DNA from: Methanomassiliicoccales archaeon
GTDB lineage: Archaea; Thermoplasmatota; Thermoplasmata; Methanomassiliicoccales; UBA472
NCBI GenBank assembly: GCA_035527755.1
Contig: DATKZX010000017.1
Span: forward strand, 1-50,990
Reading direction: 5' to 3'
Length of the DNA: 50,990 nt
Shown: piece after piece, positions 1 to 50,990 of the stretch
How the letters are laid out: the number at the start of each line of letters is the position of its first letter
How positions within the stretch are numbered: position 1 is the first letter of the stretch
The notes under the pieces: generated by a model
The model's database searches: none
What the model was told of the DNA's origin: nothing
What the model saw: the letters and a program-made list of their open reading frames with translations, nothing else
Made by a program: the position numbers and the translations under genes

Positions 1-59
1 TTGAACTGTTTCAGCATGTCGGCCATTTGCTCGTCAAGAACGATCTTGACCGCGGCCAT
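1..59 (-). CDS. 5' end of an unidentified protein (partial, leaves the window)
   Basis: The minus strand opens a frame reading MAAVKIVLDEQMADMLKQF before the window ends. It begins 20 nt beyond the stop of the upstream gene at 79-675, so the two are probably co-transcribed. An in-frame GTG at 74 is an alternative start, because the GGAG before the ATG directly abuts it, which is too close for a good ribosome site. Nineteen residues are too few to name a family. The amphipathic pattern resembles the N-terminus of a small regulatory or structural protein, but that is only an impression. Confidence 0.4.
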   Translation of the reverse strand, partial: MAAVKIVLDEQMADMLKQF

Positions 60-78
60 CTCCGATCGCTGCACAGAC

Positions 79-675
79 CTAGCGCACATTCTTCCACCAG
101 AACAGCTCATCTTGATCCCTGGTCACCAACCCCACGTCCAACAGGAACAACATGGCCTTGTTCCAGTTCTGTAGGACCTCCGCGTTGTCCACGTCGATCT
201 TCATGGAGCTCCATATGTCCGTGTAGTGCCACCCTTCCTTCGAACGGGAGCGGAAGGTCTGTATCAGGTTTCTGACCATTGGAAAGTCTAGGCTGCCTTC
301 TTTGGCGCTCATATAATCGCTTGACAGACGCGAAAGCTCGACCTCCTGTTGGTGGAAGGCGAGGTTCAAAGTTTCGAATCGCAATGTTAAGGCTGATAAA
401 TTTCTTTCTAGCATTTTGGCCTTTTCTTCCAGGAGCGCTGCGGGCATGGTCACCTTCTGCACGCCCTGCCGATGCTGCTCCACGACCTCTAAAATGTACT
501 TTGACAGCGGCATGCCAGACGATTCCGCCGCCTCCTTCCATTGCTGCAACAGCTCGGTGGTAGGCAGATAGACGTCCACCTTCCGCTGCCGGATGGTCTC
601 GGTCTTGCCCTGGTTGGGGCGGCCGGACGGCTTCCTGTCTGACGATTTGTCTGACACTTTCACCCGGTCGTCCAT
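79..675 (-). CDS. Ribbon-helix-helix-like coiled-coil protein, function unknown
   Basis: I do not recognise a named family for these 198 residues. Residues 1-30 are polar and basic. Residues about 31-68 (RKVDVYLPTTELLQQW...MPLSKYILEVVE) show one beta strand followed by two helices, the pattern of a ribbon-helix-helix or Arc-type DNA-binding domain. Residues about 78-125 are a heptad-like coiled coil. The last 70 residues are predicted helical with a Trp-rich end (WHYTDIW, FWWKNVR), possibly a winged-helix or dimer domain. It ends in TAG and is followed closely by another minus-strand frame that leaves the window. It sits directly downstream of tRNA-Glu on the same strand. A DNA-binding regulator or replication/partition accessory protein is plausible but unproven. 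Confidence 0.6.
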   Translation of the reverse strand: MDDRVKVSDKSSDRKPSGRPNQGKTETIRQRKVDVYLPTTELLQQWKEAAESSGMPLSKYILEVVEQHRQGVQKVTMPAALLEEKAKMLERNLSALTLRFETLNLAFHQQEVELSRLSSDYMSAKEGSLDFPMVRNLIQTFRSRSKEGWHYTDIWSSMKIDVDNAEVLQNWNKAMLFLLDVGLVTRDQDELFWWKNVR

Positions 676-722
676 GATGCGAAAAAGACGGCTGGCTATT
701 TAATTATTTACTGGTAAAAAAG

Positions 723-797
723 TGCTCCCGTCGGGATTTGAACCCGAGTCGAAGCCTCGAGAGGGCTTCATGATTGGCCGGACTACACTACGGGAGC
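723..797 (-). tRNA. tRNA-Glu (anticodon CTC)
   Basis: On the minus strand a 7-bp acceptor stem, GCTCCCG with CGGGAGC, encloses a D arm, an anticodon stem AAGCC/GGCTT with loop CTCTCGA, and a T arm ending GGGTTCAAATCCC. Loop positions 34-36 are CTC, which reads the Glu codon GAG. The discriminator base is A at 723 and CCA is not encoded. No intron is seen. The gene lies between the RHH-like gene and the divergently transcribed membrane protein. Confidence 0.95.
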
Positions 798-859
798 GTG
801 TAGGCTCCCCAATTAAATGGCCGTAATTAAAGCTTACGGATGCTGAAGGGGGCACAATC

Positions 860-868
860 AATAATTAT
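860..868 (+). promoter_or_regulatory. TATA box for the gene at 894
   Basis: The A/T stretch aataattat is centred about 30 nt before the ATG at 894 and has no ribosome site after it. This fits an archaeal TATA box driving a leaderless transcript. It would fall inside the coding sequence if the upstream ATG at 840 were used, which argues for the internal start. Confidence 0.5.
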
Positions 869-893
869 CCTCTATCCACTATCATCCACGTTC

Positions 894-1373
894 ATGGATT
901 TCGATCATAATCGTAGGCCGGCTCTCGTCAACCTGATATTATGGGTGATGGCAGCCGTTTGGTTGCTGGTACTGCTATCGTTCCTACCTGAGGAGCGATC
1001 GCTTTTCGTTCTGTCGATAGGTGGGGTGCTGGCGGTGACATTATTGGTGATCGGCGTCTCTCCCTTGTTGACCCCGCACGAGATCGTGGACAAGAAGATA
1101 ATCATACGTCAGGGATGGCATTCATGGATGGTCGTTCCAGTGGACCAGGTTGACCGCATACAAAGAATGGAGAAGATCGATGTGAAGGAAGGAATTCTCC
1201 TCGACGCTTTCAACAAGACCCTGGTACTGACCGGTAGCAAGGTCAACGGTATACGATTGGAGCTCAAGGGGGAGGTGCGGGTGCCTTCAGCTTTCTGGAA
1301 GAGGGTCAAGGTCGTCATCTTCGATGTGGACGATCCCGAACGCTTCATCGCCGAGGTCGGCAAGGCGCTGTGA
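894..1373 (+). CDS. Small membrane protein with PH-like domain
   Basis: The 159-residue product has two hydrophobic segments separated by a short charged turn (about residues 9-28 and 37-56), followed by a soluble region of about 100 residues rich in beta strands. That layout matches small bacterial/archaeal membrane proteins with a bPH2/YdbT-like pleckstrin-homology fold. The strands include VPVDQVDRIQRMEKIDV and the repeated-strand end with a terminal helix (DPERFIAEVGKAL). I chose ATG 894 because a TATA-like box lies at 860-868. The frame can be extended to ATG 840, adding 18 residues. It converges on nadE, abutting it at 1373/1374. Function unknown. Confidence 0.65.
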   Translation: MDFDHNRRPALVNLILWVMAAVWLLVLLSFLPEERSLFVLSIGGVLAVTLLVIGVSPLLTPHEIVDKKIIIRQGWHSWMVVPVDQVDRIQRMEKIDVKEGILLDAFNKTLVLTGSKVNGIRLELKGEVRVPSAFWKRVKVVIFDVDDPERFIAEVGKAL

Positions 1374-2177
1374 TCATTCCCGCCAGTCGCAACCTACGGT
1401 CCTCAGTCCCAGCTTGGGGATGAGCGGCATTCGGCGCTTGTGCCGGGAGCTGGCGTTCTTCTCGAAGACCATTTCCACCAAGGCCATAGGCACACCGGTC
1501 CTCTTCGAGATCACGCCCAATGATGTCTGCTCTTCCAGTCCAGAGAGCACCAGGTCCAGGTCGTCATAGGAGATGCCCATCTCCGACTCGTCCGTCTGCC
1601 CTTCCCATAGACCGGCCGAAGGCTCTTTTTCAATGACGCTCTCCGGCACACCTATCGATCGGGCGAGCTCCCTTACCTCGGTCTTGTACAGATCTCCGAT
1701 GGGCAGGAGGTCGGCCCCGCCGTCCCCCCACTTGGTGAAGTAGCCCATTAGCAGTTCGGACTTGTTGCCCGTTCCAATGACCAGACGAGAATCCAGATTG
1801 GCATGGGCGTATAGGATGGCCATGCGGATGCGGGCCATGAGATTCCCGGCCACCTCCTTGCACTCCGATCCCGGCATGATCAGGTTATAGCTCTTGAGCA
1901 GAGGACCGATATCGTAGACCAGCAGGGTCGTTCCCCAATCCTTGCTCATCCGCCGCACGTCCTCCAGGTCCTGCTCCGGAGTGGTCGGCGAAGGCAAGAA
2001 CACGTTCAGCACTTTCTCTGGGCCGAGCACGTCGACGCAGAGCTTGGTGACGACCGCTGAGTCTATGCCGCCAGAGAGACCGACCACGACACCAGTGGCC
2101 TTGGAATCGCTCATATGGGCCCGTATGAATTCACCGATGGCCTCCACGGTCAGTTCCTTAAGTTGCGGTGGCATCAT
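1374..2177 (-). CDS. nadE: NH3-dependent NAD+ synthetase
   Basis: NadE converts deamido-NAD+ (nicotinate adenine dinucleotide) to NAD+ using ATP and ammonia, the last step of NAD synthesis. The product has the N-type ATP pyrophosphatase P-loop SGGIDSA near residue 36 and the conserved SPTTPEQD, GTGNKSELLMGYFTKWGDGG and EKEPSAGLW segments. It is about 267 residues, the size of the single-domain ammonia-dependent type, with no glutaminase domain. The frame extends to 2378, but a TATA box at 2197-2206 sits 25 nt before the ATG at 2177, so I take this leaderless start. A nitrilase-superfamily gene is transcribed divergently 76 nt away and could be relevant to ammonia supply. Confidence 0.93.
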   Translation of the reverse strand: MMPPQLKELTVEAIGEFIRAHMSDSKATGVVVGLSGGIDSAVVTKLCVDVLGPEKVLNVFLPSPTTPEQDLEDVRRMSKDWGTTLLVYDIGPLLKSYNLIMPGSECKEVAGNLMARIRMAILYAHANLDSRLVIGTGNKSELLMGYFTKWGDGGADLLPIGDLYKTEVRELARSIGVPESVIEKEPSAGLWEGQTDESEMGISYDDLDLVLSGLEEQTSLGVISKRTGVPMALVEMVFEKNASSRHKRRMPLIPKLGLRTVGCDWRE

Positions 2178-2196
2178 TAAGGATAATGCCATCCCG

Positions 2197-2206
2197 TTTA
2201 ATAATT
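2197..2206 (-). promoter_or_regulatory. TATA box of nadE
   Basis: The minus-strand sequence aattattaaa is centred about 25 nt upstream of the nadE ATG at 2177, consistent with a leaderless transcript. A second A/T box on the plus strand at 2223-2231 (ttgaataac) is placed 27 nt before the divergent hydrolase gene, so the 76-nt gap holds two back-to-back core promoters. Confidence 0.55.
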
Positions 2207-2253
2207 CTCTTTCCGGCAAAGGTTGAATAACGTTCCCCTCAATCACACACTTC

Positions 2254-3030
2254 ATGCGATTGGCCCTTTGCCAACTGAGAAGTGCCCTGGGGGATAAGGA
2301 GAGCAACTTGGAGCGTATGCGTCTGGCGGTCGAGGAAACCGACGCCGACCTGTTCCTCTTCCCGGAGATGGGCGTCACCGGTTACATGGTCCGTGACCGC
2401 TTCATGACACTGGCGGAGGACATCGACGGAGAGAGCGTATCCTACCTGGGGGAGCTTTCGGACCGCACGGGCAAGGCCATGGTCTTCGGCATGCCGCTCA
2501 ACGACTCGGAATATCCGGGGCTGGTCACGAACAGCGCAGTGATGGTGACCCCTGACGGAAGGGTGCAGAGGTACGATAAGATGCACCCGGCGAACTTCGG
2601 TCCTTTCGAGGAAGGCCTATATTTCAAACCTGGAAAGATCCCCGAGATGTTCCAGTTCAGGGGAAAGGGGGTCGGTGTCTGCATATGCTATGATATCTTC
2701 TTCCCGGAGATATGCAAAGCATACGCCATGCAGGGTGCTGACCTGCTCCTGTGCTTGTCGGCCTCACCGATGACCTCCCGTTCGTCGTTCGAGAGATTGA
2801 TACCGGCACGGGCGGTGGAGAACACTTACCCTGTGGCCTACGTGAACAACGTAGGAGCTCAACTGAACATGGTGTTCTTCGGGGGTAGCCAAGCCTACGA
2901 CGCCCGCGGACGATTATTGGGCAAGCTCCCCTATCTGAGGGAGGCGGTGGCGGTGGTCGACATCGATTCCCAGCAGACGACGGTGGCCCGCCGCTCTCGA
3001 CCGACGATACGTGATACTCATCTGGGTTAG
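2254..3030 (+). CDS. Carbon-nitrogen hydrolase (nitrilase superfamily)
   Basis: This 258-residue protein has the nitrilase-superfamily Glu-Lys-Cys triad: Glu in FPEMGVTGY, Lys in YDKMHP, and Cys in VCICYDIFFPEI. The length is that of a stand-alone amidase/omega-amidase-type member. Such enzymes hydrolyse C-N bonds in amides, carbamoyl compounds or nitriles. The particular substrate cannot be read from the sequence. It is divergent from nadE. In bacterial and eukaryotic glutamine-dependent NAD synthetases a nitrilase-type glutaminase domain is fused to the synthetase, so a role as a detached glutaminase is possible but unproven. It ends in TAG about 50 nt before the antiporter gene. Confidence 0.88.
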   Translation: MRLALCQLRSALGDKESNLERMRLAVEETDADLFLFPEMGVTGYMVRDRFMTLAEDIDGESVSYLGELSDRTGKAMVFGMPLNDSEYPGLVTNSAVMVTPDGRVQRYDKMHPANFGPFEEGLYFKPGKIPEMFQFRGKGVGVCICYDIFFPEICKAYAMQGADLLLCLSASPMTSRSSFERLIPARAVENTYPVAYVNNVGAQLNMVFFGGSQAYDARGRLLGKLPYLREAVAVVDIDSQQTTVARRSRPTIRDTHLG

Positions 3031-3081
3031 GGATCAGGGGCAAAATTTCTTAAGCCCCCAATGGGTTAGTCCGGATTGTAA

Positions 3082-4293
3082 ATGGATGAGTACGTCTCGT
3101 TGTTGGTGGTCACCGTCTTGGCCTTCGTGACGCCGCTGCTCTTCAGCAGGACACGGGTCCCGGTGGTGGTGGCCGAGATATTGGTAGGTCTCGGGGTGGG
3201 ATTGATCGCCTTCCTAGGGTACAGGCTCACGGGCGTCCAGATACTGGAATCCGGGGTCACGGTCGAGGTCCTGGCCGGAATAGGTTTCATCTTCCTGATG
3301 TTCCTGAGCGGACTGGAGATCGATTTCGGCAAACTGGAGAGAGGGGGACGCTGGACCATCATCAAGTCCGTGGCCATGCTGCTGATTACCATGCTGTTGA
3401 CCTATGGTCTGATCACCCTGGTCGATTCATTGATCGGACTGAACATCGACCCGTTCTACATGGCATTGATCCTGAGCACCACATCGGTGGCGGTGGTCCT
3501 ATCCATCGTTCGGGAGATGCGTATCTCCCGGACGGCACCCGGACAGCTGATCATGGTCTCAGCCCTGGTGGCCGATGTGCTGACCATGATCGTCATCGCC
3601 GCCTACACCATCAACATTCAGGTCATCGCCTCCCAGGACTTCTTCTATGGAGTGGAGGCCATGGGCATCGTGGTCCTGATCATCGTATCCTTCTATCTGA
3701 CGTTCAAGCTGGGCTCATGGGCCATGTGGCATTATCCTGAGGTATTGCAAAGGTTCTTCAAACTGGACGACCCGCACGAGCTGGGGGTCCGGGGATCGTT
3801 GGCCATCATCTTTACTTTCGTCGCTTTGTCCACGGTCATCCAGTCCGAGGCACTGGCGGTGCTGGGGGCCTTCCTGGCCGGAGCGGTGATCTCCCTACTG
3901 TTCCAGGAGGGCGCCATGCTGGGCAAGAAGCTCTTCGGGGTGGGATACGGTTTCCTGGTGCCGGTCTTCTTCATCAATATCGGCATCTCCTTCGATTTCG
4001 AGGCCATACTGTCTCCCACAGTCCTTCTGATACCGGTACTGTTCCTCATAGCCGCGGTGGCCAAGATACTCCCGGCCATGTTGATCATGAGGTCGGGTGA
4101 CCTCAAGCAGGATATGGCCACGGGGGTCCTGTTGACCGGAGGGCTGACCCTGATGATCGCCGCCGCCCAGATAGGTCTATCATTGGACATAATCTCTAAT
4201 TCGGAAAGAGGTATGATCATCCTGCTGGCGGTCATCTTCTCGGCCACAATGCCCATCATCTTCAAGTATCTCTACAAGACCGAGGTGAAATGA
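3082..4293 (+). CDS. Cation/proton antiporter, CPA2 (KefB/NapA-like)
   Basis: The 403-residue polypeptide is almost entirely hydrophobic, with about 11-13 predicted membrane segments, beginning without a signal peptide (MDEYVSLLVVTVLAF). The segment GIGFIFLMFLSGLEIDF and the following AFLAGAVIS are characteristic of the CPA2 monovalent-cation/proton antiporters. It lacks the cytosolic RCK domain found in Kef proteins, but the next gene encodes one and overlaps it by four bases (ATGA at 4290), so the pair probably works as a split Kef-like system for K+ or Na+ export. An A/T-rich box at 3041-3053 may be its promoter. Confidence 0.9.
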   Translation: MDEYVSLLVVTVLAFVTPLLFSRTRVPVVVAEILVGLGVGLIAFLGYRLTGVQILESGVTVEVLAGIGFIFLMFLSGLEIDFGKLERGGRWTIIKSVAMLLITMLLTYGLITLVDSLIGLNIDPFYMALILSTTSVAVVLSIVREMRISRTAPGQLIMVSALVADVLTMIVIAAYTINIQVIASQDFFYGVEAMGIVVLIIVSFYLTFKLGSWAMWHYPEVLQRFFKLDDPHELGVRGSLAIIFTFVALSTVIQSEALAVLGAFLAGAVISLLFQEGAMLGKKLFGVGYGFLVPVFFINIGISFDFEAILSPTVLLIPVLFLIAAVAKILPAMLIMRSGDLKQDMATGVLLTGGLTLMIAAAQIGLSLDIISNSERGMIILLAVIFSATMPIIFKYLYKTEVK

Positions 4294-5633
4294 TGCGAAC
4301 CATCATCGTGGGCGGAGGGCGCATCGGTAAGTTCATCTCCAAGGACCTGGACGATTTCGTAATAATCGAAAAGGAAAGGATCAGGGCGGAGAACCTGGCC
4401 AGAGAGGTCGGGGAAGAACATGTCATCGTTGGCGATGGGGAGGACCCCCAGGTGCTGGAGAAAGCTGGAGCTAAGCATGCCGATGCACTATTGGCCATAA
4501 CCAACCAGGACCGTACCAATCTGAAGGTGGCCCTGGCCGCCAAGGCCATGGGCATCCCGCGGGTCATTGCGCGCTGTGATGACCCGGCATATATCGATAC
4601 TATGCACTCCGAGGGGGTGGAGAGCGTCATCTGCCCTGCCCAAACCGCCAGTCGAATGATCCATTCCACCCTGTTCCACGATGTGCAGGAGATAGCCTCC
4701 ATCCACGTGACCAAAGGGTCCCTGCTCGACGGTACACGTTTGGGAGACGTTGGAAGCCTGGCCAAGACCCGGGTACTGGGGGTCATACGTAAGAACGATG
4801 TCCTGAAGCCTGACCCTGACCTGGCAGTTAAGTCCGGAGACGAGGTACTGCTATGCAGCCTGGGGGGCATGAGCCCGGAGCTCCGTCAACTGATGGCGCG
4901 AGAGACCACCGGCCTTTTACCCTTCTCCGAGATCGTGGTAATGATCGGGGACGAGGCCATGATCGAAACGGTCGGGGACGAGAGCCTGTATCTCGCCGCG
5001 CACCTGGGGAAGATACCGGTGGAGGTGCACTATCCGGCCGATGAGCCGCCTCAACGCTTGCAGGACCTGGCTCAGATATGGGGCGTACCCGTGGAGCATT
5101 TCTCAATGAAGAGCGGGGTGGAGACCGGCTTCACCTGCATCCTTTTCCGAAAGATGCAGAAGAACTCCCTGGTGGCCGTTGGTCCAGGGGAGATCACCAA
5201 CAAGCGCTCTTTCAAACAATGCGACCTCATGAAGATGTTGGAACGTGACAAGGTTCCAGTGCTGATCTGTCGGCGGAAGATCCCTTACACCAAGATATTG
5301 GCGGTCTACGACGGTTCGGAGGACTCCATGGACCTGGCCGAGGCCGTCTTGAAGATCGCTCTTCACACTGGCTCAAGCCTCCACATCCTGGACATCAGCG
5401 AACAGGAGGGCAATATCCTGGACCTAGAGCATCTCAAGCGTTTGGGCAGGAGCAGGGACATAGAGGTCAAACAACTATCCATCGAGGGCAACCCCACCCT
5501 GGACCTGGTGGCCCTGGTGACCGGTGGGGGATACAGCATGCTGGCCATACGTTGGAGCTGTTCCAATGTGCGCAAGGACATCCTGAGGAAGGTGATCGCA
5601 GACTCGGCCCTCAGCGTTCTCCTGGTCAGATGA
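4290..5633 (+). CDS. RCK (TrkA-like) regulator with C-terminal Usp-like domains
   Basis: Residues 1-125 form an RCK-N/TrkA-N Rossmann domain with the nucleotide motif VGGGRIGK and the acidic end of strand 2 (IIEKERIRAENLA). Residues about 135-210 resemble RCK-C, with DGTRLGDV and VKSGDEVLL. The remaining 230 residues look like two tandem universal-stress-protein-like units. The second is clearest, running from KILAVYDGSEDSMDLAEAVLKIA to the strand SVLLVR. The ATG overlaps the antiporter stop (ATGA), so translation is probably coupled. The expected role is ligand-dependent gating of the adjacent antiporter by NAD(H), K+ or an adenine nucleotide; the ligand is unknown. The fused Usp part is the unusual feature. 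Confidence 0.87.
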   Translation: MMRTIIVGGGRIGKFISKDLDDFVIIEKERIRAENLAREVGEEHVIVGDGEDPQVLEKAGAKHADALLAITNQDRTNLKVALAAKAMGIPRVIARCDDPAYIDTMHSEGVESVICPAQTASRMIHSTLFHDVQEIASIHVTKGSLLDGTRLGDVGSLAKTRVLGVIRKNDVLKPDPDLAVKSGDEVLLCSLGGMSPELRQLMARETTGLLPFSEIVVMIGDEAMIETVGDESLYLAAHLGKIPVEVHYPADEPPQRLQDLAQIWGVPVEHFSMKSGVETGFTCILFRKMQKNSLVAVGPGEITNKRSFKQCDLMKMLERDKVPVLICRRKIPYTKILAVYDGSEDSMDLAEAVLKIALHTGSSLHILDISEQEGNILDLEHLKRLGRSRDIEVKQLSIEGNPTLDLVALVTGGGYSMLAIRWSCSNVRKDILRKVIADSALSVLLVR

Positions 5634-5676
5634 ACGCAATAGTTTTAAATGACCCCACGATTATGAGCGCAGAAGT

Positions 5677-5774
5677 GCCGAGGTGGCCCAGACCGGTAAG
5701 GCGCGAGCCTGGAAACTTTCCGCCAGCTAGCTCGTGGCGGCAACGCCTCGGGAGTTCAAATCTCCCCCTCGGCG
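5677..5774 (+). tRNA. tRNA-Ser (anticodon GGA) with a 14-nt intron
   Basis: Acceptor stem GCCGAGG pairs with CCTCGGC, with discriminator G at 5774 and an encoded CCA at 5775-5777. There is a long variable arm (GGCG GCAA CGCC) and a T arm GGGAG-TTCAAAT-CTCCC, as expected for a type II serine tRNA. The anticodon stem is CGAGC (5704-5708) with GCTCG (5730-5734). The loop is interrupted by an intron; after removal it reads CTGGAAA with anticodon GGA. The gene sits alone between the RCK gene and the ACT-domain gene. Confidence 0.95.
5715..5728 (+). other. tRNA-Ser intron at position 37/38 with bulge-helix-bulge motif
   Basis: Bases 5709-5712 (CTGG) pair with 5723-5726 (CCAG), giving the 4-bp central helix. 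It is flanked by 3-nt bulges AAA (5713-5715) and CTA (5727-5729). Cutting after the second base of each bulge, as archaeal splicing endonuclease does, removes exactly 5715-5728 and leaves the 7-base loop CTGGAAA. This is the canonical intron position. Confidence 0.85.
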
Positions 5775-5839
5775 CCATCTTTTCATCCAGATGATTTTTT
5801 GGTGGGCATCGCGCATTGAAAGGATTAGATAATCGAACC

Positions 5840-5847
5840 CTTATATG
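5840..5847 (+). promoter_or_regulatory. TATA box of the ACT-hom-cimA cluster
   Basis: The sequence cttatatg lies about 55 nt before the ATG at 5900 and 65 nt after the tRNA-Ser gene. A start site about 25 nt downstream would leave a leader of roughly 30 nt containing the GGAG ribosome site at about 5888-5891. Confidence 0.5.
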
Positions 5848-5899
5848 TGGCCGGGTGCCGCTAAATGGCAAAGCGCCCACTCGATATGGAGATGGCCAG

Positions 5900-6397
5900 A
5901 TGCGGGTCAATGTGGATCTACGTTTGAAGGACAAACCCGGGCAGTTGATCAAGGCCCTGGAACCGATATCGCTCAACGAAGGTAACATAGTGGGGGTCAT
6001 TCACGACCATGAGCAGGTGACCGGAGGAAGGATATCGGTCAACCTGACCTTCGAAGCTCGGGACCAGCATTCCTTGGACGCCATCTTCGCCATGTGGAAG
6101 GAGAGGGGCGTGGAGGTGGCCAAGATGGGTGAGATATACCGAACGTACTGCGCAGAATACCTGCTGGTCGGGGACCTCACCCAATCGACCTTACGTTCTA
6201 TCACTGAGAACATCGAGAAGATCGACGGCATAGATTCCATCGATCTGCAGTATTCACTTTCCACCAGCACCGAAAACAAGTCCGTGCTCTTATTGGTCAA
6301 CGTTAGGGAGAAGAACAAAGTGACGGAGATCGACAACTTCCTCAAAGGGCGTAGCAAGCGCAACAACTTCCTCCTCGTTCGCGGGATGGGGGTGTGA
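5900..6397 (+). CDS. ACT-domain protein, putative amino-acid sensor for homoserine dehydrogenase
   Basis: The 165-residue protein starts with an ACT-like strand-helix unit (MRVNVDLRLKDKPGQLIKALEPIS) with the conserved turn DKPGQL. This matches the ligand-binding ACT fold seen in amino-acid-regulated enzymes. The second half could be another ACT-like unit (YCAEYLLVGDL...). I use ATG 5900 because GGAG lies 8 nt before it; the open frame reaches back to 5816 without a site. It is followed two bases later by a homoserine dehydrogenase that itself lacks a C-terminal ACT domain, so it probably supplies feedback regulation, possibly by threonine, in trans. The ligand is not determined. Confidence 0.75.
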   Translation: MRVNVDLRLKDKPGQLIKALEPISLNEGNIVGVIHDHEQVTGGRISVNLTFEARDQHSLDAIFAMWKERGVEVAKMGEIYRTYCAEYLLVGDLTQSTLRSITENIEKIDGIDSIDLQYSLSTSTENKSVLLLVNVREKNKVTEIDNFLKGRSKRNNFLLVRGMGV

Positions 6398-6398
6398 C

Positions 6399-7418
6399 AT
6401 GCGCCTAGCTCTCGTTGGATTCGGCACCGTCGGCCAAGGTTTGGCCGAGGCATTGGCTATGAAGAAGGAGATGCTCAACGACCACTTTCACGCCGATCTG
6501 CAAATTGTGGCCGCGTTCGATTCCCGAACCTACGCCTATGACCCCAAAGGCCTGGACCCGCTGGCACTGGTGGCCAGTAAGGTAGCCGGAAAGGGATTGG
6601 GCAAGGTCCAGAAGAAGAGCGCCTCGGAAACGCTGAACGATCTTGATTATGACGTACTTGTGGAGATGACCCCCACCAACATCCTGGACGCGGAGCCTGG
6701 TTACACCAACATAAGCACCGCTTTGAAGGCTGGCAAGGACGTGGTCACCTCCAACAAGGGGCCGCTCGCCCTAAAGTACCGCGCACTGGACAATTTGGCC
6801 AAGAAGAACAACGTTGAACTGCGCTTCGAGGCCACCGTTGGCGGGGCCACTCCCATAATCAACCTGTCCCGGGAATTGCTAATGGCCGAGAAGGTCGAGT
6901 CCATGAAGGGCATCCTCAACGGCACCTGCAATTTCATCCTCAGCCGCATGGGCGAGGAAGGATTGCCGTTCGAGTACGTGCTGAAGGAGGCTCAGGAGAT
7001 GGGGTACGCGGAGACGGACCCCAGCTACGACATCGACGGCATAGACAGCGCCAGCAAGCTTGCGATACTGGCCAACGCCATGATGGGTCTTGATGTGACG
7101 TATAACGACGTGCGCAGGACGGGCATTCGCCAGATCACCCAGGAAGCGGTCGACCTGGCGGCAAAGGAGAAGAAGGTCATCAGGCTGATAGGCGAGGTGA
7201 ACGGCAACGGGATCGAGGTCTCCCCTCGCATGGTGCAGTTAGGTCACCCGTTGGCCATATCCGGAACGCTGAACGTACTTCACATACACACCGACCTGGC
7301 CGGGGCCATAACCGTCACGGGCAGAGGGGCCGGAAGGAAGGAGACCGCCAGTGCCATCATGAGCGATCTGGTCGGTCTTCTTAAGAGAAACGCCTGCGTC
7401 AACGGCAGGGTTAAATAG
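6399..7418 (+). CDS. hom: Homoserine dehydrogenase
   Basis: The enzyme reduces aspartate semialdehyde to homoserine with NAD(P)H, the branch to threonine and methionine. It has the N-terminal Rossmann motif GFGTVGQG (7-14), TSNKGPLAL around K120, NGTCNFIL (174-181), and the catalytic region ETDPSYDIDGIDSASK (205-220). At 339 residues it is the short form, without the C-terminal ACT domain of many bacterial enzymes. The ACT gene two bases upstream probably compensates. It ends in TAG nine bases before the cimA start. Confidence 0.93.
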   Translation: MRLALVGFGTVGQGLAEALAMKKEMLNDHFHADLQIVAAFDSRTYAYDPKGLDPLALVASKVAGKGLGKVQKKSASETLNDLDYDVLVEMTPTNILDAEPGYTNISTALKAGKDVVTSNKGPLALKYRALDNLAKKNNVELRFEATVGGATPIINLSRELLMAEKVESMKGILNGTCNFILSRMGEEGLPFEYVLKEAQEMGYAETDPSYDIDGIDSASKLAILANAMMGLDVTYNDVRRTGIRQITQEAVDLAAKEKKVIRLIGEVNGNGIEVSPRMVQLGHPLAISGTLNVLHIHTDLAGAITVTGRGAGRKETASAIMSDLVGLLKRNACVNGRVK

Positions 7419-7426
7419 GTCGTGCC

Positions 7427-9085
7427 ATGATAAAGCATACCTTACCGGAGGAATCACGATGGTCAAGAAATCAAACTACGGGTGGGATTTATTTATTGCC
7501 CACCAGGGCTAGTATCTTTGACACCACTTTACGTGACGGATCCCAGACCGAGGGGGTCTCGTTCTCCACCGAGGACAAACTGGAGATCCTCGATCGCCTG
7601 GACGCTTTTGGCATCGACTTCATCGAAGGCGGATACCCCGGATCGAACCCCAAGGACAAGGCGTTCTTCAAAGCGGCCAAGAGCGTCAAGCTGAAGAACG
7701 GTAAGCTGGTGGCCTTCGGTTCCACTCACAGACCGGGACATTCACCGGAACAGGACCAGAACCTTAAGGCGCTGCTCGACACCGAGACCGAATGGGTCTG
7801 CATCTTTGGAAAGTCCTGGGACCTGCACACGGAGAAGGCCTTGCAGGTATCATTGGAGGAGAACCTGAACATCGTTCACGATACCGTGGCCTTCATGAAG
7901 GAGAACGGTCGAAGGGTCATCTTCGACGCCGAGCATTTCTTTGATGGCTATAAGAACAATCAAAAGTACGCATTTCAAGTGTTGGATGAGGCGAAGAAGG
8001 CCGGGGCGGAATGGTTCTGTCTCTGCGACACCAACGGCGGTGCCTTTCCCAGCGAGGTCTTTCAGATAGTCTCACACGTGCGGCAGGAGATGAAAGTACC
8101 GTTGGGCATACACGCTCATAACGACGGCGAGCTGGCGGTCGGCAATTCGTTGGCGGCGGTGGAGGCCGGCGCCTCCATGGTACAAGGGACGATGAACGGT
8201 CTGGGCGAGAGATGCGGCAACGCCAATCTCTGTTCGGTGATACCGAACCTCATGCTGAAGATGGGCGTGCAGACCGGAGTGCAGCACCTGGACCGACTGA
8301 CCGGTCTGGCCAACTTCGTGGCCGAGATGGCCAACATCGCACCGAACCCCCGCGCACCCTACGTGGGCAGGAGCGCCTTCGCTCATAAGGGGGGGATACA
8401 CGTCAGCGCGGTTCTGAAGGATTCCCGGACGTACGAGCATGTGGACCCCGCGCTCATAGGGAATCTGCGCCGTATACTCGTCTCCGAGCTTTCCGGAGTA
8501 TCGAACATCATGGCCAAGGCCGAGGAGCTGGGCATCGACACCGAGAGGGACGGCGGGCGTTCCATCCTGGAGAAGATGAAGGCGCTGGAGGCACAGGGCT
8601 TCCAGTATGAGGCGGCGGATGCCAGCCTGGAACTGTTGATCCGCAAGCTCAAGGGACAGAACACCTCCCCGTTCCGATTGGACGGGTTCCGCACGTTCAT
8701 GGACGTCACCGGAGACGTCATGACCTCAGAGGCGTCGGTCAGGGTCGTGGATTCGGACGGAACGCTGGAACATACCGCCGCGAACGGTAACGGCCCGGTG
8801 AACGCTTTGGACCGAGCTCTGCGCAAGGCGCTGGAACGCTTCTACCCGGTGCTGAAAGAGATGCGCCTGATAGATTACAAGGTCAGGGTGATCGACGGTA
8901 AGGAAGCCACCGCGGCCAAGGTGCGGGTCCTCATCAGCTCAACGGACGGTACGCAGACATGGACCACGATAGGCGTGTCCGAGAACATCATCGAGGCGTC
9001 GCTGATGGCCCTCATCGACAGCATCGAATACAAGCTGATGAAGGCCGGTATCAGCGGCAACGACGTTACCTTGAACTGCGAGTAA
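7427..9085 (+). CDS. cimA: Citramalate synthase
   Basis: This HMGL-like acyltransferase of 552 residues condenses acetyl-CoA with pyruvate to (R)-citramalate, an entry to 2-oxobutyrate and isoleucine. It has the family motif FDTTLRDGSQTEG (31-43), the metal-binding HAHNDGELAVGNS (229-241), and a C-terminal LeuA-type regulatory domain from about residue 430. The GSQTEGVSFS form and the GINIP-less insertions resemble the CimA subfamily more than LeuA. leuA is encoded separately at 19.6 kb. The first 25 residues are unusual, because family members normally begin just before the FDTT strand, so a TTG near 7496 is an alternative start. It follows hom by eight bases, suggesting an amino-acid operon. 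Confidence 0.85.
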   Translation: MIKHTLPEESRWSRNQTTGGIYLLPTRASIFDTTLRDGSQTEGVSFSTEDKLEILDRLDAFGIDFIEGGYPGSNPKDKAFFKAAKSVKLKNGKLVAFGSTHRPGHSPEQDQNLKALLDTETEWVCIFGKSWDLHTEKALQVSLEENLNIVHDTVAFMKENGRRVIFDAEHFFDGYKNNQKYAFQVLDEAKKAGAEWFCLCDTNGGAFPSEVFQIVSHVRQEMKVPLGIHAHNDGELAVGNSLAAVEAGASMVQGTMNGLGERCGNANLCSVIPNLMLKMGVQTGVQHLDRLTGLANFVAEMANIAPNPRAPYVGRSAFAHKGGIHVSAVLKDSRTYEHVDPALIGNLRRILVSELSGVSNIMAKAEELGIDTERDGGRSILEKMKALEAQGFQYEAADASLELLIRKLKGQNTSPFRLDGFRTFMDVTGDVMTSEASVRVVDSDGTLEHTAANGNGPVNALDRALRKALERFYPVLKEMRLIDYKVRVIDGKEATAAKVRVLISSTDGTQTWTTIGVSENIIEASLMALIDSIEYKLMKAGISGNDVTLNCE

Positions 9086-9100
9086 GTGGTACCGTCGATC

Positions 9101-10036
9101 ATGAGCTACCCGGTAAGGCTGATCGCTCCCGAGGAGAAGGACGTTCTTTACGAGAAATATTCCTCCTGCAACTTCCACACCTCTAAAGCGGACATCAATG
9201 GTGTGTGCCTCAAACTGTACACCATGGACGACGCCACCAAGGGCATGTGGGAGGACAACTTCTACGCCATGTCCGAGACGGTACGCTCACACGGCCGGGT
9301 CATCTGCCTGGACGATCCATCGCATCCGTTGGAGGTATTGTACGAACCAACGGCCAAGACCGCCTTCCTCTTCAACTTCGATTACTATGGCTGGGTGAAG
9401 AGCGTCGCGCTGGCCGTCGCCGGCGACGTGCTGGAGGATGAACATCAGATCTATTCGGTGCACGGGGCTGCCCTGGACATCGATGGAAAGGGCATAACGC
9501 TCATCGCCCCGTCGAAAACAGGCAAGACAACCCACTCCTGGGGGCTATTGCGCAGCAAGGCCGCCAGGTTGGTGACCGACGATTGGTATTTCGTCCGCCT
9601 ATCGGACCGCCGCCCCATGGCCTTCGCATCGGAAAAGAACTGCTACATCGATGCGGACATCGGCACGATATGGGATGAATATCGCGATCTGGTCGAGAAG
9701 GCCAAGTTCGACAACAAGCAGCGGGCGGTGGTCAACGTGCGCTGGGTGGCCGGAAAGGGTTCCGTGATCCCCATGACCACCATACATGAGGTGGTCCTGC
9801 TGCGCCGGGACCGCAGCGATCCTGAGCAAGTACGGGAGCTTTCCCCGGACGAGGCTTGGGAGTACCTGGTGGCCAACGACCTCTGCAACCCGCACCAGAT
9901 GGTGCGCGACGAGCGCAAGATGCGATTGCGGGAGAGGTTCTTCCGCCAGTTCCTCTCCCAGGCCAAGGTGCACCTGGTGAACACCACCGCTTCGCCGGCG
10001 GAGACCCAGGAAGTCATCCGCCGCCTCGTCCAGTAA
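9101..10036 (+). CDS. HPr kinase/phosphorylase-like P-loop protein
   Basis: The C-terminal two thirds resemble the HprK/PEPCK-like fold: VHGAALDIDGKGITLI, then a Walker A LIAPSKTGKTT, then LVTDDWYFV, which matches the conserved LVADD of HprK. The N-terminal 110 residues do not match a family I can name. Archaea generally lack the HPr phosphocarrier, so its protein substrate is unknown and the HprK label is structural only. The frame also allows a GTG at 9086 immediately after the cimA stop, which would give 316 residues; I prefer the ATG at 9101 with low certainty. It follows cimA tightly and precedes the CARF-like gene by 43 nt. Confidence 0.7.
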   Translation: MSYPVRLIAPEEKDVLYEKYSSCNFHTSKADINGVCLKLYTMDDATKGMWEDNFYAMSETVRSHGRVICLDDPSHPLEVLYEPTAKTAFLFNFDYYGWVKSVALAVAGDVLEDEHQIYSVHGAALDIDGKGITLIAPSKTGKTTHSWGLLRSKAARLVTDDWYFVRLSDRRPMAFASEKNCYIDADIGTIWDEYRDLVEKAKFDNKQRAVVNVRWVAGKGSVIPMTTIHEVVLLRRDRSDPEQVRELSPDEAWEYLVANDLCNPHQMVRDERKMRLRERFFRQFLSQAKVHLVNTTASPAETQEVIRRLVQ

Positions 10037-10051
10037 GGCGGGGAAAGGCTG

Positions 10052-10058
10052 ATTTATC
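10052..10058 (+). promoter_or_regulatory. TATA box of the CARF-PIN pair
   Basis: The box atttatc is centred about 25 nt before the ATG at 10080, in the 43-nt gap after the HprK-like gene. It suggests the CARF-PIN pair has its own leaderless promoter and may be expressed independently of the cimA operon. Confidence 0.5.
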
Positions 10059-10079
10059 CCGCATCCCCATCCGAAGGAT

Positions 10080-10553
10080 ATGACCAAGGTCTTGCTCTCC
10101 ATGATGGGCCGCAGCGTGTGGGGTCTCTTCAATTCGGTGTGGGCCTCCGTACGGCAGTTCGATTTCCTGCCTGACCATGTATACGTTCTGACGGTAGGGT
10201 GCGACACGGCCAAGGCGGCCATTGCCCGGGAGATGCTGCTCATCCTTCTGAGGGAGCACGGTTCCAAGGCGGAGGTCGAACTGGTGAACGTACCTGGCAA
10301 CGACATAAGGGAGATCGGCCGGGTCGCCGGGGAGATCATAACCCGGGAAAAGGAGCTCGGGAACGAAGTGGCGGTGGACGTGACGCCAGGGACCAAGGGG
10401 ACGGTGCTCGGTACCGTGCTGGGGGCGGGCAAGGTCAAGGTGGACCACATTTTCTACCTGTACATCGAATCTCTACAGAACGCCTCCCGTCCCTATCTGG
10501 AAATACCATTGGAGCTGCAGCATTCCCACGACCTCCTGCAGGAGGTGCGATGA
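10080..10553 (+). CDS. Stand-alone CARF-like (CRISPR-associated Rossmann fold) sensor protein
   Basis: The 157-residue protein follows the CARF-domain plan. It has a first strand ending in a glycine turn (VLLSMMGRSVWGLFNSVW), the strand VYVLTVGCD, a helix, the strand VELVNVPG, the helix DIREIGRVAGEII, and the diagnostic strand-loop EVAVDVTPGTKGT (96-108), which corresponds to the D-x-T-G-G-T-K ligand loop of CARF proteins. The final strand is HIFYLYIE. CARF domains bind cyclic oligoadenylates or related nucleotides and control attached effector domains. No effector is fused here; the following gene overlaps by four bases and encodes a PIN-like nuclease. The third position of the loop is Pro instead of Gly. 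The family assignment is by pattern and should be tested by profile search. Confidence 0.68.
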   Translation: MTKVLLSMMGRSVWGLFNSVWASVRQFDFLPDHVYVLTVGCDTAKAAIAREMLLILLREHGSKAEVELVNVPGNDIREIGRVAGEIITREKELGNEVAVDVTPGTKGTVLGTVLGAGKVKVDHIFYLYIESLQNASRPYLEIPLELQHSHDLLQEVR

Positions 10554-11656
10554 TGGATGCGGACAAGGACTTCCTGACCGTCGTGCTGAACGAGGCCCGA
10601 ATGGCCGGCAAGGGTAACATCGTCGTTCACTCCGACCTGCTTGACCTGGACCTGATGGCGGTCGACCTGGAACGGAAGACGGTGCAGTGGGTGGTCAGGG
10701 AGGGTGACTACGACGCCGCCCTGTCCCAGGTGACACGGTCCCTGGGAGAATCGTTGGTGCATGACATGCCCACCTTCCTGGACCTGCGTGAGGCGCTGCA
10801 GTCGTCCATGTTCCTTCCCCCTACGAACCTGTCCGAGCTGCTGTCCGAGATCTACAATATGACCGAGAGGAAGAAGGACCCTTACCGATTTCCCAAGCAG
10901 ATGTGCTTCAGCGTGGATACCAACCTCCTGTACCGTCGACTGTTCTCCCGCCTTCTCCTGGCGGGCTCCGCCTGCGGAGTGCGAAGGTTCGACCCGGAGA
11001 AGGTGCAGGTGATCGTTCCCGCCCTGGCGGAAGAGGAGCTGTCCCGACGCGTAGGCCGGAAATACGATCGTCGAGACATGGAGGAACTGAAGAGGGCATT
11101 GAAGGACAGGACCGTGGTCGACGACCTGTTCAACTGCCTTTACAAACATGGCCGGAAGGCCATGAACGGACAGACCGAAGTGGCCCTGCTCAAGGAACGA
11201 TACAACTGCTGGTCCGCGCAAGGCGGCAGGTTCGACGACGACAAGGAACTGAGGGACGACGAGATGCTGCGTTCCCTGGCCGAAGAGGTCTACGAGCAGA
11301 AGATGGAGGTGCTCTTCCTGACCAATGATGATAAGACCAGGGCTCACGCCAATGCTCACAAGGTCCCTTCCCTGGTAATCGGCTATCCCTACGATGTCCC
11401 TACAAGCCTGACCTATGACCCCTGGCTTTTAACGGAACTGCTGTATGACCTCAGCCTTCTCCATATCTCCATATCTTTGAAGGGGACAGGGGTCAAGGTC
11501 CGGGGGGAGTGGATGGGCAAGACCGTGGAGGACTACCGGAACGAGCGTCTGAGGATATGGGCCGCGGAGGACTCGACGATCGGCAAGGTTCTTAGAACGG
11601 ATCTAAACATCGTCAAAGAGGTCAAAGAACGATTTCCTTGGCGCGAACTACGATAG
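10550..11656 (+). CDS. PIN-like nuclease paired with the CARF-like protein
   Basis: The 368-residue protein contains a PIN-type acidic pattern in its middle part: CFSVDTNLLY (D123), ALAEEEL (E161/E162), RDDEMLRSL (D236/D237), and a final LFLTNDDKTR (D260/D261). The spacing fits the four-acid active site of PIN ribonucleases. The N-terminal 115 residues and the C-terminal 90 residues do not match domains I can name. GGAGGT at 10541-10546 precedes two adjacent ATGs (10550 and 10553), and the first overlaps the CARF stop, so the two are probably translated together. An effector under control of the CARF-like sensor is the natural reading. It ends in TAG; T-runs follow at 11687-11691 and 11703-11709. 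Confidence 0.65.
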   Translation: MMDADKDFLTVVLNEARMAGKGNIVVHSDLLDLDLMAVDLERKTVQWVVREGDYDAALSQVTRSLGESLVHDMPTFLDLREALQSSMFLPPTNLSELLSEIYNMTERKKDPYRFPKQMCFSVDTNLLYRRLFSRLLLAGSACGVRRFDPEKVQVIVPALAEEELSRRVGRKYDRRDMEELKRALKDRTVVDDLFNCLYKHGRKAMNGQTEVALLKERYNCWSAQGGRFDDDKELRDDEMLRSLAEEVYEQKMEVLFLTNDDKTRAHANAHKVPSLVIGYPYDVPTSLTYDPWLLTELLYDLSLLHISISLKGTGVKVRGEWMGKTVEDYRNERLRIWAAEDSTIGKVLRTDLNIVKEVKERFPWRELR

Positions 11657-12186
11657 GACGTCGAATAAAAAAGTGATAGCCATACGTTTTTCGGTGAGAA
11701 CATTTTTTTCTTTGAAATCCAACTGGTTAACGACCTAAAGACCGGTCAAGTCAGGGGGAATGATTGGAATGAAGCTCAAGCCTGGTTTGGCGATCGAGAG
11801 ATCAAAACCACTTTCCCGACCCTTTATTTATAAATTATAAAGGAGCCCCCGCAAAACGATTTATGGTGGGGAAGTTGGAGAAGGTCCGCGGGGACTCCCG
11901 TTCTACCAATTTGATTTTCGATTATAAAAGGTGTGCGCTAATAGTAACGTATCTGATAAAACTGTCAATGCCAGTATCATTGGGTTCCCGCTGTCCATTC
12001 ATCATATGGCACTTGTCTCCCCGGTCTATGGGCCGGTAAAGAGACCTAGGTGGTTCGATCGGTGCCGAGGTCCCTCCTCTCGCTTCCCACCGCATCACTT
12101 CTATGGGCCGTATAGGAAAAGGTTTTCAAGAAAGAAGCGTTCCTCTTCTGGTGAAGACCTGATGGCTGTCCTCACAATACATCAGC
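11657..12186 (+). other. 530-nt non-coding interval with promoter-like boxes and a strong hairpin
   Basis: No convincing protein gene is present. An open frame from 11931 has no ribosome site and a low-complexity translation. Visible signals are T-runs at 11687-11691 and 11703-11709 (probable terminator of the PIN gene), an A/T-rich block at 11822-11840, a hairpin of 11842-11852 with 11888-11898, a second TATA-like block around 11929-11938 (attataaaag), and an 11-nt direct repeat tctatgggccg at 12025-12035 and 12100-12110. One or two small RNAs are possible. I could not match RNase P, SRP or tRNA signatures. Confidence 0.45.
11842..11898 (+). other. Long stem-loop, candidate small RNA or leader structure
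   Basis: GGAGCCCCCGC (11842-11852) can pair with GCGGGGACTCC (11888-11898) over 11 positions with a single C-A mismatch, closing a 35-nt loop. An A/T-rich box with several overlapping TATA matches lies just upstream. It sits about 350 nt before the L10e start and before that gene's own TATA box, so it is not obviously an L10e leader. Confidence 0.4.
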
Positions 12187-12187
12187 C

Positions 12188-12196
12188 TTATATAGG
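12188..12196 (+). promoter_or_regulatory. TATA box of the L10e gene
   Basis: The box ttatatagg lies about 55 nt before the L10e ATG. It predicts a start near 12218 and a leader of about 30 nt that contains the ribosome site AGGTGAT (12237-12243), 5 nt before the ATG. Confidence 0.6.
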
Positions 12197-12248
12197 AAAA
12201 TATGAATGTAGCCATCCCGTCGCTATACTTTAGCATAGGTGATATGAT

Positions 12249-12764
12249 ATGGCCAGAAAGCCGGCAAGGATGTACAGGAGACTCACGGGACAGGCCTTTA
12301 CCCGCAGGGAATACATGGGTGGCGTGCCCGCACTGAGGATCAACACTTTCGATCTGGGGATCACCAATGGCGATTTCCCGGTTACCATCAACCTCAAGGT
12401 CAAGGAGACATGTCAGATCAGACACACCGCCATGGAGGCTGCCCGTATAGCATGCAACAGGGTGATGTCCAGGACACCCGGTGGTAACTATCACCTGAAG
12501 TTCAGGATATATCCTCACCACGTGCTTAGGGAGAACAAGCTAGCCACCGGAGCCGGTGCTGATCGTATCTCCAGCGGTATGAGGAACTCTTACGGCAAGA
12601 ACGTGGGCACCGCCGCTCGGGTCCATGCCGGACAGATAGTTCTCACCATGAGGATACCCACCTCGAATTTCGCAAGCGCCAAGACGGCGTTGTGGAAGGC
12701 ATCCCTCAAGCTGCCCACCCCCTGCTTCATTGAGATCGTGAAGGGTGCTGAGCTGGTGAAGTAG
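12249..12764 (+). CDS. rpl10e: 50S ribosomal protein L10e (uL16)
   Basis: This 171-residue protein matches archaeal/eukaryotic uL16 over its full length: [10 protein letters not shown] at the start, the conserved [23 protein letters not shown], the loop [21 protein letters not shown], and AARVHAGQ. It belongs to the large-subunit central protuberance near the peptidyl-transferase centre. It has its own TATA box and a ribosome site 5 nt before the ATG, and ends in TAG. A T-run at 12798-12803 follows. It is the clearest single archaeal marker in the window. Confidence 0.97.
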
Positions 12765-12797
12765 AACCCCTTTCCAAAATCCCTTTATCCATTCTCA

Positions 12798-12803
12798 TTT
12801 TTT
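12798..12803 (+). terminator. T-run terminator after L10e
   Basis: A run of six T residues about 35 nt after the L10e stop, without a strong hairpin, matches the poly-T termination signals common in archaea. Confidence 0.35.
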
Positions 12804-12852
12804 GCTTGCAAGCATTAATTATCCCTAAGCAATTTACACCGAAGGGAAGAAC

Positions 12853-14124
12853 TTGGACGTTGACACCTTATTTCTGGCCGGGGGCGCCATCATCTTCACA
12901 GGTTTCATTTCCAACTACCTGTTCAGGCGGTTCAAGGCTCCAGATGTCCTGATACTGATGTTCCTCGGCATGATCATGGGGCCCGGTGCCATCGGTCTCA
13001 TCTCCAGCGATGTGGCCCAGAACATGGAGGCGGTAACCCCATACGTGGCCTCCCTGGCCCTGGCGGTCATCATGTTCCAAGCTGGAATGGACCTGCACAT
13101 CGGAGAGGTCGTGAGGTCATTCAAGAGATCGCTAATCCAGACGGTAGTGGCATTCGCCGCCTCCATGTTGGTGACGACCGTGCTCTGTCTAGTGCTTACC
13201 GACTGGAACCTTAACACATGCCTTTTGCTGGGGGCGATCCTGGGCGGAACTAGCGGTGCCATAGTCATTCCCATGGTGTCCGGCCTGGGAATATCTAAGT
13301 CCGTGAAGATGATCCTGACCTTGGAGTCGGCCATCACTGATGTGCTGGTGATCGTCATCGCCACCTCCATAATCGTGTTCATGAGCCAGGACGGGGCGGA
13401 CATCACCTCCGGTGTCAGCCTGCTGGTGATATCGTTCTTGGTCTCCATCATGATAGGGGTCATCGCCGGGCTGGTGTGGACGCGCGTGCTCCTGCGTCTG
13501 AGCGCCCAACCATTCTCCTACATGATCACCATCGCCGCCATGTTGCTGGTGTTCGCCATCACGAACTTCCTGGTCGATAAGGCCGGTGGCGGAGCCATCG
13601 CGGTACTGGTCTTCGGTCTGACCCTCGGCAACCGAAGCGAGTTTGTCCGCATATTGAAGATCAAGGAGGAATGCTATTCCCTGGAGGACAAGGTCAAACG
13701 TTTCCACGATGAGATATCGTTCCTGATACGCACGTTCTTCTTCGTCTACCTGGGATTGGTGGTGACCACCATCGCCTTCACCGCATGGTACATACTATTG
13801 AGCCTCATCATATTCCTAGGCCTGCTCGTCGCCCGCTATATCTCCATGAGGCTGGCCGATAACTGCATCGGGCTGGACGACAGGGACCAGATGGGCCTTT
13901 TCTACATGATGCCCCGTGGCCTGGCCGCTGCGGTCATGGCCTCCATCCCCTTCTCCTATCCATCGGTGTTCAGTGAGGTCACTGCCGGTTCCATTCTTGG
14001 CGTCACGGTCATGGTGGTCCTGCTCACTACCGCATTGGCATCGGTGGGCGCCTTCTACCTGGAACTGCACATAAGACGTCAGAACAAGAACGGCAATGGG
14101 CAGAGGGCAGGGGGCAGAACATGA
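12853..14124 (+). CDS. Cation/proton antiporter, CPA1/NhaP-like
   Basis: The 423-residue protein is hydrophobic with about 12 membrane segments and no signal peptide. It shows LALAVIMFQAGMDLHIGEV, GAILGGTSGAIVIPM, and ESAITDVLVIVIATS. In CPA1 antiporters the last corresponds to ESxxND, with the Asp essential for transport; here the Asn is Thr. The start is TTG at 12853, preceded by GAAGGGAAG and a TATA-like box at 12813-12822. Its final ATGA overlaps the dph2 start at 14121, so the two genes appear co-transcribed although the functions are unrelated. It is distinct from the CPA2 protein at 3082 and lacks a linked RCK domain. Confidence 0.88.
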   Translation: MDVDTLFLAGGAIIFTGFISNYLFRRFKAPDVLILMFLGMIMGPGAIGLISSDVAQNMEAVTPYVASLALAVIMFQAGMDLHIGEVVRSFKRSLIQTVVAFAASMLVTTVLCLVLTDWNLNTCLLLGAILGGTSGAIVIPMVSGLGISKSVKMILTLESAITDVLVIVIATSIIVFMSQDGADITSGVSLLVISFLVSIMIGVIAGLVWTRVLLRLSAQPFSYMITIAAMLLVFAITNFLVDKAGGGAIAVLVFGLTLGNRSEFVRILKIKEECYSLEDKVKRFHDEISFLIRTFFFVYLGLVVTTIAFTAWYILLSLIIFLGLLVARYISMRLADNCIGLDDRDQMGLFYMMPRGLAAAVMASIPFSYPSVFSEVTAGSILGVTVMVVLLTTALASVGAFYLELHIRRQNKNGNGQRAGGRT

Positions 14125-15116
14125 TGGACCTTCAGACCGAAAAGGCCGTCGAGGAGATCAGGAAGCGCGGGGCGGTCGTGGTCGGATTGCAGATGCCCGA
14201 GGGCCTAAAGGTCCGAGCGAGGGAGATGGCCAGAGAGCTGGAGGAGGCCACCGGTTGCGAGGTGGTGATCGTCGGTGACCCTTGCTATGGAGCATGCGAC
14301 CTGAGGTCGTTCGAGGGAATGGACCTGCTGGTACACGTCGGTCATGCACCGATACCCGACCTGACGCCAAAGGTCCCCACGGTGTTCCTGGAGGTGCGAA
14401 TGGACTTCGACGTTCGCACGGGATTGCAGGGCGCAATGGACCGAATCGCCTCCAAGGTGGGGTTGGTAGCCACCGCGCAGCATCTGCATCTTCTCCCTTC
14501 GATCGAAAAGATGCTTACCGAGAACGGCCGTGAAGTGCATATCGGAAAGGGAGATGCCCGGACGGCCTCTCCGGGTCAGGTGCTGGGATGCAACGTCAGC
14601 TCCGCTCATGCCGTGGAAGGTTCGGTGGAGCAGTTCATCTTCATAGGTAGCGGTTACTTCCACCCCTTGGCGGTGGCGTTAGGCACCGGCAGGCCAGTGC
14701 TGTGCCTGGACCCTTACCGGGGAATGGTGGACGACCTGCAGGAGATGAGGGACAAGGTCCTGCGGCAACGCTACGCTGCCATGGCCAAGGCCCAAGAGGC
14801 CAAGGACTGGCTGGTGCTGGTGTGCGACCGGTCTGGTCAACGCAGGATGACATTGGCAAGGAAATGCCGCGATATGCTGCGGGAGAGGGGGATGAAGGCA
14901 GAGGTCCTTTTACTGAACGAGGTAAGGGCCGAGGCGCTGTTGCCCTATCGGGCGGAGGCGGCGGTGAGCACCGCCTGCCCGCGATTGGCCATCGATGACG
15001 GTCCGCACTATCCGATACCGCTCCTCACCCCCTGGGAGCTGGAGATGGTACTGGGGGTTCGGAAAATGGACGATTATCGCCTGGACCAGATACTGGAAGG
15101 GGACACACCATGCTAA
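14121..15116 (+). CDS. dph2: Diphthamide biosynthesis radical SAM-like enzyme Dph2
   Basis: The archaeal Dph2 homodimer uses SAM and a [4Fe-4S] cluster to transfer the 3-amino-3-carboxypropyl group to a histidine of elongation factor 2, the first step of diphthamide synthesis. The 331-residue product has the three expected cysteine sites: DPCYGACD (C55/C59), LGCNVS (C157) and STACPRLAIDD (C286). The repeated three-domain fold is visible as VVVGLQMPEGL, FIFIGSGYFHPL and LLLNEVRAEAL. The ATG overlaps the antiporter stop by four bases. The stop lies eight bases before the PaaK-like gene. Confidence 0.95.
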   Translation: MMDLQTEKAVEEIRKRGAVVVGLQMPEGLKVRAREMARELEEATGCEVVIVGDPCYGACDLRSFEGMDLLVHVGHAPIPDLTPKVPTVFLEVRMDFDVRTGLQGAMDRIASKVGLVATAQHLHLLPSIEKMLTENGREVHIGKGDARTASPGQVLGCNVSSAHAVEGSVEQFIFIGSGYFHPLAVALGTGRPVLCLDPYRGMVDDLQEMRDKVLRQRYAAMAKAQEAKDWLVLVCDRSGQRRMTLARKCRDMLRERGMKAEVLLLNEVRAEALLPYRAEAAVSTACPRLAIDDGPHYPIPLLTPWELEMVLGVRKMDDYRLDQILEGDTPC

Positions 15117-15123
15117 ATCTAAT

Positions 15124-16764
15124 ATGAGAAGCGGAATGAAGGTGTCCGTGCCCGATGGTTCTAGGAACGGCGCGAAATTGAGAGCGGATATCAAAACATA
15201 TCTGTCCAAGGGGATCGACGACCATCAGACCGATCACCTCAAATTACTGGGAAACGAAGTCTCCCGTTCTCGCTCCTCGCCGATATACGGGGAGGGCTAC
15301 GGCGACATCAAGGATTGGGAGGACCTCGACCGACTTCCGGCCATAGGCTACGACAATCTGGACCGCGCCTTCAAGGAACATGGTCTGGAACGTTCCTTGC
15401 TGGTCCCGGCGGACCGTTACTATCACACCTCCGGGTATACCGGGGTCTCGAAGCGGATATACTACACCGCCTCGGACGTTGAATGGATGGCGAACAACTA
15501 CGCACTGTTCGGTCATCTGATCGGGATGCGTCATGCCATGACCGGTTGGAACATCGCCGGCGAGGAACCGCTGGTCTCCGGTCCGACCTTGGCCAGCGCC
15601 GGCAAGGTACTGGGGCTCGATATTCTATCCACGCTTCTGGTGCAGGACACCGACCTCCGCCGAGCAGTCTCTAAGGCATCCAAGGTCGATCGGTTCGATA
15701 TCATGGCCGGCACTCCATTGCTGTTCTACATCATCGGGCGCATGGCGCACGATCCCGATTATCTGCGGTCCATGATCGAGAGGGCGGCGCACAACAACTA
15801 TCATCTTCCAGGCCCCCTGGCGAAATTGGTCTCCCATCTGATGATGGTCGGCATAGACCTCGAAGATCTGAAACGCAATGTGCGCAATGTGCGTCTGGCC
15901 ATAACCTACGCCGAGCCTTTGAGCCCCTACCTGAAGGGGCTGGGCGATTACTATCCTCAAATGAAGGCGTACGATGTGCTGGGAAGTACCGAGTGCCCCC
16001 TTATCGCCTCGCAATACCGTTTTGCCCAGGAGGGCCTGCAGCTATTCCTTCCGGGGGTGGTGGCGGAGATCGCCGATCCTCGGGACGTGGCAACGTCCAA
16101 GAAGAACGGCACGCCACTGAAGGCCGTTCCCTGGCCTGACTGGCGTCCCGGTCTGAAGGGTGAGCTGCTGATCAGTCGTCCCGGCGAATGCCTTCCTTTG
16201 ATACGATACGCCACCGGGGACCTGATCGAGGTCCTGGACCCGAAATGCTCCACCGACATCATGCTGGACGACGGTCCCTTCGCGGTCATATCCCCTTCCA
16301 TCAAGGTCATGGGGCGCTCCGTGGACACCCTCGATTTCGAGGCCCAGGATGAAAGCGGCAACTATCTTGGATGCAAGATATACTCCCGTCATATCAACGA
16401 GGCGCTGCAGCGTTCGGACAACGTCAGGTGGTGGGAGCTTTTCGACGTGGGGGAACGACCTTCACGATTGGTGTTCGTCATAATCCCGGAGCATTCGGTC
16501 GTAGACATGGAGGCCTTCCACAAGGACCTGGAAAGGAGGTTGCTGCACGAATGCAATGACCTGCTCGGAACTCTAAGGATAGGACGTGACCTGGACCGAT
16601 TGCAGATATTGGTGGCGGAACCGTCGGCCTACGATCACATCCAGGCCGAGATCGAAGCCCGGGCCAAGGCCGGCCGCTCGCTTGGCCAGCTCAAACCCAG
16701 GCACATATTCCGATATGAGGATGAAACGGAGTTCCAGAAGATACTGGAAGGTAGGATGCGGTAG
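15124..16764 (+). CDS. PaaK-like AMP-forming ligase (adenylate-forming enzyme)
   Basis: The protein of about 546 residues has the adenylate-forming core motifs in a phenylacetate-CoA-ligase-like form: YHTSGYTGVSKRIYY (A3-type Ser/Thr/Gly loop), YDVLGSTECPLIA (A5), and LPLIRYATGDLIEV (A7), with a final KPRHIFRY region. These enzymes activate a carboxylate as an acyl-adenylate and usually pass it to CoA. The substrate cannot be inferred. ATG 15124 is eight bases after dph2; ATG 15136 is an alternative. The frame is open upstream to 14995 inside dph2, but that part is out of frame with a real gene. It ends in TAG. Confidence 0.78.
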   Translation: MRSGMKVSVPDGSRNGAKLRADIKTYLSKGIDDHQTDHLKLLGNEVSRSRSSPIYGEGYGDIKDWEDLDRLPAIGYDNLDRAFKEHGLERSLLVPADRYYHTSGYTGVSKRIYYTASDVEWMANNYALFGHLIGMRHAMTGWNIAGEEPLVSGPTLASAGKVLGLDILSTLLVQDTDLRRAVSKASKVDRFDIMAGTPLLFYIIGRMAHDPDYLRSMIERAAHNNYHLPGPLAKLVSHLMMVGIDLEDLKRNVRNVRLAITYAEPLSPYLKGLGDYYPQMKAYDVLGSTECPLIASQYRFAQEGLQLFLPGVVAEIADPRDVATSKKNGTPLKAVPWPDWRPGLKGELLISRPGECLPLIRYATGDLIEVLDPKCSTDIMLDDGPFAVISPSIKVMGRSVDTLDFEAQDESGNYLGCKIYSRHINEALQRSDNVRWWELFDVGERPSRLVFVIIPEHSVVDMEAFHKDLERRLLHECNDLLGTLRIGRDLDRLQILVAEPSAYDHIQAEIEARAKAGRSLGQLKPRHIFRYEDETEFQKILEGRMR

Positions 16765-16806
16765 GCTAGGCGTCGGGTAGGAAGTGAAATGCCGGGTGAT
16801 GATGAA

Positions 16807-16827
16807 ATTAATATATCCGAAGGAGGG
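16807..16827 (+). promoter_or_regulatory. TATA box and Shine-Dalgarno before mtxX
   Basis: An A/T box attaatatat (16807-16816) is followed by AAGGAGGG at 16820-16827, 11 nt before the ATG at 16839. TATA spacing suggests a start right at the ATG, so the SD may belong to a longer transcript from the upstream gene. Both modes may be used. Confidence 0.45.
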
Positions 16828-16838
16828 AATCACCCTTC

Positions 16839-17600
16839 ATGCTTGCCCCTGAGCAAATTTTCATGAGGGCCAGGGATAACCGGGCCCGGGTAGGCATAGG
16901 TCTCGGTAACGACGCCCGCAAGGTGAAGGGCACCGCACGTTCGGCGATGAAGAAAGGTTACGCTGAAGTGATCATCTTCGATTCCCCCGATGAAATGATC
17001 AAGGCCTTGGCCAAAGGCGAGGTGCAGGCGGCGGTGCGGGGCGATCTCAGCGCCAACGAGACCATGGTGGCGATCAAACGGCAGTTCGGCCTCGAACATA
17101 TACTGCGGGCGGCCCTGATGCAGCCCAAAGGGGGGAAGATGTTCTTCCTGGCCCCGGTAGGCGTAGACGAGGGTGGGGACATCGAGAGCAAGATGGAGAT
17201 CATCAGGCTCTCCGCAAAGCTCTTCGCCTCCATCGGGGAGGAGATGCAGGCCGGCGTGCTCTCCGGAGGCCGCATAGGGGACATGGGGAGGAGCGAGGAG
17301 GTGGACCGCACCATCCGCGAAGGTTTGGAACTGGAGGCGCTCGCCAAAAGGGAAGGCTATGCCGTGGAGCATTGCCAGATCCTCATAGAGGATGCGGTCA
17401 GGACCAAGAATCTGATCGTCGCTCCTAACGGGATAACCGGCAACATCATCTTCCGCACGATGCATCTGGTGGACGGCTGCGTCTCCATGGGCGCTCCCAT
17501 ATTGAACCTGGAACGGATATTCGTGGACACTTCGCGGGCTAAAAGGTGCTACACGGACTCCATCGCCCTGGCCTCGGCCCTGGTCGTCAAGGGAAAATGA
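16839..17600 (+). CDS. mtxX: MtxX / methanogenesis marker protein 4 family
   Basis: The 253-residue protein matches the MtxX (methanogenesis marker 4) family, which is related in fold to phosphotransacetylases. Recognisable parts are RVGIGLGNDARKVKG, AAVRGDLSANETM, FFLAPVGVDEG, RIGDMGRSEEVD and IVAPNGITGNIIFRTMHLVDG. The family is largely restricted to methanogens and close relatives; its reaction has not been settled and the methyltransferase name is historical. An alternative start is the ATG at 16863. It ends in TGA that overlaps an in-frame ATG of queD (17597). Confidence 0.85.
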   Translation: MLAPEQIFMRARDNRARVGIGLGNDARKVKGTARSAMKKGYAEVIIFDSPDEMIKALAKGEVQAAVRGDLSANETMVAIKRQFGLEHILRAALMQPKGGKMFFLAPVGVDEGGDIESKMEIIRLSAKLFASIGEEMQAGVLSGGRIGDMGRSEEVDRTIREGLELEALAKREGYAVEHCQILIEDAVRTKNLIVAPNGITGNIIFRTMHLVDGCVSMGAPILNLERIFVDTSRAKRCYTDSIALASALVVKGK

Positions 17601-17638
17601 TTATTGGGTATAACAGACAATTAGGTATTGGTACTGAG

Positions 17639-18121
17639 ATGAGATTGGAGATAGACGGGGAATTCGCTGGGATACGCTTCTCGGCATGTCATTTCATCGC
17701 CGGCCACCAAAAGTGCGGCAGGCTTCATGGTCACACGTATGTGGTCAGCCTCAAGCTTCATGGAGAGGTGGGCTCGGACGGCATGATGATGGACTTCATA
17801 CCGTTGAAGCGGGAGATGAGGGTCATCGCGGACCAACTGGACCATCGGGTGCTCATACCGGCCAACTCCAAGAAGCTCACCATTTCGCAGGGTGAGGAGA
17901 TCATCATCAGGACAGATGACAAGAAGTACGTCCTGCCCAAGGAGGACGTTGTGCTGCTGCCGACCGAGGAGAGCAGTGCCGAAGAGCTCAGCCGTTTCAT
18001 ACTTACGAAGATCCTGGAACTGGTGAACTTCCCTTCCAACGTGAAAGAGGTGGAGGTAGGGGTGCACGAGGAGCTGGGGCAGAGCGCCTGGGTCAATCAG
18101 AGGTTGGAGGGTAGTAAATGA
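17639..18121 (+). CDS. queD: 6-carboxytetrahydropterin synthase
   Basis: QueD converts 7,8-dihydroneopterin triphosphate to 6-carboxy-5,6,7,8-tetrahydropterin on the route to preQ0, which archaea use for archaeosine at tRNA position 15. Of about 160 residues, the zinc-binding and catalytic parts are FSACHFIAGHQKCGRLHGHTY: one His in ACHF, the HGH pair, and the catalytic Cys. The C-terminal Glu lies in VGVHEELGQSAW. Start choice is uncertain: ATG 17597 overlaps the mtxX stop, and ATG 17639 gives the usual family N-terminus. The stop overlaps the queC start by four bases. Confidence 0.9.
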   Translation: MRLEIDGEFAGIRFSACHFIAGHQKCGRLHGHTYVVSLKLHGEVGSDGMMMDFIPLKREMRVIADQLDHRVLIPANSKKLTISQGEEIIIRTDDKKYVLPKEDVVLLPTEESSAEELSRFILTKILELVNFPSNVKEVEVGVHEELGQSAWVNQRLEGSK

Positions 18122-18786
18122 AATCGATATGCTTATTATCGGGCGGACTAGATTCCACAGTGACCATGGCCTACGCGATTCGCGAAGGGTTCGAAGTGAC
18201 GGCCCTGACCATCAACTACGGGCAGCGCCACAAAAAGGAACTGGAGGCCGCCAAGGCCGTCGCCAAACATTACGGGGTCCCCCATGTCATCATGGAAATA
18301 CCCCTCACCTCCTTCCATAGCGCCCTGACCGATCCCTCGATACCGGTGCCGGACCGCGCCGCCGATCTAATCGGTTACGATATCCCGGACACCTATGTGC
18401 CGGCCAGGAACATCATCTTTCTGAGCGTCGCCGTCGGTATGGCCGAAAGTATCGGTGCAAGCCGCATCTTCATCGGGGCGAACTCCATCGACTATAGTGG
18501 CTACCCCGACTGCCGGCCGGAGTTCTTCCTGGCGTTCGAGCAGATGCTGGAGGTTGGCACGAAATCCGGAACACTGGGACATCCAGTGAAGGTGGAGCAC
18601 CCCATTTTGCGCAGGACCAAGGCCGAGATCGTCAAATTGGGAATGATGCTCGAGGCACCACTGAACCTTACCTGGAGCTGCTACCGCGGTGGAGAGAAGG
18701 CCTGCGGGCACTGCGATTCCTGCGTCCTCCGCCTCAAAGGATTCGAGGAGGCCGGTTTCACAGATCCGATCCCCTACGAGGAATAG
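18118..18786 (+). CDS. queC: 7-cyano-7-deazaguanine synthase
   Basis: QueC uses ATP and ammonia to convert 7-carboxy-7-deazaguanine to preQ0. The 222-residue protein begins with the PP-loop LLSGGLDSTVT, has TYVPARNIIFLS and ANSIDYSGYPDCRPEF, and carries the zinc-binding cysteine cluster SCYRGGEKACGHCDSC near its end. It starts in the last four bases of queD and is followed two bases later by queE, so D-C-E form one translational unit. It ends in TAG. Confidence 0.96.
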   Translation: MKSICLLSGGLDSTVTMAYAIREGFEVTALTINYGQRHKKELEAAKAVAKHYGVPHVIMEIPLTSFHSALTDPSIPVPDRAADLIGYDIPDTYVPARNIIFLSVAVGMAESIGASRIFIGANSIDYSGYPDCRPEFFLAFEQMLEVGTKSGTLGHPVKVEHPILRRTKAEIVKLGMMLEAPLNLTWSCYRGGEKACGHCDSCVLRLKGFEEAGFTDPIPYEE

Positions 18787-18787
18787 G

Positions 18788-19417
18788 ATGCTGGTCAACG
18801 AGGTGTTCCTCTCCATCCAGGGAGAAGGCCGGACCATGGGGCTGCCGACGGTGTTCGTCCGCCTCACCGGATGCAATCTGAGCTGCCGCTGGTGTGATAC
18901 GCGCTACGCGAACCAGGAGGGCGAGGAGCTTTCACTGGGACAGGTGCTGGAGAGAACGCTGTCCTTTGATGTGCGTCATATTTGCCTGACCGGAGGGGAG
19001 CCGCTATGGAACCCGGGGTCGCATTCTTTGATCGCCGCCCTGCTGGAGAAAGGCAAGCATGTGACCCTGGAGACCAATGGGTCCATCTCATTGGAGGGGC
19101 TGCCCGATCATCCGCAGCTCCTGGTCAGCATGGATTACAAATGCCCGTCCTCCGGAGAGGAGGGCAGCATGTGCCTGGGCAATCTGGAACGATTGAGGCC
19201 GAAGGACCAGTTGAAGTTCGTGGTCTCAGACCAAAAGGACCTTGAAAGGGCGGAAGCAGTGGTTCGACAATATTGTCCTTGCTGTCCGGTCATATTCACC
19301 CCCGTTGGCGGACTATCCCTGGAACCAGTGGTCTCGTTCGTGTTGTCCCGGGGATTGGAGGTGCGGGTGCTGCCCCAACTGCACAAGATCATATGGGGTG
19401 AACGCCGCGGGGTGTGA
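18788..19417 (+). CDS. queE: 7-carboxy-7-deazaguanine synthase (radical SAM)
   Basis: QueE rearranges 6-carboxytetrahydropterin to 7-carboxy-7-deazaguanine with a radical SAM cluster. The protein is 209 residues. It shows FLSIQGEG at the start, the cluster motif CNLSCRWCDT (CxxxCxxC form), and the glycine-rich LTGGEPLWNPG. It is the third gene of the queD-C-E series. The ATG is two bases after the queC stop. A longer open frame from 18689 is overlap with queC. The remaining archaeosine genes (tgtA, arcS or queF-like) are not in the window. Confidence 0.95.
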   Translation: MLVNEVFLSIQGEGRTMGLPTVFVRLTGCNLSCRWCDTRYANQEGEELSLGQVLERTLSFDVRHICLTGGEPLWNPGSHSLIAALLEKGKHVTLETNGSISLEGLPDHPQLLVSMDYKCPSSGEEGSMCLGNLERLRPKDQLKFVVSDQKDLERAEAVVRQYCPCCPVIFTPVGGLSLEPVVSFVLSRGLEVRVLPQLHKIIWGERRGV

Positions 19418-19436
19418 GGCGCGCCAGGGGTTAGCA

Positions 19437-19450
19437 ATAATTAAATAATA
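19437..19450 (+). promoter_or_regulatory. TATA box of the leu operon
   Basis: An A/T-only stretch aataattaaataat lies about 130 nt before leuA. A start near 19470 leaves a leader of roughly 105 nt that contains the small ORF and hairpin described separately. Confidence 0.5.
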
Positions 19451-19488
19451 TGTTTCCGGTTCACATCCCATACATACGAGGTATGATG

Positions 19489-19533
19489 ATGAGCATCAAA
19501 TTCGTGGACGGATACGTTCTTTTGCGTGCTTAA
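19489..19533 (+). CDS. Possible 14-residue leader peptide upstream of leuA
   Basis: Three in-frame ATGs (19483, 19486, 19489) follow GAGGT at 19478-19482; the third is 6 nt away, a good spacing. The peptide reads MSIKFVDGYVLLRA and stops with TAA 42 nt before leuA. It contains two Leu, two Val and one Ile codon. It could be incidental, but its ribosome site is as good as those of the structural genes. Confidence 0.35.
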   Translation: MSIKFVDGYVLLRA

Positions 19534-19550
19534 AGTGGCTCATCGCTTCA

Positions 19551-19568
19551 ACCTCGGATGTGAGAGGT
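19551..19568 (+). promoter_or_regulatory. Hairpin over the leuA ribosome-binding site
   Basis: ACCTC (19551-19555) can pair with GAGGT (19564-19568), which is the Shine-Dalgarno 7 nt before the GTG start of leuA. The same ACCTC could alternatively pair with the GAGGT before the small leader ORF (19478-19482). The stem is only 5 bp, so significance is uncertain. Confidence 0.35.
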
Positions 19569-19575
19569 GGTTTTA

Positions 19576-21177
19576 GTGACCGAACTTCGATCGTCATGTA
19601 GTCAGAACTCCAATGCTCGTGGGCCAGAGGCTAACCGGATATTCACCAGTCATTTCAACCGGTTCGCTTTGGACTCGTCCACACCATCTTCAGTGGAGAT
19701 ACTGGACACCACTCTGCGTGACGGAGAGCAGACCCCCGGGGTCGCGCTCTCACTGGAGGATAAAGTACGCATAGCCCAGATGCTGGACGATCTGGGCGTC
19801 GACGTCATCGAGGCCGGGTTCCCCCGGACATCCAAGGGGGAGCAGGATGCCATCCGCAAGATCTGCTCGCTGGGCCTGAACGCCAAGATATGCGGACTGG
19901 CCAGATGCTCGAAGCAGGACATCGATTCGGCGGTCGACGCCGGTGTCAACTACGTGCACGTCTTCATCGCCACATCCGAATCTCACATGAAGAACAAGCT
20001 GAAGATGACCAAGGAGGAGGTGCGCTCCCGCGCCGTAGAGGCGGTGGAGTACGCCAAGTCCCGTGGGGTGATCGTCGAGTTCTCCTGTGAGGACGGCACC
20101 CGCACCGAGCTCGAGTTCCTGAAGGAGATGCACATGGCGGTCCAGGAGGCCGGCGTGGACAAGATCAACCTGCCGGACACCGTAGGTACCATGTCACCCG
20201 CGGCCATGGAATATCTGGTCTCCGAGGTCATGAGGGTGACCCGCGTGCCGCTATCGACGCACTGTCACGACGATTTCGGAATGGCCACCGCCAATTCGCT
20301 GGCAGCGGTGCGAAAAGGCGCGCGCCAGGTCCACGTCTGCGTCAACGGGCTGGGGGAGAGGGCCGGCAACGCCGCCCTGGAAGAGGTGGTCATGGGGCTC
20401 CTGGCATTCCTGAACGTACGTACTAACATCGACACCCGGAAACTGGGCATGGCATCCAAGACCGTGGCCCGCCTGACCGGTATGCCGATATCGGACAACA
20501 AGGCCATCGTGGGCAACAACGCCTTCGCCCACGAGTCGGGCATCCATGTGCACGGCGTGCTCAAGGACCCCTCCACCTACGAAGCGTTCAGCCCCGAGCT
20601 GGTGGGCATGCAGCGCAACATCGTCATGGGCAAGCACACCGGCGCCCACTCGGTCAAGGAGAAGCTTTCCGAGTACGGCATCTCGCTAACCGATAATCTG
20701 CTGGCCGACGTGGTCGATAAGATCAAGAGGCTGGCCGAGAGCGGCAAGAACGTGGACGATGCCGAACTCGTGGCGTTAGCGCTGCACATCGCCGGCCGGG
20801 TGGATAAGGAGAGGCGTCACGTCAAGCTCAAGGAGTTCACGGTGTTCACCGGCATGAACATCACCCCCACATCCACCGTGGTGGTGGACATCGACGGGGT
20901 GCTGACCAGGTCCTCGGACGTTGGTATCGGACCGGTCGATGCCGCCCTGAACGCCATCCGTTCCGCGGTCAGCAAGAACATTTCGCTGACGGAATACCGG
21001 CTCAGCGCCATCACCGGGGGCAGCGACGCCCTATGCGAGGTCACGGTCAAGCTCAAGCTGAACGGTGACCAGAAGGTCATGTCGGTGGGCAAGAGCATCG
21101 GTTCGGACATAGTCCTCACCAGCGTGGACGCGGCCATGGAGGCCATCGACCGTCTGATGGCCAGGCAAAAACTTTAG
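19576..21177 (+). CDS. leuA: 2-isopropylmalate synthase
   Basis: LeuA condenses acetyl-CoA with 2-oxoisovalerate, the first committed step of leucine synthesis. The 533-residue product has VEILDTTLRDGEQTPG, HCHDDFGMATANS and GLGERAGNAALEE, plus FAHESGIHVHGVLKDPSTYE. A C-terminal LeuA dimerisation/regulatory domain from about residue 400 suggests leucine feedback. About 40 N-terminal residues precede the first barrel strand, more than usual. GTG 19576 has GAGGT 7 nt upstream; a GTG at 19567 is possible. It heads a leuA-C-D-B series, consistent with LeuA rather than the homocitrate synthase AksA. It ends in TAG. Confidence 0.9.
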   Translation: MTELRSSCSQNSNARGPEANRIFTSHFNRFALDSSTPSSVEILDTTLRDGEQTPGVALSLEDKVRIAQMLDDLGVDVIEAGFPRTSKGEQDAIRKICSLGLNAKICGLARCSKQDIDSAVDAGVNYVHVFIATSESHMKNKLKMTKEEVRSRAVEAVEYAKSRGVIVEFSCEDGTRTELEFLKEMHMAVQEAGVDKINLPDTVGTMSPAAMEYLVSEVMRVTRVPLSTHCHDDFGMATANSLAAVRKGARQVHVCVNGLGERAGNAALEEVVMGLLAFLNVRTNIDTRKLGMASKTVARLTGMPISDNKAIVGNNAFAHESGIHVHGVLKDPSTYEAFSPELVGMQRNIVMGKHTGAHSVKEKLSEYGISLTDNLLADVVDKIKRLAESGKNVDDAELVALALHIAGRVDKERRHVKLKEFTVFTGMNITPTSTVVVDIDGVLTRSSDVGIGPVDAALNAIRSAVSKNISLTEYRLSAITGGSDALCEVTVKLKLNGDQKVMSVGKSIGSDIVLTSVDAAMEAIDRLMARQKL

Positions 21178-21188
21178 GAGTGATAAAA

Positions 21189-22454
21189 TTGAGAACGAGC
21201 CATCCCAAGACCATATCGGAAAAGATCTTGTCAATGAAGTCCGGGAAGGACGCCCGGGCAGGTGACATAGTCGAAGCGGAGGTGGACCACGTCATGGTCA
21301 ACGATGTGACCGGTCCCCTGGCCTTCCAGGAGTTCGAGGCATTGGGCTGCGAACCGGTGCGGGATAAGATCGTGCTCATCCCGGACCACTTCGTGCCCAA
21401 CAAGGACGTGGCCTCCGCTCAGCAGGCCAAAGAGATGCGGGAGTTCGCCAAGCGCTGGGACATTCGCAACTATTTCGAGGTCGGCCGGGGAGGCGTATGC
21501 CACCAGGTCATGCTGGACCACGGCTTCGCCTATCCTGGCGCCCTGGTGGTAGGCGCCGATTCGCATACCTGCACCTACGGCGGAGTGAACGCCTTCTCCA
21601 CTGGCGTGGGCAGTTCCGAGGCGGCGGCGGTGTTCGCCACCGGGCGTCTCTGGTTCAAGGTGCCGGGGTCCATTCGCATCCTGCTCAAAGGCCGGCCGTC
21701 CAAATACGTGGGCGGCAAGGACCTGGTGCTGAAGATCATCAGCGACATCGGCGTTGATGGGGCGACGTATAAGACATTGGAGTTCGGGGGGACCGGCGTG
21801 GCGGCGCTGAGCGTGTCCGACCGTCTGTCCGTCTCCAACATGGCCATCGAGGCCGGTGGCAAGGCGGGCATATTCCCCTGTGACGCGGCCACGGTGGCGT
21901 ACATGAAGACGGTGCGCAAGGAAGGGTTCAAGGCGACCTTCGCCGACGATGGAGCCGTTTACGAACGCACCCTGGAATACGACCTATCCGAACTGGAGAG
22001 CATGGTCGCCCTGCCGCACCTGCCTAGCAACGGGAAGCCGGCCAGTGAGGTGGACGTGGAGATCGACCAGGCCTACCTGGGATCCTGCACCAACGGACGG
22101 ATAGAGGACCTGCGCATAGCCGCCGAGGTCATGCGCGGAAAGAAAGTGCACCCCAACGTCAGGATGATCGTGGTGCCCGCTTCCGTCAAGGTGTTCGAGC
22201 AGGCCCTGGACGAGGGGCTGGTCGCCGAGTTCTCCCGCGCCGGGGCCTTCGTCTCCGGCCCCACCTGCGGCGCCTGCCTGGGAGGGCACATGGGGATATT
22301 GGCTCCCGGGGAGCGCTGCGTCAGCAGTACCAATCGCAATTTCATTGGCCGAATGGGACATCGTGATTCCAAGGTCTACCTTGCCGGACCGGCAGTGGTG
22401 GCCGCCTCGGCCGTCAGGGGAAGGATCACCGTCCCGCAGGACCTGGAGGGCTGA
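21189..22454 (+). CDS. leuC: 3-isopropylmalate dehydratase large subunit
   Basis: LeuC and LeuD form the [4Fe-4S] isomerase that converts 2- to 3-isopropylmalate. The 421-residue aconitase-family protein carries VVGADSHTCTYGG, LGSCTNGRIEDL and GPTCGACLGGHMG, which contain the three cluster cysteines. It is the archaeal-type LeuC/HacA length. AGGAG at about 21176-21180 lies 8 nt before TTG 21189; GTG 21180 overlaps the SD and is less likely. It starts 11 nt after leuA and is followed by leuD one base after its stop. Confidence 0.92.
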   Translation: MRTSHPKTISEKILSMKSGKDARAGDIVEAEVDHVMVNDVTGPLAFQEFEALGCEPVRDKIVLIPDHFVPNKDVASAQQAKEMREFAKRWDIRNYFEVGRGGVCHQVMLDHGFAYPGALVVGADSHTCTYGGVNAFSTGVGSSEAAAVFATGRLWFKVPGSIRILLKGRPSKYVGGKDLVLKIISDIGVDGATYKTLEFGGTGVAALSVSDRLSVSNMAIEAGGKAGIFPCDAATVAYMKTVRKEGFKATFADDGAVYERTLEYDLSELESMVALPHLPSNGKPASEVDVEIDQAYLGSCTNGRIEDLRIAAEVMRGKKVHPNVRMIVVPASVKVFEQALDEGLVAEFSRAGAFVSGPTCGACLGGHMGILAPGERCVSSTNRNFIGRMGHRDSKVYLAGPAVVAASAVRGRITVPQDLEG

Positions 22455-22455
22455 G

Positions 22456-22950
22456 ATGAAGAACGTAAAGGGCAAGGTATGGGCGTTCGGCGACCACGTG
22501 GACACGGACCAGATAATTCCAGCTGAACGATTGACCAGTGATAACAACGCGCGCCTGGGCACCTTCGCGTTCGAGAAGGTCCGCCCCGAGATGGCCAAGC
22601 AGGTGAAGGAAGGGGATGTCATCGTGGCCGGACGCAACTTCGGCTGCGGCTCCAGCAGGGAGCACGCTCCCCGGGCGCTGCTGCAGATGGGCATCTCCTG
22701 CGTGGTCGCTCAGAGCTACGCAAGGATATTCTATCGCAATTGCATTAACACCGGGTTGCTGCCAGTGGAGTGCACGGTGGAGGCCGACGATGGGGACACC
22801 CTCTCCGTGGACTTCGATAAGGGCGTGATCGTCAACGAGACCAAGGAGAAGGAATGGAGCTTCGCCCCCTTCCCCGAGTTCGTCCAGGACCTCATCGACA
22901 AGGGCGGCCTCATGGCCAAGATCAAGGAGGAAAAGAGATGTTCAAGATAG
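22456..22950 (+). CDS. leuD: 3-isopropylmalate dehydratase small subunit
   Basis: This 164-residue partner of LeuC has VWAFGDHVDTDQIIP, NFGCGSSREHAP and SYARIFYRNCINTGLLP, the standard swivel-domain motifs. The substrate-recognition loop after IIP reads AERLT, where many LeuD proteins have a form such as ARYL(T/K); this may affect specificity between isopropylmalate and longer homologues. It starts with an ATG one base after leuC and its end overlaps leuB by 13 nt. It ends in TAG. Confidence 0.93.
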   Translation: MKNVKGKVWAFGDHVDTDQIIPAERLTSDNNARLGTFAFEKVRPEMAKQVKEGDVIVAGRNFGCGSSREHAPRALLQMGISCVVAQSYARIFYRNCINTGLLPVECTVEADDGDTLSVDFDKGVIVNETKEKEWSFAPFPEFVQDLIDKGGLMAKIKEEKRCSR

Positions 22951-24056
22951 CGGTACTGCCGGGAGACGGCATAGGTCCGGAAGTGGTGGCCGAGGGGATC
23001 AAGGTCCTCGACGTCCTGTCGGAGAACTATTCGGTAGAGTTCGATTACCAGGAGTTCGAGATCAATTCAGAACGTTATCTGCGAACCGGTGACCTGCTCA
23101 CCGCCAACGACGTGGAGCAGCTGAAAAAGTTCGATACCATCTTCCTGGGCGCCATCGGCGACGAACGGATCAAGCCCGGCGTGCTGGAGAAGGGCATACT
23201 GCTGGAGCTGCGTTTCACCTTCGATCAGTACATCAACCACCGCCCCGCCCCGCTGTGGAAGCCCTTCGGACGGTTGAAGCGGGACGTGGACTTCAATATC
23301 GACGTGTTCCGAGAGAACACCGAGGATTACTACATAGGCGCTGGTGGGCGGATATCCAACGGCAAAGGGGCCATCGACCTGCGTGTGAAGCGTCATCTCT
23401 ATGATCTGAAGGCCCGCCTGGAGGTCAACGCCGATGCTGCGGACGATTACGCCTTCGAGATAGGCATGATGTCCCGGCGCAACATCGATCGCTTCGCCGA
23501 CTTCGTGATCGACAACGTCAAGATGTTCGGCGAGAAGTACCTCACCGTAGTGGACAAGGCCAACGTCTGCAGCAACATCTACGGTCTGTGGAGGGAAGTG
23601 TGGACCGAGAAGTGCCGCAGGGCCGGAATCGAACTGGGCTTCATGTACGTGGACGCGATGTCCATGGCCCTGGTCAAGAACCCGGACAAGTTCCGGGTGA
23701 TCGCCACGCCGAACATGTTCGGCGACATCCTCACCGACATGCTGGCCGAAGTGACCGGAGGGTTGGGGCTTGCGCCAGGAGGCAACATCAACCCCCAGGG
23801 CATCTCCATGTTCGAGCCGGTGCACGGCTCCGCCCCCAAGTACCGGGGCATGGACCGCATCAATCCGATAGCCACCATACTGGCGACCAAGATGATGTTG
23901 GACAACCTGGGACGCAGGGACCTGGGACAGGTAATAAACGACGGGGTGCGCAACGTTCTCGACCAGGGAATATACACCCAGGACCTGGGCGGAACGGCGA
24001 AGACGCACGAGGTCGGTGACGCCGTGGTCGAGGCCATTCGCCGGTCGAAGAAGTAA
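22938..24056 (+). CDS. leuB: 3-isopropylmalate dehydrogenase
   Basis: LeuB oxidatively decarboxylates 3-isopropylmalate to 2-oxoisocaproate with NAD+. The 372-residue protein begins KIAVLPGDGIGPEV, has DVFRENTEDYYIG, VDKANVCSN, the metal-binding ATPNMFGDILTDM, and EPVHGSAPKYRG. These are the beta-decarboxylating dehydrogenase motifs. An AAGGAGG site lies within the leuD end, and the gene overlaps leuD by 13 nt, so translation is coupled. Operon position favours LeuB over the homoisocitrate enzyme AksF. A T-run at 24108-24113 follows. Confidence 0.93.
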   Translation: MFKIAVLPGDGIGPEVVAEGIKVLDVLSENYSVEFDYQEFEINSERYLRTGDLLTANDVEQLKKFDTIFLGAIGDERIKPGVLEKGILLELRFTFDQYINHRPAPLWKPFGRLKRDVDFNIDVFRENTEDYYIGAGGRISNGKGAIDLRVKRHLYDLKARLEVNADAADDYAFEIGMMSRRNIDRFADFVIDNVKMFGEKYLTVVDKANVCSNIYGLWREVWTEKCRRAGIELGFMYVDAMSMALVKNPDKFRVIATPNMFGDILTDMLAEVTGGLGLAPGGNINPQGISMFEPVHGSAPKYRGMDRINPIATILATKMMLDNLGRRDLGQVINDGVRNVLDQGIYTQDLGGTAKTHEVGDAVVEAIRRSKK

Positions 24057-24107
24057 CGACAGGAGGAGGTCCTCAGGTCCTCGTCGAAAAACCCCTTCCG
24101 GTATTCC

Positions 24108-24113
24108 TTTTTT
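24108..24113 (+). terminator. T-run after leuB
   Basis: Six T residues about 50 nt after the leuB stop end the leu operon. A weak hairpin is possible upstream (aggaggtcctcaggtcct), since GAGGTCCTC is self-complementary. The next gene has its own A/T-rich promoter region. Confidence 0.35.
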
Positions 24114-24210
24114 AGTCCTCGATCGAGACCTAGATAAAAATACCCCAATTATCAGATGGACGACGGTCGTTCAGTCATGTTAAATATCATCCATATATTT
24201 TCGGAGGGCC

Positions 24211-24951
24211 ATGACACTGACGAGGTCCGCCTATCTGACGGTAAGCGTGGCAGGGATGCTGCTGGTCGCCGGCCTGATAGGTTTCTGGATGGCGCCGGGA
24301 GAGGCCCAGGAAAGCGACGAGTATTTTCAGTATTCCACCTACGGGAGATTGGTCTCCGGGGGATATGACGGGTCGCTGACCATCAGCCAAATGATGGACC
24401 ACGGTGATTTCGGGATCGGCACCACCGAGGGTATCGCCGGTGAGATGATCATCTACGATGGAACGCCTTATCTGGCAGATACGGACCTGCGACCCGTGAA
24501 GATACCGGACCAGACGATCACGCCGTTCGCCATGGTCACATACTACGATGCCGATCGTTCATTCCTGATATCATCGGAGACCAACTATTCCGTTCTCCGG
24601 ACGATCTTGGATGGAGAGGTCCCGGTCCAAGGGCAGGTCTACGCCTTCATGATCGAGGCGCATTTCGAGTCGATAACTGTGCGCAGCATTCCCGCCCAGG
24701 TTCAACCATATCCGCCATTGGTCGATGTCATCGCCAACGAGACGGTGATGGAGTTCCACGACCTGAGCGGAGTGATGATCGGTTTCCGCATGCCTTCGGA
24801 CCTGGGTGAGGTGAACGTTCCCGGCTACCACTTCCACTTCCTCAGCGAGGACCTGACGGTAGGCGGCCACGTTCTGGAGTTCAGCTTCACGGAAGCCTCG
24901 GTCGGCATGGACCAGATGGAGACGATCAACGTGACGTTGCTCGCTCCCTAA
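24211..24951 (+). CDS. budA: Alpha-acetolactate decarboxylase with N-terminal export signal
   Basis: The enzyme decarboxylates alpha-acetolactate to acetoin. The family pattern is clear: FQYSTYGRLVSGGYDG, HGDFGIGTTEGIAGEM, TPFAMVTYYD, ITVRSIPAQ (catalytic Arg near 158), and the zinc site PGYHFHF...GGHVLEF (H207, H209, H220). Residues 1-9 plus a hydrophobic stretch to residue 28 and then APGEAQ look like a signal peptide or N-terminal anchor, so the enzyme should act outside the membrane. GGAGG is 3 nt before the ATG, and TATA-like boxes lie at 24133 and 24180. It follows the leucine operon. Its 3' end overlaps the opposing glycosyltransferase by 26 nt. Family members of bacilli are also secreted; a methanogen-like archaeon is an unusual host. 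Confidence 0.88.
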   Translation: MTLTRSAYLTVSVAGMLLVAGLIGFWMAPGEAQESDEYFQYSTYGRLVSGGYDGSLTISQMMDHGDFGIGTTEGIAGEMIIYDGTPYLADTDLRPVKIPDQTITPFAMVTYYDADRSFLISSETNYSVLRTILDGEVPVQGQVYAFMIEAHFESITVRSIPAQVQPYPPLVDVIANETVMEFHDLSGVMIGFRMPSDLGEVNVPGYHFHFLSEDLTVGGHVLEFSFTEASVGMDQMETINVTLLAP

Positions 24952-26008
24952 GGATATCAGAATAGGTCTTGGCGGTCCGCTTGGCCATCTCGTCCCAGGA
25001 GAACGCGTCCATTCTCCCCCGGGCCGCCTGGCCAAGCTCCTTCCTTTTTTTCTCATGGCCGCGCAGATCCTTCATGGCCATGGCCAAAGCGGCAGGGTCC
25101 CCGGGCGGAACCAATACTCCGGCGTCGCCCACCACCTCCGGCAGCCCTCCGGTGTTCGAGGCGATTACCGCCTTGCCGTAGGACATGGCCTCCGCCGCCA
25201 CCATGCCGTACGCCTCATGGATGGAAGGCACCACGAACATGCTGCAGCCGCTCATCATCCTGGCCTTCTCCTTCTCGCTCACGCGGCCTAGGAACTCCAC
25301 CCTGTCTCCCAGCCCAAGCTTGCCGGTCAGTCGTTCCAGGCGTTTGCGGTCCGGTCCGTCTCCGCAGATCTTCAGTTTTCCGTCGAACGTTCCCATGGCC
25401 TCAATGAGATGATCGAGGCCTTTCAAACGCACGATGCGACCTAGGGAAAGGACGTAGTCGCCGTCGTTCAAGCTGGCTTCCGGGATCTCCACCCCGTTAT
25501 AGATGGTGACCAGCTTGTCCTCGTCAAAACCCCGCGCCGCCACATCCCTGCGCATGTAATCGGATACGCATATCACCCTGGCGAACTTTGGAAGATGGCG
25601 CATGAAGAGGCGGTCGTTGATCTCGCTCATATAGTGGGTGAGCCCCACTCCCTCTCCCAAGGTATTGTGGCAGGTGTAGACCTTGGGTCCCTGGAAATTC
25701 AGCACGCCGCGCGTAAGTGAGGACGCCCAGCGGTAATGCAGGTCCACCAGGTCAGGCTTCAGTTCTCGAATGGCATCCCCGATCCCGGAGATGTGGGCGT
25801 ATGGGGGGTTGTAGATATTGACGAACCTGGTAGGCAGGCGAATGACGGTGTATCCGTCCATCTCCTCCCTTTCCTTCGTGTTCGGGAGCCGGCTGGTGAG
25901 AATGAAGACCTCATGCTCCTTTCCCAATCGGGAACAGATGTGATGCAGGCGATGCTCGATGCCCCCTATGAAAGGGTAGTGGAAGGCGTTGACCTGCACT
26001 ATTCGCAC
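24926..26008 (-). CDS. Glycosyltransferase, GT4 family
   Basis: The 360-residue GT-B enzyme begins MRIVQVNAFHYPFIGGIEHRLHHIC, typical of GT4. It has CVSDYMRRD and VTIYNGVE in the linker, LGRIVRLKGLDHLIEAM, and the donor-binding EAYGMVAAEAMSYGKAVIAS, whose two Glu form the E-x7-E motif. It probably transfers a nucleotide-sugar residue to a lipid or glycan acceptor on the cytoplasmic face. It lies 12 nt downstream of thrS on the same strand, so it is probably co-transcribed. Specific donor and acceptor are unknown. Confidence 0.9.
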   Translation of the reverse strand: MRIVQVNAFHYPFIGGIEHRLHHICSRLGKEHEVFILTSRLPNTKEREEMDGYTVIRLPTRFVNIYNPPYAHISGIGDAIRELKPDLVDLHYRWASSLTRGVLNFQGPKVYTCHNTLGEGVGLTHYMSEINDRLFMRHLPKFARVICVSDYMRRDVAARGFDEDKLVTIYNGVEIPEASLNDGDYVLSLGRIVRLKGLDHLIEAMGTFDGKLKICGDGPDRKRLERLTGKLGLGDRVEFLGRVSEKEKARMMSGCSMFVVPSIHEAYGMVAAEAMSYGKAVIASNTGGLPEVVGDAGVLVPPGDPAALAMAMKDLRGHEKKRKELGQAARGRMDAFSWDEMAKRTAKTYSDILRERATSR

Positions 26009-26020
26009 ATTACCCTCCTC

Positions 26021-27856
26021 TCACATATCGATCTGCCGGCTCATCTCCCTCGGCATGTACATGGGCCGGAACGGCATGTCGCCGATCTCCGACCTTACAC
26101 GCTCGATGAGCTGGTCCAGGGTCATTTCCACGTTCTTGTTCTGCGCCCGGTCGTAGACCATCAGCGCATCGGAGGCCACCTCCTTGTCGCCTATGACGAC
26201 CGCGTAGGCCACCCAATCCTGTTTGGCCGCCCGGACCTTCTTGCCCACGGTCTCGGAGCGATCGTCCAGGCCCACGCGGATCTGGGCCTTCTGTACCTTG
26301 TCGGCCATCTCCCTGGCCTTGTCCAGGTGGCTCTCGGAAACGTTCATGAAGCGTACCTGTTCCGGTATCACCCAGGTGGGCAGCGTGCCTAGTTTTCCCT
26401 GGGTCTCCATTCCCACCGCGGTGTCGAAGAGCATGTAGAGGTAACGTTCGATGGTCCCGATGACCGCGGTGTGCAGTATGATCGGGTAGATCTTCTTCCC
26501 TTCCTCATCGGTGTAGGTGATGCCGAAGCGCTGGGCGTTCCCCACGTCGATCTGCACTGTGCCTATCTCGCGGGCGCGTTTCAGATCGTCCAGGATGTGA
26601 TACTCGATATTGACCGTCCAGTAATAGTTGATGCCTTCGGGATAGAAGTGCAATAACGCCGGTCTGTCGTGCTTCCGCACGATGTCCATGAGCATTTCCT
26701 TGTGCTGAATGTAGGCGTTCCAAGAGGAGAAGTTGACCAACATCTCGTAATCGCGACCCAGGTCGTTCGCCTCCTTGTAGATGCGCTCGTCCAGGCGGCT
26801 GAACCAGTCCTCCGATTCGGGGATGTCGGTGCACACCACGTGCAGGTCCGGCATGTTCATGCGCCGGGTACGGAAGCACAGCATGGTCTCCCCGGACTGT
26901 TCCAAGCGATATGAATCGGCCACTTCGAACGCGCCGAACGGAAGCACCTTGTAGCTGATGTTCCAGAGGCGCATCATGGCGAACTGCTGGTGACAGGCGG
27001 CGTATCTCAAGACGAAGTCGCGCTTCTCTCCCTTGATGACGTACAGCCTATCGCCGAACAACTTGGCGTGCTCGGCCACCGGTCCCTCGTCCATGCTGAA
27101 CATGTTGGTCCCTCGGACGGTGTAGACCGGCAATGACATGGAATTGACGATGCGGGAGGAGTAATCGGCCACCAGGTCGAACATGAGGGCGCCCTTGGGC
27201 GAGAAGGCCATGTGTCCGGCGTCGCTCATGCTCTCCCAGTTGATGCCGAACTTCTTGCAGAGGCGGGTGTACTTGACCTCCCCGGTTGAAGGCCAGTCCT
27301 TCTTAAGGGCTTCCTTGTTCATCATGATGCGGAAGCACTCGCTGCCGCCATCAAAGTCCAACGGGGCGATCTCGGTGCCGTCGGGCATCAGCACGAGGAA
27401 GCGCTCCTCGCCCTTTGGTGCCTCCGGCTCCTCCTCTCCCTCGATCTCTCGGGACAGTTCCGAAAGGGGATGCCCCTTGCAGCTGATCTTGAACGCCTTG
27501 TACCAGCCGAACGGAGCGCGGTGAACGGACCAACCGGCGCCAGAGATGATGACCTCCATATCCCGTAGCATACGCTTACCGGTGGCCGCATCGGAAAGGT
27601 CCGGGCTCAGGTGGGCGTAGGGGTAGAGCATGATGCGCTCCGCTCCCACCTTCTCCGCGGTCTCCATGATGTCGCGGGACGCCTGGGAGGCGACAGCCTC
27701 CACCCGGTCCTGGTCCTTCTTCTCCACGGTGATGAAGGCTACCAGAACCTCTTCCATCCTGCCAGTCTTGTCCTGGTCGTCGATGGTTTCCGCCACCGGG
27801 GTGGGTTTTTTAACCTCGAACTCCATGAAATCGGCGTGTATGTAGAGGGTCCTCAT
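26021..27856 (-). CDS. thrS: Threonyl-tRNA synthetase, archaeal type
   Basis: The 611-residue enzyme charges tRNA-Thr. The first 140 residues (MRTLYIHADFMEFEV, then APFGWYKAFKIS) are the archaeal D-aminoacyl-tRNA-deacylase-like editing domain, which replaces the bacterial TGS/N2 domains. Class II motifs follow, including VRGTNMFSMDEG, LRYAACHQQFAMMRLW with the zinc Cys, CFRTRRMNMPDLH, and PIILHTAVIGTIERYLY. The C-terminal anticodon-binding domain starts near residue 515. ATG 27856 begins the editing domain; upstream codons lack family similarity. The TATA box is at 27894-27901. A tRNA-Thr gene occurs at 48.8 kb in the same window. Confidence 0.95.
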   Translation of the reverse strand: MRTLYIHADFMEFEVKKPTPVAETIDDQDKTGRMEEVLVAFITVEKKDQDRVEAVASQASRDIMETAEKVGAERIMLYPYAHLSPDLSDAATGKRMLRDMEVIISGAGWSVHRAPFGWYKAFKISCKGHPLSELSREIEGEEEPEAPKGEERFLVLMPDGTEIAPLDFDGGSECFRIMMNKEALKKDWPSTGEVKYTRLCKKFGINWESMSDAGHMAFSPKGALMFDLVADYSSRIVNSMSLPVYTVRGTNMFSMDEGPVAEHAKLFGDRLYVIKGEKRDFVLRYAACHQQFAMMRLWNISYKVLPFGAFEVADSYRLEQSGETMLCFRTRRMNMPDLHVVCTDIPESEDWFSRLDERIYKEANDLGRDYEMLVNFSSWNAYIQHKEMLMDIVRKHDRPALLHFYPEGINYYWTVNIEYHILDDLKRAREIGTVQIDVGNAQRFGITYTDEEGKKIYPIILHTAVIGTIERYLYMLFDTAVGMETQGKLGTLPTWVIPEQVRFMNVSESHLDKAREMADKVQKAQIRVGLDDRSETVGKKVRAAKQDWVAYAVVIGDKEVASDALMVYDRAQNKNVEMTLDQLIERVRSEIGDMPFRPMYMPREMSRQIDM

Positions 27857-27893
27857 CTTATCGCCTGATAGGGTATTTTCTGTAATGGTCCAC

Positions 27894-27902
27894 GTATATA
27901 AA
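27894..27902 (-). promoter_or_regulatory. TATA box of thrS
   Basis: The minus-strand tttatatac is 38-46 nt before the thrS ATG at 27856. It gives a short leader of about 14 nt containing AGGCGATAAG. Confidence 0.5.
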
Positions 27903-27999
27903 TAAACGATTCCAGCGTCATGGATAGCTATAGCACGGATGGGTAGTATCCTGGTGGTAAGCAAGGTTTAAATTCAAGAAAACGTTTTGCCTGAATCGC

Positions 28000-28893
28000 A
28001 TGGTTATGAGGTTCGATAGGCTGTCCAAGGATGTCGCGGGAGCCGTGAACGTCCTGCTCATTGTTCTGATCGGGGTGCTGATGGTCAGTGCCAGCACTGT
28101 GGTCATCGTATTGTATCAGGGAGGTCAGTCCGAGGGATCCAGCAGTGATCTGGTAACCGTAGGTCAGACCATCCAGGTCGATTACATCGGCAAATTGACC
28201 GACGGCAGGGTCTTCGATACCTCCAATTATTCCATCGCGATCAATGACGCCGCGTACCCAAAGACGCTCTCCTTCACCCTGCGTGACCAAACATCCTACA
28301 CCCAATTGAGCTTCGAGGTCGGTGGCGGTCAGCTGATCGCCGGGTTCGATTCGGCGGTGGTGGGGATGCGCATTGGTGAGACCAAGGCCGTCACTCTAAC
28401 ATCCGATGAGGCCTACGGTCCGATGGACCTGGCCAAGCTGGTGACCTTCGATCTCACCGAGACCGTGCCGCTCCTGGAGACGTTCACCTCCGCTCAGTTC
28501 ACCGCTGAATACGGTGTCGGTCCAGTAGCTGGATTGACAGTGACCGACCCCTCCTGGGACTGGCCCGTGACCGTGTTGGAGTACAACACGCAGTCTGACC
28601 GCGTGGTCGTCAAGAACACCCCGACGGTCGACACCGAGTACCACATCAACGGCGACAGCACCACCGGATGGGACGTGCTGGTTACCGATATCGACAGCAC
28701 CTCTGACCTGATCACACTGGAGCACCAGCTGGTAGACGCTGACAGCGATTATATCATGGGTGTGGACGGCACCGGGACCTTTTTCATAACCCAGGTGGAC
28801 GTGGAGAACGGCACTGCGGTGAAGAACTACAACAGTGAGCTGCTGGGAAAGAGCCTGGTGTTCATCATAACCATCTTTGCCATATTGGAATAG
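28000..28893 (+). CDS. Membrane-anchored FKBP-type peptidyl-prolyl isomerase
   Basis: The 297-residue protein has a hydrophobic segment at residues 14-40 (AVNVLLIVLIGVLMV), then a Ser-rich linker and an FKBP domain: VGQTIQVDYIGKLTDGRVFDTS, LSFEVGGGQLIAGFDSAVVGMRIGETKAVTL, EAYGPMD. An insert and a C-terminal strand (NSELLGKSLVFIITI) match the SlyD-like archaeal FKBPs with an insert-in-flap domain. It probably assists folding of secreted or surface proteins. A TATA-like gtttaaatt at 27966-27974 is about 30 nt before the ATG. ATG 28006 is an alternative start. It ends in TAG; T-rich sequence at 28931-28935 follows. Confidence 0.88.
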   Translation: MVMRFDRLSKDVAGAVNVLLIVLIGVLMVSASTVVIVLYQGGQSEGSSSDLVTVGQTIQVDYIGKLTDGRVFDTSNYSIAINDAAYPKTLSFTLRDQTSYTQLSFEVGGGQLIAGFDSAVVGMRIGETKAVTLTSDEAYGPMDLAKLVTFDLTETVPLLETFTSAQFTAEYGVGPVAGLTVTDPSWDWPVTVLEYNTQSDRVVVKNTPTVDTEYHINGDSTTGWDVLVTDIDSTSDLITLEHQLVDADSDYIMGVDGTGTFFITQVDVENGTAVKNYNSELLGKSLVFIITIFAILE

Positions 28894-28930
28894 GGCAGCA
28901 TCAACGGCGGTCCGCCCGCCATACTTTCTC

Positions 28931-28935
28931 TTTTT
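28931..28935 (+). terminator. T-run after the FKBP gene
   Basis: The FKBP stop is followed by GGCGGTCCGCCCGCC (possible short stem) and then ctttctcttttta, a T-rich element in the gap of about 190 nt before the convergent DedA-like gene. Confidence 0.3.
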
Positions 28936-29079
28936 ATACGGTCCATCGACCCTTTGATGAGGTCGTCATGGCCTAGCTTCCGTCAGGCCCCGGTCTCGAC
29001 AAAGGAATGATGGCATTGGAGATCATGGGCGGCCGATACCGATCGTCTACGGGCGGTCAAGCCGTGAAAGGCATCCACT

Positions 29080-29691
29080 TCAAGGCAACGGACACTGTCC
29101 GCCCTCTCGGCTTGCCTTGCGCTTGCGGTAGGTGGACACGATCAAGCTCAGCGCCAGGATGGCCCCTACCATCACCAAGGTGATGTCCGCGGCCGTGCCG
29201 TTCTCAAAGTAAACGAACAACCAACTGCTGGCCGCCAATATCAGCCCGTACTTGATGGTCCCGCCCAGAACCTGATAGAAAATGGAGCGTTTGTACGACC
29301 AATTGCATATGGCCACGAACGCTCCGGTGAAAGGCAGGATGGGTGCGATGCGGTTCCACAGGATCATGCGTTCGTCGGGGCATACCAGGAAGCAGCGGTA
29401 ACGCTCCACGGCGTTGGCTATCTTGACCGGTACCCTCACCCGGCGGACGATCAGGTACAGCGTGGTCAATCCCAATACCTCGGCCACGGCGATGGTCAAT
29501 ATGAAAAGGGTCCACAGGACCAGGCTCGGGACCGTCCCATATCCGGCCATGAAGAAGAGCACCACGAAGAGCTCGGGAACGGTCGGGAACACGATGGCGT
29601 CCACGTAGAAAAGTATGAACACGCAGGCTATCCAACCTGCCAGTCCCAGCGGTGAGAAGAATCCGTAGAAGGTCTCACCGATGTCAAACAT
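29080..29691 (-). CDS. DedA/SNARE-associated-like membrane protein
   Basis: The 203-residue protein has five or six hydrophobic segments. The pattern GLAGWIACVFILFYVDAIVFPTVPELFVVLFFMAG, the segment NRIAPILPFTGAFVAICNWSYKRSIFYQVLGGTIKYG, and a basic C-terminus (TYRKRKASR) resemble the VTT/DedA family, in which a conserved Gly-rich reentrant loop and a Pro-containing helix handle lipid carriers. Membership is a pattern judgement. It may take part in lipid-carrier or glycan export together with the upstream glycosyltransferase, which ends 23 nt away on the same strand. Confidence 0.7.
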   Translation of the reverse strand: MFDIGETFYGFFSPLGLAGWIACVFILFYVDAIVFPTVPELFVVLFFMAGYGTVPSLVLWTLFILTIAVAEVLGLTTLYLIVRRVRVPVKIANAVERYRCFLVCPDERMILWNRIAPILPFTGAFVAICNWSYKRSIFYQVLGGTIKYGLILAASSWLFVYFENGTAADITLVMVGAILALSLIVSTYRKRKASREGGQCPLP

Positions 29692-29713
29692 TCTTTCTTG
29701 TACGCTCAGACGA

Positions 29714-30871
29714 TTAAAAAACCTTTCCGCTAACCCTTCCCGCCTTGGACTCGATGGCGTATTCGTATACGTCCAGCAGACGGGTGGCCCACTGCCCTGC
29801 GGAGTACTCGCTGGCCCTGGCCAAGGCGGCGTTCCGGTATTTCTCCGGCTCTTTTAGCAGTTTCATGGTGGCATGCGACCAGCTCTCCGGGGTCTCTTCG
29901 AACAGGAAGCCGTTCTCCCCGTCCTTGATGATCTCCGCCACCGCCCGGTAGCGAATGCCGGAGGCCGGTTTGCCGATGGCCATAGCCTCCAGGATGACCA
30001 GTCCCTGGGTCTCGAACTTGGAGGCCAGGGTGATCACGTCGCAGGCGGCGTAGTACTGAGGCAGCTCGCTGTCTGGCACGAATCCGGTGAAAATGACGTT
30101 CGATTCAACACCCAGGTCAACGGCCAGCTTCTGCACGTGCTTTTTGGCCGGTCCCTCTCCCACCAGCAGCAACCGGGCGTCCGGCTCCTGCTCGATGAGC
30201 CGGGCGAAGCCCCTCAGCACCAGGTCGATGTTCTTCTCCCAGGCGATCCGGCCCAAGTGCAATATGACCTTCTTGTCCTCCAGCCCGTACCTCCTGCGGA
30301 TGGCGCTGCCGTCGACGTCCTTGTGGAACCGGTCCGCGTCCACTCCGGTGGGGATGACCTCGAACCGTTTGATACGGGGGGCGTAGTGAACGATCTCGCT
30401 CTTGATGGCATAGGTGGGGGCGATGACCACCTCCGAGTGTTGGAGCAGGGAACGCAGATAGGTCCACATGCCTAGATGGATCACCCATTCCGGAAAGGGG
30501 GTGAAATTGTAGAACTTGGCCGCCTCGGTGACCATGGTGTGGAAGGTTAATACCACTGGTTTCTTCAGGGCCCGACCGGCCAGCATGCTTCGCAACCCTT
30601 GGAACAGAAGTCCATGGGTGTGTATCACATCCACATCCAGCCCGGCCAGTATCTCGCATTTGTTGGTGGGGAAGATGGGAATTCGGTAACCGGAATATTT
30701 GTTGAAGCCGATCGACCTGAAGTAGTAGACGCCCTCCTCCTCGTCCTCGCCCTTGGCCGGTTTGGGGGCGAAGATGTACACAGTGTGCCCTAGCCTCTCC
30801 AGCTCCCTCTTGGTCAACAACAGGGAGGTGACCACCCCATCTCTGGAGGGTAGATACGAATCTGTGAACAT
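29714..30871 (-). CDS. Glycosyltransferase, GT4 family
   Basis: A GT-B enzyme of at least 385 residues, starting FTDSYLPSRDGVVTSLLLTKREL. It carries THGLLFQGLRSMLAGR, LTFHTMVTE, GVDADRFHK, LHLGRIAWEKNIDLVLRGF, and the donor-binding SKFETQGLVILEAMAIGKP. This resembles the mannosyl/glucosyltransferases that act on phosphatidyl-myo-inositol or diglycerides. An in-frame CTG at 30883 would extend the protein to read xKIAMFTDSYLP, the normal family start, with GAGGT 7 nt before it; the ATG at 30871 lacks a site. It follows thiDN on the same strand and precedes the DedA-like gene. Confidence 0.88.
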   Translation of the reverse strand: MFTDSYLPSRDGVVTSLLLTKRELERLGHTVYIFAPKPAKGEDEEEGVYYFRSIGFNKYSGYRIPIFPTNKCEILAGLDVDVIHTHGLLFQGLRSMLAGRALKKPVVLTFHTMVTEAAKFYNFTPFPEWVIHLGMWTYLRSLLQHSEVVIAPTYAIKSEIVHYAPRIKRFEVIPTGVDADRFHKDVDGSAIRRRYGLEDKKVILHLGRIAWEKNIDLVLRGFARLIEQEPDARLLLVGEGPAKKHVQKLAVDLGVESNVIFTGFVPDSELPQYYAACDVITLASKFETQGLVILEAMAIGKPASGIRYRAVAEIIKDGENGFLFEETPESWSHATMKLLKEPEKYRNAALARASEYSAGQWATRLLDVYEYAIESKAGRVSGKVF

Positions 30872-30893
30872 GGCTATCTTCAGGGTAACAACC

Positions 30894-32204
30894 TCATTTT
30901 AGGAACTCTATGATCTTGAAAAGAACATGCCCTGGATCTCTTCCCAGCACTCTGATCATGGGCTCCTTGCCCACGCCTCCGCGGTCGAAGATCACGTCCG
31001 GTACATTACCAATTACCTTTATTGCCTCTGCGGTCCCCCATTCCATGGAGGAGACCATGTCCGGTTCCCCGGCCCTATCGAACGAGGCCACGACCAGTCC
31101 CGACCGGCGCAGGCGTTCCACGTTCTCCTCGGAGAACCTCAGGTTCATGGCGCATCGGGCCTCAGGGTCGAAGGCCTGGGCGGCCATTACCACTCGGGCT
31201 ATGTGCCGGCTGCCGCCGAAGCGCACCTCCCCGACCCGGCACACCCTGTCCCCGGCCCTTACCAATCGTCCTTCCACCCCGCAGACCTCTCCATATCCCT
31301 GGGGGTAGGGAAGTGCGTACGCCAAATTGAGCCCGACCTCAGGGACCATCTGCGGGGGCATGCGGTCCTCGATGATCCCCACTCCCGAGCGCACCGCCTC
31401 CTGGACAGCGTGACGCATGGCCTCCTTGTATAGGGTGGCAGAAGGGTTGATGCACAGCGATCCCCTTCCAACCGGCACGGCCATGGCTATGGAATCGTAG
31501 ATGCGCCTCTTGGCCTCCTTGACCGCCTCCTTGGTGGTGAGCCCAGAGGCCAGCCCGCAGGCGATGAAGGACGAGAGGGTGCATCCGGCGCCGTGCACCT
31601 GGCGGTCCAGTCTGGGGGAGGCCAATTCGTAGATCTCGTCCTTGGTGTAGAGGGCGTCCACGGCCATCTCGCCTCCGAGGTGCCCTCCTTTCAGCAGCAC
31701 CGCCTCCGGTCCCATGTCCAGGAGGCGCCTGCCTACCCTGTCCAGGGAATCACCATCGGTTATCACCATCCCGGAAAGGGCCTCGGCCTCCTCCTTGTTG
31801 GGAGTGATCACCGTGGCGATGGGGAACAGCTCCTTCGTCAATGCGTTCGCCAGGTCCTCCTGGTGCAGGGCGGTGCCCACTCCTGCGAAGAGCACGGGGT
31901 CGATGACCAGCGGTACGTCCAATTCCTTAAGCAGGGACGAAATGGCCTTCACCGTGGCAGCGGAGTGCAGCATGCCGGTCTTGACGGCGTCAGGCTTGAC
32001 GTCATCCAGGACGGCATTTAGCTGTGAGATGATCTGCTCCGGAGGCAGCGGGAACATATCCAGCACCTCAACGGTGTTCTGAGCTGTGATGGCGGACAAA
32101 ACCACCGCGCCATGTGCTCCCATGGATGCGATGGCCTTGATGTCCGCCTCGATGCCCGCTCCGCCAATGGGATCGGACCCGGCAATGGAAAGGACGACGG
32201 CCAT
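30894..32204 (-). CDS. thiDN: ThiD-ThiN fusion: hydroxymethylpyrimidine (phosphate) kinase / thiamine-phosphate synthase
   Basis: Residues about 1-255 are ThiD, with VVLSIAGSDPIGGAGIEADIKA, AITAQNT, VKTGML, the anionic-hole region DRQVHGAGCTLSSF, and the ATP loop LLKGGH. It phosphorylates HMP and HMP-P. The C-terminal 170 residues are the ThiN-type thiamine-phosphate synthase that replaces ThiE in archaea: PEVGLNLAYALP, RVVMAAQAFDP and DVIFDRGGVGKEPMI. A TATA-like element ctaataatc at 32227-32235 lies 27 nt before ATG 32204, so I use this leaderless start rather than the GTG at 32279. The GT4 gene follows closely. Confidence 0.93.
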   Translation of the reverse strand: MAVVLSIAGSDPIGGAGIEADIKAIASMGAHGAVVLSAITAQNTVEVLDMFPLPPEQIISQLNAVLDDVKPDAVKTGMLHSAATVKAISSLLKELDVPLVIDPVLFAGVGTALHQEDLANALTKELFPIATVITPNKEEAEALSGMVITDGDSLDRVGRRLLDMGPEAVLLKGGHLGGEMAVDALYTKDEIYELASPRLDRQVHGAGCTLSSFIACGLASGLTTKEAVKEAKRRIYDSIAMAVPVGRGSLCINPSATLYKEAMRHAVQEAVRSGVGIIEDRMPPQMVPEVGLNLAYALPYPQGYGEVCGVEGRLVRAGDRVCRVGEVRFGGSRHIARVVMAAQAFDPEARCAMNLRFSEENVERLRRSGLVVASFDRAGEPDMVSSMEWGTAEAIKVIGNVPDVIFDRGGVGKEPMIRVLGRDPGHVLFKIIEFLK

Positions 32205-32288
32205 GAAAGGACAATCGCCTGCAGCACTAATAATCTTGGCGGGAGGTGGTAGGTCCGCATCGGTGAACGACGTATCCACCCAGGCAAA

Positions 32289-32299
32289 TTATATATAAT
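32289..32299 (+). promoter_or_regulatory. TATA box of the orphan gene at 32322
   Basis: The strong box ttatatataat is centred 28 nt before the ATG at 32322, with no ribosome site, so the transcript should be leaderless. It is one of the best TATA matches in the window. Confidence 0.6.
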
Positions 32300-32321
32300 C
32301 CAGGTCTTATCGAAAACGCCG

Positions 32322-32690
32322 ATGAAAGCAAACAGTGGGCATTTCGTGTTGAACGACCAAACAGAATATAAGGACATAGCTGAGGTCTTTCCTGATGTGC
32401 TCAAGCTTTTCTTAGAGGAAACGGACCAGGTCCCCGAGGATGCCGAGATCATGCACATGTTCCTGCACCTCAATCAGGTGGAGCTTCTGAACAACCGCAA
32501 GCCCGAAGGTTACAATCGCAAGGGCCGCATGCGGTTGATCTTCCCCATGACCAGGATGGAGTTCTACATCAAAGGTTCGTCCAAGAGCGGCGAGGTGGTG
32601 CGCGTCACCGAGAAGATCAGCAAGATGCTGACCCGCAGCGGTATGGAACATCAGGTGGAATGGAACGCCCTTTCCTGCCTGGAAAGTTGA
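32322..32690 (+). CDS. Conserved-looking hypothetical protein, 122 residues
   Basis: I do not recognise this protein. It is soluble and mixed alpha/beta. An acidic N-terminal half (FVLNDQTEYKDIAEVFPDVLKLFLEETD) is followed by a helical segment (MHMFLHLNQVELLNNRK) and a basic beta-rich part (RLIFPMTRMEFYIKGSS...RVTEKISKMLTRSG). The balanced composition, strong leaderless promoter and downstream hairpin terminator support a real gene. It is divergent from thiDN and convergent with argH. No cysteines or catalytic pattern stand out, apart from one Cys near the C-terminus (SCLES). Confidence 0.7.
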   Translation: MKANSGHFVLNDQTEYKDIAEVFPDVLKLFLEETDQVPEDAEIMHMFLHLNQVELLNNRKPEGYNRKGRMRLIFPMTRMEFYIKGSSKSGEVVRVTEKISKMLTRSGMEHQVEWNALSCLES

Positions 32691-32708
32691 GCATAGAAAG
32701 AAGGGAGG

Positions 32709-32752
32709 GTTCGGAGCTTTGCTCCCGAACACTTTTCAAACGTCTTTTTCTT
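32709..32752 (+). terminator. Hairpin and T-run between the orphan gene and argH
   Basis: GTTCGGAGC (32709-32717) pairs with GCTCCCGAAC (32721-32730) with a one-base bulge, followed by T-runs ending at 32752. It can serve the convergent genes on both sides. Confidence 0.55.
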
Positions 32753-32771
32753 CCGTAGAAAAATGAAAAAT

Positions 32772-34223
32772 TCACTGACCGAGGTCGTCCCAGACCTTTT
32801 CCAGGCGGGCGATCTCTCCGTAACACTCGGCCTCGTACCCCTCCGCCTTTTGCCTGGCCGTCCCTATCTGTACCTTGACCTGCTCAGGGGCGGTCCCTCC
32901 AGGTGAGCTGCGACGGTGCATACATGCTTCCAGGGATATGTGGTCCAGCGATCCCTGGTCAAGAAGCTCGGAGAACTGCTGGAGCTCCGCGACGCTCAGT
33001 GATTCCAGCTTCTTCCCTTCCTTGACGCTGAAACGGACCGCAGCACCTACGACCTCGTGCGCCTGGCGGAAGGGCATGCCCCTCTCGACCAGATGGTCGG
33101 CCAGGTCCGTGGCGTTCAGGAAGCCGTTGGCGCAGGCGTTCTTCATCCGCTCGCGGTCGAAGGCAAGGGAGTGGTACATGGGACCGATGACGTAGAGGCA
33201 GGAGGTCAGCGTCTCGTAGCTGGAGAACACCGGTCCCTTGTCCTCCTGCATATCCCGGTTGTAGCTCAGCGGCAATCCCTTCATCAGGGTCAGCAGTTGC
33301 ATCAGGTTGCCGATGGCCAGCGAGCTCCTTCCCCGGATCAGCTCGGCCACGTCAGGGTTCTTCTTCTGCGGCATGATGGAACTCCCGGTGGCGAAGGCGT
33401 CCGACATCTCGGCGAAACCGAACTCCGGAGAGGTCCAAAGCACCAGCTCCTCACCCATGCCGCTGAGGTGCACCATGGTCTGGGTGCAGACGTAGGCGAA
33501 CTCCAGGGCGAAGTCCCGGTCGCTGACGGTGTCCATGGCGTTATCCGTCGGGCGGTCGAAGCCCAAGGCCATCGAGGTGAGGCCGCGATCGATATGGTGC
33601 CCGGTGCCGGCCAAGGCGCCTGCTCCCAGGGGACATTGGTTCACCCGCTTGTAGGCGTCCAGGAACCGTTCGGCATCCCGCTGCAGGCGGAAGACATGGG
33701 CCATAAGATGGAACCCCAGGCTCACCGGCTGGGCGTGCTGCATGTGGGTGAAACCGGGCATCATGGTCTCCATTTCCTCCTCGGCCCTTTCCATCAGGGT
33801 GCTCTGTACGTCCAGCAGCAGGGCGACCGTCTCCAATATGGCGTCCCGCACGAACATGCGGAGGTCGGTGCTGACCTGGTCGTTCCGGCTGCGGGCGGTG
33901 TGCAGGCGCTTCCCGGCATCACCGATCCGTTCCGTAAGGAGCGATTCCACGTTGGTGTGGATGTCCTCCAGGTCCTCGGAGATGTCCAGGTCGCCCTGTT
34001 CCACCTCCTTCAGCAACTGCTTCAGACCTTCGGCGATCTCCTTTCCCTCCTCCGGAGGTACGATCTCCTGGGCGGCCAGCATCTTGGCGTGAGCTATGGA
34101 GCCGGCGATATCGTACCAGGCCAGCTTGGCGTCGATCGACAGGGAGGAGGTGAAGGAAAGGGTCATCTGGCTGGGACCCTCGGCGAAACGACCGGACCAC
34201 AGTTGCTTTTCGGACATGGACAT
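32772..34223 (-). CDS. argH: Argininosuccinate lyase
   Basis: ArgH cleaves argininosuccinate into arginine and fumarate. The 483-residue protein has LWSGRFAEGP, LTERIGDAGKRLHTARSRNDQ, MPGFTHMQHAQPV, and the fumarase/aspartase signature GSSIMPQKKNPD. Its ATG overlaps the argG stop by one base (TGATG), so the two are translated together from the argG promoter. An ATG at 34217 is an alternative start. The open frame upstream to 34478 overlaps argG and is not coding. Confidence 0.96.
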   Translation of the reverse strand: MSMSEKQLWSGRFAEGPSQMTLSFTSSLSIDAKLAWYDIAGSIAHAKMLAAQEIVPPEEGKEIAEGLKQLLKEVEQGDLDISEDLEDIHTNVESLLTERIGDAGKRLHTARSRNDQVSTDLRMFVRDAILETVALLLDVQSTLMERAEEEMETMMPGFTHMQHAQPVSLGFHLMAHVFRLQRDAERFLDAYKRVNQCPLGAGALAGTGHHIDRGLTSMALGFDRPTDNAMDTVSDRDFALEFAYVCTQTMVHLSGMGEELVLWTSPEFGFAEMSDAFATGSSIMPQKKNPDVAELIRGRSSLAIGNLMQLLTLMKGLPLSYNRDMQEDKGPVFSSYETLTSCLYVIGPMYHSLAFDRERMKNACANGFLNATDLADHLVERGMPFRQAHEVVGAAVRFSVKEGKKLESLSVAELQQFSELLDQGSLDHISLEACMHRRSSPGGTAPEQVKVQIGTARQKAEGYEAECYGEIARLEKVWDDLGQ

Positions 34224-35443
34224 CACTGTTTCTTCTGGACCTTGGCCACGCTGCGCAGCGGCAGCCCCCACACGTAGATGAAGCCCTCGGCGGACTTGTG
34301 ATCGAAATGATCGCCCTGGGCGTAGGTGGCCAACCCGGTATCGTACAGGGAGTGCGGCGAGGAACGGCCCACTACGGTGGCATTGCCTTTGTAGAGCTTC
34401 ACCCTTACGGTGCCGTCTATGAACTCCTGTGTCTGATCTATGAAGGCGTCCAGCGCCTCCTTTAGCGGGGAGAACCACAGACCATCATAGCACAGCTCGG
34501 AGTAGCGCTGCTCCACCGAGCGTTTGAAGTTGAAGACGTCCTTGGTCAGCACCATCTTCTCCAGGTCCTTGTGGGCGTTTATCAGGATGAGCGCTGCCGG
34601 TGACTCGTAGATCTCGCGTGATTTTAAGCCGACCAGGCGGTCCTCGATCTGGTCGATGCGCCCGTACCCGTGACGGCCGCCTATCTCGTTCAGGCTCTCG
34701 ATGATCTTGGTCATGGACATGTCCTTGTGACCGTCAAGTCCGATCGGCAGCCCCTTCTTGAAATGGATCTCCACGTATTGAGGCTCGTCCGGCGCTTCGG
34801 AAGGGTCCACCGTCCATTCGAAGGCGTCCCGCGGAGGCTCCACACTGGCATCTTCCAGCACTCCGCATTCGCAGCTCCGGCCCCATATGTTCTCATCGGT
34901 GCTGTAGGGGCACTCCTTCTTGACCGTGATGGGCACGTCGTTCTGCCGGGCGTACTCGATCTCGTCCTCCCGGGTCATGACCCATTCCCTCATGGGGGCT
35001 ATGATCTTGATGTCCGGCGCCAAGGCGGCGATGCTGACGTCGAAGCGTACCTGGTCATTGCCCTTGGCGGTGCAGCCATGGGCGATGAACTTGGCACCCT
35101 CCTTCTTGGCGATGTCCACCATGATCTTGGAGATCAATGGTCGGGCAATGGCCGTGGCCAGCGGATATGACCCCATATACAGGGCGTTGGCCTTCAGCGA
35201 CGGTCCGATATAATCATTGACGAACTCCTCCGTGGCGTTGAAGGCGTATGCCTGCACCGCCCCGATCTTGAGCGCACGGTCCACTGCCTCCTGCAGGTTC
35301 CCCGGCTGTCCTACGTTGATGCTCACCGCGATCACGTCCAGATCATAATTCTGCTGCAACCAGCGTATGGCCACAGATGTATCCAGACCTCCGGAGTAGG
35401 CCAGCACTACCTTGTCACGAACTACCTTACCGCTAACAACCAT
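34223..35443 (-). CDS. argG: Argininosuccinate synthase
   Basis: ArgG joins citrulline and aspartate using ATP. The protein is about 406 residues, with the PP-loop LAYSGGLDTSVAIRW, FIAHGCTAKGNDQVRFD, IAPMREW, YSTDENIWGRS, and GRIDQIEDRLVGLKSREIYE. I use ATG 35443. The open frame to 35503 adds 20 residues without homology, and an A/T-rich TATA-like element lies at 35473-35487. argG and argH form one two-gene unit; the other arg genes are on the plus strand from 37.2 kb. Confidence 0.96.
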   Translation of the reverse strand: MVVSGKVVRDKVVLAYSGGLDTSVAIRWLQQNYDLDVIAVSINVGQPGNLQEAVDRALKIGAVQAYAFNATEEFVNDYIGPSLKANALYMGSYPLATAIARPLISKIMVDIAKKEGAKFIAHGCTAKGNDQVRFDVSIAALAPDIKIIAPMREWVMTREDEIEYARQNDVPITVKKECPYSTDENIWGRSCECGVLEDASVEPPRDAFEWTVDPSEAPDEPQYVEIHFKKGLPIGLDGHKDMSMTKIIESLNEIGGRHGYGRIDQIEDRLVGLKSREIYESPAALILINAHKDLEKMVLTKDVFNFKRSVEQRYSELCYDGLWFSPLKEALDAFIDQTQEFIDGTVRVKLYKGNATVVGRSSPHSLYDTGLATYAQGDHFDHKSAEGFIYVWGLPLRSVAKVQKKQ

Positions 35444-35472
35444 GTGAATCTGCGCCGAGGAAGTGGCCGACC

Positions 35473-35487
35473 ATATTAATCTAAATC
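35473..35487 (-). promoter_or_regulatory. TATA box of argGH
   Basis: The minus-strand gatttagattaatat lies 30-44 nt before the argG ATG, in the gap between argG and the MFS gene that ends at 35523. Confidence 0.5.
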
Positions 35488-35522
35488 GCCGAAGGACAGA
35501 CATTGTCCGATGGAAGAGTTCA

Positions 35523-36923
35523 TTATCGGACAGTGCGCGGGACCGCGAGCACTAGTCCGGCGCTCATAACGAGCAGGATGGAGGTCAGGAGAATGGCCGC
35601 CTCCCATCCTCCGGTCACATCCCTCAGGTAACCGCATATCACCGGAGAGAGCAGCGCCCCCACCTCCGCCACCAGGTTCCACATGCCGAAGGACTGCCCC
35701 ATCATGTCTGGAGGGGACAGGTCGGCGGTCAAGGTCATGTGCACGGTCTGCATGGCCGCGAACACCGCCCCTATGACGAAGAGCAGGATGGCCAGGGACA
35801 GAAGGTCGACCGCCTCTATGGAGGGGATCAGCAGAAGGACCATAGCCGACACCGTCAAGCAGGAGACGACGTAAAGGCGCTTGCGGCGAACGATACCCGG
35901 GAAGCGGTCGCACAGTACCCCTCCCAAAGGATATCCTATGGCGTTCGCGGCGCCGAACAGTCCGGCATACACTGCCGCCCCGCTCAATCCCAGTTCTGAG
36001 GATTCCGCCACCACCAGGAGGACCCAGAACCCGAAGAACCATAATGTGAACAGGATGGGGATGGCCGAAAGATAGGTGAGCTGCAGGGAACGGTCCCGCA
36101 GCACCAGGGCGCTGACCGTGCCCAGCCTGACATATATCAGGAGCACCAGCAGGGCGGCGGCGATCATCACGAACAATGTCTGCCAGAGTATCCCAAGGCG
36201 AAGCGTCAGCGAGATCTGATAGAACCCGAGGATGACCGTCAGGAAGAGGAGGGAGTAAAGAAGCAGGCGGGGGAACGCCCCCCGGTACGATTCGTTCTCT
36301 CCCGCGGGCAGGTATCGATGCAATAGTATGCCGACCAGGATGGTGGGAGGACCGAACAATAGGAATGGAAAGGCCCAGGCGTCATCGCCCATGAACCCCC
36401 CGGCGGCATCGATCAACCAAGGAGCCGAGACCGTCGCCAGGGTCATTCCGAGCGCCAGTCCGACGAACACCACGCCCAGGCCGGTGCCCACCTTCTCCGG
36501 CGGGGAGTACTTGACCACTAAGGCGCGATCGTTGGAGTAGTAGGCTCCCTCACCCAAACCGGTCATCACTCTGGTCCCCACGAACGCGGTCAGATCCCGG
36601 GACATCCCGCTGAGGATGGTGGCCGTTCCCGCCCACACGGTGCTTATGACCACCAACGTTCTCCGCCCATATCGGTCGCCCAGGTATCCCGCGGGGAACT
36701 GCGTCAGCATGTAGCCGGCGAAGAACATGGAGCCGATGACCCCGCCCACCGCGTGCGGGTTCTCCAGGCCGAGCAGCATGGGGGAATCATTGGTGATCAT
36801 CCAGGAGACCACTGGTCCGGTCAGTGCCCGGTCCAGATAGCACATGGCCCAGGCGATGAAAAGCATAATCCACATGCCGTGATGTGGTCTCCAACCTCTC
36901 TTTGCTTCCGGGGGGCCGACCAT
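35523..36923 (-). CDS. MFS transporter
   Basis: The protein has 466 residues, 12 predicted membrane segments and MFS features. LGDRYGRRTLVVIST in the loop after TM2 matches the A motif G-x-L-x-D-R-x-G-R-K, and VLCDRFPGIVRRKRLYV is the equivalent in the second half. MMGQSFGMWNLVAEVGAL belongs to a late helix. The substrate cannot be told. ATG 36923 is preceded by GAGGAG at 5 nt, so I use it instead of the upstream ATG 36971. The TATA-like region lies at 36997-37019. It separates argG from the argC operon; a role in arginine or ornithine transport is possible only by position. Confidence 0.88.
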   Translation of the reverse strand: MVGPPEAKRGWRPHHGMWIMLFIAWAMCYLDRALTGPVVSWMITNDSPMLLGLENPHAVGGVIGSMFFAGYMLTQFPAGYLGDRYGRRTLVVISTVWAGTATILSGMSRDLTAFVGTRVMTGLGEGAYYSNDRALVVKYSPPEKVGTGLGVVFVGLALGMTLATVSAPWLIDAAGGFMGDDAWAFPFLLFGPPTILVGILLHRYLPAGENESYRGAFPRLLLYSLLFLTVILGFYQISLTLRLGILWQTLFVMIAAALLVLLIYVRLGTVSALVLRDRSLQLTYLSAIPILFTLWFFGFWVLLVVAESSELGLSGAAVYAGLFGAANAIGYPLGGVLCDRFPGIVRRKRLYVVSCLTVSAMVLLLIPSIEAVDLLSLAILLFVIGAVFAAMQTVHMTLTADLSPPDMMGQSFGMWNLVAEVGALLSPVICGYLRDVTGGWEAAILLTSILLVMSAGLVLAVPRTVR

Positions 36924-36996
36924 GATTCTCCTCGACCCTTTCCTGGTTGGCCGGGCTGGAAAGGAGAACAATGCCCGTTCGAACCGAAAGAGAAAT

Positions 36997-37019
36997 GGTA
37001 TTTTTAATATTTCTTTATA
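36997..37019 (-). promoter_or_regulatory. A/T-rich promoter region of the MFS gene
   Basis: The minus strand carries ctataaagaaatattaaaa here, about 75-95 nt before the MFS ATG, and the leader ends with GAGGAG. The rest of the 234-nt gap to argC has the argC TATA box and a possible 8-codon ORF. Confidence 0.4.
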
Positions 37020-37104
37020 GGAACTCGACCGTTAGATCATCATCAGCCTGTTTGAAAGGGTCAATATCCCTTAGGGGGGTAAAATGTCTCGTTTGGGTCA
37101 TAAT

Positions 37105-37152
37105 GCTTAATAAACAATTTCATAATTCGGCACACTCTCATATCAAGGAGGT
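37105..37152 (+). promoter_or_regulatory. argC TATA box and Shine-Dalgarno
   Basis: The box gcttaataaac (37105-37115) is about 45 nt before the argC ATG. The optimal AAGGAGGT (37145-37152) is 5 nt before it. This is the strongest ribosome site among the arg genes and heads the C-J-B-D operon. Confidence 0.6.
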
Positions 37153-37157
37153 AGGGA

Positions 37158-38174
37158 ATGATCAAGGCAGCGGTGGTCGGAGGTTCCGGATATATCGGTG
37201 GGGAACTAGCACGTCTACTGAGCCGTCATCCCAAGATCTCCTTGGAGGCGATAACCTCTCGGCAGCTAGCCGGACAGAACGTCTCTGACACCCACCCCTT
37301 TCTCCGGGGTTATGTGGACCTCAAGTTCTCAGGATCGATCAACGGCGAGGGACTGGACGTGGTATTTCTGGCCACGCCCCACGGCGCATCGATGAAGCTG
37401 GTGCCGGATATCGTTCGGAGCGGTGTCAAGGTCATCGACCTCAGCGGCGATTATCGGTTGAAGGACCCCAAGACGTATCAGGATTGGTACGGTCAGGAGC
37501 ATACCGACCTGGACAACCTGGGAAGGGCGGTCTACGGTCTTAGCGAGCTCTATTGGGACGAGATATCGAAGGCCGATTTCGTGGCCAATCCCGGCTGCTA
37601 TCCGACCTGCTCCGCTTTGGGCCTGGCGCCCCTCTTCGTCAACCATCTGGTGGAGGGTACCATTATCATAGATGCCAAGAGCGGGACCTCCGGGGCGGGC
37701 ATAGAGCCTAGCAAAGCGACGCATCACCCTAATTGCGGCGGTAGCGTCAATCCTTACAAGGTGGGAAGGCACCGCCACACCCCCGAGATAGCTCAGACCC
37801 TGAGCCGTCTGCAAGGGCGCACGGCGGAGGTGGTCTTCACTCCGCATCTCATACCGGTGGTGCGCGGGATGCTGTGCACCATGTATCTTAAGCTGAACGA
37901 CGACCTTACTAAACAGGAGCTGCTGGAAATGTACGCCGAGTTCTTCCGTAGGAAGCGTTTCGTGCGCATGACAGATGTTCCGGGGATGAGGGGGGTCATC
38001 GGTTCCAACCATTGCGAGGTGGGCTTGGAAATGGTGGGTGGTAGGAACGTGGTGGTCATGAGCACGATAGACAACTTGGTGAAAGGGGGAGCCGGGCAGG
38101 CTGTTCAGAACTGCAACGCAATGTTCGGATGGCCAGAGGAGACGGGATTGGACTTCCCGGGGTTGGGGGTTTGA
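37158..38174 (+). CDS. argC: N-acetyl-gamma-glutamyl-phosphate reductase
   Basis: ArgC reduces N-acetylglutamyl phosphate to the semialdehyde. The 338-residue product has the NADP-binding VVGGSGYIGGEL, LATPHG, DLSGDYR, the catalytic cysteine NPGCYPT (C147), and KSGTSGAGIEPS plus TPHLIPVVRGML. Some archaea use a related LysY enzyme for LysW-bound substrates. The presence of argJ in the same operon and the absence of a lysW gene favour ArgC. It is the first gene of the argC-J-B-D cluster and argJ begins 3 bases after its stop. Confidence 0.94.
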   Translation: MIKAAVVGGSGYIGGELARLLSRHPKISLEAITSRQLAGQNVSDTHPFLRGYVDLKFSGSINGEGLDVVFLATPHGASMKLVPDIVRSGVKVIDLSGDYRLKDPKTYQDWYGQEHTDLDNLGRAVYGLSELYWDEISKADFVANPGCYPTCSALGLAPLFVNHLVEGTIIIDAKSGTSGAGIEPSKATHHPNCGGSVNPYKVGRHRHTPEIAQTLSRLQGRTAEVVFTPHLIPVVRGMLCTMYLKLNDDLTKQELLEMYAEFFRRKRFVRMTDVPGMRGVIGSNHCEVGLEMVGGRNVVVMSTIDNLVKGGAGQAVQNCNAMFGWPEETGLDFPGLGV

Positions 38175-38176
38175 AG

Positions 38177-39403
38177 ATGGAGATTTTTAATGGAGGGATC
38201 ACCTCGCCCAAGGGTTTCAAGGCGGCCGGGGTGCACTGCGGCATCAAGAAGGAGAAACTGGACCTGGCAATAATATTCTCAGAGGTTCCGGCCCGCTGCG
38301 CCATCGCCTACACCCAGAACAGGGTGAGGGCGGCGCCCATCGATGTCATGATGAAGAAGGACCCCAAGACCATTCAGGCGCTGGTCATAAACAGCGGCAA
38401 CGCCAACGCCATCACCGGATCGCAGGGGATATACGACGCCAATCAGATGGTGTCACTGACCGCTCAAACGCTGGGCATCAAGGACCAACTGGTCGGCGTG
38501 GCCTCCACCGGGGTCATCAGCCGTTTCCTGCCCATGGCCAAGATAACCGTGGGGATCCCGAACGCCGTTAGGGCTTTGGGGAAGGGGCCGGAATCCGACG
38601 ATATGGCCGCCCGGGCCATCATGACCACTGATACGGTCAAGAAGGAGGCCGCCTGCAAGGTGACCTTGAAGGACGGCACCATCGTGACCATCGCCGGCAT
38701 AACCAAGGGAAGCGGGATGATCTCCCCCGCGATGAAGGTGCTGCACGCCACCACGCTCTCGTTCATGGTGACCGACGCGCAACTGAGCAACAATTTCAAC
38801 CGCCGCTGGCAGGACATGATGGACGTAAGCTTCAACGTCATCAGCGTGGACGGCGACCAGAGCACCAATGATATCTCCGTTTTCATGGCCAACGGCATGG
38901 CCGGGGGAAAGGCGGCGGACGACGACCCGGCCTTCTGGGAAGGGGTACAGTACATCGCCCAGCAACTGGCCAAGAAGATCGTCATCGACGGTGAAGGCGC
39001 CACCAAGCTCATCGAGGTCCTGGTTCACGGGGCCAAGAACCCGGTGCAGGCCCGCAGCGCCGCCCGGGCCATCATCGCCTCCTCCCTGGTGAAGACGGCC
39101 ATCTTCGGTGCGGACCCCAATTTCGGGCGCATCCTGGCCGCCCTGGGCAACTCCGAGGCGGAGTTCGACCTGGACAAGGTCAAGCTGGTGCTGAGGAACA
39201 ACGGCGATTCCGTCACCCTGTTCGAGAACGGTTCGCCCATCATGACGCCCGGCAGCGAGGTGGAGGCGGCGGCCCACAAGGTGCTGTCGCACAAGAAGAT
39301 CATCCTGGACCTGGACCTGGGGGCGGGGTACTCCTCCGGCGAGGCCTGGGGATGCGATCTCAGCTATGACTACGTCAAGATCAACGCCATGTACACCACG
39401 TGA
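38177..39403 (+). CDS. argJ: Bifunctional glutamate N-acetyltransferase
   Basis: ArgJ transfers the acetyl group from N-acetylornithine to glutamate, recycling acetyl in the cyclic arginine route, and may also act as N-acetylglutamate synthase. The 408-residue precursor has INSGNANA, STGVISRFLP, GITKGSGMISP, and the self-cleavage site around A191-T192 in HATTLSFMVTD. SVDGDQSTND and FGADPNFGR are in the beta part. The pre-protein is expected to cleave into two chains. It overlaps neither neighbour but lies 3 bases after argC and 4 before argB. Confidence 0.95.
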   Translation: MEIFNGGITSPKGFKAAGVHCGIKKEKLDLAIIFSEVPARCAIAYTQNRVRAAPIDVMMKKDPKTIQALVINSGNANAITGSQGIYDANQMVSLTAQTLGIKDQLVGVASTGVISRFLPMAKITVGIPNAVRALGKGPESDDMAARAIMTTDTVKKEAACKVTLKDGTIVTIAGITKGSGMISPAMKVLHATTLSFMVTDAQLSNNFNRRWQDMMDVSFNVISVDGDQSTNDISVFMANGMAGGKAADDDPAFWEGVQYIAQQLAKKIVIDGEGATKLIEVLVHGAKNPVQARSAARAIIASSLVKTAIFGADPNFGRILAALGNSEAEFDLDKVKLVLRNNGDSVTLFENGSPIMTPGSEVEAAAHKVLSHKKIILDLDLGAGYSSGEAWGCDLSYDYVKINAMYTT

Positions 39404-39407
39404 TGCG

Positions 39408-40259
39408 ATGTCCCCTGAAGTCCCTGTCAACGACCGTCCTCATGGCATGGTGGTGGTCAAGTTCGGCGGCTCCTCCATCGGGGGCATGGAGCAGATAGAT
39501 CTTTTCGCCGCGGAGATGGCCGAGCTGATAAGGAGGGGTCTCAAACCCATCATCGTCCACGGCGGGGGACCGGAGATAACCGAGGAGATGAAACGCTGCG
39601 GACTTCCCGTAAGGAAGGTCGCCGGACTGCGCATAACCGACGATACCACCCTTCAGATCGCCAAGACAGTGCTGTCCCGCATCAACGACCGGCTGGTGGT
39701 CTCCCTGCGCAAGGCGGGATTGAACAGCATCGGTATGGCCGGAAGCGAGGTCAACACCCTGGTGGCCAGGAAGATGGCGCCGGTGGACGTCGACGGTCCG
39801 AACGGGCCGGAGAAGGTCGACCTGGAGCACGTGGGCGTGGTCGTCAGGGTGGATCCTAGGGCGGTCGAGCTTCTATGCCGGAAGGACATCGTGCCAGTGA
39901 TATACTCCATCTGTGCCGACGATTCCGGGCAGATGATGAACGTGAACGCCGACACCGCCGCGGCGGCATTGGCCGCGGGCGTTGGGGCGGAGGAGCTGGT
40001 GCTGGTGACCGAAGTGCCTGGAGTATTAAGGGTCTTCGAGGACCTTTCCTCCACGATACCGGAGATCAGGGAGGCGGACCTCGGACCCCTGACATCCTCA
40101 GGAATTCTCAAGGACGGCATGATACCCAAGGTGGACGCCTGCTTCCTGGCGCTCCACGGCGGGGTCAAGGTGGCCCACATCATATGCGGGAAGATGCCGA
40201 ACGCGATAGTGGAACAGCTATTTGGTGACCGGAACCTCGGTACCAGGCTGAAGTTGTGA
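39408..40259 (+). CDS. argB: Acetylglutamate kinase
   Basis: ArgB phosphorylates N-acetylglutamate with ATP. The 283-residue protein has VVKFGGSSIGG, IIVHGGGPEITEEMKR, MAGSEVNTLVARK, and NVNADTAAAALA, plus LTSSGILKDGMIPKVDAC. These are the amino-acid-kinase motifs. ATG 39408 follows the argJ stop by four bases. An internal ATG at 39447 would remove only the 13-residue N-terminal tail. The stop is nine bases before argD. Confidence 0.95.
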   Translation: MSPEVPVNDRPHGMVVVKFGGSSIGGMEQIDLFAAEMAELIRRGLKPIIVHGGGPEITEEMKRCGLPVRKVAGLRITDDTTLQIAKTVLSRINDRLVVSLRKAGLNSIGMAGSEVNTLVARKMAPVDVDGPNGPEKVDLEHVGVVVRVDPRAVELLCRKDIVPVIYSICADDSGQMMNVNADTAAAALAAGVGAEELVLVTEVPGVLRVFEDLSSTIPEIREADLGPLTSSGILKDGMIPKVDACFLALHGGVKVAHIICGKMPNAIVEQLFGDRNLGTRLKL

Positions 40260-40268
40260 GGTGAGAAC

Positions 40269-41444
40269 ATGGACAGCAAGCAAGTGGCGGAACTGGGCGG
40301 TTATTACCTTTTCCAGAACTACGGACGCGAACCTCTCTGCTTCTCTCACGGTGAGAAGGAGTTCCTATGGGACCTGGAGGGCAACAAGTACATCGATTAC
40401 GTCGCAGGCATCGCCGTGAACTGCCTGGGGCACGCCCACCCGGAGCTGGTGAGGGCGATCACCGAGCAGGTCTCCCGCATGATACACGTCTCCAACCTAT
40501 ACCAGATCAAGGAGCAGGTGGACGTGGCCGAGGCCTTGGCCTCGATCGTCCCCGCTCCCCTGGGTAAGAGCATGTTCTGCAACAGCGGTGCCGAGGCCAA
40601 CGAGTCCGCCTTGAAGCTGGCGGTCAAGCATACCGGCCGGGGAAAGGTGGTGGCCTGCCACAACTCCTTCCACGGCAGGACATCAGTGACGCTCTCGGTC
40701 ACTGGCCAAGAGAAATATCATAAAGGTTTCGAACCGCTGCTTTCCAAGAACGTCAAGTTCGTAGATTACAATTCCATCGAAGAGGTCAAGGGTGCGGTGG
40801 ACAAGACCACCGCCGCGATCATTCTGGAGCCGGTCCAGGGCGAAGGCGGTGTTCTGCCGGCGTCGCAGGAGTACTTCCGCACCGTCCGCGACCTCTGCTC
40901 GGAGCACGGAGCCCTCATGATCGTGGACGAGGTCCAGACCGGCATGGGGCGCACCGGGAAGTGGTTCGGCTTCCAGCATTTCGGCGTGGTTCCGGACATC
41001 ATCTCTCTGGCCAAGGGCCTGGGCGGCGGCGTGCCCATCGGCGCCATAGTCACCTCGACCGACATAGCCAAGACGTTCACCCCCGGCTCGCACGGCACCA
41101 CCTTCGGAGGGAATCCACTGGCCTGTGTGGCCGCCAGCGCGGTGATACGTACCATGAAGAACGAGGGGCTGGTCGAAAGGGCGGCCACGCTGGGGGAGAG
41201 CTGGAAGAAGGACCTGAGGTCCATGGCCAACGATCATCCGGAGATATCCGACGTACGCGGCATGGGTCTCATGATGGGGTTGGAGATGGGCGACATGGCC
41301 AAAGAGTTCCAGAGGTACGCTTTGCAGAAAGGGCTGCTGGTCAACGTATGCGCGGGCAAGGTTCTGCGACTGGTGCCTCCTCTGATAGTCTCTCAGGGAT
41401 CGGTAGACAAATTGAACCTTACCCTGGGCGAATTCCTGTCCTGA
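40269..41444 (+). CDS. argD: Acetylornithine aminotransferase
   Basis: ArgD makes N-acetylornithine from the semialdehyde and glutamate with PLP. The 391-residue class III aminotransferase has FCNSGAEANESALK, NSFHGRTSVTLSVTGQ, EPVQGEGGV, IVDEVQTGMGRTGKW, and the PLP lysine in LAKGLGGGVPIGA. GAGGTGAGAAC precedes the ATG. It ends the compact argC-J-B-D operon. The next gene (HTH-ACT) probably starts its own transcript. Confidence 0.92.
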   Translation: MDSKQVAELGGYYLFQNYGREPLCFSHGEKEFLWDLEGNKYIDYVAGIAVNCLGHAHPELVRAITEQVSRMIHVSNLYQIKEQVDVAEALASIVPAPLGKSMFCNSGAEANESALKLAVKHTGRGKVVACHNSFHGRTSVTLSVTGQEKYHKGFEPLLSKNVKFVDYNSIEEVKGAVDKTTAAIILEPVQGEGGVLPASQEYFRTVRDLCSEHGALMIVDEVQTGMGRTGKWFGFQHFGVVPDIISLAKGLGGGVPIGAIVTSTDIAKTFTPGSHGTTFGGNPLACVAASAVIRTMKNEGLVERAATLGESWKKDLRSMANDHPEISDVRGMGLMMGLEMGDMAKEFQRYALQKGLLVNVCAGKVLRLVPPLIVSQGSVDKLNLTLGEFLS

Positions 41445-41466
41445 AAAGTGTCTGAAATAAAACATT

Positions 41467-41476
41467 CAAATATTTC
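41467..41476 (+). promoter_or_regulatory. TATA box of the HTH-ACT gene
   Basis: The box caaatatttc is centred about 25 nt before ATG 41496 with no further leader, suggesting a leaderless transcript starting inside the apparent longer frame. Confidence 0.45.
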
Positions 41477-41495
41477 AATCGAGGTACGGGTTCCA

Positions 41496-42191
41496 ATGAA
41501 GGAACTGCCCCAGAAGGAAAGCGTGGCCGAGAAGACCCGCGGTTACATCGACGCGCACCCTTCGGTCAAGGACTGTATGGTCAAAGACCTCATCAACTAT
41601 TCATCCCTGGCCAGATTGATAATGAAGGAAATGGGCATCAAGAACGAGGAGGCGGTCATGATCGCCTGCCGCCGTTACGCCCAGAAGCTTTCCAAGAAGG
41701 ACCACGAGGGTGACATCCTGGCCATCCTGGCCGACAGCCGTCTGGAGGTGAAGACGAAGATATGCATAGTCACCGCCAACAACGATTGGACGGTCATACA
41801 GCGTCTGGAGCGGATATTCGTCAAGCTCATCAACCATAAGGCGTTGATGCAGGTGATCCAGGGGGCTCAGGCCATAACCATCATCGCCGATGAGAAGCTG
41901 AGGAACGATGTGGTCAACGAGGTCGGGCAGTCCAACGTCCTGAGGGTCAGGGAGAACCTGGTGGAGATCACCGTGAAAAGTCCCCAGAAGATCGGTGAGA
42001 CCAGCGGCGTGTTCTCATATCTGTCCTCGAACCTCGCGGAACAGGGCGTGAACATGGTGGAGACCGTTTCCTGCTATACCGACACGATCTTCATAGTGGA
42101 CGACAAGGACATGATCCAAGCCTATTCCCTGTTGTCGAAATTGCTGGAGAGCGCGGAGAAGGCCACCGAGACCCGTCAAAGGATGCCATAA
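41496..42191 (+). CDS. HTH- and ACT-like putative regulator in the arg cluster
   Basis: The 231-residue protein has a helical N-terminal part (KESVAEKTRGYIDAHPSVKDCMVKDLINYSSLARLI...EAVMIACRRYAQKL) that looks like a winged-helix or helix-turn-helix domain, then strands and helices in an ACT-like order (KICIVTANNDWTVIQRLERIFVKL, SGVFSYLSSNLAEQGVNMVETVSCYTDTIFIVDD). A regulator that senses an amino acid is the natural reading and, by position, it may control arginine genes. No direct evidence is present for the ligand. The frame extends to GTG 41448, but the TATA box at 41467-41476 supports 41496. Confidence 0.7.
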   Translation: MKELPQKESVAEKTRGYIDAHPSVKDCMVKDLINYSSLARLIMKEMGIKNEEAVMIACRRYAQKLSKKDHEGDILAILADSRLEVKTKICIVTANNDWTVIQRLERIFVKLINHKALMQVIQGAQAITIIADEKLRNDVVNEVGQSNVLRVRENLVEITVKSPQKIGETSGVFSYLSSNLAEQGVNMVETVSCYTDTIFIVDDKDMIQAYSLLSKLLESAEKATETRQRMP

Positions 42192-42230
42192 GCCATTTAT
42201 GCGTTGGACCCGTATCAAGGGACGGCAAGA

Positions 42231-43577
42231 GTGAGCATCGTGACGAAAGTTCCCAATATCATAGTTGAACCTCCTGGACCAATCGCAAAGAAGATCGTTG
42301 AGATGGACGAGCACTATCTAGCTACCGTCACCAAGTCCGCGCCATTGGCCGTCGAACGGGCCCAGGGCGAGAAGGTCTGGGATGTCGACGGGAACCTTTT
42401 CCTGGATTTTGCCAGCGGTGTCTCGGTAATGAACATCGGGCACTGCCATCCTGCCGTCGTGAAGGCCGTGCAGGAACAGGCCGCCAAGGTCATGCATTTC
42501 GCCGGAACGGACTACTATTACGACGTCCAGTCCCGATTGGTCAAACGACTGGCGCAGATCGCCCCCGGACCTTCGGAGAAGAAGGTCTTCCTGAGCAACA
42601 GCGGGGCGGAGAGCGTCGAAGCGGCCATGAAGATCGCTCGATGGAGCAGCGGTCGCAAGCAGTACATCGCATTCATAGGGGCGTTCCACGGACGGACCTT
42701 GGGGGCGCTATCGCTCACCTGCAGCAAACGGGTGCAGCGGGCCAGGTACTTCCCGACGGTGCCGGGGGTGACCCACATTCCATACGCCAACTGTTACCGG
42801 TGCCCCTATCATCAGGAGTATCCATCATGCGGTATGTGGTGCGCCAAGATACTGGACGAGGTGTACCTGGACGCCCTGGTGCCCCCGGACGAGGTGGCCG
42901 CGCTGTTCATGGAACCGGTGCAAGGGGAAGGCGGCTATGTCGTGCCGCCCAAGGAGTTCCTGCCAGAGATCGCCAAGATATGCCGAAAGTACGGCATACT
43001 GACGGTGGACGACGAGGTCCAGGCGGGAATGGGAAGGAGCGGCAAGATGTGGGCCATCGAGCATTTCGGCGTGGAGCCGGACATCACCTGCATGGCCAAA
43101 TCGCTGGGTTCGGGCATGCCCATCGCCGCCACGGTGTTCAAAAAGGAGCTGGACTGGAAGAGCTCCGGGGCGCATTCCAATACCTACGGAGGGAACTGCG
43201 TGGCCTGCGCCGGGTCGATGGCCACCTTGGACGTGATCGAGAAGGAGAAGGTCGTCCAGCAGGCGGCGCGCAAGGGTGAGGTGATGCGGAAGCGCCTGGA
43301 GGAGATCAAGGAGCGCTTCGAGATGGTGGGCGACGTCCGCGGTCTGGGAATGATGCGCGCCCTGGTGTTCGTGGAGGACCGCAATAGCAAGACGCCGGCG
43401 GTCAAACTGCGAAACGAGGTAGGCGAACTGGCGTTCAAGAAGGGATTGATCCTGCTCGGTTGCGGGAAATCCGGCATCAGGCTGATACCTCCATTGACCA
43501 TCGCCGATGAGAACCTCGACGGGGGAATGGACATCCTGGAGGAATGCATATCGAAGGTCATCGGGGGAAGTAAATGA
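42231..43577 (+). CDS. Class III aminotransferase (GabT/ornithine aminotransferase-like)
   Basis: This 448-residue PLP enzyme is distinct from ArgD. It has FLSNSGAESVEAAMKIAR, GAFHGRTLGALSLT, the Cys-rich insert NCYRCPYHQEYPSCGMWC, EPVQGEGGY, TVDDEVQAGMGRSGKMW, and the PLP lysine in CMAKSLGSGMPIAA. The CysRCP...CG..C insert is typical of archaeal GabT-like enzymes, some of which act on ornithine or as amino-acid racemases. The substrate is not defined here. GTG 42231 fits a TATA box at 42194-42202; a TTG at 42204 is possible. Its final ATGA overlaps the cupin gene, so the two are likely a functional pair. Confidence 0.85.
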   Translation: MSIVTKVPNIIVEPPGPIAKKIVEMDEHYLATVTKSAPLAVERAQGEKVWDVDGNLFLDFASGVSVMNIGHCHPAVVKAVQEQAAKVMHFAGTDYYYDVQSRLVKRLAQIAPGPSEKKVFLSNSGAESVEAAMKIARWSSGRKQYIAFIGAFHGRTLGALSLTCSKRVQRARYFPTVPGVTHIPYANCYRCPYHQEYPSCGMWCAKILDEVYLDALVPPDEVAALFMEPVQGEGGYVVPPKEFLPEIAKICRKYGILTVDDEVQAGMGRSGKMWAIEHFGVEPDITCMAKSLGSGMPIAATVFKKELDWKSSGAHSNTYGGNCVACAGSMATLDVIEKEKVVQQAARKGEVMRKRLEEIKERFEMVGDVRGLGMMRALVFVEDRNSKTPAVKLRNEVGELAFKKGLILLGCGKSGIRLIPPLTIADENLDGGMDILEECISKVIGGSK

Positions 43578-43927
43578 GATCGGCCCCCCGTTCCGGATAC
43601 AAGGAGGTGTCCGGCGACGGCTACTTGAAGCGCATAGTTTTGGAGGCCGAGGACATCGGCGTGAAGGGGACGCTTCTGCAGGAGGTCCAGTTCATCGCCG
43701 GGGACAAGGTCGCCTTCCACTTCCACAAGGTCACCAGGGAGATATTCTTCTGTCTGCAGGGGCCGGCGCCCTTCGTGATCAACGGTCAATCGGTGGTGAT
43801 GAACGAAGGCGATTGCCTGGTGTGCGAACCTGAGGACGTGCACGGAAACCCGGTCATCAAGAACGACTTCCGCATACTGGTGCTCAAGGTGGGGTTCAAG
43901 GAAGCGGACACCGTCTGGCTCGATTGA
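43574..43927 (+). CDS. Small cupin-domain protein
   Basis: The 117-residue protein is a single cupin barrel. Motif 1 is FHFHKVTREIFFCLQG, with the metal-binding His pair and Glu, and motif 2 is CEPEDVHGNPV, with the third His. The core resembles small metal-binding cupins that act as isomerases or sensors. Translation starts within the stop of the aminotransferase (ATGA), a strong hint that both act on the same compound. The substrate is unknown. The end faces the helicase gene tail to tail with about 90 nt between. Confidence 0.85.
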   Translation: MRSAPRSGYKEVSGDGYLKRIVLEAEDIGVKGTLLQEVQFIAGDKVAFHFHKVTREIFFCLQGPAPFVINGQSVVMNEGDCLVCEPEDVHGNPVIKNDFRILVLKVGFKEADTVWLD

Positions 43928-44017
43928 GGTTCATTGGTCTAACAGGGAGCGTGCCTGGTCCGGGTGAACGGATGCTCGGGCCATTCGTCGCTGGCGATCG
44001 ATGCGAACCCGGTATGA

Positions 44018-47000
44018 TCACATCACGGAATATTCCGGCCAACGTTCGATGATCAGTTTCCCTTCTACGATGGTATACCGCACCGTTCTGGTCCCTACCT
44101 CGAACTTGAGCTCGGGATCGTCCCGGACCAGGTCCTGGAACCGGTCATTGGTGAGCAAGAGGAGGTCCTCGTCCACGGCCAGATCGATGATGGAGCGGTC
44201 GTCGCCGACCGCGTCCTCCAATAATATAGTCGTTCCGGTCCGGCGGGACTCATCGGCGAACCACCGTCCCATCGATGCGTGCTCTTCCTCCCCCATATCC
44301 TTACGCAGCCTTGGTCCCGCTATCACGAACACCTTGCTGAAGCCGTACGAGCCTTTCAGTTCCTGATAGCACCGTTCCAACTGTCCCGCCGAAGGCGCCT
44401 TGATATGATCTCCATGCCTGGAAACGTCGTTCCCGTCCACGACCACGGCGTCGATGGGCGGCGGGCCGACGATGGCCGCCGGGGTCCTAGGAGGATCTGG
44501 CAGGTTCGGAACCGGTCCATCGGCTGCTTCCGGACCCCTCGTTCCGGAGGACGGTTCGAAGGCCGGCACTAGCTCCGGGACCTCTCCGATCTCGGACAGG
44601 TCCTCGATGCCGCCACGGACCGGAACATCCTCCGCGGACATGGTCCCGGGGACGAACATCTCCACCAGGTGCCCGTCGATCTCTTCGGAGCGCAGCCTGC
44701 AGGAGCAGAAATCCCGCAGTCTCTTCCAGAGGTAGGCCGAACGGTAGTGCTTCGTCTCCGCTGGCACGCTGTCGAGCAAGGCCCGGGAGCATACCACCAC
44801 CAATCGCTCCTTGGCCCTGGAGAAGATCACGTTGGTGCGGTTCAGGTCCAGTATGAACTCCGCGGTGCTGGCGATCGATGAGGGATCGCTCTGCGTGCCG
44901 GAAACGATTATGGTCGGCCGCTCTCCGCCCTGCAACCTTTCCACCGTATCGATGATGTCCACCTGGACATCGTACTGCGACAGCCGCTCCCGCAACAACG
45001 TCCGCTGCGCCCGGTGCGGGGTCATGACCGCCACCGATCCCTTGTCCCCGGTCATCCGTTCCACGATGCGTTCGATGACGTCGGCCTCGAACACGTTCAG
45101 CTTCTTGGACCGGTCCTCGTCGTGCACCACTAGGAACACGCCGCCGTCCTGCCACACCGTGGACCACATGTCGTCCGTCGGCGCCAGGCTACGCTGGACG
45201 AAGGGCTTCGAACCCCCGAGCTCGATGTCGTCCCATCTGTACAGCCCGGAAATGAGCTCCCGGACCTCGAAAGGCAATCGGTAGGTCACGTCCAAAGCGG
45301 AGCGGACCACCCTTCCTTTCGGATCGGGAAGGGAGCTGCCTATGGCCGCCACGGCGTCGTAGGCGCTGAAATGCGGCTGGTACTTGATCACCGGGGGACG
45401 GTCCTCGTCCTCCCAGTCGTGGGAGAGGATGGGGGACAGCTGGCGATGGTCCCCGGCCAGCATGATCCTCCCGTCCTCCTTCAGGACGGTAGCAAGAGCA
45501 AGAAAGTGAGGGAAGACCATCATGCTGGCCTCGTCGACGATGAGATCGGCCGCCCTCAATGACGGCGCCTTTCCCTTGGCGAAGGCCTTGTCGGCGTTCA
45601 TGACCAGCTTGAGCACGTCGTTGGTGGTGCCTCCTACGAACACGTGCCTCCCTTGCACGGACCTCAGCAGATCCACCACGTAGGCCTCGTCGATCCGCCG
45701 TCCTTCCAATCTGACCACCGAGAAAGGGATGGGCGTCCGTCCGGACCGCAGCAGCGCCGCCTCAAGATCGTCCTTCCGTGCCGCTATCTCCTCCATGAGG
45801 CGATCGACGGCGGTGTGGGTGCTGGTGGCGATCATGGTGACCTGGTCGGGTCCGGCCACGTGCCCCCTGAGCAACGTGGCCACGGCCGCGGTGACCGTCT
45901 TGCCAGTTCCCGGGGGACCCTGCATCAGCTGAACGCGGGCGTTCAACCCGTCCAGCACGGCCTGGACCTGGTCCTCCCCCAGATGGTGGTCGTCCATGAC
46001 GAACTCCCTGAGCAGTCGGGTGAAAGAGTTCAGATCACCGGGCTTCAGCAACGGTACTTCCGGGATATCGGGCGCCGACAGGTCGAACCATCCGAATATC
46101 GGCAGCGGGCCGCAGGCGCTCAAGCGCTGGTCCACGCGGTTGGAGACGTGATCGGAAGGGCTTTCGTCCAAGGTCACCATCCCCAGACCGTCCACGTCCG
46201 GGGAGTTGGAAAGAACGTAACGGTTCCTGTGACCGGGCATCAGCTTCACCTTGGCCACCAGATTGTCGAAGTCCAGGATCTCCATCATTCCTGTCGCTCC
46301 GTGGTAAAGGAAATCTCCTGCCGACTGTCTTTCGTAGACCTCGCCATTGAAGGGCGTTATCCTGACCCAGCTATCCTTTTCCACGGTGGTCTTGTCCCGG
46401 AACGCGGACACCGATTCCCCGAACCGCTCCAGGTCTAGACGTCCTACCAGGAAGTCCTCGATCCTCCCATTTTCGTCCTCCTCGGTGAGCAGCATCGTTC
46501 TGGTCAGCGGAAGACAATCGCCGGACATGACCCGGTCCAAGGGCGGGAGGCTCATGGCGGACGACCATTCGTTCAGACGAACGTGATGGTCCAGGCGCAG
46601 CAGGTCCAGGGCCGCCTGGGCCGGACCTACCACTCCCAAGGAGAAGGAGGTCAGATCGGGAAGGTCCAGGGGTATCTTGGTGATGCTGGCGTTCTTGGGT
46701 TTGATGCGTTCCTCCATCCAGCGCAGGGCGTGCACCCTGGCCCGCAGATAGGCCCTCAGCATTCCGGGGTCGGCGGCCTTCTGGAACTCGCGGATCGCTT
46801 TGCGCACATTTTGCTTGATGTCCGCCGCCTCCGGGTCGGGAAGCGTGCCCCACAGGGCGTGGAGATACGGTACTGGCAACGAATCATGGAAGCGGCAGCG
46901 CACTTCGAAATCGGTGTACGCGGTCGCCTCCGCCGATGCCTTGGACCATTCTCCTTCCTCGTCCAGTTGCAGCGGGGAATGGAAGTCGAACAATCCCTGA

Positions 47001-48688
47001 TGGAACGCCCGGTCCAGGTCCACCGTGCGGTCGCCGACGGTGCGTGTCCAATGATACCTCTTTCCGAACCATTTGAGGGAGGAGGCCACCACCAGCCCGC
47101 GTCCGGTCCAGCCGGTGGCGTAGCGGTCATAGACCTCGTCCTGCAGGCAGCTGTAGATGAGCTGTTCCAGCGTCTCCCGGCAGCCCAGAAGGTGCGTCAG
47201 GCTCTCCAGCAGGTCGGAGCCGCAGCGGGTGCAGCCCTCGATCAGCCTGACCAGCTCGTTCCGGGACCAAACGTAGAAATGCAGCGGCACCCGCTCCTTG
47301 CCGCCCACCTTGGCCACGGTTTTCAGCAGTCCGTTGAAGAAGGAGACCATCAGTTTACGTTCCGATTCGTTGTCACGGACGTAATCCCCGCTCCAAGGGG
47401 CGTCGCGGAAGAAGATGACCTCTGACCCTTCCACCTCCCGTGATCGCTCTCCATCGCCCTCCTGTACGCGTTCCATGACCTCCGGCCGCCGCACCCATCT
47501 CCCCTCGGCGTTCCTTTCCCCGGAGGTCTCCAACACGCCCTCGCTGTTGGTCACATGGGCCGAGAGGGCCATGATGCGGTCCTCGGTGTAATCGTAATCC
47601 ACGGAAAGGAATATCCGCACCAGCGGTTCCCCGTCGATGGTATGTGTCGGCAGGTTCCCGAACCCCGCTCCCGGAAGGGCCGCCACCTGATGACCGGCCC
47701 CCCCAGGCATCGTGGCCGATCGGACCGCGGCCCTGGTGACCAACTTTTCCAGGTTATCGGTGAAGGTCGGCACCGCCCTGATCCGGCGGCCCTGGTCGCC
47801 GCGAACATCGAGCGCGGCCAAGCTCTCCAGGTCATGGATGCCGTGGTCCCTCAGCGTTCGGGCGGTAGAGATATCCATTCCCAGGAGCTCCAGTCTTTTC
47901 TGCCGGGCGCTCTCGGGCAGGCAGTTCACGTTGAGCACGCAGGAATCGCATTTGCCATCCAGTTGGAACGGCAGTTCGTCCAGGTCCGTTCTGGATATCC
48001 GTTCCAGGTCGCCGTCCCTGGCAAGCAGGCGCCGGGCGTCCTCCCTCTCCATCTCCAGGTCCAGGACCTCGGCCGAGATCAGGTCCTCGGTTCCCCCCTC
48101 TTCCTTCAACCGCACCAGCGATCCTAGTACGTCCTCCGGTGGGATCAAGTGGCCGCCGACGACGAGCTCTCCCTGTCCGGCCCGCTCGCGGACCAGCATC
48201 TGATAGATGGCCAATTGGATGCGGTGGTAGGTCTTGTCCTTGCGGCTGGCCTTGCATTCGATGATCCGTAGTCTCGGTCGTCCGCCGTCCCATTCTAGGA
48301 CGACGAAGTCCATCCTTCCGTTGAGGGCGAACTCTCCTACCTTTCCGCTTATCTCCACCTCCCGGGCGAAGAGGCGTTCCCCTGGAGATGCATCTTTCAG
48401 TAAGGTGACGAAGCTCTCCCATCTCAGGCGGGCGGGCTCCCGGTCAGCGCTGCGGTCGTTAAGGGAGGCGTAACCGGCATCGCTCAGGCTCCCTTCCCAC
48501 TCCTCCTCCTTCTTCCTACCGATGGCCTGAAGCACCGGATCGAGAGGATTGAGCACCCGTGAAAAGAAGGGCACCTCTCGGGCCAGGGCGCTGCCGTTCA
48601 GGTCAAGCTTGAAACGGCGGGGGCAGGAGTGGCGTTGCACGTACTCCCCTATCTGCTGCACGTCGATCCTTTGTTCGCCCGTCACCAT
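44018..48688 (-). CDS. Multi-domain nuclease-helicase fusion: Cas4/RecB-like nuclease, SF1 helicase, C-terminal NYN/PIN-like nuclease
   Basis: The 1556-residue protein begins with a PD-(D/E)XK nuclease of the Cas4/RecB kind: C22 in SCPRRFKL, GRMDFVV (D127), ECK (E144, K146), RIQLAIYQ (Q158/Q163), and a cysteine cluster CDSCVLNVNC (C247, C250, C256) that with C22 could hold an Fe-S cluster. A helix-hairpin-helix-like stretch follows (268-295), then a possibly degenerate RNase H-like region from about 357. The helicase is SF1 (Dna2/Upf1-like): Walker A QGPPGTGKT (923-931), LIVDEAS (1049-1055), GDHRQLSP, a YRLP turn, LQGGERPTIIVSG, and RTNVIFSRAKERL (1284-1296). The last 150 residues look like an NYN/PIN domain: VVVDGND (D1418, N1420), DDRSIIDLA (D1496/D1497), and LLLTNDRF (D1515). 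A TATA box sits 29 nt upstream of the ATG. Confidence 0.85.
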   Translation of the reverse strand: MVTGEQRIDVQQIGEYVQRHSCPRRFKLDLNGSALAREVPFFSRVLNPLDPVLQAIGRKKEEEWEGSLSDAGYASLNDRSADREPARLRWESFVTLLKDASPGERLFAREVEISGKVGEFALNGRMDFVVLEWDGGRPRLRIIECKASRKDKTYHRIQLAIYQMLVRERAGQGELVVGGHLIPPEDVLGSLVRLKEEGGTEDLISAEVLDLEMEREDARRLLARDGDLERISRTDLDELPFQLDGKCDSCVLNVNCLPESARQKRLELLGMDISTARTLRDHGIHDLESLAALDVRGDQGRRIRAVPTFTDNLEKLVTRAAVRSATMPGGAGHQVAALPGAGFGNLPTHTIDGEPLVRIFLSVDYDYTEDRIMALSAHVTNSEGVLETSGERNAEGRWVRRPEVMERVQEGDGERSREVEGSEVIFFRDAPWSGDYVRDNESERKLMVSFFNGLLKTVAKVGGKERVPLHFYVWSRNELVRLIEGCTRCGSDLLESLTHLLGCRETLEQLIYSCLQDEVYDRYATGWTGRGLVVASSLKWFGKRYHWTRTVGDRTVDLDRAFHQGLFDFHSPLQLDEEGEWSKASAEATAYTDFEVRCRFHDSLPVPYLHALWGTLPDPEAADIKQNVRKAIREFQKAADPGMLRAYLRARVHALRWMEERIKPKNASITKIPLDLPDLTSFSLGVVGPAQAALDLLRLDHHVRLNEWSSAMSLPPLDRVMSGDCLPLTRTMLLTEEDENGRIEDFLVGRLDLERFGESVSAFRDKTTVEKDSWVRITPFNGEVYERQSAGDFLYHGATGMMEILDFDNLVAKVKLMPGHRNRYVLSNSPDVDGLGMVTLDESPSDHVSNRVDQRLSACGPLPIFGWFDLSAPDIPEVPLLKPGDLNSFTRLLREFVMDDHHLGEDQVQAVLDGLNARVQLMQGPPGTGKTVTAAVATLLRGHVAGPDQVTMIATSTHTAVDRLMEEIAARKDDLEAALLRSGRTPIPFSVVRLEGRRIDEAYVVDLLRSVQGRHVFVGGTTNDVLKLVMNADKAFAKGKAPSLRAADLIVDEASMMVFPHFLALATVLKEDGRIMLAGDHRQLSPILSHDWEDEDRPPVIKYQPHFSAYDAVAAIGSSLPDPKGRVVRSALDVTYRLPFEVRELISGLYRWDDIELGGSKPFVQRSLAPTDDMWSTVWQDGGVFLVVHDEDRSKKLNVFEADVIERIVERMTGDKGSVAVMTPHRAQRTLLRERLSQYDVQVDIIDTVERLQGGERPTIIVSGTQSDPSSIASTAEFILDLNRTNVIFSRAKERLVVVCSRALLDSVPAETKHYRSAYLWKRLRDFCSCRLRSEEIDGHLVEMFVPGTMSAEDVPVRGGIEDLSEIGEVPELVPAFEPSSGTRGPEAADGPVPNLPDPPRTPAAIVGPPPIDAVVVDGNDVSRHGDHIKAPSAGQLERCYQELKGSYGFSKVFVIAGPRLRKDMGEEEHASMGRWFADESRRTGTTILLEDAVGDDRSIIDLAVDEDLLLLTNDRFQDLVRDDPELKFEVGTRTVRYTIVEGKLIIERWPEYSVM

Positions 48689-48711
48689 CGGGCGGAACCA
48701 ACCGCATCTGT

Positions 48712-48722
48712 CGTATAATAAT
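48712..48722 (-). promoter_or_regulatory. TATA box of the nuclease-helicase gene
   Basis: The minus-strand attattatacg is centred about 29 nt before the ATG at 48688 with no ribosome site, giving a leaderless transcript. The tRNA-Thr gene lies just beyond it, also on the minus strand. Confidence 0.5.
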
Positions 48723-48784
48723 GTGCCAGGAGGTTCTTTTCCGATCGGCGATCACTATCCATGATACTTAAGTATAAAAAATGG

Positions 48785-48857
48785 AGCCACCAGGGAGATT
48801 TGAACTCCCGGCCTGCTGATTACAAGTCAGCCGCTCTACCAGCTGAGCTATGGTGGC
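48785..48857 (-). tRNA. tRNA-Thr (anticodon TGT)
   Basis: Minus-strand acceptor GCCACC/GGTGGC, D arm GCTCAGCTGGTAGAGC, anticodon arm CTGA-CTTGTAA-TCAG with anticodon TGT, and T arm GGGAGTTCAAATCTCCC. Length is 73 nt with no intron. CCA is encoded at 48782-48784. The upstream A/T region at 48883-48897 may hold its promoter. Confidence 0.95.
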
Positions 48858-48948
48858 CTCGCATCAGGAACGGCGTTCTGGATTTAATCGTTTTTATGGT
48901 GTTCGGAGAACAAGGAATGGTAATGAAGCTGCCACTTCCACACAATGG

Positions 48949-48958
48949 TTTAATAAAA
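48949..48958 (+). promoter_or_regulatory. TATA box of the acetate-transporter gene
   Basis: The box tttaataaaa predicts a start near 48981, a few bases before the TTG at 48987. AAGGTG at about 48979-48984 could instead act as a ribosome site on a longer transcript. Confidence 0.4.
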
Positions 48959-48986
48959 CCACGCTTTTCGGCATCAAGGTGCGCCC

Positions 48987-49601
48987 TTGGACGCCAATCT
49001 GACCGATAGACCTGAGAAGAGAGTATTGATGGACCTGACCGCCAACCCCGCCCCGCTGGGACTATTGGGCTTTGGCATGACCACCGTGATGCTCAACCTG
49101 CACAATGTTGGCATCATACCGCTGGGAAGCGTCATCCTGGCGTTGGGTATTTTCTATGGGGGGTTGGCCCAGCTCATCGTTGGGATGATGGAATGGAAGA
49201 AGGGCAATACCTTCGGCACCGCCGCCTTCACCTCCTACGGTCTTTTCTGGCTGACTCTGGTGGGCATCTGGATACTGCCGCAGATGGGCATCGGGGAGAT
49301 AACCGACAAGACATCGATGGGGTACTTCCTGGCGCTCTGGGGCATCTATTCGCTGTTCTTCTTCATCGCGACCCTGAAGAGCACCCGGGCCACACAGTTC
49401 ATATTCGGTTCGCTGACGGTGCTATTCTTCGCCTTGGCCCTGGGCGATCTCACGCTCAACAAGGAGATCACCATCATCGCCGGATGCATCGGTCTGGTGT
49501 GCGGCGCTTCGGCCATCTACTCCGCCTTGGCCATGGTGGTCAACGAGGCTCACGGCAGAACAATCATGCCTCTAGGTGAGAACCGGTCCGCGATAAAATA
49601 A
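48987..49601 (+). CDS. Acetate/succinate transporter, GPR1/FUN34/YaaH (SatP) family
   Basis: The 204-residue membrane protein has six predicted segments and the family signature NPAPLGLLGFGMTTVMLNL near its start, plus FYGGLAQLIVGMMEWKKGNTFGTAAFTSYGLFWL. SatP homologues transport acetate and other small carboxylates as hexamers. An acetate-uptake role fits an anaerobic archaeon needing acetyl units, but direction is not shown by the sequence. The start is a TTG with AAGGTG 5 nt upstream. A T-run at 49629-49634 follows the stop. Confidence 0.9.
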   Translation: MDANLTDRPEKRVLMDLTANPAPLGLLGFGMTTVMLNLHNVGIIPLGSVILALGIFYGGLAQLIVGMMEWKKGNTFGTAAFTSYGLFWLTLVGIWILPQMGIGEITDKTSMGYFLALWGIYSLFFFIATLKSTRATQFIFGSLTVLFFALALGDLTLNKEITIIAGCIGLVCGASAIYSALAMVVNEAHGRTIMPLGENRSAIK

Positions 49602-49618
49602 GGCGCTGACCCCATCCC

Positions 49619-49634
49619 CCTTTTCTTATTTTTT
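49619..49634 (+). terminator. T-rich terminator after the transporter
   Basis: The sequence ccttttcttatttttt about 20 nt after the transporter stop is a poly-T signal. Confidence 0.4.
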
Positions 49635-49658
49635 AAATTTGCCAGCTGAAATAGGCGC

Positions 49659-49670
49659 TTCTTTATATTC
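49659..49670 (+). promoter_or_regulatory. TATA box of the M42 aminopeptidase gene
   Basis: The sequence cttctttatatt is about 58 nt before ATG 49723. The predicted leader ends with AGGTG 6 nt before the ATG. Confidence 0.4.
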
Positions 49671-49722
49671 CCGGAAACGATGACCTGGCGGGCGGCCCTT
49701 TCAGTACGCCCAGGTGACCATC

Positions 49723-50841
49723 ATGGACAAGGACTCATTGAAATTCCTGCAGGAACTGTGCGATATCCCCGGACCGTCTGGCTTCGAGGCCGGGGCCACC
49801 CGGCTCATGCGGGAGTACGTCGAAGGATACTGCGACAAGGTCTACAACGACAAGATGGGCAACATGATGTTCGAGAAGATCGGCAAGGAGGACGGACCAA
49901 CGGTCCTCTTGGCCGGGCACGTGGACGAGTGCGGCCTCATAATCACCGGCATCAACCCTCTGGGGTACATGTCCTTCAGTCAGCTGGGGGGATGGTTCGA
50001 CCAGGTGCTGTTGGGGCAGAGGGTGATGGTGCACACGCGAAAAGGAACGGTGAGAGGCGTCATCGCCTGCAAGCCTCCCCACCTCATGGAGATGGAGGAG
50101 AGAAAGAAGGTGGTGACCAAGGACAAGATGTTCATTGACGTCGGCGCCTCCAACAAGGACGAGGCGCAGGCCATGGGTGTGAGGCTTGGCGACGCCGTCA
50201 CTCCTGATTCCAAGTTCTACACCGTGGAGAAGGAAGTGTTCAAGGATGGCAAGCCCGCCGGTAAGAGGACCATCTGTTTCGGGAAGGCCTTCGACGACAG
50301 GGTCGGCGCCTTCGCCGCCGTGGAGCTGATCAAGGCCTTGAAGAAGGGGAACGTCAAACACCCCAATCGTATCGTGTCAGCGGCAACGGTCCAGGAAGAG
50401 ACCGGTGCCAGGGGGGCCAAGACCGTGGCCGCCTCCACCCGGCCGGACGTAGCCATCGTCCTGGACGTCGATATCGCCGGCGACGTGCCCGGCATCGATC
50501 CCATGCAGGCGCCCGCTCGAATGGGGGAAGGCATCTCCATCACCGTCTACGACGGTTCCATGATACCCAATCAACCGCTGAAGGAGCTGGTAATCGGTCT
50601 GTGTGAAAAGAAGAAGATACCTTACCAGTTGGCCTATGTCACTCGCGGGGGGACCGACGGCGCCTTCATCCATACCTCGTTGACCGGTGTGCCTACCTTG
50701 GTCATCGGCGTTCCTGTCAGACACATCCATTCGCATGTCGGGGCCTTCGACATGAAGGACCTGGAGGCATGTATGAAGTGTATCGTCGAGCTGATGAAGG
50801 TGCTCGACCGCAAGACCGTGGATTCGCTTACCGAAATTTGA
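49723..50841 (+). CDS. M42 family aminopeptidase (TET-like glutamyl/deblocking aminopeptidase)
   Basis: The 372-residue metalloenzyme has the dinuclear metal residues of M42 peptidases: LAGHVDECG, KAFDDRVGAFAA, VQEETGARGAK, LDVDIAGDVPG and RHIHSHVGAFD. These peptidases form large tetrahedral complexes that trim peptides released by the proteasome. ATG 49723 has AGGTG 6 nt upstream; a GTG at 49714 would add three residues (MTI) and is less favoured. It ends in TGA, followed by an A/T-rich promoter and the next gene. Confidence 0.93.
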   Translation: MDKDSLKFLQELCDIPGPSGFEAGATRLMREYVEGYCDKVYNDKMGNMMFEKIGKEDGPTVLLAGHVDECGLIITGINPLGYMSFSQLGGWFDQVLLGQRVMVHTRKGTVRGVIACKPPHLMEMEERKKVVTKDKMFIDVGASNKDEAQAMGVRLGDAVTPDSKFYTVEKEVFKDGKPAGKRTICFGKAFDDRVGAFAAVELIKALKKGNVKHPNRIVSAATVQEETGARGAKTVAASTRPDVAIVLDVDIAGDVPGIDPMQAPARMGEGISITVYDGSMIPNQPLKELVIGLCEKKKIPYQLAYVTRGGTDGAFIHTSLTGVPTLVIGVPVRHIHSHVGAFDMKDLEACMKCIVELMKVLDRKTVDSLTEI

Positions 50842-50917
50842 TTCTGGTCTACCAAAAGATATAATTACGGGCAAACAATCAACCAATTCGCCTTAATCAG
50901 GTTTACTGGTGAAGCTC

Positions 50918-50990
50918 ATGACTGATGAATCTATGACCATCAAGGTCTCCAAGGGTGACATTGTCCGCGTGGATTACGACGCATACATCG
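50918..50990 (+). CDS. Start of a probable FKBP-type peptidyl-prolyl isomerase (partial)
   Basis: The frame from ATG 50918 reads MTDESMTIKVSKGDIVRVDYDAYI and continues past the window. The sequence V-x-KGD-x-V-x-V-x-Y resembles the first strand of SlyD-like archaeal FKBPs. With only 24 residues the call is tentative. The preceding gap has A/T boxes at about 50855 (agatataatta) and 50893 (ttaatcag). Confidence 0.55.
   Translation, partial: MTDESMTIKVSKGDIVRVDYDAYI

Follow-up and report, generated by a model that had tools for sequence, protein, structure and literature searches.

A Dna2-like nuclease-helicase with an appended Zc3h12a-type NYN domain in Methanomassiliicoccales, a candidate for defence against foreign DNA

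The window, i.e. the whole analysed stretch of 50,990 nucleotides from a contig of a Methanomassiliicoccales archaeon, contains a large open reading frame on the minus strand between a small cupin-like gene and a tRNA-Thr gene. The frame is intact over 1556 codons and has no internal stops. The features of the locus are:

44018..48688, minus strand: whole open reading frame of 1556 amino acid residues, composed of a Cas4/Dna2-like nuclease, a linker region, an SF1 helicase and an NYN domain
47894..48688, minus strand: residues 1-265, PD-(D/E)XK nuclease with the predicted Fe-S cysteines C22, C247, C250 and C256 and with D127, E144, K146, Q158 and Y162 (assigned by the PDDEXK_1 match, conservation and Foldseek)
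46019..47893, minus strand: residues 266-890, conserved region without a named domain linking nuclease and helicase (confident AF2 model, conserved columns)
44654..46018, minus strand: residues 891-1345, UPF1/Dna2-type SF1 helicase with Walker A (924-931), Walker B (1052-1055), motif III (1079-1086), R1137, Q1253, R1284 and R1291 (AAA_11, AAA_12, AAA_19, AAA_30)
44462..44653, minus strand: residues 1346-1409, weakly conserved proline-rich linker
44021..44461, minus strand: residues 1410-1556, Zc3h12a-type NYN domain (PF11977) with D1418, D1421 (N in most relatives), D1496, D1497 and D1515
48782..48857, minus strand: tRNA-Thr(TGT), which borders the insertion site on one side and lies 93 bp upstream of the start codon
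43574..43927, plus strand: small flanking gene (cupin-like by eye), which borders the insertion site on the opposite side

The Pfam search of the protein returned PDDEXK_1 at residues 80-254 (E 3.5e-11), AAA_11, AAA_12, AAA_19 and AAA_30 at 903-1302 (4.6e-17 for AAA_12) and RNase_Zc3h12a at 1414-1545 (1e-8), all exceeding the curated cut-offs. The original prediction of a single 1556-residue polypeptide that joins a nuclease, an SF1 helicase and an NYN domain was confirmed by the intact frame, these domains and the Foldseek and ZC3H12C profile matches given below. The motifs it had named were all found within one residue of where it had placed them: GRMDF at 124-128, ECK at 144-146, QxxxY at 158-162 and C22/C247/C250/C256 in the nuclease, GPPGTGKT at 924-931, DEAS at 1052-1055 and R1284/R1291 in the helicase, and VVVDGND at 1415-1421, DDRSIIDLA at 1496-1504 and TND at 1513-1515 near the C-terminus. 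Full-length homologues with 47-51% identity occur in other genera, and the comparison with the sister species showed purifying selection on the whole gene (overall dN/dS 0.22), which together indicate an architecture far beyond chance. Searches with PADLOC and NCBIfam gave no model that matched the protein from end to end; the PADLOC matches covered helicase or Cas4 stretches only, such as MkoA (2.2e-31, over a part of its model). Literature searches for the nuclease-helicase-NYN architecture found nothing.

The four cysteines flank the nuclease, one on its N-terminal and three on its C-terminal side, and are present in 59 of the 59 aligned bacterial and archaeal homologues. The catalytic set D...ExK...QxxxY is complete, with E144, Q158 and Y162 in 59/59 and D127 and K146 in 58/59 sequences. 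A profile of residues 1-893 matched the Cas4 structure 4ic1 (E 0.004), and the AF2 model of the same stretch (39 sequences) reached a pLDDT of 87.4 and a pTM of 0.86. When this model was searched with Foldseek, Dna2 was the best match (3.7e-4), followed by Cas4 SSO0001 (7.9e-4), with DinG at rank three and EXO5 and AddB lower down. Dna2, Cas4, EXO5 and AddB are Fe-S members of this nuclease superfamily. These data support a nuclease of the Cas4/Dna2/AddB type with a predicted 4Fe-4S cluster. The following region, residues 266-890, had no family match despite its confident model and conserved columns. An RNase H-like exonuclease at residues 340-600 was considered and rejected. In most members its candidate strand SVDYDY does not carry the DxE signature, and therefore a third catalytic centre is not claimed for residues 266-890.

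The helicase has AAA_11 and AAA_12 matches, both Walker motifs and the motif VI arginines, as is characteristic of the UPF1/Dna2-like SF1 helicases. Its motifs are near-invariant among the homologues (K930, D1052 and E1053 in 59/59, R1284 and R1291 in 58/59). The closest relatives of solved structure by sequence are UPF1, SMUBP-2 and DNA2, and by analogy with the UPF1/Dna2 family the polarity is probably 5'-3'.

On the C-terminal tail, RNase_Zc3h12a (PF11977) scored 35.5 bits, compared to a curated cut-off of 23 bits. A profile built from five NYN tails matched ZC3H12C (1.7e-13), KHNYN (1.3e-10) and ZC3H12A (2.1e-10) as well as ZC3H12B and PRORP2, so the tail can be firmly assigned by sequence to the Zc3h12a-type NYN family. 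An AF2 model of this domain from a shallow alignment of 3 sequences had a pLDDT of 52, and its Foldseek matches were non-significant, with PRORP2 and ZC3H12C within the top eight. Like the NYN domains of Regnase-1/ZC3H12A-C and KHNYN, the tail has the DD and ND motifs, but no CCCH zinc finger was seen, the domain is fused to a DNA nuclease-helicase, and DGND replaces DGSN. In class-level relatives of family f22 (L022-L025), archaeal NYN proteins of the Zc3h12a type were observed on their own, about 167 residues long and with intact DGSN and SND; they are a possible source family of the tail. Another archaeal NYN protein (L030:457-1815 and L031:457-1815, both minus strand) has a weak OST-HTH-associated (OHA) match and recalls the eukaryotic MARF1-type proteins.

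The active site of the tail differs between the genera. It reads DGSN, DD and ND in g4 and g7, and DGND, DD and ND in the window, where the full catalytic set DxxN, DD, D is incomplete: D, DD and D are present and N is exchanged for D at position 1421. In the sister species the first motif is DGSD and the DD is D-A when counted back from the shared SIIDLA, where the aligner can alternatively place a one-codon insertion. The expected conservation of the C-terminal catalytic acids in homologues held for D, DD and D in the window, g4 and g7, but not for the sister species, which has lost one residue of the DD. A Nei-Gojobori comparison of the window with the sister species, i.e. of two sequences only, gave a dN/dS of 0.11 in the nuclease and 0.20 in the helicase. 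The NYN domain reached 0.40, about twice the value of the core, whose domains range over 0.11-0.22. These values indicate that in the window's genus the NYN domain is kept but less constrained.

In this genus the tail may be an appendage that is decaying or has no catalytic role, with the protein working like the plain core; this would fit defence as well as repair. The DGND of the window, the DGSD and the lost DD residue of the sister species and the raised dN/dS favour such a state, to which we give a nearly even chance, but the dN/dS is still below 1, the domain is intact in both species, and the window retains D1418, D1496/D1497 and D1515. Because of the exchange at 1421 and the DD loss in the sister species, we filed the tail of the window as a domain of the Zc3h12a family and not as an active RNase. 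RNA cutting by it in this organism is doubtful, and a second active nuclease is only putative. The proposal of two chemically different nucleases on one protein stood as to both families, which the sequence supports; that both of them cut is only inferred, with N changed to D in the genus and a second substitution in the sister species.

The core without the tail (residues 8-1345) is found at about 70 loci, mostly with 35-44% identity, in cyanobacteria, planctomycetes, proteobacteria, Firmicutes, actinobacteria, Bathyarchaeota, Methanoculleus, haloarchaeal plasmids and Methanomassiliicoccales. In the alignment, all members except four NYN rows end within about 50 residues of C1328. Residues 1370-1412 consist of 30% proline, and this linker indeed marks an appended tail, as had been proposed, since the relatives lack the tail and the NYN rows form one clade. 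That clade has a support of 100 and stands beside plain Methanomassiliicoccales cores, so that one gain of the tail suffices on the tree, indicating that it was gained once. The search for the same architecture in other archaea, which had been recommended, was carried out with the NYN profile on 147 genomes of the order, and the tailed form was found in five related genomes, all of them Methanomassiliicoccales; the scan of named genomes was pattern-based and non-exhaustive, and more fusions may exist. Among the homologues found outside Methanomassiliicoccales, none has an NYN tail. By these comparisons, what is new is the NYN tail on the core, and the core alone (residues 1-1345) makes up a widespread unnamed family. 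Viral contigs gave one helicase-only match among the matches listed, and the matches in phages were also helicase-only.

The NYN profile further matched a degraded stretch in G012 and one fragment in a different operon of G059. In G059 (L169:1-3509, contig C262) the Zc3h12a-type NYN fragment lies at the contig edge. The genes after it are one of 272 aa, one of 618 aa that is ATPase-like, and a radical-SAM gene (NrdG-like by eye), possibly another multi-gene system.

In the window and in the sister species, the nuclease-helicase-NYN gene stands as a single-gene insertion between the cupin-like gene and tRNA-Thr. In four congeners (G003, G004, G006 and G009) the cupin-like gene adjoins tRNA-Thr and the site is empty. 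In genus g7 the fusion is at a different site, between homologues of two divergent neighbours that lie at about 1.4-3.0 kb of the window. The empty sites and the different g7 site imply that the gene moved as a single gene or was lost repeatedly. An integrase-type insertion at the tRNA was not supported, as the search for an att repeat of the tRNA 3'-end found no common word of at least 8 bases. GC and GC3 of the gene are similar to those of its neighbours. In genus g4 the gene after the fusion encodes a Schlafen-group-3 helicase. Elsewhere in the window, a tRNA-Val(AAC) that spans 101 bases and probably contains an intron was seen at 5677-5777 on the plus strand. Within the window's family, Cas1 was not detected in G000, G001, G003, G018 and G021, and a match was obtained in G009, G005, G012, G015 and G011.

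The neighbours of the gene in the window are housekeeping genes and do not form a defence island, and a PADLOC scan of the neighbours at the Methanomassiliicoccales loci found almost no defence genes. The presence of the gene is patchy in the window's family (7/22 genomes). Of the 15 genomes sampled from the sister family f6, 14 have the NYN-less gene, and its flanks are common to several genomes, more like a vertically kept repair gene, which speaks against defence. At five f6 loci (L060, L061, L063, L067 and L084) the NYN-less core keeps a conserved 133-aa neighbour upstream.

The main rival to defence is a chromosomal repair or replication enzyme that would process ends or flaps like Dna2 or AddAB, with the NYN domain removing RNA primers or the RNA of R-loops. 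We consider it rather unlikely. Dna2 is the top structural match with the same domain order, an Fe-S PD-(D/E)XK nuclease followed by an AAA_11/12-type helicase, and the f6 distribution fits. Dna2 itself, a housekeeping replication and repair enzyme, is only about 12% identical over the aligned stretch and has no NYN domain. Against repair stand the patchy presence in the window's family, the empty site in four congeners and the occurrence of the core elsewhere on plasmids and linked to methyltransferases.

This link was found at the following loci:

L038, L044, L047, L052, L054, L062, L070, L071, L072, L075, L081, L096, L097, L098: core and adjacent C5 methyltransferase, a recurrent two-gene pair

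At 14/64 loci the core has a C5-cytosine DNA methyltransferase no more than two genes away. Among the near genes of these loci it makes up 14 of 228, and among those farther away 3 of 662 (Fisher p=1.2e-6, an indicative value since the loci are related). The linked methyltransferases carry the C5 motifs; the genes often overlap, and they occur in several orientations and phyla. Parsimony places six state changes on the tree. Near methyltransferase-linked cores there are genes of Hachiman, DISARM, Dnd/Ssp, SacI and Mrr, as well as integrases. A recognisable restriction enzyme is present in only a few linked loci, namely SacI in Oceanobacillus and on a Haladaptatus plasmid and Mrr in Alteromonas, and therefore the core is the natural candidate effector at the others. 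On the Haladaptatus plasmid (L159:6808-14245) the SacI-family endonuclease, dcm and the core gene are together, with integrases downstream. Because of the methyltransferase at these 14 loci and the Hachiman, DISARM and restriction genes near some of them, the core probably acts as an effector of restriction or defence.

No C5 methyltransferase adjoins the core in the window. The sister species (G001) has a DrmMII-like C5 methyltransferase (L152:198-1229, minus strand), which was rejected as a conserved partner since it is about 2.9 kb from the core, two housekeeping genes and a tRNA lie between them, and an FKBP-like gene takes its place in the window. The window's own genome has no match to it at E <= 0.001. 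The proposed role in defence was therefore strengthened by the methyltransferase neighbours of the homologues and weakened by the housekeeping neighbours in the window.

Several known systems resemble parts of the protein. The proteins with the NCBI product name 'Bifunctional RecB family nuclease/DEAD/DEAH box helicase' (e.g. WP_260644161.1) have PDDEXK_1 and AAA_11/12 and are homologous along most of the length, but are divergent (about 24% identity), lack NYN and carry no assigned function. Hachiman, Gabija, Nhi and Mokosh share the working principle of a helicase coupled to a nuclease, but use other nucleases, and the PADLOC matches are the partial ones over helicase or Cas4 stretches. The UvrD-Cas4 fusions linked to Dcm/Vsr or type III R-M share the PF12705 Cas4-like nuclease with an SF1 helicase, the C5 methylase neighbour and the inferred defence role, whereas their helicase is UvrD-like and not of the UPF1/Dna2 type, and they have no NYN as far as the available part of the paper describes them (Hudaiberdiev et al. 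2017, PMC5704561). That part does not mention the present core family.

In mammals, unwinding by UPF1 licenses Regnase-1 (PMC7145602). The protein could thus be an RNA-centred machine, a one-protein analogue of the UPF1/Regnase-1 pair, in which the Regnase-like NYN domain is served by a UPF1-like motor that unwinds RNA, and the Cas4-like part is secondary. The licensing and the fact that both halves are closest, among solved structures, to the UPF1 and Regnase-1 families speak for it. We regard it as improbable, since nuclease and helicase are conserved in dozens of NYN-less relatives, and within the window's genus the NYN catalytic residues vary but the DNA nuclease residues do not. The analogy is taken as a lead only.

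The best supported explanation, to which we give a probability of about 0.5, is that a DNA-degrading motor like that of Dna2 was recruited for defence or surveillance against foreign DNA and received a Regnase-type RNase-family domain in one archaeal lineage. Methyltransferase adjacency, defence-gene neighbours, patchy presence, empty sites and the different g7 site support the role in defence. It is weakened by the housekeeping neighbours, the few PADLOC defence genes at the Methanomassiliicoccales loci, the missing end-to-end model and the altered NYN site. The data show the domain layout, the conservation of the catalytic residues in nuclease and helicase, the one origin of the fusion, its insertion as a single gene and the neighbouring methyltransferases of the relatives; the activities, the substrate and the immune role are inferred. 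The SF1 motor, probably 5'-3', would load on a DNA end, gap or fork and unwind it, and a single strand would be fed through the Fe-S nuclease and degraded. In many bacteria and some archaea the partner C5 methyltransferase would mark the host DNA and the helicase-nuclease would act as the restriction effector. In Methanomassiliicoccales, where the partner is absent, structural cues such as ends, ssDNA or R-loops may replace methylation. The NYN tail might cut the RNA met by the helicase, either viral transcripts during their synthesis or the RNA strand within hybrids; with a damaged active site it could instead be a nucleic-acid-binding module.

The furthest-reaching form of this explanation is a single-polypeptide immune effector, in which the Dna2-like Fe-S nuclease-helicase destroys foreign DNA and the Regnase-type RNase cuts transcripts on the same motor. 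Such an effector would correspond, in an archaeon and in fused form, to the mammalian UPF1/Regnase-1 pair, with an unnamed but widespread family of methyltransferase-linked restriction enzymes as its base; we hold this to be unlikely. A single archaeal protein unites a helicase of the UPF1 kind with an RNase domain resembling that of Regnase. Should the core be a restriction effector, it would represent a widespread ATP-dependent system, made up of the nuclease-helicase and a C5 methyltransferase, that reaches from cyanobacteria to methanogens and is unnamed in the defence libraries searched. The NYN-tailed form is a test case for whether the attacks on DNA and RNA can be coupled on one motor.
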